Shown: positions 1 to 40,919, counted from the stretch's first letter. The stretch: 40,919 bases of DNA from Floccifex porci (GCF_009696175.1 NZ_VUMM01000015.1:1-40919); one strand, 5' to 3'. Made by a program: numbers and translations. Notes: a model not told the origin generated them from the letters alone.

Positions 1-433
1 CTGGTTCTAATCCAGCCCATCGAATACGTGAATATGTCGCAACTTTTGGGAAAATAGGATTGGTTGCCAGAATTAAAGTCGTTTCTTTTTTCAAAGATTT
101 AATTATTTCCGGAACCATTTCATTTTTGCCACAGGAAGCCTGAGCTTTCTGAAATTCATTTTCATAAAAACTTTCAAATAATAGCTGATCCTTTATTGCC
201 TTTTCACCATAAAACTGACTGAATACATCCCAGAATACCTGTTCATTGGTTTTGGAACCATTGTTTTGAATCATACCATAAGTTCCTTTCCAAATATTCT
301 CAATCAAAGCTTTGGATTCATATCCATGCTCAGCCATTTTTTTTGATAATAATGTAAAATATGCTTTTGTAAAAGCATCCTGATCCATAGGAAGCAAAGT
401 TCCATCTAAATCAAATAATATCGCATCAAACAT
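1..433 (-). CDS. HAD-superfamily hydrolase, C-terminus cut by window edge
   Basis: The 144 visible codons begin with motif I of the HAD phosphohydrolase superfamily (FDLDGTLLP, residues 7-15; first Asp is the predicted nucleophile). A cap-like helical region follows, then the motif II stretch LATNPIFP near residue 125, and RIRWAGLEP close to the edge. The frame stays open to base 1, so motifs III and IV lie outside the window. Such enzymes remove phosphate from small metabolites in the cytoplasm; the substrate cannot be told. The start is the ATG preceded by AAAGAGAG. It lies 34 bases after the MATE gene on the same strand and is probably the last visible gene of the 4765-to-1 operon. Confidence 0.85.
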   Translation of the reverse strand, partial: MFDAILFDLDGTLLPMDQDAFTKAYFTLLSKKMAEHGYESKALIENIWKGTYGMIQNNGSKTNEQVFWDVFSQFYGEKAIKDQLLFESFYENEFQKAQASCGKNEMVPEIIKSLKKETTLILATNPIFPKVATYSRIRWAGLEP

Positions 434-467
434 ATAATTCTCTCTTTCTTTTTGTTTAAAGTATACA

Positions 468-1847
468 TTAATTTATTTTGATTATCAAACCATAAGAAAG
501 CCATGTTTTCCTGAACAGGCGAAACAAAAACAAAGAACCTCGAAAACACAATTCCAGACACATACTGATCCATGCTCCTTTTAGACCATATTGAAGGGAC
601 ATAATATAGGCCAGTGGTAAACGAACCAGCCACATGCTTATAAAATTAAATCGTGTTGAACTCAATGTATCTTTAGCTCCTCTAAAAATTCCAGCACATA
701 CAATGGAAGCCCCATATAAAGGTTCCGCAAAAGCTTCAATTTTCAAGATAGAGACAGCTATATTCTGTACTTCAATATCGGGTGTTAAAACCTGAATCAT
801 CTCTTGAGAAAAAAAATACAATAAACATCCAGAAAAAGACATCATGATTACCGTAAAAAACGTAATGATATACGCAAAACTGATTGTCATATCTTCACGA
901 CGGGCTCCCAAGGTCTGTCCAATAATGGTAGTTGCTGCATTTGCAATTCCATAAGCCGGCATGTAACATAGACTTTCCGCAGTAATCGCAAATGAATTTG
1001 CAGCTATGGAAAGCGTTCCTAAAGGTGCAACAATTCTTGTAAACACAATATAGGATAGTGAGGTTAAGGCACTTTCTATAGTTACTGGAAAACCAATTTG
1101 AAACGCTCTTTTTATCGTTATCAAATCCCAGCTTATTCTTTCCTTCTTTTGAAAGGATAATATTTCACTCTTATAAAATATAAAAAACAAAAGACATATC
1201 ATACAGAATACAATTGATAAACCAGTTGCCAGGCTCGCTCCTTTGACGCCCATATTAAGTCCAGCCGGAAAGATAAAATAATAATTTAATATGACATTTA
1301 ATAAACACATCAGAATATTAAATATACTTGGAATTTTCATATTTCCACTGGCTTGTAAACAAAATGAAGCCATCACATTCATACAATGAAAAGGGATAAA
1401 AAACGAATAGATTTTTAAATAATTAGATGCATTTTTTATAATTTCAACATTTCCTTTTAACCATACTGGAAGGATGGGGCTTAAAACAATGGAAACAATG
1501 CTTACAATAACAGATAAGGTTAAACAGACCAGAAATCCCTGCTTCATGATATTTCTGGCTTCCTTTTTTTCATTGGCACCTATACAATGAGTCATCAGAA
1601 CGGTAAATCCAGCATTAAAAGAAGAAGATAATCCAGTTAATAACCATATAGTTGAACTGACCAGTCCTATTGATGCACTGTCATTGGCGCCCAGTCTTCC
1701 GACCATAGACGCATCAATATATTCCATGATGATTGTAGAAATCTGTGCAAATATTGTTGGTAGACTCAACTGTATAATCAGTTTATTTTTCTGGGCAAAA
1801 GAAAGATTTTTTCCTTCAATTACATCCATTAATAATGATTTTTTCAT
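468..1847 (-). CDS. MATE-family multidrug/cation antiporter
   Basis: This 459-residue integral membrane protein has about twelve hydrophobic segments and the N-terminal MATE signature (LSLPTIFAQISTIIMEYIDA, then MVGRLGA, roughly residues 28-58). The second half repeats the theme with ESALTSLSYIVFTRIVAPLG. MATE proteins export drugs or metabolites across the cytoplasmic membrane using Na+ or H+ gradients; the substrate is not predictable. Length matches the family (about 450). The ATG overlaps the stop of the upstream carbonic-anhydrase-like gene by four bases (ATGA), which indicates translational coupling in an operon with the acyltransferase, phosphodiesterase and HAD genes. Confidence 0.9.
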   Translation of the reverse strand: MKKSLLMDVIEGKNLSFAQKNKLIIQLSLPTIFAQISTIIMEYIDASMVGRLGANDSASIGLVSSTIWLLTGLSSSFNAGFTVLMTHCIGANEKKEARNIMKQGFLVCLTLSVIVSIVSIVLSPILPVWLKGNVEIIKNASNYLKIYSFFIPFHCMNVMASFCLQASGNMKIPSIFNILMCLLNVILNYYFIFPAGLNMGVKGASLATGLSIVFCMICLLFFIFYKSEILSFQKKERISWDLITIKRAFQIGFPVTIESALTSLSYIVFTRIVAPLGTLSIAANSFAITAESLCYMPAYGIANAATTIIGQTLGARREDMTISFAYIITFFTVIMMSFSGCLLYFFSQEMIQVLTPDIEVQNIAVSILKIEAFAEPLYGASIVCAGIFRGAKDTLSSTRFNFISMWLVRLPLAYIMSLQYGLKGAWISMCLELCFRGSLFLFRLFRKTWLSYGLIIKIN

Positions 1848-2347
1848 AATTCTTCTAATAATTCTTTACTCAACTGTACATATTCTTTCGCATTTTCTAA
1901 ATTCTGAATAGACTGCTGTTCACTTATTTTCTTTATCACTTTGCATGGGATTCCCACTGCAATACTGTTATCTTCAATGATCATCCCTTCACTGACTAAT
2001 GCATTGGCTCCAATAATGCAACTTTTTCCTATGTGACATCCATTTAATAAAACTGCATTCATCCCAATCACTGTGTTTTCATCAATAAAACATCCATGAA
2101 GGATTGCCCCATGTCCAACCGAGACATTCTTTGAAACAACTACAGGATATCCTGGATCAGTATGTATCACGACATTATCCTGAACATTCGCATTTTTTTC
2201 AATTGTAATTGAACATGTATCTCCTCTTAAAACCGCTCCATACCAGATACTGGCATCTTCTTCAATTTTCACATTTCCTATTATTGTACAATTCTGAGCT
2301 ATCCTTCCTTTTACAATTGGTTTTCTGTTTCTGTAAGATACAATCAT
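1844..2347 (-). CDS. Gamma-carbonic-anhydrase-like hexapeptide-repeat protein
   Basis: This is a 167-residue left-handed beta-helix protein of the gamma-CA/YrdA/PaaY group. Hexapeptide repeats run from about residue 10 to 135. Three likely metal-binding His are visible: VIHTD (residue 62) and VGHGAILHGC (residues 79 and 84). Length fits the family. The start is fixed by an AAGGAGG six bases before the ATG. The gene begins inside the 3' end of the phosphodiesterase gene (86-base overlap) and its stop overlaps the MATE start. Family members hydrate CO2 or are metal-binding proteins of unknown role; catalytic activity is not guaranteed. Confidence 0.85.
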   Translation of the reverse strand: MIVSYRNRKPIVKGRIAQNCTIIGNVKIEEDASIWYGAVLRGDTCSITIEKNANVQDNVVIHTDPGYPVVVSKNVSVGHGAILHGCFIDENTVIGMNAVLLNGCHIGKSCIIGANALVSEGMIIEDNSIAVGIPCKVIKKISEQQSIQNLENAKEYVQLSKELLEEL

Positions 2348-3143
2348 AGTTTCCCTCCTTAGGATTCATTGAATCAAAAATAATACAATCCATACGATGT
2401 TTCTGAAATACATACTCTTCTTCAGATCGAATGGTCCACCCTACTTTTTTAAAGCGAAATAGAGCATTCATGATTCTGTATGTAAAAAAATTCTGACAAT
2501 GGATATCCATCGCAATAAAATCTGGTTTGGTAAAACCATTGGTTAGAAAATTGGTTAATACAAACCGAAGAATCCATGGTAAATTTTCATTCTTATAATG
2601 ATTTTCACTTAACTGCCCTCTTATAATTTCCGGCCTGTTTTTCTTGAGCCAGTATACAACACCCGGATGAAACGATTCTATCACATACATTCCTGGATAC
2701 ATATCTAACAAAACAAGTGTTTCTTTTAAAGTTCGAATCGGATCTCCTTCTTTTTTGATTTCGATAATAAGAGGAACCTGTCCATTCACTAACTGTAAAA
2801 CTTCTTTTAATAAAGGAATTCTCTGCTGACTTTGTTTCAATGGATACTGAAGTAATTGTTCAAATGTCAAATGAATCAGTTCACTATTGATTTTACACAT
2901 CCTTTTTAAAGATTGATCATGAAAAACAACCAGCTGTTCATCTTTGGTCATTTGTACATCCAATTCAATTCCATATCCATAATCAATTGCTCTTTGAAAT
3001 GCTTTTATTGAATTTTCAGGACATTCTTCATTAAAGAAACCTCGATGTGCATAATCAAAAGATTCAAGAATCCTCCATTTTTCTTTTTGTCGAAGGTGGC
3101 AAGGTTTAATCAATATAAGATATAAACAGAATAATGTAATCAT
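2262..3143 (-). CDS. Glycerophosphodiester phosphodiesterase
   Basis: This 293-residue protein starts with one hydrophobic segment (about residues 2-14), followed by a GDPD TIM barrel. Motifs are AHRGFFNEECPENS (catalytic His and metal-site Glu), IELDVQMTKD (metal Glu/Asp), FHDQSLKRM (second catalytic His) and IEIKKEG. It hydrolyses glycerophosphodiesters to glycerol-3-phosphate and an alcohol, probably at the membrane. The ATG overlaps the acyltransferase stop by four bases. The barrel should end near residue 265; the last 28 residues are basic, have no family counterpart I recognise, and are encoded inside the next gene. Confidence 0.9.
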   Translation of the reverse strand: MITLFCLYLILIKPCHLRQKEKWRILESFDYAHRGFFNEECPENSIKAFQRAIDYGYGIELDVQMTKDEQLVVFHDQSLKRMCKINSELIHLTFEQLLQYPLKQSQQRIPLLKEVLQLVNGQVPLIIEIKKEGDPIRTLKETLVLLDMYPGMYVIESFHPGVVYWLKKNRPEIIRGQLSENHYKNENLPWILRFVLTNFLTNGFTKPDFIAMDIHCQNFFTYRIMNALFRFKKVGWTIRSEEEYVFQKHRMDCIIFDSMNPKEGNYDCILQKQKTNCKRKDSSELYNNRKCEN

Positions 3144-4765
3144 GATTTTTCACCTTCAATTGCCTGCTGTATCAATTCTGCAAACACTTTAGCTCCCTGC
3201 TGATTTGGATGAATTCCATCACTGGATAAATATTCAGGATGCTGACTGGCCTGTGTATACCAGTCGATAATGTGTAAATTGGAATACTGTTTCGCTAATT
3301 CTTCTAAATATGCATTGTTGGTATCTTGCCACGATAAATTAGGACAATAATTATTGATCCAGTATACCTGTTTGTCTTTTAAATAATCCAAAACATCTAT
3401 TGCCAGAAAATCATAGATCAAACCATTGGTACCCATTGCAATGACAACAATATCTTTTAATTGTCCATTGGTTTCAAATTGCATCAAAGCTTCTTTTTCC
3501 TGTCCCATATGACGAGATACTTCAGCATCAATCAGACTGTCTGGGTAGACATTTTTAATTTCATCATACGATCCTAATAATACAGAATCTCCAACCATTA
3601 CAATATCCGCACTTGAAATGGTTTTATTCTCTTTTATCATCTGTTCTTTATTTGTTTCCATCTGTGTTTTCAGTTCTTCAATATCTTCTTTTTTATCTTT
3701 TGATTGAATTAAACCATACCCAGAAATACTAAAAGAAACACAATAGATTATTAATAATTTCATTTTCTCTTTCTGATGTAAAATTACATACGTAAAAATG
3801 GATAAAATCAATAATATGAAAAGCTGAATACTGATATAAGAAAAATGCAGTTTCTGACATAAGAATAAAACCGGATATTGCCATAAATAGATTTCATAGC
3901 TTAATTTTCCAATACATTTTAAAACTGGATTTTCCAGCCATTTATAGATTTTATACGAAGGCTGAATCACAAAATATAGAAAAAAAGTAAACAGCAGACT
4001 GACTAACCACATGATTCCCATATAGACCCAATTCTTTTCTCCATCCATTGTCAGACAAATGAAAAGATAAAGCAGGACAAAAACAAAAGAAAAAACGATT
4101 CCCTGTACTTTATTTCCTTTTTTTGGATGTTGTTTGACATATAAAGCTAAAATAACTCCCATCAGTAAAGAAAAGATCCTTGTATCTAATCCATAATAGA
4201 CACGTGTAATCCCTTGAGGCAGGCAGGCCATCATCCAGATACCTGATAAAAGTGTAAGAAATGCCACAACATAGATAGTTGTCTGTTGATTTATCTTTTT
4301 GATTAGAAACTGAATTCCTGAATAAATAAATGGCCAGATTAAATAAATCTGCATTTCCATACTTAAAAACCAGAGTGAAGTAAAACAGGATGCATTAAGA
4401 ATACGAGTAAAATAATCTGCATTCTGAATCATCTGCCAGATATTATTGTATCCCAATAAAATAGAAAGAACTTCTGGTTTCATTCCATCCAATAAAGAAG
4501 GATCCACTAAAAAATAAACACTTAATGTGATGGCTAATACAAACAAAAGAGATGGGTAAATCCGTTTGATTCGTTTTTTATAGAATGAAAGAATAGAAAA
4601 TTTCTCTTTTTCCTGCTGCATCAGTAAAAATCCTGTCACAATAAAAAAAAGACAAACCCCCATATAGCCACCTTTAAAAAGGTCTGGAAAAAAATGAAAA
4701 GCGGTAACACCAATGATTGCTAAAGCTCGAATCCCATCGATTCCTTTAATCTGTTTCTTTTTCAT
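3140..4765 (-). CDS. Membrane O-acyltransferase (OafA/YrhL type) with C-terminal SGNH domain
   Basis: This 541-residue protein has an acyltransferase-3 membrane domain (about residues 1-350). It opens with IKGIDGIRALAIIGVTAFHF, which includes the conserved His of this family, and has some ten membrane segments. An extracytoplasmic SGNH-hydrolase-like domain follows (about 385-541), with VMVGDSVLLGSYDE, an Asn in AMGTNG, and the distal DGIHPN block. Such proteins O-acetylate peptidoglycan or cell-wall polymers. An upstream in-frame ATG at 4816 falls inside a transcription terminator and is rejected. At 4765 there is no Shine-Dalgarno, but an extended -10 ends six bases before the ATG, suggesting a leaderless mRNA. 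It is the first gene of the operon running to base 1. Confidence 0.88.
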   Translation of the reverse strand: MKKKQIKGIDGIRALAIIGVTAFHFFPDLFKGGYMGVCLFFIVTGFLLMQQEKEKFSILSFYKKRIKRIYPSLLFVLAITLSVYFLVDPSLLDGMKPEVLSILLGYNNIWQMIQNADYFTRILNASCFTSLWFLSMEMQIYLIWPFIYSGIQFLIKKINQQTTIYVVAFLTLLSGIWMMACLPQGITRVYYGLDTRIFSLLMGVILALYVKQHPKKGNKVQGIVFSFVFVLLYLFICLTMDGEKNWVYMGIMWLVSLLFTFFLYFVIQPSYKIYKWLENPVLKCIGKLSYEIYLWQYPVLFLCQKLHFSYISIQLFILLILSIFTYVILHQKEKMKLLIIYCVSFSISGYGLIQSKDKKEDIEELKTQMETNKEQMIKENKTISSADIVMVGDSVLLGSYDEIKNVYPDSLIDAEVSRHMGQEKEALMQFETNGQLKDIVVIAMGTNGLIYDFLAIDVLDYLKDKQVYWINNYCPNLSWQDTNNAYLEELAKQYSNLHIIDWYTQASQHPEYLSSDGIHPNQQGAKVFAELIQQAIEGEKS

Positions 4766-4780
4766 AGAATCAGTATAACA
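4766..4780 (-). promoter_or_regulatory. Extended -10 promoter of a leaderless acyltransferase mRNA
   Basis: Read on the minus strand: TGT-TATACT, then six bases (GATTCT), then the ATG at 4765. No -35 match and no ribosome-binding site are visible. Transcription would start at or next to the A of the ATG. The same layout occurs before yaaA, rsmF and the Met8-type gene in this window. Confidence 0.6.
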
Positions 4781-4782
4781 TA

Positions 4783-4816
4783 TAAAAAAAATGTTACGAA
4801 ATCTCTTTCGCAACAT
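4783..4816 (-). terminator. Rho-independent terminator of the ABC importer operon
   Basis: On the minus strand, an 11-bp stem (ATGTTGCGAAA / TTTCGTAACAT, one G-U pair) with a GAGA loop is followed by eight T. It lies just after the ATPase stop codon and directly abuts the acyltransferase promoter. Confidence 0.9.
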
Positions 4817-4823
4817 TTTCTAA

Positions 4824-5618
4824 TTATCCTAGAATGGCTTTATCACTGGCAAATTCTTCTCCACTTACTTTTTCAAACATATGAAGAAGATGCTCCACCG
4901 TTAAACTTTTCTTTTCTTCCCCTTTAATATCTAAAATGATCTTTCCTTCATTCATCATAATTAAACGATTTCCATGAGCGATGGCATCTTTCATATTATG
5001 TGTAATCATAAGGGTTGTTAAGTGATCTTTATTTACAATGGCTTCTGTTGTTTCCAGTACTTTACTTGCTGTTTTTGGATCCAAAGCCGCTGTATGTTCA
5101 TCTAGTAATAAAATTTTAGGTTTCTGTAAAGAAGCCATCAGCAATGTCAATGCCTGTCTTTGTCCACCTGATAAAAGGCCAACTTTTGAAGTCATACGAT
5201 TTTCTAGTCCTAAATCCAATGTTTTTAACAACTCATAATATTCATTGCGTTCCTGTTTAGTAATTCCAGGACGTAAAGTTCTTGATTTACCACGACGTTT
5301 TGCCAAAGCTAAATTTTCTTCTATATTCATTGTCGCTGCAGTTCCCGTCATAGGATCCTGAAACACTCGTCCAATGTATTTTGCTCTTTTATGTTCTGCT
5401 AAATTTGTAATATCCATGTTATCAATTAAAATCGAACCAGAATCTACATTCCATACCCCGGCAATCGCGTTCAGCATGGTAGATTTTCCAGCACCATTTC
5501 CACCAATAACAGTAACAAAATCGCCCTCTTCCAGCTTTAAATCAATTCCCTTTAACGCTTTCTTTTCATTGACTGTACCTGGATTAAAAGTTTTATGAAC
5601 ATCTTTAATTTCTAACAT
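4824..5618 (-). CDS. ABC importer ATP-binding protein
   Basis: This 264-residue ABC ATPase has Walker A GGNGAGKST (about 38-46), Q-loop FQDP, signature LSGGQRQ (about 148), Walker B ILLLDEHTAALDP and a switch His in ITHN. It energises import by the permease encoded three bases upstream. Its DEHTAALDP Walker B and its pairing with a BPD_transp_2-like permease and an ABC_sub_bind-type lipoprotein match the TrpXYZ/YCBL-like class of importers. In that class the ligand is often an amino acid such as tryptophan, but the ligand is not determined here. A strong terminator follows the stop. Confidence 0.92.
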   Translation of the reverse strand: MLEIKDVHKTFNPGTVNEKKALKGIDLKLEEGDFVTVIGGNGAGKSTMLNAIAGVWNVDSGSILIDNMDITNLAEHKRAKYIGRVFQDPMTGTAATMNIEENLALAKRRGKSRTLRPGITKQERNEYYELLKTLDLGLENRMTSKVGLLSGGQRQALTLLMASLQKPKILLLDEHTAALDPKTASKVLETTEAIVNKDHLTTLMITHNMKDAIAHGNRLIMMNEGKIILDIKGEEKKSLTVEHLLHMFEKVSGEEFASDKAILG

Positions 5619-5620
5619 AA

Positions 5621-6553
5621 TTAGACTCCCTTCTTAACATGTTTGCTTGCATAATTTGCCTTCCAGTAAGGAACCGCTAAGAATAAAGCAACTACGATAG
5701 CTGATAATAATTTTAAATCATCCGTTGACAATCCTAATTTCAGAACAATTTGAATAACAATGTAATAAATAATTGCACCAAATACACAAGATAAAAGCAA
5801 TAAAGCAAAGTTTTTAAACACTTTTGAGAACAAGACTTCTCCAATAATAACAGCTGCCAATCCAATAACAATGGCACCACGCCCCATATTAATATCGGCA
5901 AATCCCTGATACTGGGCCAATAGACCTCCACTTAAACTGACCAGTCCATTGGAAATCATCAATGCCAGTACTTTTGTACGATTGGTATTGATCCCATTTG
6001 CACGTGCCATATTTCCATTGGCTCCTGTTGCACGTAAAGAAGATCCCAATTCAGTTCCAAAAAACCAGTATAGAATGGCAATCAGAGCAAGAATACAGAT
6101 TAACAATACGATGATTGGATTCTGAAAACTGAAAGCACGTAAATAACGGGAACTTAAAGCTAAATTGTATTTATCGGCATTGATTGGTAAATTGGCACGA
6201 CTGAAGGAAGCCTGATCCCATCCCATAATATGCAGATTAATGGAATATAATGCCAATTGCGTCAAAATACCTGAAAGAATAGCAGGAATTCCAAATGTTG
6301 TATGAAACACACCGGTTATGAAACCAGCGCATAATCCAACAATAAAGCTGACCAGTAAACTGATCCAGGCTGGAACACCTAACATAATCAATACAATACA
6401 GACCGCCGCTCCTGTACAAAGTGATCCATCCACTGTCAGATCGGCAATATCTAAGATTTTATAAGTAATATATACACCAATTGCCATGATTCCCCAGATC
6501 ATTCCCTGAGAAACAGCTCCTGGCATAGAATTCAATAAAGAGGTAAAAAACAT
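5621..6553 (-). CDS. ABC importer membrane permease
   Basis: This 310-residue integral membrane protein has about eight or nine hydrophobic segments. It resembles branched-chain/sugar-type permeases (BPD_transp_2), with GIMAIGVYITYKILDIADLT near the N-terminus and the cytoplasmic coupling stretch GSSLRATGANGNMARANGI (about 170-188). It forms the channel for the importer with the ATPase two bases downstream and the lipoprotein 62 bases upstream. The ribosome-binding site GGAAGGAG lies just before the ATG. All three genes should share the promoter at 7612-7639. Confidence 0.9.
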   Translation of the reverse strand: MFFTSLLNSMPGAVSQGMIWGIMAIGVYITYKILDIADLTVDGSLCTGAAVCIVLIMLGVPAWISLLVSFIVGLCAGFITGVFHTTFGIPAILSGILTQLALYSINLHIMGWDQASFSRANLPINADKYNLALSSRYLRAFSFQNPIIVLLICILALIAILYWFFGTELGSSLRATGANGNMARANGINTNRTKVLALMISNGLVSLSGGLLAQYQGFADINMGRGAIVIGLAAVIIGEVLFSKVFKNFALLLLSCVFGAIIYYIVIQIVLKLGLSTDDLKLLSAIVVALFLAVPYWKANYASKHVKKGV

Positions 6554-6615
6554 GATAATCTCCTTCCTATCATAAAAAAGAGGAGAAAGAATCCTTTCTC
6601 CTTTAGATTCATTGA

Positions 6616-7581
6616 TTATTCTTCAATTGCTTCGTAACCATCAGGAATGGTAACACCATAGAAATCCGCCATTGATTTTACATATTTCTTTGTTACAGTT
6701 GGAGCATATTTTACTTCCATTTTAGAAATATCCTGACCATTTACCAGAATTTCGTATGCCATTTCTCCTGTTGTATACCCTAAATCATAATAACTGATTG
6801 ATAAAGTGGCAACACCACATCCAGAACAGATACCTTCTTCTCCCGCAAATACAGGTGTCTTATATGTATCGCTGGCAACAACATCACGAATTGTACTTGT
6901 CGCATTGGCAGCGGTATTATCTGTTGGAATATAGATCACATCACTGTTTTCACAGGCTGTCTGTGTAACAGAAGCAATTTCATTTGTGTCTGTAAATGAA
7001 TAATATTCAACTTTGTATCCATAATCTTCTAAATATGTTTTAATTGTATCACACTGATAAACAGAATTTGGTTCAGCAGAGCAATATAATAAACCAATTG
7101 TTTTCGCATCTGGGAACAATTCATGAATAGATGCTGCCTGTTCATCCAATGGTGCCAGATCACTTGTACCAGAAATATTATTTCCTACTGTACCTGTCCA
7201 ATCTTTAATTTCTAAAGCGGTTGCATAATCAGTAACAGATGTTCCTAAAATAGGAATGTCACTTGTTGCTGCTGCAGCTGCCTGTAACGGAGCTGTCGCA
7301 TTGGCTAAAATCAGATCCACTCCATCTGAAGTAAATCCATTGACGATTGTTGCACAGTTTGCAGGTTCTCCTGAAGCATTCTGAACATCAAAATTAACTT
7401 TATCTTCTCCTAATTTTTCAATTAAGGCATCCTGAAAACCTTCTGTTGCAGCATCAAGAGCAGGGTGTTGTACAAGCTGAACGATTCCGATATTATAAGA
7501 ATTTTTTTCTCCAGAACCTGAACAGGCACACATTGATACAGCCATTAAACATGCCATACCTGTCGCGAATAATTTTTTCAT
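6616..7581 (-). CDS. ABC importer substrate-binding lipoprotein
   Basis: This 321-residue protein has a lipoprotein signal peptide (MKKLFATGMACLMAVSMCAC) with the lipidated Cys in the MCAC-SGSG context. The mature part begins NIGIVQLVQHPALDAATEGF, the characteristic start of the ABC_sub_bind (TrpX-like) family, and shows the two alternating alpha/beta lobes. It is tethered outside the membrane and captures the ligand for the permease and ATPase encoded downstream. No T-box or riboswitch is seen in the short leader, so the ligand (amino acid or other) cannot be inferred. The start is supported by CGGAGGAAAG before the ATG. Confidence 0.9.
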   Translation of the reverse strand: MKKLFATGMACLMAVSMCACSGSGEKNSYNIGIVQLVQHPALDAATEGFQDALIEKLGEDKVNFDVQNASGEPANCATIVNGFTSDGVDLILANATAPLQAAAAATSDIPILGTSVTDYATALEIKDWTGTVGNNISGTSDLAPLDEQAASIHELFPDAKTIGLLYCSAEPNSVYQCDTIKTYLEDYGYKVEYYSFTDTNEIASVTQTACENSDVIYIPTDNTAANATSTIRDVVASDTYKTPVFAGEEGICSGCGVATLSISYYDLGYTTGEMAYEILVNGQDISKMEVKYAPTVTKKYVKSMADFYGVTIPDGYEAIEE

Positions 7582-7611
7582 ATCTTTCCTCCGTATTTTT
7601 ACTATAGAACC

Positions 7612-7639
7612 ATTTTATCACGCAAAACACAAGTGTCAA
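7612..7639 (-). promoter_or_regulatory. Sigma-A promoter of the ABC importer operon
   Basis: Minus strand: TTGACA (7634-7639), 16-base spacer, TAAAAT (7612-7617). Transcription should start near 7605, leaving a leader of about 25 bases with a good Shine-Dalgarno. Confidence 0.85.
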
Positions 7640-7711
7640 CGAATCATTTACATTTTTTTACATTTTATATATATTTTCATAATAGTTTCAAAAAGATATT
7701 GAAACCATTTA

Positions 7712-7736
7712 CAAAAAAAATCAGGTTTCCCTGATA
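7712..7736 (-). terminator. Terminator of tRNA-Leu
   Basis: Minus strand: ATCAGG-GAAA-CCTGAT followed by eight T, eleven bases after the tRNA CCA end. Confidence 0.9.
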
Positions 7737-7747
7737 TTTTCACAATC

Positions 7748-7832
7748 TGGTGAGGCCGATGAGACTTGAACTCACACGAGCAAAGCTCACCACCCCCTCA
7801 AAGTGGCGTGTCTGCCATTCCACCACGGCCTC
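7748..7832 (-). tRNA. tRNA-Leu (anticodon GAG)
   Basis: The 85-base cloverleaf includes an encoded CCA. The acceptor arms are GAGGCCG / CGGCCTC. The anticodon stem is CCACT / GGTGG with loop TTGAGGG, giving anticodon GAG. There is a long class II variable arm (GAGCTTTGCTC) and a T-arm with GTTCAAGTC. The T-loop, long variable arm and discriminator A agree with leucine. It sits between the FemABX gene and a dedicated terminator. Confidence 0.95.
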
Positions 7833-7874
7833 ATGTATTATATAATACAATAAATTAAAAGAAAGAAAAGGAAA

Positions 7875-9122
7875 TTATTTCTTTCTTTTATAATTTAATT
7901 TATATAAAATTGGTCGACATACTAAATCAAAATCTCCAATCAATTCTTCTACCTGTCCTGGAAATCCTTTTTTAAAGGCATATACTCCATAAGTTTCATC
8001 TTCCGGGTCAAAGATTCCACTGATTCCATAAAAATTATAACGTTTATATCCCATAGACAAAGCTTCACATATCACATTCCATTGAATCGCATACGAAGCA
8101 TAGAAATCACGAAACTGTTCATACGCACCACTTGTCAGATATATAACTTCATCTCTGTCATAAATAAACATGCTGGCTGCCATAGGTATAATATCTCCAT
8201 AATTTTTCTGAAGATCTGAAGCTTCTTTCATTCGTTTTTCATTGGTTTCTATAGCTTCAAGTAATACTTTTCTTTTTTTATTGAATTTTTTACTGTTTGG
8301 AATTTCCAATAGTTTTTCATTCACTTCTTTCATTTCTTTTTCAATCTCTTCTTTTTCTTTTTCAAGAGATTGAATCAGTAAAGAAGTATCAATGTATGCC
8401 AGCTTACATTTTAATCTTTCTTTGTAAGCTTCCATCTGACATTTATAAAATACCAGATTTCTTGTCTCAAATCCTCTTCTTTGTCCTGTCTGATTCATAA
8501 TATCAACAAACACATCCAATTCATCGATTGACAGTTCCTTGATCTGCATTTTATATTTCATCGTACGATTGATGCTCCATCGAGTCTGCTGATGCAACGC
8601 TTTCCAGAGTGAATCTTTAGTATATCCATCTAAATTCATCGCATACATCCATCGAATGGTTTGCATATTGGAATGATAACCTGTTGAAAATCCCTGATGG
8701 ATCCATCCAACCGATGTTAAATTATCCAGAACATTCTGATGATTGAATCCATTTTCAACAACTTTTCCATCTGCATCTCTTTCCTGATATAAGATATATG
8801 GATCAATAATTAACTGCACTCCTCTTTTTTTACGAATATATTTTTTCAATTTCTTTGTGAATACAGATAAAAGCTCTTTATTTTCATAATCTATCAGAAT
8901 TCCTCTAGGGGCATAATAATAATGAAAACATTTCATCATTGGATAACGGATCATAAAGCAGGCACATACTATTTTTCCATCTTTTTTTAATCCGACTAAA
9001 TCACATTCAAATCCCAATGACTGTTCAAGATGATAGGTATCTATACTATTCAAAAAAGTGTTATATCTATATTGACATTGAAATTCATTGTATTCTTTTT
9101 CAGTTAAATGAACCAATTCCAT
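7875..9122 (-). CDS. FemABX-type peptidoglycan bridge aminoacyltransferase
   Basis: This 415-residue FemA/FemB/MurM-family protein transfers amino acids from aminoacyl-tRNA onto the stem peptide of lipid II. Two GNAT-like halves are visible. An N-terminal part carries YYAPRGILIDYEN and LIIDPYILYQERDADG. A C-terminal part carries YLTSGAYEQFRDFYASYAIQW and RYNFYGISGIFDPEDETYGV. Between them is a charged helical hairpin (about 245-310, rich in KE repeats), the coiled-coil arm typical of Fem enzymes. The ribosome-binding site AAGGAG precedes the ATG. A paralogue lies at 39477. The amino acid added cannot be read from the sequence. Confidence 0.9.
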   Translation of the reverse strand: MELVHLTEKEYNEFQCQYRYNTFLNSIDTYHLEQSLGFECDLVGLKKDGKIVCACFMIRYPMMKCFHYYYAPRGILIDYENKELLSVFTKKLKKYIRKKRGVQLIIDPYILYQERDADGKVVENGFNHQNVLDNLTSVGWIHQGFSTGYHSNMQTIRWMYAMNLDGYTKDSLWKALHQQTRWSINRTMKYKMQIKELSIDELDVFVDIMNQTGQRRGFETRNLVFYKCQMEAYKERLKCKLAYIDTSLLIQSLEKEKEEIEKEMKEVNEKLLEIPNSKKFNKKRKVLLEAIETNEKRMKEASDLQKNYGDIIPMAASMFIYDRDEVIYLTSGAYEQFRDFYASYAIQWNVICEALSMGYKRYNFYGISGIFDPEDETYGVYAFKKGFPGQVEELIGDFDLVCRPILYKLNYKRKK

Positions 9123-9152
9123 TTTCTCTTACTCCTTTTTAAAGCATATAAG

Positions 9153-9181
9153 ATAATACACTTTCACACTTAAGAATTCAA
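9153..9181 (-). promoter_or_regulatory. Promoter of the FemABX gene
   Basis: Minus strand: TTGAAT (9176-9181), 17-base spacer, TATTAT (9153-9158), located directly after the groEL terminator. Confidence 0.65.
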
Positions 9182-9182
9182 A

Positions 9183-9226
9183 TAAAAAATGACCTCAATA
9201 AGGATTAAACCTTAAGAGATCATTTT
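9183..9226 (-). terminator. Terminator of groES-groEL
   Basis: Minus strand: AATGATCTC pairs with GAGGTCATT (one G-U), extended by an inner TAAGG / CCTTA helix, then a TTTTTTATTT tail. It follows the groEL stop by about 12 bases. Confidence 0.85.
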
Positions 9227-9237
9227 CTTATGATATT

Positions 9238-11120
<1,883 letters not shown>

Positions 11121-11146
11121 ACATTTCCCTCCTTTGAATAACCATT

Positions 11147-11173
11147 TTAGCACTTTCTATGTTTAAGTGCTAA
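11147..11173 (-). promoter_or_regulatory. CIRCE operator of groES-groEL
   Basis: TTAGCACTT-N9-AAGTGCTAA is a perfect 9-9-9 inverted repeat. It differs from the classical TTAGCACTC-N9-GAGTGCTAA by one base per arm. It covers the predicted transcription start and is the binding site expected for the repressor HrcA (not encoded in the window). Confidence 0.92.
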
Positions 11174-11177
11174 CTGT

Positions 11178-11205
11178 ATTATACTCGATTTATTAGCACT
11201 TTCAA
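11178..11205 (-). promoter_or_regulatory. Sigma-A promoter of groES-groEL
   Basis: Minus strand: TTGAAA (11200-11205), 16-base spacer, TATAAT (11178-11183). The -35 box is embedded in a second CIRCE-like repeat and the start site in the main CIRCE. Confidence 0.85.
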
Positions 11206-11212
11206 GTGTTAA
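11193..11212 (-). promoter_or_regulatory. Second, compressed CIRCE-like inverted repeat
   Basis: TTAGCACTT-TC-AAGTGTTAA has the same arm sequence as CIRCE but a two-base instead of nine-base spacer, lying over the -35 box. It could be a decayed or auxiliary HrcA site; binding is not assured because of the spacing. Confidence 0.5.
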
Positions 11213-11227
11213 GTGATAATTTTTTGT

Positions 11228-11252
11228 AAAAAAAAGATGTGCTAAGCACATC
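11228..11252 (-). terminator. Terminator overlapping the HesB-like stop codon
   Basis: Minus strand: GATGTGC-TTA-GCACATC followed by eight T. The TAG stop codon is within the hairpin. Confidence 0.9.
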
Positions 11253-11541
11253 CTCCATCACAACTGGAACAATTTGAGCACCCAGAGCAATTTGAATTTG
11301 TTGATTGTATCACTAAATTTCCATCTTTGGCATCCAGTATAATTCCTTCTAACATACGTGATGTTTCTTCTGACATATCCACATATAAACCATTGATCTG
11401 ATTTCCATCAGAAACAACAATAAAATCCATACAAAGACGTGTATGACATCCACTTCCCTGGGTAAAGAACGTCAGACAGTTCTTATTTTCTTCTTTCAGC
11501 ATTTTCTCTAAAATAGCTTTCGCATTATCTGTAATCTGCAT
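11242..11541 (-). CDS. HesB/IscA-like small protein with Cys-rich tail
   Basis: This 99-residue cytoplasmic protein starts MQITDNAKAILEKMLKEE, like the A-type Fe-S carrier fold, with one Cys motif in GSGCHTRLCMDF (residues 32 and 37). It ends in a dense Cys cluster, CSGCSNCSSCDGGCA (six Cys in the last 16 residues). The fold suggests an iron-sulfur or metal-binding carrier; the tail goes beyond the two C-terminal Cys of classical IscA. It follows the lipoprotein gene by 43 bases with GAGGTG before its ATG, and ends the operon at a strong terminator. Function is inferred only. Confidence 0.6.
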   Translation of the reverse strand: MQITDNAKAILEKMLKEENKNCLTFFTQGSGCHTRLCMDFIVVSDGNQINGLYVDMSEETSRMLEGIILDAKDGNLVIQSTNSNCSGCSNCSSCDGGCA

Positions 11542-11584
11542 AATTTCACCTCAAACGCCCTTTATTGTACATAAAGATTTTCAA

Positions 11585-12484
11585 TTATTCAATAATGAAA
11601 TCATCCTGAATTTCAATATGAAATAAATTCAGGAAGTTTTCAATGTCTTCTTTTACATCTTTGGCTTTTTCATAACGAATATTTTGTTTATCCCATGTTT
11701 TAACGCAAATTTCTTTTGATGGAACACCTAATGTTTCCACTCCAGCTTCATCAATTGCTTTTCCAATGGCATCTTCATCACTCTGGTCAATAAAATCCTT
11801 TACCTCATCTAAAACATAAGACACTTTCTTTTGCGATTCTTTTTTCACAAATAAAGATGCCTGTGGATATCCACTTTGTTCCATACCACTTTTAATTTTA
11901 AACTCCTGTTGAAGATCAAATAATATCGTTAAATTGATATCATTTTCTTTTCCTTTGGCAATGGTTGCTGCAGCTACCGGCATAGCCAATAATGCACAAT
12001 CCGCCTGTTTTGTTAATAAGGCCTGTGAAGCCTGTGAGACATCGGAATAATATGTAATATTCATATTGGATGAATCAAAGCAATAATTAAAGATCAGCTG
12101 AGGTACCGCCTTTTCACCAAAAGAAGCAATCGATGCATTATTTAAATCTGTACCTTCCACTCCTACAACATATAAATTTCCCCATGTCAAAACACTTTCC
12201 AGCTGATATACCGGATTGTTTTCATACATCTTTGCACCTAAATTTAATGGAGCTACAATAATATCATATTCTCCATCTTCTTTTGATAATTCTGCCTGAA
12301 GAACATCCGTATTGGCATAGTCAATTGTCACATTTTCAACCAGTCCTGCACCCAGCATCGCTAAAGCGGGAGCCCCTGATGGACATAATATAGATACCGC
12401 TTCTTTTTCAGGCTGTGATGAACAGGCAACCATTGAAAAAGCCATAAAGGTACCTAAAATCATTTTAAAACATTTTTTTAACAT
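11585..12484 (-). CDS. Substrate-binding lipoprotein (NMT1/SsuA-like)
   Basis: This 299-residue protein has a lipoprotein signal (MLKKCFKMILGTFMAFSMVAC-SS). The mature part resembles periplasmic-binding proteins of the NMT1/SsuA type: ILCPSGAPALAML, then a lobe with SQASQALLTKQADCALLAMPV. It probably binds a small ligand at the cell surface, but no permease or ATPase gene is next to it. The start at 12484 is chosen for its AGGAGG at eight bases; an upstream in-frame ATG at 12511 lacks one. It lies in an operon between a TM1266-type regulator and the HesB-like gene. Confidence 0.72.
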   Translation of the reverse strand: MLKKCFKMILGTFMAFSMVACSSQPEKEAVSILCPSGAPALAMLGAGLVENVTIDYANTDVLQAELSKEDGEYDIIVAPLNLGAKMYENNPVYQLESVLTWGNLYVVGVEGTDLNNASIASFGEKAVPQLIFNYCFDSSNMNITYYSDVSQASQALLTKQADCALLAMPVAAATIAKGKENDINLTILFDLQQEFKIKSGMEQSGYPQASLFVKKESQKKVSYVLDEVKDFIDQSDEDAIGKAIDEAGVETLGVPSKEICVKTWDKQNIRYEKAKDVKEDIENFLNLFHIEIQDDFIIE

Positions 12485-12518
12485 CCTCTTACCTCCTGTT
12501 TTTTCAAACAAAGGTGAG

Positions 12519-12767
12519 CTAATCCAGTTTTGTCAATATCGTTTTGGTCTGAATCCCTTTTAATCTTCCAATTTTACCTGAAATCATATTAATGGTATCC
12601 ATATTTGCATCCAAGGCAACACTGATAATATTGACATTCTTTTCTTTATATGGAATTCCCATTCTTCCGATTATATATTGACTATATTCGTGCAAAATGC
12701 AGTTCAAAGAATTAACTGAATCTGGATCTTTCACAAGTATACCAATTAATGCCACTCGAGTTTCCAT
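12519..12767 (-). CDS. TM1266-type putative [FeFe]-hydrogenase system regulator
   Basis: This 82-residue ACT/NikR-like ferredoxin-fold protein (METRVALIGILVKDPDSVNS ... RMGIPYKEKNVNIISVALD ... ISGKIGRLKGIQTKTI) matches the small family named after Thermotoga TM1266, usually encoded with [FeFe]-hydrogenase maturation genes. It has no DNA-binding domain, so regulator is a family label only. The start at 12767 is fixed by AGAGGAGG six bases upstream. It is the first gene of the three-gene operon ending at 11242; no hydrogenase or hydE/F/G gene is in the window. Confidence 0.75.
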   Translation of the reverse strand: METRVALIGILVKDPDSVNSLNCILHEYSQYIIGRMGIPYKEKNVNIISVALDANMDTINMISGKIGRLKGIQTKTILTKLD

Positions 12768-12816
12768 ATAAACCTCCTCTTTCATCTCAACTTTGTTTTG
12801 ATGTTAGAACAGAAAT

Positions 12817-12822
12817 AGTATA
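12817..12822 (-). promoter_or_regulatory. Probable -10 box of the TM1266-type operon
   Basis: Minus-strand TATACT just downstream of the T-run of the thrS terminator, about 50 bases before the start codon. No convincing -35 is seen. Confidence 0.4.
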
Positions 12823-12850
12823 CAAAAAAAGACTTGAATGATTCAAGTCT
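12823..12850 (-). terminator. Terminator of thrS
   Basis: Minus strand: a GACTTGAAT / ATTCAAGTC stem followed by seven T, starting one base after the stop codon. Confidence 0.92.
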
Positions 12851-14596
12851 CTATTTAAATAACGCCTTTGTTTCAACTTCTAATTTGAAGTTTTCAACAG
12901 CCTGATCTACATCTAAAGTCACCTGTTCTTTTGAACCCGACTTACGAATTGTAACAGTATGATTTTCCATATCTTTTTCTCCCACTACAATCTGATATGG
13001 AATCTTTTTAATTTGTGCTTCACGAACTCGATAACCTAATTTTTCATTACGGTCATCCAATTGAACACGCATTCCTGCTTTTTCTAATAAAGATACAATT
13101 TCTTTGGCATAATCTAAATGCTTTTCAACATGAACAGGAATGACATCAAACTGAACTGGTGATAGCCATAATGGGAAATGACCTGCGAAATGTTCAATTA
13201 AAATTCCCATAAATCTTTCAATGGAACCATAAATAACACGGTGAAGCATAATTGGAATCTGTTTTTTACCTTCACTGTCAACATATGTACACTCAAAGCG
13301 TTGTGGTAAATTCATATCCAGCTGTACCGTTCCACATTGCCAGTCTCTACCTAAACTATCTTTAATATGAATATCCAGTTTTGGTCCATAGAATGCACCA
13401 TCCCCAGGATTAACGACATATTCTTTTCCAGCATGCACACAAGCATTTGCCAGTGCTTTTTCAGACTGTTCCCAGATTTCTAATGAACCAATGTATCCAC
13501 TTTCAGGACGTGTTGATAATTCAACTGTATAACTCAATCCAAATACAGAATAGATACGATCAATCAGCATTAATACTTTCTTTACTTCTTCTTCCAATTG
13601 ATCCGGTGTCACAAAAATATGTGCATCATCCTGTGTAAAAGTACGAACTCGGAATAATCCATTCAATGCTCCACTGGCTTCATGACGATGAACCTGTCCC
13701 AGTTCACCAATTCTAAGTGGTAAATCTTTATAAGAATGTAAAGAGTTATTGTAAACAAGCAAAGCTCCCGGACAATTCATTGGTTTAATGGCAAAATCAC
13801 GATCGTCCACTTTTGTCGTATACATATTCTGCTGATAATGATCCCAATGTCCAGAAATTTCCCACAATTCTCTTGAAGCAATGATTGGTGTTTTGATAAA
13901 CTGATATCCTTCTTTTGTATGTTCCTGATACCAGAACTGTTCCAGAATGTTTCTGAAAATCATTCCATTAGGAAGCATGATTGGCATTCCTGGAGCATAT
14001 TCACTTAACATGAACAATTCCATTTCTTTTCCTAATTTTTTGTGATCTCTTTTCTTTGCTTCTTCTAACGCCTCTAAATGTGCTTCCAGCTGCTCTTTTG
14101 TATCAAAACAGATACCATACACTCTTTGAAGCATTTTATTATTGGAGTCCCCTTTCCAGTAAGCTCCAGAATGTTTTAATAATTTAAAGTTTTTACACAT
14201 TTTGACCGATTCAACATGAGGACCTCTACATAAATCTGTAAAATCCCCCTGGCTGTAGCAGGAAATCGTTCCCTCTTCCAGACGATTGATCAGATCTACT
14301 TTATATTCATCGTCACCAAACATTTCCAATGCTTCTTCTTTTGAAATTTCTTTTCGAACAATACGTTTTCCATCTTTGGCAATCTTCTTCATTTCTTTTT
14401 CGATTTTTAGTAAATCTTCATCTTTTAAAGATACATCTCCAAGATCCATATCATAATAAAATCCTTCCGCAACCACTGGTCCAACCCAGAATTTCGCATT
14501 CGGATACAAATGACGAACCGCCTGGGCCATCATATGTGCACAAGAATGATTCAATGTTGATAAATGTTCATCTTCTAAAATATTCACTAGTTCCAT
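12851..14596 (-). CDS. thrS: Threonyl-tRNA synthetase lacking the TGS domain
   Basis: This 581-residue class II synthetase charges tRNA-Thr. It begins at the N2 editing domain (HSCAHMMAQAV, the HxxxH of the editing site, residues 17-21), with CRGPHVES further on. The catalytic core shows NCPGALLVYNN, RVRTFTQDDAHIF, WQCGTVQLDMNLPQRF and MLHRVIYGS; the Cys and two His are the Zn ligands. The C-terminal anticodon-binding domain ends IVVGEKDMENHTVTIRKSG. The usual N-terminal TGS domain (about 60 residues) is absent, and the start is secure: AAAGGAGG precedes the ATG. Expression is controlled by a T-box. Confidence 0.97.
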   Translation of the reverse strand: MELVNILEDEHLSTLNHSCAHMMAQAVRHLYPNAKFWVGPVVAEGFYYDMDLGDVSLKDEDLLKIEKEMKKIAKDGKRIVRKEISKEEALEMFGDDEYKVDLINRLEEGTISCYSQGDFTDLCRGPHVESVKMCKNFKLLKHSGAYWKGDSNNKMLQRVYGICFDTKEQLEAHLEALEEAKKRDHKKLGKEMELFMLSEYAPGMPIMLPNGMIFRNILEQFWYQEHTKEGYQFIKTPIIASRELWEISGHWDHYQQNMYTTKVDDRDFAIKPMNCPGALLVYNNSLHSYKDLPLRIGELGQVHRHEASGALNGLFRVRTFTQDDAHIFVTPDQLEEEVKKVLMLIDRIYSVFGLSYTVELSTRPESGYIGSLEIWEQSEKALANACVHAGKEYVVNPGDGAFYGPKLDIHIKDSLGRDWQCGTVQLDMNLPQRFECTYVDSEGKKQIPIMLHRVIYGSIERFMGILIEHFAGHFPLWLSPVQFDVIPVHVEKHLDYAKEIVSLLEKAGMRVQLDDRNEKLGYRVREAQIKKIPYQIVVGEKDMENHTVTIRKSGSKEQVTLDVDQAVENFKLEVETKALFK

Positions 14597-14824
14597 AATT
14601 ATCCTCCTTTACATAAAAAAAGACAGACATCAAAGGACGTCTGTCGTACGCGGTACCACCTTTGTTCTCCATACGGAGCTCTCAAATCTTTTAACGCAAG
14701 AATACGGCACACTTTTTCAAGGGCAATTCAAAGGGAGTAAACATAATTTTTCGCAAAGAACTTTCACCAGCCGTTCTTCTCTCTACATTAAAAGAATTAT
14801 GTTCATATCCTTATCACAATCGTT
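14597..14824 (-). promoter_or_regulatory. T-box leader of thrS
   Basis: The minus-strand leader is about 228 bases. Stem I contains the AG-rich bulge (AGAGAG), the GGTGAAAG distal loop, and the base helix AACATAATT / AATTATGTT. Directly after that helix is an ACT triplet (14736-14738), a Thr codon and the candidate specifier. The conserved T-box GGTGGTACCGCG is at 14649-14660, followed by the terminator. Uncharged tRNA-Thr should stabilise the antiterminator and switch on thrS. The specifier assignment is tentative because the bases following it are CCC. Confidence 0.92.
14614..14645 (-). terminator. Regulated terminator of the thrS T-box
   Basis: Minus strand: GACAGACGTC-CTTT-GATGTCTGTC followed by seven T. 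Its 5' arm lies next to the T-box bases that form the competing antiterminator. Confidence 0.92.
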
Positions 14825-14830
14825 ATCTTG

Positions 14831-14859
14831 ATTATAAATCGAATGTTTAAACAAGTCAA
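14831..14859 (-). promoter_or_regulatory. Sigma-A promoter of thrS
   Basis: Minus strand: TTGACT (14854-14859), 17-base spacer, TATAAT (14831-14836). It lies within 40 bases after the stop of the DHHW gene. Confidence 0.88.
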
Positions 14860-14866
14860 AAATAAA

Positions 14867-16171
14867 TTAAAGCAATTCATAAAATCGAGAAGCAACATCA
14901 CCGCTTCCAATAATCTGAATATTATTTTCAACAATCAAATCTGTTACATTATGTTCTTTACAAAAGTCAACAATATTATAATTTGTATATCGAAAATCCA
15001 TATAGTACACTTTGTCATAATGATCCACTAAAAATGGAATAAAACAGTTTCCATACGATTCTTTTATAACTACACAGCTTGTTCCATCTTCAATTTCAGG
15101 ATTGTCAATTTCCGCATAAGGCTTATCACCTGCCACAAAACAATAATAGCCACTTCCCTCATTCCATGTGGATACATCTTGAATCACTTTCCACGGAATC
15201 AAATTTCCACTTCCGTCATCATAAAGCATATCATTAGTGGATTTAGGTGCATAAGCATAGACTGTATCCGGATTGGCTGCCATCTCTGGTAATTGCAGCT
15301 CATTATAATAAGTACCTAAAAACGGAGTAAAGGTATAAGAAGGAAGATCCGATATTTTTTCTGCTTTAAATCCTTTCAGTTTACAGTACGATTTATATGC
15401 ATAATAAGCTCCTTGCTGTGTCCAGTGATGATCCGTTCTAAAATATAAATATTCATCGTTATGTTTTTTCAAAGTATCATAAATTTCAATTCCAGTTACT
15501 TTATCATAAGAATTAAAATAATATTCGATTGCTTGTCCCTGATTAGATCCACCCAGTTTAGCACAAGTTTCATCATCTAAAATCACACCTGAATTGTTTG
15601 GAATCAACAATGAATAAACATTGGTGATTCCATCTAATTTTTCAGCTCCTTTTTCAAGAGCATCGATATAAGTATCAGCTGCCTCCTGAGAAAAAGAATA
15701 CCCGCCATAAGCAGCTCCATCTTCAATATACAGCCCCTCCATAATTTTATCCGTTACTTCGGCCTGTAATGTATTCTGATCAGGAACAACTGGATCCTTT
15801 TTAATTTTTTTCTGACTTGAGTCTTCTGGAATTTCATCTGATTGTGTCAAAGTTCCTACCATCATTTCTCCAGAGTGAATGCCATATTTTTGCTTTAAAG
15901 ACTGATTCATCGCAATAAATGTATCTCTTCCAACAAAAGTATCAGAATACCATGTGGATATATCCGAAAAATAAGTTCCATCCATAAAGGTAGAAAAAGT
16001 AAAGGTTGGAAAAGAAGTCAATTCTCTTTTTTCAACTTCGCTTTTATCCGGTCTTAAAAACCATATATTTCCCAGCATAAAACCAATTGAAAGAAATAGA
16101 ATAAAGATTCCTACGGTTATAAGCCTAAAAATCTGTATTTTCTGTCTTTGTACTTTTGTCCACTTTTTCAT
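14867..16171 (-). CDS. DHHW-family (AlgJ/AlgX-like) O-acetylation protein
   Basis: This 434-residue protein has one N-terminal membrane anchor (about residues 15-37, IFRLITVGIFILFLSIGFML) and a large extracytoplasmic domain. It contains the family motif RTDHHWTQQGAYYAY (about 247-261) and late blocks KESYGNCFIPFL and YTNYNIVDF. Such proteins are SGNH-like partners that pass acetyl groups from an MBOAT transporter to a polysaccharide. It follows the MBOAT gene by eight bases with AGGAGG before its ATG, so the two form one operon. The polymer modified is unknown. Confidence 0.85.
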   Translation of the reverse strand: MKKWTKVQRQKIQIFRLITVGIFILFLSIGFMLGNIWFLRPDKSEVEKRELTSFPTFTFSTFMDGTYFSDISTWYSDTFVGRDTFIAMNQSLKQKYGIHSGEMMVGTLTQSDEIPEDSSQKKIKKDPVVPDQNTLQAEVTDKIMEGLYIEDGAAYGGYSFSQEAADTYIDALEKGAEKLDGITNVYSLLIPNNSGVILDDETCAKLGGSNQGQAIEYYFNSYDKVTGIEIYDTLKKHNDEYLYFRTDHHWTQQGAYYAYKSYCKLKGFKAEKISDLPSYTFTPFLGTYYNELQLPEMAANPDTVYAYAPKSTNDMLYDDGSGNLIPWKVIQDVSTWNEGSGYYCFVAGDKPYAEIDNPEIEDGTSCVVIKESYGNCFIPFLVDHYDKVYYMDFRYTNYNIVDFCKEHNVTDLIVENNIQIIGSGDVASRFYELL

Positions 16172-16179
16172 AAATCCTC

Positions 16180-17595
16180 CTAAAATTGAAAATATAAGAA
16201 TGGATTATAATTATTTCCAATTAAAGCCAAGAATGATAAAAACAATAATACAGGTACTGTTAAAGTATCGATTATATTATAAAAATAGAAGAAGAATTGA
16301 TTTCCAGTTTTTGATAAATGCGTTAAAGCATTATGCATCATATTACCCAGATTTGTGCATGCTATCATAGAAAATAAAATCAGAAACAAATTTGTTTTTA
16401 ATTGTGTGATACAAGCCAGATTCACAAATCCACCTGTATTAATACCAATCATTCCACATAAAACTGTTTTCAGTTCGGATAAATTTTCAAACCTGAATAT
16501 TGTCCATCCCACTACAACCACCAACAGCGTATATATATGACTCCATCCTTTTTTGATTTTATCTTTGTAGACATATCGTTCCATCAATAAGAAAGCCAGA
16601 TAATACAGACCCCAGAAAATATAATTCCAGCTTGCCCCATGCCATAAACCGGTTAAAAACCATACAATCGCTAAATTACGTATCGTTTTTCTTTTGGACA
16701 CACGATTTCCTCCTAATGGAATATATACATAATCTCTAAAAAAAGTACTTAAAGATATATGCCATCTCCTCCAGAAATCCTGTACAGAACAAGCAACATA
16801 AGGATAATTAAAATTTTCAAGATAGTGGAAGCCAACCATGCGTCCCATACCGATTGCCATATCCGAATAGGCACTAAAATCCAGGTAAATCTGTAATGTA
16901 TACATGATAACACCTGCCCACAGACCCAATGTCGATTGAGCATGCAAAGCCTGCGTACCTGAAGGCAATAGAGTATCCGCAATGGAAGCACATGAATTGG
17001 CAAGAACTGCCTTTTTTGCTAAGCCAATACTAAAACGCCTTATTCCATAATAAACATCATTCAGATTTACTTTTCGATGATCAATTTCATTTGCGACCGT
17101 TTCATATCGAACAATAGGCCCAGCAATGCATTGATGAAATAGAGAAGAATACAGCAGTAATTTCCAGAATACTGGCTGAGCTTTTACTTTTTCTTTATAT
17201 ACATCAACATCATAAGATATCAGCTGAAAAGTATAAAAAGAAATTCCAATCGGAAGAACAATTTGCACAATCTCTTTTGGAACATGAAATATATGCTGAA
17301 TATTTGTTAGAATAAATCCCAGATACTTGAATATACCTAAAACACTTAACATAAAAACCAGATCAAGGATCAGAAATATTTTCTTATATTTTGGATATTT
17401 TTCCATCAATAACGCAAAAATCCAGCTAATAAAAGTATCTCCAATCAGCAATATTAAATATCTAGGTCCTCCCCAGGAATAGAAAATTAAAGAAAATGCA
17501 AGTAAAATGATATTTCGATATTTCACATTAAAAAAATAAACGATTAGATTACATATCAGAAATACAAACAGAAAAAACAAACTTGAAAATACCAT
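16180..17595 (-). CDS. MBOAT-family membrane O-acyltransferase (AlgI/DltB-like)
   Basis: This 471-residue polytopic protein has the MBOAT hallmarks FFRDYVYIPLGGNRVSKRKT and the catalytic-His region GLWHGASWNYIFWGLYY (about residues 300-350). It moves acyl groups across the membrane for O-acetylation of a cell-surface polymer together with the DHHW protein. An upstream in-frame ATG at 17685 overlaps the amt terminator; the start at 17595 with AGAAGGA upstream and a hydrophobic first helix (MVFSSLFFLFVFLICNLIVY) is preferred. A TATAAT at 17619-17624 is a plausible -10. Confidence 0.92.
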   Translation of the reverse strand: MVFSSLFFLFVFLICNLIVYFFNVKYRNIILLAFSLIFYSWGGPRYLILLIGDTFISWIFALLMEKYPKYKKIFLILDLVFMLSVLGIFKYLGFILTNIQHIFHVPKEIVQIVLPIGISFYTFQLISYDVDVYKEKVKAQPVFWKLLLYSSLFHQCIAGPIVRYETVANEIDHRKVNLNDVYYGIRRFSIGLAKKAVLANSCASIADTLLPSGTQALHAQSTLGLWAGVIMYTLQIYLDFSAYSDMAIGMGRMVGFHYLENFNYPYVACSVQDFWRRWHISLSTFFRDYVYIPLGGNRVSKRKTIRNLAIVWFLTGLWHGASWNYIFWGLYYLAFLLMERYVYKDKIKKGWSHIYTLLVVVVGWTIFRFENLSELKTVLCGMIGINTGGFVNLACITQLKTNLFLILFSMIACTNLGNMMHNALTHLSKTGNQFFFYFYNIIDTLTVPVLLFLSFLALIGNNYNPFLYFQF

Positions 17596-17618
17596 ACTTT
17601 TTATCCTTCTCTCTATTC

Positions 17619-17624
17619 GAATTA
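17619..17624 (-). promoter_or_regulatory. Probable -10 box of the MBOAT-DHHW operon
   Basis: Minus-strand TATAAT about 25 bases before the MBOAT start codon and just past the amt terminator. No good -35 is seen. Confidence 0.45.
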
Positions 17625-17636
17625 TATAATATTTAA

Positions 17637-17668
17637 ACAAAAAGAAAAGAGGCTTTTTCAAACCTCTT
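17637..17668 (-). terminator. Terminator of amt-PII
   Basis: Minus strand: AGAGGTTT-GAAA-AAGCCTCT followed by a T-rich tail (TTTTCTTTTTG). Confidence 0.85.
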
Positions 17669-17693
17669 CTCCCAAAAGGATACAATATTCACA

Positions 17694-19406
17694 CTATTTG
17701 GAATACTTTAAAGCGTCAGGACCAGTTGCTGAGCTTGAAATACGATAAACGTTTTCAACTCGGTATACGAAAATCTTGCCGTCACCAATATTTCCTGTAT
17801 ATAAAGCTTTCTTGGCTGCTTTAACAACTTTTTCAACTGGAATTTCACTCACAACAACATCCACTTTGATCTTAGGTCTCAGTTCCATGTTTACTTTGGC
17901 CCCACGATAGAACTGCTCCTGTCCTTTCTGAACACCACAACCCGATACTTGTGTAACTGTCATTCCACCAATACCAATCGCATCCAATGAGCGCTTTAAA
18001 GCATCAAATTTTTCTAAACGAGTAATAATTTCAACTTTATTCATGTCTCCATATCCTGAATAAACAGGCACTGCATCGTTTACATCCACAGCTGGCTGTA
18101 AAGAATCTTCCGGAATTTCATAATCAATATCCGATAAGTCAAAACTATCATCTTCTAATAAACTTGTAAAATCATTTGAAATTGAGAATCCTGCATAACT
18201 TGATTCCAATCCATGTTCCATAATATCCAAACCAACAATTTCTTCGTGTGCAGAAACACGCAAACCAATTGTTTTATCAATAATTTTAAATGTGATAAAC
18301 ATTGTAATAGCTGTCCATGCTCCAACGGCTAAAATACCTAAACATTGGATCAGGAAGAAATGAATTCCTCCACCATAGAATAAACCTAATACTTCATATC
18401 CACTAGTATCTGTACCACAAGCTAACAATCCAGTCATCAATGTTCCTAAAATACCATTGAACATATGAACGGCTACTGCTCCAACTGGATCATCTATTTT
18501 TAATTTATAATCTAACAGCCAGACACCAAAGATTACAGCCAAACCTGAAACAACACCTTCAATTACAGCTCCAAAAGCATTGATGTAATCACATCCAGCT
18601 GTTACACAAACCAAACCAGCCAAGGATGCGTTCAAACACATTGAAACATCCGGTTTTCCATATTTGATCCAAGTAAAGATCATACATGTTACAGTCGCAA
18701 CTGCAGGAGCAATTGTAGTTGTCGCAAAAATTGTAGATAACTGAACAGAATTTGTAGCCGCAGCCCCATTAAATCCATACCATCCAAACCATAAGATAAA
18801 ACATCCTAATGCACCTAATGTAATATTATGACCTGGAATCCCATGTGGTTTTCCTTCTTTATCAAATTTTCCAATACGAGGTCCTAACATCTTAGCTCCA
18901 ATTAAAGCCGTTAACCCACCAACAAAGTGAATCGCTGCACTTCCCGCAAAATCATGGAATCCAATCTGAGCAAGCCATCCACCTCCCCAGATCCAGTGTG
19001 CTTCAATTGGATATACAATCAAACTGATCACAAAACTATAAATACAATAAGAAATGAATTTTGTACGCTCTGCCATAGCTCCGGATACAATTGTAGCTGC
19101 TGTGGCACAGAACACCAGGTTAAATACTAAGCTTGACCAATCGGTTCCCGCAAAGTTAAACAATGGTGCTTCTCCCCATCCAATAAAACCTGCAACGTCC
19201 TGCCCACATAATAGACTGTAACCTAAAATCAGAAAAGCAACTGTTCCCAGACAAAAGTCCATTAAGTTCTTCATAATGATGTTTCCGGCATTTTTAGCTC
19301 GAGTAAATCCGGCCTCCACCATTGCGAATCCAGCTTGCATAAAGAAGACTAATGCAGCCCCAATCAGAAACCAGATCCCAAATACTTGACTCAAAATTTC
19401 TTCCAT
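17694..19406 (-). CDS. amt: Ammonium transporter fused to a P-II signal protein
   Basis: Of 570 residues, the first 410 or so are an Amt/Rh ammonium channel with eleven membrane helices and the twin pore His in GSAAIHFVGG and AVAVHMFNGILGT. An acidic linker (about 420-450, DSFDLSDIDYEIPEDS) leads to a complete P-II (GlnB/GlnK) domain at 455-570, with the T-loop region QFYRGAKVNMELRPK and the ATP-site TGNIGDGKIFV. The T-loop Tyr51 that is uridylylated in enterobacteria is Val here. Free P-II proteins plug Amt channels; here the gate is tethered, presumably on the cytoplasmic face. The ribosome-binding site GAGGAGG is strong. Confidence 0.95.
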   Translation of the reverse strand: MEEILSQVFGIWFLIGAALVFFMQAGFAMVEAGFTRAKNAGNIIMKNLMDFCLGTVAFLILGYSLLCGQDVAGFIGWGEAPLFNFAGTDWSSLVFNLVFCATAATIVSGAMAERTKFISYCIYSFVISLIVYPIEAHWIWGGGWLAQIGFHDFAGSAAIHFVGGLTALIGAKMLGPRIGKFDKEGKPHGIPGHNITLGALGCFILWFGWYGFNGAAATNSVQLSTIFATTTIAPAVATVTCMIFTWIKYGKPDVSMCLNASLAGLVCVTAGCDYINAFGAVIEGVVSGLAVIFGVWLLDYKLKIDDPVGAVAVHMFNGILGTLMTGLLACGTDTSGYEVLGLFYGGGIHFFLIQCLGILAVGAWTAITMFITFKIIDKTIGLRVSAHEEIVGLDIMEHGLESSYAGFSISNDFTSLLEDDSFDLSDIDYEIPEDSLQPAVDVNDAVPVYSGYGDMNKVEIITRLEKFDALKRSLDAIGIGGMTVTQVSGCGVQKGQEQFYRGAKVNMELRPKIKVDVVVSEIPVEKVVKAAKKALYTGNIGDGKIFVYRVENVYRISSSATGPDALKYSK

Positions 19407-19423
19407 ATCTTTTCCTCCTCAAA

Positions 19424-19462
19424 TAAAAAAAGGGAGCTTCAAACATTTCTGTTCAAAGCTCC
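19424..19462 (-). terminator. Intrinsic terminator in the amt 5' leader (candidate attenuator)
   Basis: Minus strand: a 13-bp stem (GGAGCTTTGAACA / TGTTTGAAGCTCC, two G-U) with a GAAA loop, then CTTTTTTT. It lies between the amt promoter and its Shine-Dalgarno, so it would end transcription before the gene unless overcome. Confidence 0.8.
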
Positions 19463-19483
19463 TTTGCTTTTATTTATGCTCGA

Positions 19484-19512
19484 ATTTTACAACCACTTAT
19501 TCACTCTGTCAA
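19484..19512 (-). promoter_or_regulatory. Sigma-A promoter of amt-PII
   Basis: Minus strand: TTGACA (19507-19512), 17-base spacer, TAAAAT (19484-19489). The start site should be near 19477, only about 15 bases before the leader hairpin. Confidence 0.85.
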
Positions 19513-19567
19513 CATTTTTTTGTAAAAATTTTCATAATTATAATGTAATCGTTTTCATTGCGGTTTA

Positions 19568-19576
19568 TGATATAAT
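19568..19576 (+). promoter_or_regulatory. Extended -10 promoter of leaderless yaaA
   Basis: TGA-TATAAT, then six bases (TCTATC), then the ATG at 19583. There is no Shine-Dalgarno and no clear -35. Confidence 0.65.
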
Positions 19577-19582
19577 TCTATC

Positions 19583-20290
19583 ATGAAAATAATAATATCT
19601 CCTGCTAAACAGATGAAACCGGTTGACTTAAACCTGAAGATGAGTGCTCCTGTATTTCTGGATAAAACAAACGAACTTGTCCATCACATTCAAAATTTAA
19701 ATTATGAATCCTTAAAAAATCACTTAAAATGTTCAGATTCTTTAGCCTTACAGGCTTATGAACTCTATCAGACTTTTGGACAACAGGAAACTTCACCTGC
19801 TTTACTCACCTATGCAGGCATTCAATACCAATATATGCATGCTCAGATTTTTGATGATCAAGAATTGTCTTTCCTTCAGGATCATCTTTATATTTTGTCG
19901 GCATTGTATGGTTTATTAAAACCATTGGATGAAATTCGCTGTTATCGACTGGAAATGCAGGCAAAAATTCCATTTCGTCTATACGATTTCTGGAAAGACA
20001 ATCTCGCAAATGAGATCAAAGATCCCATCATTTTAAATCTGGCTAGTGAAGAATACGCAAAATGCATTCGTAAATACAAAAAACTGATTGATGTTCGATT
20101 TGTGGAAAAACATAAAGAAAAATATGTTGAAAAAGGAGTCTATGCAAAAATGGCAAGAGGGGCTATGGTGCGTTTTATAGCTGTCAATCAGATTGAGAAC
20201 ATAGAAAAGATTAAAGAATTTAATGAATTTGATTATACATATGCTCCAGAAATGAGCAATGAATGTTTATATGTATTTAAAAGAAATTAG
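19583..20290 (+). CDS. yaaA: Peroxide-stress protein YaaA (UPF0246/DUF328)
   Basis: This 235-residue cytoplasmic protein begins MKIIISPAKQMK, the family signature. It has YTGLQY-like TYAGIQYQYMHA, LSALYGLLKPLDEIRCYRLEM and NLASEEYAKCI blocks and ends EMSNECLYVFKRN. In E. coli the homologue lowers free iron and protects DNA from peroxide, and the fold has been described as DNA-binding. The length is slightly shorter than the E. coli protein. It is probably translated from a leaderless mRNA. Its stop codon lies inside the first CIRCE-like repeat of hsp20. Confidence 0.92.
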   Translation: MKIIISPAKQMKPVDLNLKMSAPVFLDKTNELVHHIQNLNYESLKNHLKCSDSLALQAYELYQTFGQQETSPALLTYAGIQYQYMHAQIFDDQELSFLQDHLYILSALYGLLKPLDEIRCYRLEMQAKIPFRLYDFWKDNLANEIKDPIILNLASEEYAKCIRKYKKLIDVRFVEKHKEKYVEKGVYAKMARGAMVRFIAVNQIENIEKIKEFNEFDYTYAPEMSNECLYVFKRN

Positions 20291-20313
20291 CACTTATATA
20301 TTGACAGTGCTAT
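20287..20313 (+). promoter_or_regulatory. CIRCE-like operator 1 of hsp20
   Basis: TTAGCACTT-N9-CAGTGCTAT has a 7-bp perfect core (TAGCACT/AGTGCTA) with the canonical CIRCE spacing. It overlaps both the yaaA stop codon and the hsp20 -35 box. Confidence 0.75.
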
Positions 20314-20328
20314 TTTTTGTGGTATCAT
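20301..20328 (+). promoter_or_regulatory. Sigma-A promoter of hsp20
   Basis: TTGACA (20301-20306), 16-base spacer, TATCAT (20323-20328). It is flanked and overlapped by two CIRCE-type repeats. Confidence 0.75.
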
Positions 20329-20329
20329 A

Positions 20330-20356
20330 TTAGCAGATAAAGAATTAGAGTGCTAA
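20330..20356 (+). promoter_or_regulatory. CIRCE operator 2 of hsp20
   Basis: TTAGCAGAT-N9-GAGTGCTAA has exact 9-9-9 geometry. The right arm is the CIRCE consensus and the left arm differs at three bases. It lies across the predicted transcription start, as in groES. Confidence 0.75.
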
Positions 20357-20373
20357 TTCTAGGAGGAATTTTT

Positions 20374-20763
20374 ATGAGATATAACCCTTATCAACTGTTT
20401 GAAAACGATCTTTTTGAAAATACATATAGCCGAAGTGATGTTTTAAAAACCGATATTCATGAAAAAGACGGATATTATATTTTAAATATAGAAGTACCTG
20501 GTTTTAAAAAAGAAGACATTCGTATTGAATTAAAAGAAGGAACATTAAAGATTTCTGCATCCAGAAATATCGAAAAGAATCTGGAAGGTAAAATCATTCG
20601 TCAGGAACGTTTCAGTGGAACGTATTCAAGAAGTTTTTATGTAGGAGAAGCCATCATTCCACAAGACATAAAAGCTTCATTTGATAATGGAGAATTGATC
20701 ATCACTTTACCAACTGAAAAACAGAAAGAAAAACAAGGCAGACAATTGATCAACATTGAGTAA
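20374..20763 (+). CDS. hsp20: Small heat-shock protein, Hsp20/alpha-crystallin family
   Basis: This 129-residue holdase chaperone prevents aggregation of unfolded proteins. It has a short N-arm (MRYNPYQLFENDLFENTYS) and an alpha-crystallin domain from about residue 25 to 115, with DIHEKDGYYILNIEVPGFKK, IRIELKEGTLKISASR and the conserved late block ASFDNGELIITLP. It ends with a charged tail. AGGAGG seven bases before 20374 fixes the start; an in-frame ATG at 20350 overlaps the CIRCE and is rejected. It is controlled by HrcA through two CIRCE-type repeats. Confidence 0.95.
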   Translation: MRYNPYQLFENDLFENTYSRSDVLKTDIHEKDGYYILNIEVPGFKKEDIRIELKEGTLKISASRNIEKNLEGKIIRQERFSGTYSRSFYVGEAIIPQDIKASFDNGELIITLPTEKQKEKQGRQLINIE

Positions 20764-20787
20764 GGTCTAAATTGACCTTACTCTTTT
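20758..20787 (+). terminator. Hairpin between convergent hsp20 and helicase genes
   Basis: GAGTAAGGTC-TAAATT-GACCTTACTC followed by four T on the plus strand. The perfect 10-bp stem contains the stop codons of both convergent genes. It is a good plus-strand terminator and may be weakly bidirectional. Confidence 0.75.
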
Positions 20788-22178
20788 GCGATTTCTACCT
20801 TTATTTTTTTATTTTTAATTGTTTTTAATGATTGAATCACTAAATTTCCTTTTCCATTTAAAATGTCTACATAGCTTTGATGATTGTGAATCTGAATGAT
20901 TCCTATATCTTCAAATGTGATTCCATCAATCTGACATAAAGCCCCTAATATATCTTTTGCACGAATTTTTTTTGATTTTCCTGCATTTATATAAATTTTT
21001 GTGATATTTTTAATCAAATCTGAATCTTTTTTTGAATTATATCGAGCTCTTTTTGATAAAGAAGATAAATCTATATTTCCATCCAGATCTTTACATTCAA
21101 TAAGGATCGATAATTCTTCCTGTAATTTTAATTTCTTTTCCTGATCCATTTCACTGATAAAAGTTATAGCTTTTCCAGATTCATTGACTCTAGCACTTCT
21201 TCCAATGCGATGAATATAAGAAAAAGAAGTATCTGGCATATCATAATTGATGATACAATCCACTTTCTGTATATCAATTCCTCTGGAACATACATCTGTA
21301 GAAATCAGAATTCGAATTTTACCTTCTTTAAAATCTTTCATGATTTCAAAACGCTTTTCCTGTATTAAACCTGCATGAAGTCTTTGACAATTCACCTGAT
21401 ACGATTTCAATAATTCATACACTTCTTCACATCGATTCTGCGTTCTACAGAACACAATACAAGATTCAGGAAGTATACAGGATAAACATTGACACAGTTT
21501 AATATTCTTTTCCTTTTCTAAAACCGAATAAAAAGTTTCTTCAATCTTATTTTTTTCCTGTTCAATTTGAATAAATACAGGATCTTTTAATAGATCTTTA
21601 GCTATTTCTTTAATTTTTAAAGGATAAGTGGCACTAAAAATAGCACTGCAGATATCTTCTGGAAGATAGGATATGATTTTATAAATATCTTCGATAAAAT
21701 CTTTGTTTAACATTTCATCGGCTTCATCCAGAATCAGATAATTAACCGATTCAACATTTAAATTTCCATTTTCAATATGATCCAATAACCTTCCTGGAGT
21801 CCCAATACATACATGCACTCTTTGTTTCAGATCCAGAACCTGATCCTGGTAAGACTGTTTTCCAGTTATACACAATGCTTTGATTTTCTTTAAACGACCC
21901 ATTCGATCAAATTCTTCTTTGATCTGTAAAGCCAATTCTCGTGTAGGAGCCAATACAATTGCCTGTACAGATTTCTTATCAACTTCAAAAGAATCTATTA
22001 AAGGAAGCACAAAGCTTAATGTCTTTCCACTTCCTGTTTTTGACTGTATGATACAGTCTTTTTTTTGTTTCAGTACAGGAATAACCTGATTCTGAACCGG
22101 AAGCATCAATTCATACCCCAATGCTTCCAATGTTTTTAAAATGGTTTCATCCTGAATATATTTATTAAAAGTCATCAT
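20778..22178 (-). CDS. DEAD-box RNA helicase with DbpA-type RNA-binding domain
   Basis: This 466-residue helicase has motif I SKTGSGKT (about 45-52), Ia PTRELALQ, Ib GTPGRL, II DEAD (about 151), III SAT, V STDVCSRGID and VI HRIGRSAR. The last 75 residues (KITKIYINAGKSKKIRAKDI onward) form the DbpA-type RRM, which in E. coli DbpA and B. subtilis DeaD/YxiN binds 23S rRNA hairpin 92. It is therefore likely a ribosome-assembly helicase. Its start overlaps the stop of the degenerate VOC gene by four bases. Confidence 0.93.
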   Translation of the reverse strand: MMTFNKYIQDETILKTLEALGYELMLPVQNQVIPVLKQKKDCIIQSKTGSGKTLSFVLPLIDSFEVDKKSVQAIVLAPTRELALQIKEEFDRMGRLKKIKALCITGKQSYQDQVLDLKQRVHVCIGTPGRLLDHIENGNLNVESVNYLILDEADEMLNKDFIEDIYKIISYLPEDICSAIFSATYPLKIKEIAKDLLKDPVFIQIEQEKNKIEETFYSVLEKEKNIKLCQCLSCILPESCIVFCRTQNRCEEVYELLKSYQVNCQRLHAGLIQEKRFEIMKDFKEGKIRILISTDVCSRGIDIQKVDCIINYDMPDTSFSYIHRIGRSARVNESGKAITFISEMDQEKKLKLQEELSILIECKDLDGNIDLSSLSKRARYNSKKDSDLIKNITKIYINAGKSKKIRAKDILGALCQIDGITFEDIGIIQIHNHQSYVDILNGKGNLVIQSLKTIKNKKIKVEIAKE

Positions 22179-22546
22179 TTCTCCTGAAAAAACTCAATTT
22201 CTTCTCCAATGGGACCGATACAGAATCCCACACGAACAAAATAATCTTTTCCTATACAAACATCTTTCGGTTCCATAAGAATCGAATATCCTTCCTGTTT
22301 TATTCGATTTATCATTTCATCGCAATCCTCCACTAGAAACGCAAAATGACGGGTCACTCCTTTTCCCAATTGTTTTTAATCTTTTAGAAACAATTCGATC
22401 CTTATATTTTCAGTTTTAAAAGAATTCCATTCTCCCATTGTTTTAGAACATCCATTTCCATTAACCCTGTATAAAAATTAATTGCTTTTTTATATTGTAT
22501 TTGATTTAGACGTCATAGAAATATGATGTATCCCCAATATTGTCAT
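22175..22546 (-). pseudogene. Broken VOC-family (glyoxalase-like) gene
   Basis: The intact gene would start at the ATG at 22546 (MTILGIHHISM, with AGGAG upstream and TAATG overlap with the transglutaminase stop). The conserved VOC sequence continues only by changing frame: KKAINFYTGLMEMDVLKQWE in a second frame, then TENIRIELFLKD in the first shifted back, an in-frame TAA after LFLKD, then KQLGKGVTRHFAFLVEDCDE to the end. That is at least two frameshifts and one stop. The last 64 codons remain open. The VOC fold binds a metal and small substrates; the product is presumably lost, unless sequencing errors explain it. Confidence 0.8.
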
Positions 22547-23877
22547 TATATCTCCTTAATTTCAATTATTTCCTGTTTTGTATCGATATCTTCTGGAGAA
22601 ATTGGACAATCGATATATTCTGCTTCTCCTGTCTGATGATCATACGGATCTTTTCGCATATATTTTTTATCTGGAACCAATGGCTGAAGCACTTCTCTTG
22701 CACTTGGAATACGATAAGGATCCAGATGTCCAAAATAGAATTCTCTTTTTATATCCTTATGATTTCGATACGCACTTCCACCAAAAGAACAGTCGGCATA
22801 TAACCATCCATAAGGAGCTACATAAAATTGTGCCCAGTCATGGTTTCCTATCATATTAGGATGTGCATACAAACCCGCCTGCCATCGAGCCGGAATATGA
22901 GCAATTCGACACAAAGTGATAAAAAGACTGGCCTGAATCCCACAATCTCCCTTTAAGCTGGTAGCCGCAAATTCAGGAATGGATGGTAAAGTCATATAAG
23001 CTGGAACAAAAGAATACGTCACATGACTGGTTATATAATCATAAATTCTTTTTGCTTTTAACAGCGGATTGGTTTCTTCTTTAACAATCTGATTACATAG
23101 CTGTTTTAAATATGTGGTAAATACATAATGAGGTTCTCTTTGATCCAGATATAAAGAATATCCATCGTCATAAACTTTTGATGGATCCAACTCTTCATAG
23201 ATCATATGATTCACAAATTCATATTCCACATAGAATTCCATATCTTTTTTATATTCACATTCAAAATAAACCGAACGATGATTGACACTTTCGTCATTTA
23301 CCCTTCCTTTTTCTGACATAGAAAGAATTTTAAAATCTTCTACTTGTGCATATTCAACCGGAATCGGTAACCATACACGAATTCGATTTCCTTCTTTCTG
23401 ATCTTTTACTTTTAATGACACTTTAACATGAATCTTCACTTTCATTTCTTTTTCATCCATTAATTTTTGAATCGTAGAATCTAAAATAACATCTTCTTTT
23501 TCTTTACAGTCACTTCGATTTCGATAATTTGAATGAACTTTAATTAAATTGTCATAAATATCATCTTTAAACATCATAATGCCTTGAATAAATATAAATT
23601 CAAACGCATTCTCTTTAAACAATGTATCAAATTCTTCTTCTGTAAAATCTTTAATATGACTTTGAATCAATGAAAAAGCCTGTTCTTTTGTATAAATAAA
23701 GGATTTAGGATATTCTTTCAAAACTTCTTTTTCCAGTAAAAGTCTTTCTTTCAATCCATCGGGAATGTCTTTTTTTAAGCGTTGATCAATCATTTCATTA
23801 ACCAGATCAAACTGACCATTTGCCTTTAATAATTCCAGATCGTAAGGAAGAGGTGTTCTTAAACTATTCATTTTCAT
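22546..23877 (-). CDS. Transglutaminase-like domain protein
   Basis: This 443-residue protein has a charged helical N-terminal region (about 1-130), then a beta-rich domain. A transglutaminase-like cysteine-protease core follows at about 255-365, with the triad visible as LKGDCGIQASLF (Cys), GNHDWAQFY (His) and LYADCSFGG (Asp). No signal peptide is seen, so it is probably cytoplasmic; the substrate is unknown. The start overlaps the deoC stop by 14 bases with GAGGT before the ATG, and its own stop overlaps the VOC start, so it belongs to the deoC operon. Confidence 0.85.
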   Translation of the reverse strand: MKMNSLRTPLPYDLELLKANGQFDLVNEMIDQRLKKDIPDGLKERLLLEKEVLKEYPKSFIYTKEQAFSLIQSHIKDFTEEEFDTLFKENAFEFIFIQGIMMFKDDIYDNLIKVHSNYRNRSDCKEKEDVILDSTIQKLMDEKEMKVKIHVKVSLKVKDQKEGNRIRVWLPIPVEYAQVEDFKILSMSEKGRVNDESVNHRSVYFECEYKKDMEFYVEYEFVNHMIYEELDPSKVYDDGYSLYLDQREPHYVFTTYLKQLCNQIVKEETNPLLKAKRIYDYITSHVTYSFVPAYMTLPSIPEFAATSLKGDCGIQASLFITLCRIAHIPARWQAGLYAHPNMIGNHDWAQFYVAPYGWLYADCSFGGSAYRNHKDIKREFYFGHLDPYRIPSAREVLQPLVPDKKYMRKDPYDHQTGEAEYIDCPISPEDIDTKQEIIEIKEI

Positions 23878-24589
23878 AATTTACCTCAATTTCAATGCAT
23901 CCATCTATCGCTTCTTTTTTTAACTGTTCAATAATTTTTATTCCTGCACTGGTACCTATTCGACTGGCTCCATAAGAAAGCATTTCTTTAAACGTATTCG
24001 CATCTCGAATTCCTCCGGATGCCTTTACATTGACACTGTTTCCAACAGTCTGTTTCATCAAAGCAATTGCTTCGATTGTTGCACCTTTATCCGCAAAACC
24101 AGTAGAAGTTTTCACAAAATCAATTTTGACTTCTTTGGCGATTTCACAAATTTTTACTATTTCTTCATCTGTTAAATAAGCCGTTTCTAAAATTACTTTA
24201 CAGATTTTATGATGCTGATGCGATACATCTGTAATGGCTTTCATTTCTTTTTTTACGTATTCCCAGTTTTTTGATTTTACTTCCGTAATATTTAACTGAT
24301 AATCGATTTCATCTGCACCATTTTCAATCGCATCTTTTGTTTCAAACACTTTTGATTCAATACTTGTCTGTCCTAAAGGAAAGCCAATAGCTGCTCCTGT
24401 ATGAATGCTTGTTCCTTTCAATATTTCATGACAGTAAGCCGTTTGTCCTGAATTGATGGCAACCATCGCAAAATGATAAGATAAAGCTTCTTCACATAAT
24501 TTTTTCATATCTTCTTTTGTCGCATAGGCTTTAACATTGGTATGATCAATCAGCCTGCAGCATTGTTCAATTGTAAATTTCTTTTTCAT
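23864..24589 (-). CDS. deoC: Deoxyribose-phosphate aldolase
   Basis: This 241-residue class I aldolase cleaves 2-deoxyribose-5-phosphate to glyceraldehyde-3-phosphate and acetaldehyde in deoxynucleoside catabolism. It has IDHTNVKAYATKEDM at the start, the Schiff-base Lys in DFVKTSTGFADKGAT and the second active-site Lys in VKASGGIRD. The length is on the short side of normal. GGAGAAAC lies before the ATG. It is the first gene of a minus-strand operon and shares a palindromic divergent promoter region with manA. Confidence 0.96.
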   Translation of the reverse strand: MKKKFTIEQCCRLIDHTNVKAYATKEDMKKLCEEALSYHFAMVAINSGQTAYCHEILKGTSIHTGAAIGFPLGQTSIESKVFETKDAIENGADEIDYQLNITEVKSKNWEYVKKEMKAITDVSHQHHKICKVILETAYLTDEEIVKICEIAKEVKIDFVKTSTGFADKGATIEAIALMKQTVGNSVNVKASGGIRDANTFKEMLSYGASRIGTSAGIKIIEQLKKEAIDGCIEIEVNYENE

Positions 24590-24605
24590 AAAGTTTCTCC
24601 ATTTT

Positions 24606-24645
24606 CTTTATTCATTATATCACCTTTTTGATATAATGAATAAAG
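24606..24645. promoter_or_regulatory. Palindromic divergent promoter of deoC and manA
   Basis: CTTTATTCATTATATCA, six bases (CCTTTT), then its exact reverse complement. Each arm contains an extended -10 (TGA-TATAAT), one reading left to deoC (24615-24623) and one reading right to manA (24629-24637). Neither has a good -35. The region may also bind a regulator. Confidence 0.75.
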
Positions 24646-24657
24646 AGGTATTCAAAT

Positions 24658-25554
24658 ATGTATGAAGTTAAACCTATTTTCTATTGTCCTTTATGGGGTG
24701 ATCATCGTCTTTTAGAATATGGTTCCAATCAGAAAAATACAGGAATCATCTATACAGTAAGTGGTATTGATTCTATTAATTGTCAGATTAAAAATGAAAA
24801 CGAATGTACCACTTTAAAAGAAAAAACCGATTCTAATCCTGAACTTTTCGGCTTATTATCAGGTGAATGTTTTCCGGTAATTATTGCTTTTGACTCCTGC
24901 AAAGAATCTGTCAGTTTTCAGATTCATCCCACTGACGAATATGCCAGAGAAAAATTATCTTTGCCTTATGGAAAAAGTGAAGCCTGGTATTTTATAGAGG
25001 CTCCTGAACAAAACTGGATCTATGCTCAGACAAAAAAAGAAGATATTCAAAAAGATATCGAGAACAATTCTTTTGATTTTGTTGATAAAATCGATGTCAA
25101 AGAAAACGATCTGATTTATATTCGATCCGGTATGGTTCATGCCCTTACTAAAGGTTCTCTTATTTATGAAATTCAGCAGTCCACCAATATAACTTATCGA
25201 CTATACGATTACGATCGCATAGATCCTATAACTCATAAAAAAAGAGAACTTCATATTCAACAGGCTTTGGAAAATCTAAATCCTTCTCTAAAAGTGGACC
25301 AGAAAAACTTTCCAGTTCATTCACAGGGAAATTATAGAGAATTTTCATTAGTTCATACCATTTTAAAAGATTCCTATACAAATGAATCCACTATTGTCTG
25401 TGCGATATCGGTATTAAAAGGAACTCTGATTGTCAATCATATTAAAATTGATCAGGGAAAAAGTATACTGGTTCTTCCAGAAGAAACCATTACGATTCAA
25501 CAAGAAGCTGAGGTAATGATTGCCATCTGTCATCCTTATTTTCGTAACATTTAA
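24658..25554 (+). CDS. manA: Mannose-6-phosphate isomerase, class I
   Basis: This 298-residue Zn enzyme interconverts mannose-6-phosphate and fructose-6-phosphate. It has WGDHRLLEYG near the N-terminus, SFQIHPTDEYA and GKSEAWYFIEA (metal and active-site residues) around 90-115, IRSGMVHAL with the late His, and YRLYDYDRID. The length matches the short Bacillus-type enzymes (about 315). AAAGAGGT lies upstream of the ATG. It is the only gene of its transcription unit that can be assigned with confidence. Confidence 0.94.
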   Translation: MYEVKPIFYCPLWGDHRLLEYGSNQKNTGIIYTVSGIDSINCQIKNENECTTLKEKTDSNPELFGLLSGECFPVIIAFDSCKESVSFQIHPTDEYAREKLSLPYGKSEAWYFIEAPEQNWIYAQTKKEDIQKDIENNSFDFVDKIDVKENDLIYIRSGMVHALTKGSLIYEIQQSTNITYRLYDYDRIDPITHKKRELHIQQALENLNPSLKVDQKNFPVHSQGNYREFSLVHTILKDSYTNESTIVCAISVLKGTLIVNHIKIDQGKSILVLPEETITIQQEAEVMIAICHPYFRNI

Positions 25555-25621
25555 TATTTTTTTAAGATTGTTTATTCAATATATTTAAATTCATCTGTTA
25601 AATTATGTACAGGTGATCAAT

Positions 25622-26218
25622 ATGATAAAACAGAAAAAGATATTTTATTTAGGATTTTTCATTGTCTGGTTTTTATATTTTCAATATCTGGAAAAGAATG
25701 TGTCTTTTTTTATTCCAACCAATTTATCAATTGATGATCGAATACCTTTTTTACCTGTATTTATCATTCCTTATTTAATCTGGTTTGTATATGTTGGAAT
25801 TACTTATTTATATTTTTATAAAAAAGACAATGATACTTTTATAAAAATGGCTAAATTTATTTCCATAGGTATGACGATCTTTTTAATCATCTGTACTTTT
25901 TTTCCAAATGGACTGGATAATTTTCGTATCCCGATTAAAGATCCGTCCAATCTTTTTGAAACATTGACTTATTATATGCAGCTTCATGATACATCTACCA
26001 ATGTATTTCCCAGTATGCATGTATATAATTCTTTAGGTGTAACCATTGCGATCTGTCATTATCAAGGATTTAAACATAAAAAAATGATACGTCTATTCTG
26101 TATCATCTTATGTATTTTAATCTGTTTATCCACTTTATTTCTAAAACAGCATTCTTTACTGGATGTCATCGCTTCGGGTATCCTGGCAATATCGATATAC
26201 TATCTGATCTATAAATAA
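25622..26218 (+). CDS. PAP2-family membrane phosphatase
   Basis: This 198-residue protein has about six membrane helices. The PAP2 signature is partly visible as NVFPSMHVYNSLG (Ser-x-x-His, about residues 127-139) and KQHSLLDVIAS (second catalytic His and Asp, about 176-186). It dephosphorylates lipid phosphates or takes part in inositol-lipid chemistry at the membrane. The start is the ATG after AGGTGATCAAT rather than the GTG nine bases earlier. The last 63 bases overlap the 3' end of the oppositely oriented barstar gene. Confidence 0.82.
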   Translation: MIKQKKIFYLGFFIVWFLYFQYLEKNVSFFIPTNLSIDDRIPFLPVFIIPYLIWFVYVGITYLYFYKKDNDTFIKMAKFISIGMTIFLIICTFFPNGLDNFRIPIKDPSNLFETLTYYMQLHDTSTNVFPSMHVYNSLGVTIAICHYQGFKHKKMIRLFCIILCILICLSTLFLKQHSLLDVIASGILAISIYYLIYK

Positions 26219-26428
26219 ATAAGAATTATTTGATTCTGCCATTTTAAAGACCTTTAGAATTCCTTTAAATTCTGAAGGTTCTTTTTCAATCCAAATTTCA
26301 AAATGTTCTTTTATAGTACTTAAATAATCATATAAAGAATCTAAATTCAAAATATAATTTAAAGAAAACTGTTGAGATAAATAAAATAACGCTTCTTCTT
26401 TTGTATTCTGATCAAATATTAATTTCAT
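26156..26428 (-). CDS. Barstar-like ribonuclease inhibitor
   Basis: This 90-residue protein has the barstar hallmark NYILNLDSLYDYLST (about residues 25-39; compare the NLDALWDCL of Bacillus barstar) followed by IKEHFEIWI and GILKVFKMAES. The core fold should end near residue 75; the final residues (YRYCQDTRSDDIQ) are an extra tail encoded over the end of the PAP2 gene. It follows the barnase gene by seven bases, with GGTGAG before its ATG, so it most likely neutralises that ribonuclease in the cytoplasm. Confidence 0.78.
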   Translation of the reverse strand: MKLIFDQNTKEEALFYLSQQFSLNYILNLDSLYDYLSTIKEHFEIWIEKEPSEFKGILKVFKMAESNNSYLFIDQIVYRYCQDTRSDDIQ

Positions 26429-26435
26429 AACTCAC

Positions 26436-26828
26436 CTAATAAAGCTGTTCAAATGATTCATAATGATCTTCTGTATAATAGATCGATCCATCATTTCCAT
26501 ATACAATTCGTTTCTCATTTCGATAACCACCTTCATAATCTATATCGCATTCATGATAGATTCCTTCTGGCAACAATTCTTCAAAATTATAATACGTATC
26601 TCCTCCTATGCTCATTCCTGGACAGACATTCCATAAATTTCCTTTTGAAGCATCCCATCCAGCATCCATCGCCTCCTGTTTGGTAACATAATTATCTGGT
26701 AAATGATCATAAGTATGAATATATAAGGCAACATCTTCTTTTGAAGTATAATATCCTTGTTCGTCCAAAATTGTACCACAAGCTGTCAATAATAAAAAAC
26801 TAAATAATAAACTAACAATTTTTTTCAT
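26436..26828 (-). CDS. Barnase-like ribonuclease, predicted lipoprotein
   Basis: This 130-residue protein has a lipoprotein signal (MKKIVSLLFSFLLLTAC-G; Cys at about residue 17). The mature part aligns by eye with barnase: NYVTKQEAMDAGWDASKGNL, then NVCPGMSIGGDTY, ECDIDYEGGYRNEKRIVY and TEDHYESF. The catalytic Glu (HECDID), Arg (EKRIVY) and His (DHY) are all present, so it should cleave RNA. The start at 26828 is supported by GGTGAT and the signal peptide. Upstream TGG-TATACT (26845-26853) is its likely promoter. Barnases are normally secreted freely; here a lipid anchor is predicted. Confidence 0.88.
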   Translation of the reverse strand: MKKIVSLLFSFLLLTACGTILDEQGYYTSKEDVALYIHTYDHLPDNYVTKQEAMDAGWDASKGNLWNVCPGMSIGGDTYYNFEELLPEGIYHECDIDYEGGYRNEKRIVYGNDGSIYYTEDHYESFEQLY

Positions 26829-26844
26829 ATAAATCACCAGACTC

Positions 26845-26853
26845 AGTATACCA
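26845..26853 (-). promoter_or_regulatory. Extended -10 promoter of barnase-barstar
   Basis: Minus-strand TGG-TATACT, about 16 bases before the barnase start codon, with no obvious -35. Confidence 0.5.
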
Positions 26854-26888
26854 CAGTCATACATTTGAATGTATTTTTTATAAAGATA

Positions 26889-26897
26889 TGATAAACT
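26889..26897 (+). promoter_or_regulatory. Extended -10 promoter of the small-multidrug-export gene
   Basis: TGA-TAAACT, 22 bases before the ATG at 26920, with AAAGGAG between. Confidence 0.45.
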
Positions 26898-26919
26898 AAT
26901 AGAGTTTAAAGGAGAAATT

Positions 26920-27390
26920 ATGTTAAAAAAGTATATTATTGTTTTTCTTATATCAATGGTTCCCATTGTTGAATTAAGGGGAGCCATTCCCATTGGAGTT
27001 GGTGCTTATAACTTACCCGTTCTGACTACTTTTATTATCTGCATCATTGGAAACATGATTCCCGTTCCTTTTATTTTCCTGTTCGCAAGAAAAGTATTGG
27101 AATGGGGACAGGACAAACCTTATATTGGTCCTTTATTCAAATGGTTTATTAAAAAAGGACACAAGGGAGGTCAAAAACTGCAGTCTAAGGCCGGAAGAGG
27201 TTTATACTATGCTTTATTCTTATTTGTAGGAATTCCTATTCCAGGAACAGGAGCATGGACCGGAACATTGGCAGCCAGTATTTTAGACCTGGATTTTAAA
27301 AAGACTGTTTTTTCGGTTTTAGGCGGTGTCTTACTGGCAGGAATCATTATGGCAGTCAGTTCCTATGGATTATTTGAAATTATCTTTTAA
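26920..27390 (+). CDS. Small multidrug export family membrane protein (COG2426 type)
   Basis: This 156-residue integral membrane protein has four or five helices and the family blocks MVPIVELRGAIPIGVGAYNL (about 13-32), GNMIPVPFIFLFARKVLEWG and FVGIPIPGTGAWTGTLAAS. The name small multidrug export comes from the family label; transport of drugs has not been shown for most members. AAAGGAG lies before the ATG. A terminator follows at once. Confidence 0.85.
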   Translation: MLKKYIIVFLISMVPIVELRGAIPIGVGAYNLPVLTTFIICIIGNMIPVPFIFLFARKVLEWGQDKPYIGPLFKWFIKKGHKGGQKLQSKAGRGLYYALFLFVGIPIPGTGAWTGTLAASILDLDFKKTVFSVLGGVLLAGIIMAVSSYGLFEIIF

Positions 27391-27414
27391 AAACCAGATA
27401 TTCTGGTTTTTTTT
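27389..27414 (+). terminator. Terminator after the small-multidrug-export gene
   Basis: AAAACCAGA-TAT-TCTGGTTTT continuing into T8 overall. The T-run touches the extended -10 of rsmF. Confidence 0.9.
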
Positions 27415-27415
27415 G

Positions 27416-27424
27416 TGTTAAAAT
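27416..27424 (+). promoter_or_regulatory. Extended -10 promoter of leaderless rsmF
   Basis: TGT-TAAAAT, then six bases (TTATTC), then the ATG at 27431. No Shine-Dalgarno. Confidence 0.6.
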
Positions 27425-27430
27425 TTATTC

Positions 27431-28759
27431 ATGACAAATTTACCAGAAAACTATCAGAAAAAGATGAAAGATCTTCTACAGGATCAATATGGAAATTATC
27501 TTCAGAGTTTTTCAAATCCTGTCGCATATGGATTAAGAATCAATACGACAAAAATTTCTGTAGAAGACTTTTTAAAGATCAGTCCTTTTCATCTGAAACC
27601 CATACCATGGACAACCAACGGATTTTACTACGATGAAAACGATAAACCATCAAAACATCCTTTTTATTATGCTGGACTTTATTATCTGCAGGAACCCAGT
27701 GCTATGATTCCTGCTCAGGTCCTTCCAATCGAAGAAGGAGACCTTGTGCTGGATGCTTGTGCCGCTCCTGGAGGAAAAAGCACAGAAATCTTAAATAAAC
27801 TCAATGGAAGTGGCTGTTTGATTTCCAATGATATATCGGCATCCAGAGCACAGGCGCTTTTACATAATATCGAAAAATGGGGATGTCAAAATGTTTTTGT
27901 AGCCAGTGAAGACATATCAAAATTATCTTCTTTTTATCCAGACACATTTGATAAAATTTTAATTGATGCTCCCTGTTCTGGAGAAGGAATGTTTCATAAA
28001 GATCCTTCTTTAATAAAAAGCTGGATTGAAAGAGGAAATCAATATTATGTTTCTATTCAAAAAGAAATTGTGAAAAGTGCTCTATCGATGTTAAAAGAAG
28101 GCGGACAAATGGTATATTCTACCTGTACGTTTTCAAAAGAAGAAAATGAAGATATCATTGATTATATGTTATCTATATGTCCTCAATTAAAATTATTGTC
28201 TATTGATTTATATGATTCTTTTGAAAGAGGAATTCAACATCCAGAATGTATACGAATTTATCCTCATAAAGTAAAAGGAGAAGGTCATTTTACCACTCTG
28301 TTACAAAAAGGAGAAAAACAATCAAAAGAAAAACAGATTGTATCGATAAATTCCATTCAAAATGAATGGATACAAGATTTTTTTTCTCATGTGAATAAAA
28401 CATTTTCGAATGGAACTTTTGAAATCCGTAAAGAAAAACTCTATTTTATTCCCAATTTTAATACCAAAAGAATTCGATTGTTACGTTCAGGTTTATATAT
28501 TGGAGACTGTAAAAAGAATCGTTTTGAGCCTTCTCAGGCGTTTGCGATGCATTTGAAAAAAGAAGAATTTGATTCCACAATTGATTTTTCAAAAGAAGAT
28601 GAAAGAGTCATTCGATATTTAAAAGGAGAAACCATTCAGGTTTCATCAAAATTAAAAGGATGGGTTCTTATATGTGTAGAAGGATATCCTCTTGGCTTTG
28701 GAAAAATCGATAAAGGAACGATAAAAAATAAATATGCACAAGGATGGAGATGGAAATGA
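27431..28759 (+). CDS. rsmF: rRNA (cytosine-C5)-methyltransferase, RsmF/NOL1-NOP2-Sun type
   Basis: This 442-residue SAM-dependent enzyme methylates C5 of cytosines in 16S rRNA. The N-terminal substrate domain shows PVAYGLRINTTKI. The Rossmann core has VLDACAAPGGKSTEIL (SAM site, about 112-127) and the two catalytic Cys in IDAPCSGEGMFHKD (motif IV) and VYSTCTFSKEENE (motif VI). A C-terminal RNA-binding domain follows (about 300-442, RLLRSGLYIGDCKKNRFEPS). It is probably translated without a leader and is first gene of a plus-strand operon with rsuA and the aminopeptidase. Confidence 0.92.
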   Translation: MTNLPENYQKKMKDLLQDQYGNYLQSFSNPVAYGLRINTTKISVEDFLKISPFHLKPIPWTTNGFYYDENDKPSKHPFYYAGLYYLQEPSAMIPAQVLPIEEGDLVLDACAAPGGKSTEILNKLNGSGCLISNDISASRAQALLHNIEKWGCQNVFVASEDISKLSSFYPDTFDKILIDAPCSGEGMFHKDPSLIKSWIERGNQYYVSIQKEIVKSALSMLKEGGQMVYSTCTFSKEENEDIIDYMLSICPQLKLLSIDLYDSFERGIQHPECIRIYPHKVKGEGHFTTLLQKGEKQSKEKQIVSINSIQNEWIQDFFSHVNKTFSNGTFEIRKEKLYFIPNFNTKRIRLLRSGLYIGDCKKNRFEPSQAFAMHLKKEEFDSTIDFSKEDERVIRYLKGETIQVSSKLKGWVLICVEGYPLGFGKIDKGTIKNKYAQGWRWK

Positions 28760-29442
28760 GACTGGATAAATTTTTAGCGGACATGCAGATTGGAACAAGA
28801 AGTGAAGTCAAAAAACTGATTCAGAAAGGACATGTTTCAATCAATGATCAGATTGTTAAGAAAGTTGATACGAAAGTAGATGAAGAAACCATTGTATATG
28901 TAGATGGATTACGTGTAGATTATGTTTCTTATGAGTATTATTTACTCAATAAACCCGCAGGCTTTTTATCTGCTACTCAAGATTCCCATTATCCTGTGGT
29001 AATGGAACTGGTTCCATGCATTCGAAAAGATGTAGGAATCGTTGGTCGACTGGATAAAGATACAGAAGGTCTTTTATTGTTGACAAACGATGGAGAATTG
29101 AATCATCGTTTATTATCTTCTAAAAATCATGTTTTAAAAAAGTATTATGTTCAGGTAGATACCGATATACCTGATAATGCAGAAGATGTATTCTCTAAGC
29201 CAATTGTTTTTGAAGAGTTTACTTCCCTTCCTGCAGAATTTGAATACATTGATAATCGCAGTGCCTACTTAACGATATGTGAAGGAAAATATCATCAGGT
29301 CAAAAGAATGTTTGAAAAAATCGGGTGTACAGTTACCTATTTAAAGCGGGTACAATTTGGTTCTTTGACATTGGATGGACTGGAAAGTGGCCAATACCGT
29401 ACGTTAACCGAAGAAGAAATAAAGGATTTATATGAATATTGA
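28756..29442 (+). CDS. rsuA: 16S rRNA pseudouridine synthase, RsuA/RluB family
   Basis: This 228-residue protein has an N-terminal S4 RNA-binding domain (MRLDKFLADMQIGTRSEVKK, residues 1-60), then the synthase core with the catalytic Asp in VGRLDKDTEGLLLLTNDGEL (about 98-117) and the YHQVKRMFEKIG block. It isomerises a uridine in 16S rRNA (U516 in E. coli RsuA). The ATG overlaps the rsmF stop by four bases (ATGA) with GGAG upstream. Pairing with RsmF makes an rRNA-modification operon. Confidence 0.93.
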   Translation: MRLDKFLADMQIGTRSEVKKLIQKGHVSINDQIVKKVDTKVDEETIVYVDGLRVDYVSYEYYLLNKPAGFLSATQDSHYPVVMELVPCIRKDVGIVGRLDKDTEGLLLLTNDGELNHRLLSSKNHVLKKYYVQVDTDIPDNAEDVFSKPIVFEEFTSLPAEFEYIDNRSAYLTICEGKYHQVKRMFEKIGCTVTYLKRVQFGSLTLDGLESGQYRTLTEEEIKDLYEY

Positions 29443-31144
29443 TCAAAAAATACAAGCCATTCAGGCTTTAATGAAAAAAAAGAATATAGATACTTATTAT
29501 GTTTCCACCCGAGATGATCATAACAGTGAATTTATTCATCCATATTTTCGCTGTATAGAATATTTAACTGGTTTTACCGGATCCAATGCACATCTCATTA
29601 TTACAGATAAAGAATGTCGCTTTTATACCGATGGTCGTTATACAATACAGGCAAAAAAAGAATTAAAAGATACCTGTATCCAAATCATAGAAGACGAAAA
29701 CTTTCTTCAATATTTAAAAACAAGAAAACATATTGGTCTAGATGGAAAAAAAGTCACAAAATCATTTGTGGATGAAATAGGTTCTGTAACCTCCATTGAT
29801 TTTATTTCTGAAATCTGGAACGATCGTCCTGATTTTCCAATGGTTCCAATTTTTATACTGGATGAAAAATATGCTGGTAAAAGTTTTGAAGAAAAAAGAG
29901 AAGAAGTTTTAAAAAGATGTAAATCCAATATTCATCTTCTTACAAACTTAGATGATATTGCCTGGCTTTTAAACTGCAGAGGATATGATGCGACAAGCAA
30001 CCCTGTCTTTTTATCTTATTTATTATTGAATTCGAACCAGACCGTTTTATATATAAAAAAAGATAAAATAAAAGACGATTCTTATTTTAAAAACCATCAC
30101 ATTCAGATCAAAGATTATTTAGAAATCTATAAAGACATAAAACAGATACAAGAGCCTGTTACTGTGGATGAAAATCAGGTGAATTATGAACTGATTTCAA
30201 AAATCAAACACCCAGTATTTCAAACCAATCCCAGTGAATTGATAAAAGCCTGTAAAAATAAAATAGAAATCGAAAACATTCGACAATGTCAGATTCTGGA
30301 TTGTGCAGCTCTAACCAAATTTATTTACTGGCTAAAAACAAATGTCAGAACCAAAACCATTACAGAATATGATGCGGTTAAAAAGCTTCATGATTTTAGA
30401 AAAGTCTTACCTGGATATATTGAAGTCAACTATGGAAGTATATGTGCTTATAATGAAAATGGAGCCATGATGCATTACCAGCCTTCCAAAGACCATTCTT
30501 CTATTTTAAAACCAGAAGGTAGTTTTCTGGTGGATTCAGGAGGACAATATTTAAATGGAACCACGGATATCACAAGAACATTTTCTTTAGGAAAAGTATC
30601 CGATGAATTTAAAAAAGACTTCACAACTGTTTTAAAATCGCATATTCAGTTATCCAAAACAAAATTCTTATATGGATGTTCTGGAATTCAGCTGGATATA
30701 CTGGCAAGGCAGCCTATATGGAATGAAGATCTGGACTATCAATGTGGAACAGGTCATGGACTAGGTTTCTGTTTAAATGTTCATGAAGGCCCTCATGGAA
30801 TTCGCTGGTATAAAACCGATACTCGAAAAGAAGATACCATCTTAGAAGAAGGTATGGTTGTGACAAATGAACCAGGAATCTATAAAGAAAATCAATATGG
30901 CATTCGAATTGAAAATGATATGGTTGTTCAAAAAGGAAATAAAAACATGTATGGTCAGTTTATGTATTTTGAAACATTAAGTTATGTTCCCATCGATTTA
31001 GATTGTATTGATCTTTCTTTACTGGATAAATCTGAAATAGAATGGCTAAATCAATATCATCATAAAACCTATCAATTACTAAGTCCTTATTTAAATAAAG
31101 AAGAAAAAGAATGGTTAAAAGAATATACTAAAAAACTCGCTTAA
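29432..31144 (+). CDS. pepP: Xaa-Pro aminopeptidase (M24 family, three-domain type)
   Basis: This 570-residue cytoplasmic metallopeptidase removes N-terminal residues before proline. Two creatinase-like N-terminal domains (about 1-300) precede the pita-bread domain. The dinuclear metal ligands are in LVDSGGQYLNGTTDITR (two Asp), GHGLGFCLNVHEGPHG (His), VVTNEPGIY (Glu) and GIRIENDM (Glu). A C-terminal extension ends EEKEWLKEYTKKLA. The length and the final domain match the XPNPEP1-like form rather than the shorter E. coli PepP. It overlaps the rsuA 3' end by 11 bases. Confidence 0.93.
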   Translation: MNIDQKIQAIQALMKKKNIDTYYVSTRDDHNSEFIHPYFRCIEYLTGFTGSNAHLIITDKECRFYTDGRYTIQAKKELKDTCIQIIEDENFLQYLKTRKHIGLDGKKVTKSFVDEIGSVTSIDFISEIWNDRPDFPMVPIFILDEKYAGKSFEEKREEVLKRCKSNIHLLTNLDDIAWLLNCRGYDATSNPVFLSYLLLNSNQTVLYIKKDKIKDDSYFKNHHIQIKDYLEIYKDIKQIQEPVTVDENQVNYELISKIKHPVFQTNPSELIKACKNKIEIENIRQCQILDCAALTKFIYWLKTNVRTKTITEYDAVKKLHDFRKVLPGYIEVNYGSICAYNENGAMMHYQPSKDHSSILKPEGSFLVDSGGQYLNGTTDITRTFSLGKVSDEFKKDFTTVLKSHIQLSKTKFLYGCSGIQLDILARQPIWNEDLDYQCGTGHGLGFCLNVHEGPHGIRWYKTDTRKEDTILEEGMVVTNEPGIYKENQYGIRIENDMVVQKGNKNMYGQFMYFETLSYVPIDLDCIDLSLLDKSEIEWLNQYHHKTYQLLSPYLNKEEKEWLKEYTKKLA

Positions 31145-31159
31145 AAAGCGAGCTTTTTT
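31136..31159 (+). terminator. Terminator of the rsmF-rsuA-pepP operon
   Basis: CTCGCTT-AAA-AAGCGAG-C followed by six T. The TAA stop is inside the hairpin. Confidence 0.92.
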
Positions 31160-31337
31160 GAATACAATTCTGTCAAAATCCCAACCCATATCATAATCAA
31201 ATTCCCTGTACTGAAAACAAACAAATGGGATGACATTCATATTCTATTTCTATTATATACTAAAATAGAAAAAGATAGGATCCATGCCCCCATTTACATA
31301 AAAAATAGCCTGATTGGTTTTTATCTTTTGTAGTCTT
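31145..31337. other. Intergenic space between convergent operons
   Basis: After the pepP terminator tail, no gene-like frame with a ribosome-binding site is seen on either strand, including a specific look for a small AgrD-type peptide. There is an AT-rich imperfect repeat around TTTCTATT ... AATAGAAA. No clear terminator for the minus-strand signalling operon is seen. Confidence 0.5.
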
Positions 31338-32102
31338 TTATCCTCTATGATTCTGTATAAAGTTTAAAATATCATGTCTTAACATTCGATACTCTTCCTG
31401 ATTGGCACGAATGTCCATATACATCTCCAATTGTTTCTCATATTCTTTTTCTAACATCAATACAGTTAATTCTCTTTGTTTCTTTACACTTCTTTTATAG
31501 AAAAGATATAAAATTCCAAATTGAAACAAAAATAAAAAGAAATGTAGAATTGTAACCATATAACCTTTATAAATTAAGCAAGCAACACTAAAGTATAAAA
31601 TAATCATCTGATTAACATATAAAAGAATCAGCAATACATTTTCTTTTAAATAAACAAACCAATGTTTTGATATAAACTGAATGCATATTGTATATAAAAT
31701 AAAATCGAATAAAAATTGAATGATATAAAACCAGAAAGGAAAATCCATCATTGTCATCTGATTTACTTTCCCAATGAATATATTAAAGAATCCTATTAAA
31801 ATCAGTTCTCCAAAACACATTACAGTTGCCAATACCACATAAGCTAGAATAATTCGATATAAAGATGCTTCTTTTCTAAAATAAAGATATAATCCCATCA
31901 AAAATATCAGACCCCATACAAACTTCAATCCCAACTGATTTTTTAATAAACTTCCAACCGGATTAAAAATAAAATGAAACCCAAATAGAATCAACAAAAA
32001 ATCTTTTATCTTATGTTTTGAATGTAAAAAATACACCAAAAAATAACCATAATTTATTTCCTGCAACAGAAAAATAAAATTCATATATAGAAAATCATTC
32101 AT
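31338..32102 (-). CDS. Multi-pass membrane sensor ending at a kinase H-box (half kinase A)
   Basis: This 254-residue protein has six or seven membrane segments (about residues 8-201), laid out like AgrC sensor domains. A cytoplasmic helix (about 205-254) follows, ending RMLRHDILNFIQNHRG. The RHDxxN motif is the phosphoacceptor H-box of GHKL histidine kinases (His at residue 243), but the protein stops eleven residues later, without second dimerisation helix or ATPase domain. Its last 39 residues are identical to those of the neighbouring gene. AGAGG lies before its ATG inside the end of that neighbour. Inferred role: signal-sensing, phosphoaccepting subunit working with the ATPase protein encoded upstream. 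Confidence 0.75.
   Translation of the reverse strand: MNDFLYMNFIFLLQEINYGYFLVYFLHSKHKIKDFLLILFGFHFIFNPVGSLLKNQLGLKFVWGLIFLMGLYLYFRKEASLYRIILAYVVLATVMCFGELILIGFFNIFIGKVNQMTMMDFPFWFYIIQFLFDFILYTICIQFISKHWFVYLKENVLLILLYVNQMIILYFSVACLIYKGYMVTILHFFLFLFQFGILYLFYKRSVKKQRELTVLMLEKEYEKQLEMYMDIRANQEEYRMLRHDILNFIQNHRG
31342..31458 (-). repeat. 117-bp direct repeat, copy 1
   Basis: It encodes the last 39 codons of half kinase A (except the final wobble base and stop). It matches 32108-32224 at 114 of 117 positions by eye. All three differences are third-position, silent changes. Flanking sequence on both sides differs. Confidence 0.9.
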
Positions 32103-32103
32103 T

Positions 32104-32889
32104 TTAACCTCTATGATTCTGTATAAAGTTTAAAATATCATGTCTTAACATTCGATATTCCTCCTGATTGGCACGAATATCCATATACATCTCCAATTGT
32201 TTCTCATATTCTTTTTCTAACATCCACATTGTAATCTCATTCTGTTTTATCAGACTTCTTTTATACAATATAATTAATAAAACCAATTGAAAAAGAAATA
32301 AAAATATCTGTATCAAGAAAATATAGACTATATATTTCGAATTTGTTAAATACAATAAACATCCAGCTGAAAAATAAGAAATAATTGCCTGGTTGATATA
32401 TAAGAAAATTAAATAGATGTTTTCTTTTAAAAATATTAAATATCGCTTTGAAAATAATTTTAAAGACAATGTGAACAAAATAAAATATAAAATACCTTGT
32501 ATACAATATAAATACATTGGATAACTCAACATATCAATATGTGACAGATCGTAATTAATCAGATGTAGATATCCCAATAATATTAATTCCGTAAAACTCA
32601 TGACCACAACCATAATCATATAAGATGTTAAGATTTTAAATACTGAACTTTTTTTATGATATAAAAACCAGATGCTCAATAAAGAAATCGTTCCCCAGAT
32701 AAATTTAAATATAATATTATTCTGAAGTTCATAAGCAATCGGATCATATACAAAATGATACATGAATAAAATAAGAAAGAAATCCCGTTTTTTATTTTCT
32801 GAATCAAAAAAATGAACTATAAAGTAACAATAATTTAATTCCTGAATTAGAAAAATAAAATGTAAATATAAATTTGTATATCCTGCCAT
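32104..32889 (-). CDS. Multi-pass membrane sensor ending at a kinase H-box (half kinase B)
   Basis: This 261-residue paralogue of the next gene has the same plan: six or seven membrane segments, then a cytoplasmic helix ending RMLRHDILNFIQNHRG, with the phosphoacceptor-type His at residue 250 and no ATPase domain. The membrane part is clearly related to but diverged from half kinase A (for example FIFLIQELNYCYFIVHFF against FIFLLQEINYGYFLVYFL), while the C-terminal 39 residues are identical. It starts five bases after the ATPase gene, with AAAGGA upstream. The two sensors may detect different signals and share one catalytic partner. Function is inferred. Confidence 0.75.
   Translation of the reverse strand: MAGYTNLYLHFIFLIQELNYCYFIVHFFDSENKKRDFFLILFMYHFVYDPIAYELQNNIIFKFIWGTISLLSIWFLYHKKSSVFKILTSYMIMVVVMSFTELILLGYLHLINYDLSHIDMLSYPMYLYCIQGILYFILFTLSLKLFSKRYLIFLKENIYLIFLYINQAIISYFSAGCLLYLTNSKYIVYIFLIQIFLFLFQLVLLIILYKRSLIKQNEITMWMLEKEYEKQLEMYMDIRANQEEYRMLRHDILNFIQNHRG
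32108..32224 (-). repeat. 117-bp direct repeat, copy 2
   Basis: This is the C-terminal coding repeat of half kinase B, 766 bp from copy 1 in the same orientation. Its end carries AGAGG, the ribosome-binding site of the following sensor gene. Confidence 0.9.
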
Positions 32890-32893
32890 ATCC

Positions 32894-33718
32894 CTAGTCC
32901 TTTATCTTCAAAGATACAAAAGAAGATACTTGTTGACTGGAAATATCAGTCTCAAATATTCCATCATATTCTTTACAGTATTTTTCAATGATCTTTAAGC
33001 CGATTCCATGTTCTTCTGGCTTTTCTTTTAAACTTTTCTCTATACTGGTATTTTCCAGACAGGAGTTTTGAACTTCAATTAACAAATACCCTCTTTTTAC
33101 ATTCATTTTTAAATTCACAAAACGTCTTGAAAACTTAACCTGTTCACAAGCTTCTATAGCATTATCCAGTAAATTTCCTAAAACTGAAATCAATACAATA
33201 TTATCTATATTTAAATTAGAAGGAATCACAATATCAATTGAATATTTAATATGCAGTTTCTTCATCAGCATCACTTTGTTGTAGACAATAGAATCAACGA
33301 TCTTATTATCCGTATAAAACATAAATAAAGATTCATAATGCGTTTTAATATATTCGTCAATCTGTTTGGTTGAAGTAATATCCTGGTTATACAATTCTTT
33401 TTGAAGTTTTAATTCCAGTTCCCCTAAATCTTTGCTCATCTGCATTGTCGCTACTATATGCTGATTCTGTATTTCTTTCTGTTTCAATATAATTTCTTTT
33501 TCGGCATTTTCTTTTGATTGCTGATCAAATTTTTTTGTGATTTTATACAATAGATATAAAGAATAAGAACCTACAATAATTAATACTGCCAGTAAGATCA
33601 CATTCACTGTTTTTGCTTTGCTCATCCAGAATAAAGGGGCAAAACCGGTCATAATGAGCTCACATAGAATAAATATCAAAATATCTTTTTCTTTTAAAAT
33701 TATTTTTATCGCATTCAT
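32894..33718 (-). CDS. GHKL histidine-kinase catalytic protein without the H-box His
   Basis: This 274-residue protein has two N-terminal membrane segments (about 13-30 and 38-58), then a coiled coil (60-110), then a helical dimerisation-like part and a GHKL ATPase domain. The ATPase domain shows N-box LGNLLDNAIEAC (180-191) and G-box HGIGLKIIEKY (238-248), as in AgrC-type kinases. Where the RHDYxNH H-box should be, the sequence reads MSKDLGELELKL (94-105): Lys replaces His. Other upstream His (87, 127) lack the following Asp. It can bind ATP but probably cannot autophosphorylate itself; half kinases A and B supply the missing His. It overlaps or abuts the regulator gene. Confidence 0.82.
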   Translation of the reverse strand: MNAIKIILKEKDILIFILCELIMTGFAPLFWMSKAKTVNVILLAVLIIVGSYSLYLLYKITKKFDQQSKENAEKEIILKQKEIQNQHIVATMQMSKDLGELELKLQKELYNQDITSTKQIDEYIKTHYESLFMFYTDNKIVDSIVYNKVMLMKKLHIKYSIDIVIPSNLNIDNIVLISVLGNLLDNAIEACEQVKFSRRFVNLKMNVKRGYLLIEVQNSCLENTSIEKSLKEKPEEHGIGLKIIEKYCKEYDGIFETDISSQQVSSFVSLKIKD

Positions 33719-33719
33719 A

Positions 33720-34421
33720 CTACAATCCTTTTAAAAACATCTGAAAGCTATATTCTGTTTCTTTTAAACGAGAACGACTGATGGGAACATAAGAGTGATC
33801 TTTTAAAATAAATTCTTTTTTATTAAATTCTTTTACATTCATAAAATTTACGATATAACATTGATGACACTGATGGAAATATCCATTTAATTTAGGAAAT
33901 AATGCCTGAAAATCATCCAATACCCGGTAAGTATGATCTTTACACTTGATTAAACTGTATCGTTTGATTCTTTCTATGGAATAAATATCACTTAAAGGAA
34001 CAACAAATGTATCCATTCCTGATTTAAAAGAAATGGTACGACTGTTGTTATTATAAATCTGTATCGCTTTTTCTAAAGCATCTTTTAAACGTCTTTCCAG
34101 TTCTGGTTTATAAATGAAGTAACAATGATCTACCTCAAATATATCAGTTACTTTTTCCAGATAATTGCTGATAAACAATACAATGGGCTGTTCAAACAGA
34201 TGATTGATTTTTTTGGCAATATCAATTCCACTGACTTTATTCTGTAAAACAATATCCAATATAAAAATAAAATTACGATTTTTATTTTTACAGAAAGATA
34301 TCATTTCTTTTTCATCTGTAAATGTATAAATATTAACTTCTTTTAAATTCATATTTTCAATGCATTTTTTTATTCTTTCAATCTGATGAATCTGATCATC
34401 ACATATCGCAATATAAATCAT
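33720..34421 (-). CDS. LytTR-family response regulator (AgrA-like)
   Basis: This 233-residue protein has a receiver domain (1-120) with acidic pocket CDD (residues 7-9), phosphoacceptor Asp56 in FILDIVL, and the conserved Lys in FIYKPEL. A LytTR DNA-binding domain follows (about 130-233; ISFKSGMDTFVVPLSDIYSI ... FHQCHQCYIVN ... YVPISRSRLKE). LytTR regulators bind direct repeats and usually control peptide-pheromone, bacteriocin or wall functions. It is first gene of the operon, AAGAGG before the ATG. The GHKL protein starts at its stop codon. Confidence 0.92.
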   Translation of the reverse strand: MIYIAICDDQIHQIERIKKCIENMNLKEVNIYTFTDEKEMISFCKNKNRNFIFILDIVLQNKVSGIDIAKKINHLFEQPIVLFISNYLEKVTDIFEVDHCYFIYKPELERRLKDALEKAIQIYNNNSRTISFKSGMDTFVVPLSDIYSIERIKRYSLIKCKDHTYRVLDDFQALFPKLNGYFHQCHQCYIVNFMNVKEFNKKEFILKDHSYVPISRSRLKETEYSFQMFLKGL

Positions 34422-34441
34422 AAAACAAACCTCTTGGTAGT

Positions 34442-34471
34442 ATTATAATATCCAAATCAATCTTTCGTAAA
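34442..34471 (-). promoter_or_regulatory. Probable promoter of the split-kinase operon
   Basis: Minus-strand TATAAT (34442-34447) with a weak TTTACG 18 bases upstream (34466-34471). The poor -35 fits an activated promoter, but no convincing LytTR direct repeat is seen. Confidence 0.45.
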
Positions 34472-34497
34472 TTTATTTTATTGAAATTATACAAATA

Positions 34498-34522
34498 AAG
34501 TTCATCTTTAATAGATGAACTT
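34498..34522 (-). terminator. Terminator of the sirohaem-bioY operon
   Basis: Minus strand: AAGTTCATCT-ATTAA-AGATGAACTT then TATTTG. It is a perfect 10-bp stem with the bioY stop in the loop; the T-run is interrupted, so strength is moderate. Confidence 0.65.
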
Positions 34523-35020
34523 GTTTAATCTTTTATAAATTTCACATGAGAATAAACATAAAAGGAAATCAGGAAAGATTGTAAGGAAACAGTTGATAAA
34601 TGCCATTATAATTCCAATAGGCTGCTGATAAAAAATATACATCATAAAACAATAATAGAAAAAACCACAGAAATAATAGGATAATAAACCGGCTATGGTT
34701 TTCTTTATGGTAGTTGTCTGTATGGAATTCATCACATAAACGGCCACCAGAAAACCGAAAAGAAAACCGAAAGTTGGTTTTAGTAGATATCCAATTCCTC
34801 CTCCAGAAGCAAAAACAGGTGCTCCTGATAATCCTAAACATAAATAAGTCATTAAAGTAAGACAGGCATGTTTTCTGTTCAGTAAAAGAGCACATAGTAA
34901 AACAAACAGCCATTGTAAAGTAAAATGCATTCCTATAAAATCCAAAGGAATCTGAATTTTAGAACCAATCGCAATTAAAGCGGTAAATAAAGCCATATAT
35001 GTCACATCTTTAGTTTTCAT
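34508..35020 (-). CDS. bioY: Biotin transporter BioY (ECF S-component)
   Basis: This 170-residue membrane protein has about six helices and the BioY signature GAPVFASGGGIGYLLKPTFGFLFGF (about residues 65-89) and HFTLQWLFVLLCALLL. It binds biotin and uses the shared energy-coupling factor module (EcfA1A2T), which is not in the window. The ATG overlaps the upstream fused haem gene by 11 bases, so it is probably co-transcribed with the sirohaem genes, although there is no direct pathway link. Confidence 0.9.
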   Translation of the reverse strand: MKTKDVTYMALFTALIAIGSKIQIPLDFIGMHFTLQWLFVLLCALLLNRKHACLTLMTYLCLGLSGAPVFASGGGIGYLLKPTFGFLFGFLVAVYVMNSIQTTTIKKTIAGLLSYYFCGFFYYCFMMYIFYQQPIGIIMAFINCFLTIFPDFLLCLFSCEIYKRLNKFIY

Positions 35021-37268
35021 GATGACAAATAAGCTCCTTTAATGATTCATAACTGGCCTGTTTTGCTTCATATATATGTTTTACTCCAAATTCCTTTAAA
35101 CGTTCTGTTGTTTTCTTTCCTATAGAATAGGCCACTCCCTTTTCTTTAAATTCTTCTAAATTTGAAATCGAATTTAAAAACAAAGATACATTGTTAGCAC
35201 ATGTAAAAATAACAGGATACTTTACATTCATCGATGGAATCAAACAAGGGTCGTTACGATATACACTCACTTTATGATAGTTGCATTTATCTATTAACTG
35301 ATCGATTTCATCTTTTTTATCGGATGAAAAATAATACACTGTCTGGTCTGAATTTATTATTAATTCATTCAACAATGTATCCGCATTATAAATAGATGGA
35401 ATAAAATCGGCCTGAATGCCATAGGATTTTAAATGCTGTGCACTTTTCTTTCCTACTACTGCAAATTTTGTATGTGAATATTTTCGTATGTCCTCTATAT
35501 ATTTAAAGAAACCATCTATTCCATACTGACTTGTAAAAAGTATTATATCTGGAATTTCCTGGATTTTATATGGAATCATTTCAATTTGAGAAACCATTAT
35601 TTCATGAACAATATAAGAATCCAGTAAAGCCGCTAATCTGGATTTCTGTTTTCCAATTTTAGGAAGAACCAATTCTGTTTTTTCTGAATAAAGCTTTGAA
35701 TTTTCCTGATGATAAGAAACGCATTTTCCTACAATAATAATAGCAGGAGAAGAAACAGAAATAGATTCATTCTGAATATCTTTTAAAGTTGAAAACTGAT
35801 TCTGATTGGATTCCATGCAAACATTAGACAATATGCCAATGGGCATATTTTCATCCATGCCATGCTGTATTAAATTCTTAGCGATTTCTTTTACTTTTTT
35901 TAAACCCATTAAAAACACAAGCGTTTCTTTTGATTTGGATAAAGATTCAAAATCAATATCCATATATTCTCCTTTTGAATTATGAGCGGTAATCACATGA
36001 AATCCATTGGATACGTTTCGATGAGTTAATGGAATCTGAAGTGAACCAGGTCCTGCAATAGAAGAAGATAAACCAGATATGATTTCATATGGAATTCCTT
36101 TTGATCTTAGATACTGTACTTCTTCATATCCTCTTCCAAACACAAAAGGATCTCCTCCTTTTAAACGAACCACAATTTTATACTGCAGTGCTTTTTGAAC
36201 CATTAATTCATTGATCTGATCCTGTTTTAAAGTATGATTATGACTGGCTTTTCCAACATAAATACATTCACAATCTTCTTTTGTATATTGTAGTAATTTC
36301 TGAGGAATCAATCGATCGTATAATATACAGTCCGCTTTTTTTACCACTTCCAATGCTTTTAAAGTAACATTTCCAATATTTCCAGGTCCTGCTCCCGTTA
36401 TGTAAACCATTCCAGACATCTGTTTGCGTATGTCTTTGGCCACTTGTCTGGCAACCTGTTCAGGATCTTTTCCGGTACAACAAGCTGTATATAAATGGTC
36501 TAAACCAAATAATCCATGAAAAGTAATCTGTCCTTTTTCTACTTTTGCATACCCTCCTATAGGATTCTGACAGGAGCTGTTCATCTCCTTTAAAAAAGCT
36601 CTTTCTGTCTGTATTTCCAGATCACTTGTTTCATCACAAAAGACATTCACCATTTCCAGTAATTCTATATTATCTTCTCTTAATTCAATTGCTAAAGCCC
36701 CCTGACAGCAGGAAGGAATCATTTGCTGGTAAGGCAATTCTTTATAATTCACATCCAGATTCAATCTTTCAATTCCCGCCTTTGCCAGAATCAGACCTTC
36801 CAGGTCCTGTTCTTTCATCTTTTTAAGACGAGTATCTACATTTCCTCTTATATCCACCACTTCTATGTCTTTATAGAGCTGCTGGATCTGTTTCTTTCGG
36901 CGAATGCTTCCTGTAGCTACTACACCTTTTTCATTAAAGTTCTCATGATTCAAGATCAATACATCATGATTATCGGCTCGTTTCCATGTTTTTGATAAAA
37001 CCAATCCATGTTTTAACTGACAAGGAAGATCTTTCATAGAATGTACAGCCATCTGGATTGTTCCATCCAGTAATTGCTGTTCAATTTCATTGATAAACAA
37101 TCCATTCCCTCCAATTTGCGACAATGGTTTTAAATTCGAATCTCCCTGGGTATGAATCACAACAATTTCAAACTGATGAAAAGGATATGCTTTTTCTAAA
37201 ACATCCACAACCGAATGCGTTTGTATCAAAGCCAGTTTAGATCCTCTGGTTCCAACTTTTATATGCAT
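35010..37268 (-). CDS. hemC-cobA-hemD: HemC-CobA-HemD triple fusion
   Basis: The 752 residues hold three enzymes in pathway order. Residues 1 to about 290 are hydroxymethylbilane synthase (KVGTRGSKLALIQT; dipyrromethane Cys in MNSSCQNPIGGYA). Residues about 292-525 are uroporphyrinogen-III C-methyltransferase (VYITGAGPGNIGNVTLKAL, LKGGDPFVFGRGYEE). Residues about 530-752 are uroporphyrinogen-III synthase (HemD), the least conserved part (VLPKIGKQKSRLAAL, AVVGKKSAQHLKSYGIQAD). Together they turn porphobilinogen into precorrin-2. With the Met8-type gene seven bases upstream, this makes sirohaem for the divergent reductase at 37867. Confidence 0.93.
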   Translation of the reverse strand: MHIKVGTRGSKLALIQTHSVVDVLEKAYPFHQFEIVVIHTQGDSNLKPLSQIGGNGLFINEIEQQLLDGTIQMAVHSMKDLPCQLKHGLVLSKTWKRADNHDVLILNHENFNEKGVVATGSIRRKKQIQQLYKDIEVVDIRGNVDTRLKKMKEQDLEGLILAKAGIERLNLDVNYKELPYQQMIPSCCQGALAIELREDNIELLEMVNVFCDETSDLEIQTERAFLKEMNSSCQNPIGGYAKVEKGQITFHGLFGLDHLYTACCTGKDPEQVARQVAKDIRKQMSGMVYITGAGPGNIGNVTLKALEVVKKADCILYDRLIPQKLLQYTKEDCECIYVGKASHNHTLKQDQINELMVQKALQYKIVVRLKGGDPFVFGRGYEEVQYLRSKGIPYEIISGLSSSIAGPGSLQIPLTHRNVSNGFHVITAHNSKGEYMDIDFESLSKSKETLVFLMGLKKVKEIAKNLIQHGMDENMPIGILSNVCMESNQNQFSTLKDIQNESISVSSPAIIIVGKCVSYHQENSKLYSEKTELVLPKIGKQKSRLAALLDSYIVHEIMVSQIEMIPYKIQEIPDIILFTSQYGIDGFFKYIEDIRKYSHTKFAVVGKKSAQHLKSYGIQADFIPSIYNADTLLNELIINSDQTVYYFSSDKKDEIDQLIDKCNYHKVSVYRNDPCLIPSMNVKYPVIFTCANNVSLFLNSISNLEEFKEKGVAYSIGKKTTERLKEFGVKHIYEAKQASYESLKELICHHEN

Positions 37269-37275
37269 AAATCAC

Positions 37276-37803
37276 CTATTTTTCTAATTGATTATATAAA
37301 AACTCTTTCAATATTTCTTTACGAGTCTGTCCATCTACACTTTTTAATTCTTTACGAATCATTTCCATTCTATCATTTATTTCCCCTAATTGACGGGTTA
37401 CAATCGATTCATTTTCTTTTTTCAAATACTGACAAATTACAGGATTTTTTCCAGAAGAAGAAAAAGCTGCTACTACATCTTTCTGTTTAATATAAGATGG
37501 AAATATAAATGTACAGTCTTCTTTCTGATCCACTGCATTGACTAAAATGTTTCTTTTTTTACATTCCAATGATATTTTATGATTCAATTGTGAATCGTTG
37601 GTAGCTGCCACAACAATGTTAAATCCATCCAGATCCTGTATTTCAAATTCTTTAGTCACATCACTGTTTTCCTGTTTTGAAAGGACTGTTACCTTTGCTC
37701 CAAATTCCTTTAATATTTTTATTTTATTTTGGGCAATAGGACCTGAGCCAACAACCAGTGCTTTACAATCTGTGATATCTATAAAAAAAGGAAAATATGC
37801 CAT
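37276..37803 (-). CDS. sirC: Precorrin-2 dehydrogenase/ferrochelatase (Met8/CysG-N type)
   Basis: This 175-residue protein has an N-terminal NAD-binding fold (ALVVGSGPIAQNKIKILKEFGAKVTVL, residues about 15-41), VVAATNDSQLNHKIS, and the dimerisation block VNAVDQKEDCTFIFPSYIKQKDVVAAFSSSGKNP. It oxidises precorrin-2 to sirohydrochlorin and may insert iron. It is shorter than yeast Met8 or the CysG N-terminal domain, mainly at the C-terminus. It has no Shine-Dalgarno; an extended -10 ends six bases before the ATG. It is first gene of the operon with the fused haem enzyme and bioY. Confidence 0.88.
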   Translation of the reverse strand: MAYFPFFIDITDCKALVVGSGPIAQNKIKILKEFGAKVTVLSKQENSDVTKEFEIQDLDGFNIVVAATNDSQLNHKISLECKKRNILVNAVDQKEDCTFIFPSYIKQKDVVAAFSSSGKNPVICQYLKKENESIVTRQLGEINDRMEMIRKELKSVDGQTRKEILKEFLYNQLEK

Positions 37804-37809
37804 GAAAAT

Positions 37810-37818
37810 ATTGTAGCA
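37810..37818 (-). promoter_or_regulatory. Extended -10 promoter of a leaderless Met8-type gene
   Basis: Minus strand: TGC-TACAAT, then six bases (ATTTTC), then the ATG at 37803. The divergent reductase promoter must lie within the next 50 bases; a TATCAT at 37837-37842 is a weak candidate. Confidence 0.6.
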
Positions 37819-37866
37819 TAATCTTTTTAATTAGTTTATCATTAAAGAAAAGGAATGGTATACATT

Positions 37867-39390
37867 ATGAATCAATATAAAAATGAATTACCTGAATTTA
37901 TTGAAAAAACAGATTTATTCTATTCTGGACAGATGAATATGAAAGAATACAAAGGATTTTCTGGATTTTATGGATCCTATTCTCAAAAAGGTGGAAAAGC
38001 TAGTATGCTTCGTTTACGTATGCCAGGTGGTGTGATTTCAAAAGAAACATTTAATTTTGTAGTAAATACAATGAAAGAATACAATGTTTCCCGTGCTCAC
38101 TTTACAACTTGTCAAACCATTCAGTTGCATGATCTGACAAAAGAACAACTGTATCCGATTTATGAAAATGTACTGGACTTTGGTATTGTTCCATTAGGCG
38201 GTGGAGGTGATTTTCCTAGAAATGTCATGTGTTCTCCATTATCCGGTGTTCAAAAAGATGAATGTTTTGATGTTTTACCATATGCGAAAAAAGCCAGTGA
38301 CTATTTATTGACTTTAATCAAAGCAGAAAAAATGCCTCGTAAATTAAAAGTGGGCTTTTCGAATTCAAAAGACAATGTAACACATGCCACTTTTAGAGAT
38401 CTGGGATTTGTTGCTTGCCAGGATGGTACATTTGATGTCTATTGTGCTGGAGGTTTGGGAAACAATCCACGTTTTGGTCTGCAGGTCGCAACAAAGGTAA
38501 ATCCGGAAAACATTCTATATTATATTAAAGCGATGCGTGACACTTTCCTTCAACATGGAAATTATACCAATCGAGCAAAAGCACGTACTCGTTATATGAT
38601 TGAAGCTGTTGGTGGAAATGACGCCTTCATTGAAATCTTTAATAAAAACCTTGATGAAGCTTTCAAAGAAGATTTAAAAATTGAAGTTTATCCTTCCATT
38701 GTTTCAAAAAAAGGAGAAGGTTCTATAGAAGGATATACAATTCTTCCTCAGAAACAGGATGGACTGTATTCTGTACTTTACCATCCAATTGGTGGTTCTC
38801 CAGATTTAAATACATTAATTGCTTTAAATGAAACCATTCAGAATATGGAAGACGTACAGCTTCGTTTATCCCCAGATGAATCTTGTTACATCATTAATTT
38901 AACAGCTAAAGAAGCTAAACTGGTACAGGATGTTATTTCCAGTGACAATGCACAATCTTTATTTGAAACCTCTGTTTCCTGTATCGGTGCCAGCACATGT
39001 CAGGTTGGTTTAAGAGATTCACAGGCTCTTCTACAGAATTGTATACAAGCCGTGCGTCAAGCCAATATTCCTTGTCAATCGTTATGTCAGATTCATATTT
39101 CTGGCTGTCCATCTTCTTGTGGAACCCATCAGATTGGACAAATTGGATTTAGAGGACATACAAAACTGGTGGATAAAAAACCAGCGTCTGCTTTTATGTT
39201 ATATATTTGCGGAAACGACAGACAAGGTGAAGAAACAATGGGAAAAGAAGTGGGTGCCATCCTTCAGGATAAGATTCCTGAATTCTTAGTAGAACTAGGT
39301 ACGATCATCACAAATGACCATTGCACATTTAATGAATGGATTCAAAAAAATCCAGATGGTATTGAAAAAATTGCACAAAAATACATTTAA
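37867..39390 (+). CDS. Sirohaem- and 4Fe-4S-dependent sulfite/nitrite reductase
   Basis: This 507-residue protein has the two-fold repeated ferredoxin-type reductase plan. The first half shows YSQKGGKASMLRLRMPGGVI and RAHFTTCQTIQLHDL. The cluster-binding Cys are in SCIGASTCQVGL and HISGCPSSCGTHQIGQIG (about 385-430), which coordinate a 4Fe-4S cluster bridged to sirohaem. It reduces sulfite to sulfide or nitrite to ammonia using ferredoxin-like donors; the sequence alone does not decide. The start at 37867 is chosen over an ATG at 37855, which sits directly on the AAGGA; spacing to 37867 is long (12). It is divergent from the sirohaem operon. Confidence 0.9.
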   Translation: MNQYKNELPEFIEKTDLFYSGQMNMKEYKGFSGFYGSYSQKGGKASMLRLRMPGGVISKETFNFVVNTMKEYNVSRAHFTTCQTIQLHDLTKEQLYPIYENVLDFGIVPLGGGGDFPRNVMCSPLSGVQKDECFDVLPYAKKASDYLLTLIKAEKMPRKLKVGFSNSKDNVTHATFRDLGFVACQDGTFDVYCAGGLGNNPRFGLQVATKVNPENILYYIKAMRDTFLQHGNYTNRAKARTRYMIEAVGGNDAFIEIFNKNLDEAFKEDLKIEVYPSIVSKKGEGSIEGYTILPQKQDGLYSVLYHPIGGSPDLNTLIALNETIQNMEDVQLRLSPDESCYIINLTAKEAKLVQDVISSDNAQSLFETSVSCIGASTCQVGLRDSQALLQNCIQAVRQANIPCQSLCQIHISGCPSSCGTHQIGQIGFRGHTKLVDKKPASAFMLYICGNDRQGEETMGKEVGAILQDKIPEFLVELGTIITNDHCTFNEWIQKNPDGIEKIAQKYI

Positions 39391-39415
39391 ACTCTGTTAT
39401 ATACAGAGTTTTTTT
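39389..39415 (+). terminator. Terminator of the sulfite/nitrite reductase gene
   Basis: AACTCTG-TTATATA-CAGAGTT running into seven T. Confidence 0.9.
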
Positions 39416-39443
39416 GCATAAGAGGGCATTTTTTTACATAAGA

Positions 39444-39452
39444 TGTTATAAT
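39444..39452 (+). promoter_or_regulatory. Extended -10 promoter of the second FemABX gene
   Basis: TGT-TATAAT 24 bases before the ATG at 39477, with AGAGG between. There is no good -35. Confidence 0.6.
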
Positions 39453-39476
39453 CTTTTTATAAAAGAGGTTTATAAT

Positions 39477-40661
39477 ATGTTATTTAAAGAATTATCAAAG
39501 GATGAGTTTCAACAATTTTCAAATGCTTATCCCAACAACAATTTCTGGCAGACAACCAATATGGCTCAAATGCGAGAAAACAGAGGCTATTCAACTTCTT
39601 ATGTAGGCATTATCGATCAGAATCATATTATCGCTGCCTGCATGTTGTCTTTTGTTCCAATATTTCGTTCTTATTCTTATTGTAAAATAATGAGAGGTCC
39701 TCTACTAGATTTCACAGATCTTAAACTTTTTGATTTTTTCCATCATCATTTAATTCCTTATTTAAAAAAGAAAAAATGTCTCTATCTACATATGGATCCT
39801 TACATCCCCTATAAAGAAAGAGATATTCATGGAAACATTGTTGAAAATGGATATAATTTTGATTACATTTTTCAACATTTGTTAAAAACAGGTTATTCCC
39901 ATGAAGGATTTACTCGTGGCATTGACCCTTTAAGAGAACCACGGTGGATGTATACCATTGATACCGATTCCATTACAAAAGAACAATGTTTAAAAAGAAT
40001 GGAAAGAAAAGCACAAAGAAGTATACAACATGTCATTCGATACAACATTCAAATTCATGAAATGGATTTAAATCATCTTCACATTTATAAAAATGTAATC
40101 AGAGATACCACTTTACGAAGAGGCTTTGAATTCAGAGAAGATGGTTATTATGAAAATGTATACAATTCTTTTAATAAAGATGGTTATGTACAATTTTTAT
40201 ATGCACAGATGGACATGATGGATTATATTCATAGTTTAGAAGAAGATCTTCAAAAAAATCAGAACGTTATATCGCAATCGCAAAAAAGACTTTCACAGCA
40301 GGAAAGTCCAAAAATCCGCAGAAAAATGGATTTGGCACAACAACAGGTAAATCAGATTATAAAAAAAATGGAAAAAGGCCATCAGATCATAGAAGAAGAT
40401 GGACAGAATATTATATTGGCTGCTGGATTATTTTTCACTTATGGACAGGAAGTTTTGTGTCTAATGAGTGGAGTTTATGAAAAATACATGCAGTATTGTT
40501 CTCCATACGCCCTTCACTGGCATATGCTTCAATACTGTATCGATCATGGTTTTAAACGATATAATTTATATGGAATCAGTGGAATCTTTGATGACTCTGC
40601 AGAAGATTATGGGGTATATTTATTTAAAAAAGGATTTAATGGCAATGTGATACAACCCTAG
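39477..40661 (+). CDS. FemABX-type aminoacyltransferase, 3' end replaced by an insertion sequence
   Basis: This 394-residue paralogue of the gene at 7875 has the same blocks: KIMRGPLLDFTD, YLHMDPYIPYKERDIHGN, a coiled-coil arm with lower charge (about 240-300), LMSGVYEKYMQYCSPYALHW and RYNLYGISGIFDDSAEDYGV. It ends KKGFNGNVIQP, whereas the paralogue continues about two dozen residues beyond the equivalent point (EELIGDF and on). The break coincides with the start of insertion-sequence-like DNA, so the last codons are probably not native. The missing part is the end of the second GNAT-like domain; whether the enzyme still works is uncertain. Start: AGAGG upstream of 39477. Confidence 0.82.
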   Translation: MLFKELSKDEFQQFSNAYPNNNFWQTTNMAQMRENRGYSTSYVGIIDQNHIIAACMLSFVPIFRSYSYCKIMRGPLLDFTDLKLFDFFHHHLIPYLKKKKCLYLHMDPYIPYKERDIHGNIVENGYNFDYIFQHLLKTGYSHEGFTRGIDPLREPRWMYTIDTDSITKEQCLKRMERKAQRSIQHVIRYNIQIHEMDLNHLHIYKNVIRDTTLRRGFEFREDGYYENVYNSFNKDGYVQFLYAQMDMMDYIHSLEEDLQKNQNVISQSQKRLSQQESPKIRRKMDLAQQQVNQIIKKMEKGHQIIEEDGQNIILAAGLFFTYGQEVLCLMSGVYEKYMQYCSPYALHWHMLQYCIDHGFKRYNLYGISGIFDDSAEDYGVYLFKKGFNGNVIQP

Positions 40662-40698
40662 TCAAGTAGACATGGGAAATATTTAAAAATCTCATCGA

Positions 40699-40919
40699 TC
40701 AACAACCCATTCCACTTTGGTTTGGGTTGTTTTTTATTTCTTCTATAATCATTTCTTTTTGATGTTTCTTCTTTGATTCAATTTCATTCCAGTATCTTAC
40801 ATATCTTACTGATGGAATAATTGGATATTGTGTAAATTCCTTTTGTTCTAAAGATTCTTTTCGTACTTGTCCACATGTTTTACCATTCAATCTTTTTTGA
40901 GGATAATGATTGATGTAAT
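40699..40919 (-). CDS. Transposase, C-terminal fragment
   Basis: The frame is open to the window edge and gives about 72 residues. They begin YINHYPQKRLNGKTCGQVRK, the pattern seen at the end of DDE transposases (Tyr/Asn-rich helix, then LNGKT and a P/C-x-x-V-R), followed by QYPIIPSVRYVRYWNEI and a basic tail. A TTG in this frame at 40890 is not a real start, because homology continues upstream. The catalytic DDE residues are outside the window. The family (IS3/IS30-like or other) cannot be decided from this piece. Confidence 0.65.
   Translation of the reverse strand, partial: YINHYPQKRLNGKTCGQVRKESLEQKEFTQYPIIPSVRYVRYWNEIESKKKHQKEMIIEEIKNNPNQSGMGC
40701..40736 (+). terminator. Hairpin near the insertion-sequence end
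   Basis: AACAACCCA, 13-base loop, TGGGTTGTT, then a T-run on the plus strand. It also encodes the last codons of the minus-strand transposase. It could stop read-through from the FemABX gene into the element. Confidence 0.75.

Follow-up and report, generated by a model that had tools for sequence, protein, structure and literature searches.

The four-gene operon described here most probably encodes a naturally split AgrC-type histidine kinase, a single ATPase subunit phosphorylating the histidine of several co-encoded sensors; to this reading we assign a probability of about 85%. In AgrC-type kinases the sensor, the histidine and the ATPase are normally contained in one chain. In this operon the histidine is present only in two sensors, S1 and S2, and the ATPase only in a GHKL protein, so that the two are encoded by separate genes. 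As the same layout is kept in many related gut bacteria, it very probably represents a working and apparently undescribed split kinase.

Within the window, i.e., the whole stretch of 40,919 nucleotides of Floccifex porci DNA that was analysed, the operon occupies positions 31338-34421 of the minus strand, on which all features located below also lie. Its four genes, which had been recognised in the preliminary description, are indeed intact ORFs and specify a LytTR response regulator, the GHKL protein and the sensors S1 and S2. The intergenic gaps, in operon order, are 1, 4 and 1 nt, indicating that the four genes are tightly coupled, and a terminator-like hairpin behind bioY, in the interval between that gene and the operon (34498..34522), suggests that the operon is probably transcribed separately. 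A promoter-like sequence, TTTACG-18-TATAAT, is located upstream of the regulator gene (34442..34471), recognised by pattern only and at a frequency that is here not above chance. Immediately next to the operon lie bioY, a gene for heme synthesis and one for an M24 peptidase, and no agrB- or agrD-like gene is seen among these neighbours. The M24 gene shares 43-46% identity with copies from the same genus, a divergence too great to reveal an empty site.

The ATPase half is a GHKL protein of 274 aa with two TM helices (32894..33718; PF14501, HATPase_c_5, 1.6e-20). Both its N-box, N182..N186 (NLLDN, 33161..33175), and its G-box, H237-G238-I-G240 (32999..33010), are intact, and among 20 subunits of this kind that lack the H-box histidine, N182, D185 and N186 of the former and the His and two Gly residues of the latter are invariant. 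The DHp region contains no HD or HN motif and, at approximately the place where RHD would be expected, it carries S95-K96-D97 (33428..33436), located 86 residues before the N-box; in most of the intact kinases examined the histidine is separated from the N-box Asn by 83-89 residues, a range that includes the position of K96 at 86. A hidden Markov model alignment to AgrC permits a register shifted onward by a few residues, and the histidine is absent from both registers, in agreement with the earlier proposal that this partner has lost the complementary residue. His87 was considered as a phosphoacceptor and rejected, since the residue after it is not acidic and relatives have Tyr or Gln at this position. 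In the AlphaFold model of the subunit (pLDDT 83) two N-terminal membrane helices precede the ATPase domain at the end of the chain, the second membrane helix continuing as a long helix to residue 111 and being followed by a second helix at 117-131, with a lower confidence for this DHp region (pLDDT 61-75). The best matches of this model among PDB folds are to the AgrC kinase module (6e52, 9.5e-10; 6e95; 4bxi), and the best PDB matches by sequence are likewise AgrC (4bxi, 1.5e-9; 6e52, 3.7e-8).

The histidine half is supplied by S1 (261 aa, seven membrane helices, 32104..32889) and S2 (254 aa, 31338..32102), which terminate 11 residues past His250 (codon 32140-32142, within the H-box LRHDILNF at 32125..32148) and past His243 (codon 31374..31376, placed by the sensor alignment), respectively. 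Both proteins end in ...RHDILNFIQNHRG, and the preliminary description was therefore right that they stop at a common residue, although the 11 residues it reported are to be counted from the histidine, only six following the RHDILNF motif. According to the AlphaFold model of S1 (mean pLDDT 86), the membrane part comprises seven helices, the last of which is extended as a long helix and is followed, after a short break at 238-241, by the final helix with the histidine. The membrane part of the sensors has no family match in Pfam or NCBIfam scans and no significant fold match in the PDB (best Foldseek E 2.6), and the VIA-align scores, with Z up to 7.8, were obtained on long helices only. The sensor profile (A4), in turn, matches the sensor and H-box parts of full-length kinases with E down to 5.5e-18 (a 433-aa frame, G270:C173). 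The homology extends along the whole truncated sensor, which indicates that these proteins correspond to AgrC-type kinases ending shortly past the H-box.

The remaining member of the operon, the LytTR regulator (233 aa, 33720..34421; PF00072, 1.2e-9; PF04397, 1.9e-14), carries the receiver Asp56 (34254-34256) that had been put forward as the final phosphate acceptor, together with D8/D9, S85 and K105. Asp56 is conserved at 20/20 split loci, and Lys105 and Ser/Thr85 are also invariant among their regulators.

A search with S1 across 118 related genomes detected similar truncated proteins, in arrays of one to four, adjoining GHKL and LytTR genes. A profile built from eight GHKL subunits lacking the histidine (A1) was then used to search 295 genomes from the same order, and it ranked proteins of approximately 270-340 aa on top and mostly canonical kinases of 400 aa or more below them. 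The same division was found at 23 loci in 19 genomes belonging to two families, the window and 22 more, each with a 2-TM GHKL protein devoid of the histidine, one to four truncated H-box sensors and, nearly always, a LytTR regulator; at three of these loci the GHKL gene is cut at a contig end (G032) or the operon is broken across contigs (G106, G186). The preliminary description had proposed searching genomes for truncated H-box proteins near GHKL and LytTR genes, and such recurrence, with one to four sensors in each case all keeping HD, contradicts the view that these are isolated degenerate copies; conservation in other genomes also answers the question of a chance origin of the layout. Carriers include Faecalitalea sp. 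UBA4312, Erysipelotrichaceae bacterium RD49, Firmicutes bacterium M10-2, Ca. Merdibacter merdigallinarum and an uncultured Massilimicrobiota. Gene order varies across the split loci: regulator-GHKL-sensors, regulator-sensor-GHKL-sensors, sensors-regulator-sensor-GHKL and sensor-GHKL-regulator have all been found.

Loss of the H-box and the presence of a truncated sensor go together. Where a short GHKL protein has a truncated H-box sensor next to it, the GHKL protein lacks the H-box in 23 of 24 cases, whereas none of 26 short GHKL proteins with an intact H-box has such a neighbour (Fisher p ~2e-13), frequencies that are not population values because the sample was chosen by similarity to split proteins; the association within this sample is nevertheless not a product of the draw. 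The set of 24 takes in one locus outside the 23, L052, while L053, a fragment with unread bases upstream, was set aside. The ambiguous twenty-fourth protein (L085, G109:C298) has KHD near the H-box register, at a spacing of 81 rather than 83-89, and KNN or KNQ in its close relatives.

In an alignment of 27 sensors, with identities to S1 down to 14% and a mean column entropy of 2.65 bits, His250, Asp251 and the start Met are the only invariant residues, and Asn254 is kept in 26 of the 27, giving HDxxN; HD is retained in 38/38 sensors checked, with the C-terminus lying 9-46 residues beyond. Judged by sequence, this motif fits HE/DxxN/T, which is associated with bifunctional kinase/phosphatases (PMC3591291). 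Given the invariant motifs in sensors, GHKL subunits and regulators, both halves of the kinase as well as the receiver look functional. We envisage that the GHKL subunit, with its two TM helices, DHp-like hairpin lacking the histidine and ATPase domain, would assemble with a 7-TM sensor in the membrane, where the C-terminal His-Asp-x-x-Asn helix of the sensor would replace the missing histidine in the DHp of its partner. Binding of a putative signal by the sensor may then lead the shared ATPase to phosphorylate the sensor histidine in trans, and the phosphate would then be handed to Asp56 on the LytTR regulator, a protein expected to control transcription of its presumed targets. A sensor without an ATPase subunit could instead act through its HDxxN tail as a phosphatase of the regulator, comparable to free CheA3 acting on CheY6 (PMC3591291). 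One ATPase and one regulator would be shared by several sensors that differ in their membrane parts but have a common tail.

It could alternatively be suggested that the truncated sensors act as regulators or anti-kinases, binding the GHKL protein by their tails and controlling it, the histidine serving only for packing and the regulator operating without phosphotransfer from the sensor. The tails are short (9-46 residues past the histidine), so that the partner would have to complete the docking surface for the regulator, and that partner does keep a DHp-like hairpin, both of which are compatible with such a view. However, packing needs no histidine, and it is exactly H, D and N (the latter in 26/27) that are conserved while adjacent residues vary; moreover, the partner offers no other conserved acceptor, given the Tyr or Gln found in relatives at position 87, and the receiver Asp and Lys remain invariant. 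This explanation is accordingly considered unlikely.

In a GHKL-domain tree the split proteins fall into two groups and one long branch (L095), with 3 changes compared to 16.5 in shuffles, and a single split clade is not rejected (p-AU 0.25). Sensor type tracks GHKL type: sensors of group I have RHDxxN and end 9-39 residues past the histidine, while those of group II and L095 have mainly NHDFxNH and end 32-46 residues past it. This correspondence is difficult to reconcile with the proposal that the GHKL subunit enters mixed dimers with another, complete kinase and that the tandem sensors serve other kinases, a possibility raised by the many unsplit HATPase_c_5 kinases in genomes of this order. 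When profile A4 was run over the 295 genomes, truncated sensors were found only at split loci or on contig-end pieces continuing them, the next matches being full-length kinases; in these genomes every truncated sensor found, contig-end pieces excepted, is near a GHKL gene lacking the histidine, and the mixed-dimer proposal appears very unlikely.

The distribution of the split kinase is patchy, a point that, like the KHD of L085 and the lower model confidence for the DHp region, counts against the main reading, and some variation in its architecture occurs. It was present in none of four other genomes of the genus. Beyond the order, sampling of 395 genomes of the class and 392 of the phylum yielded no split locus, those kinases examined there being full-length or H-bearing. 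Besides the 23 loci, three architectural variants were detected. The first (L137 in G238) is a mirror image, in which a 129-aa 2-TM protein bearing IHHDYNNH lies beside a 427-aa 5-TM GHKL chain without an H-box. Spo0B is a phosphorelay protein that receives phosphate from a regulator, and its domain (PF14689, SPOB_a, 9.6e-7) is matched by the H-box region of this 2-TM protein, but the 2-TM protein has its partner ATPase encoded in the same operon. In the second (L157 in G042) a 334-aa 7-TM protein with IRHDYKNV ends approximately 79 residues later, and a GHKL gene of 211 aa is located upstream, an order that is incompatible with a frameshift in one gene. The third (L052 in G027) has a 474-aa sensor that terminates after MRHNVLHH, with a 150-aa GHKL gene behind it; this locus might have arisen simply by breakage of a single kinase gene and was for this reason left out of the 23 loci. 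These variants indicate that the histidine and the ATPase are kept apart on two chains, irrespective of the membrane part that each of them has. That the operon is a broken former full kinase whose pieces persist by chance is scarcely credible, for although at one locus (L040 in G054) the regulator frame is broken and the GHKL gene contains a stop, L052 may be a simple break and the system is missing from same-genus genomes, the same division with invariant motifs in both halves recurs at 23 loci in two families, at most of which the GHKL half possesses two TM helices of its own and is positioned either upstream of the sensor or apart from it, and so is no frameshift product; the case against simple decay made at the outset is further strengthened in that the H-box is absent only from GHKL proteins with such a sensor adjacent.

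To our knowledge, almost all work on split histidine kinases has concerned CheA. The operon resembles AgrC/HPK10 (Staphylococcus aureus AgrC; 6e52, 6e95, 4bxi) in its HATPase_c_5 domain, DHp-like helices, multi-TM sensor and LytTR regulator, and differs from it in that the histidine and the ATPase are on separate membrane proteins, with one ATPase for several sensors. In CheA3/CheA4 of Rhodobacter sphaeroides the histidine is on one protein and the ATPase on the other, and neither autophosphorylates alone (PMC3591291). A similar separation of the phospho-accepting histidine, here a predicted one, from the ATPase is found in the present system; however, CheA3 and CheA4 are soluble, have the histidine in an HPt P1 domain, are joined by P5 and belong to a chemotaxis cluster, whereas the proteins described here are membrane proteins with the histidine in a DHp-type helix and several sensors per ATPase, and Pfam and NCBIfam scans detected no HPt (P1) or CheW-like P5 domain in the four operon proteins. 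Hik36/Hik43 (PilL-N/PilL-C) of Synechocystis, which bind each other and the regulator in two-hybrid assays (PMC7656254), are likewise split, but they are CheA-type with an HPt domain and have no membrane sensor array. EnvZ cut into HisKA and HATPase chains is, as cited in PMC3591291, still active in vitro; this precedent has the same cut between the histidine and ATPase domains, but it was laboratory-made, while the present one is natural and its ATPase half keeps a DHp lacking the histidine. A SMART count of HisKA proteins that lack HATPase has also been given, with the suggestion that these may be split kinases (PMC3591291). On these sequence grounds the operon is classed as a split kinase made of AgrC-type parts, having neither the single chain of AgrC nor the HPt and P5 domains of CheA. 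In the open-access literature there is no report of a split AgrC-type kinase or of an ATPase common to tandem sensors, the only split kinases reported being CheA-type; the layout can thus be called undescribed, as initially supposed, for the AgrC type within that literature, but not for split kinases in general, which are known as CheA-type and were foreseen for others (PMC3591291).

A natural AgrC-type split present in many genomes of one gut-bacterial order provides a test bed for the dynamics predicted for split kinases (PMC3591291). It also bears on the function of the DHp when the histidine helix comes from another chain, and on the evolution of multi-input receptors through the addition of sensors to one catalytic core, while many "hypothetical" membrane proteins near GHKL proteins without the histidine become annotatable as phosphoacceptor sensors. 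The sensors may be interchangeable, as supported by their identical tails and the one-to-many gene ratio. By extension, it is conceivable, if still tentative, that the operon constitutes a modular receptor array, in which 7-TM sensors with different ligand parts and an exchangeable H-box tail would compete for one ATPase, those bound to it serving as kinase substrates and the free ones as phosphatases of the regulator that they have in common, and which would sum or switch inputs, ultrasensitively as predicted for split kinases.

The tails in question comprise the last 39 residues of S1 (32107..32223) and S2 (31341..31457), which have the same protein sequence. Over the 42-codon tail the two sensors are 95% identical, compared to 43% in the membrane part, and DNA identity is 94% in the tail and 61% in the body; in tandem sensors at other loci such an excess is milder or absent. 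Third positions of identical residues agree at 86% in the tail and 65% in the body, and this excess identity, silent positions included, is probably the outcome of gene conversion that has homogenised the tail.

The two tandem sensors of the split operon, S1 and S2 (window 31338-32889), are nearly the same in the DNA of their tails, whereas their bodies are 61% identical, and this difference suggests that gene conversion has been confined to the H-box tail.

Among related genomes, the parts are distributed between chains in other ways. At locus L137 (G238:C5, 4703-7179), a LytTR regulator is accompanied by a 129-aa 2-TM protein bearing the H-box IHHDYNNH and by a 427-aa 5-TM GHKL chain without an H-box, an arrangement that is a mirror-image split. 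A third layout is found at locus L157 (G042:C11, 2857-4493), where the gene downstream of a 211-aa GHKL gene encodes a 334-aa 7-TM protein that contains IRHDYKNV and ends about 79 residues past the His. At locus L048 (G089:C141, 2393-5970), FRHD is carried by a 249-aa 1-TM GHKL kinase, adjoined by two or three tandem membrane proteins of about 407 aa, whose kinase-like ends lack an H-box and look like pseudokinases. In Faecalitalea sp. UBA4312 (locus L040, G054:C33, 4409-5979), the regulator has a frame break and the GHKL gene an in-frame stop, reflecting either decay or an error in this incomplete assembly; all four sensors are open frames.

In relatives, the split operon is often flanked by genes whose products start with signal-peptide-like sequences (loci L041, L045, L046, L051, L089, L090 and L093), which may be targets; no such gene lies beside the operon in the window. 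Window positions 35010-37268 hold a HemC-CobA-HemD fusion, joining porphobilinogen deaminase, tetrapyrrole methylase and uroporphyrinogen-III synthase in a single 752-aa gene.
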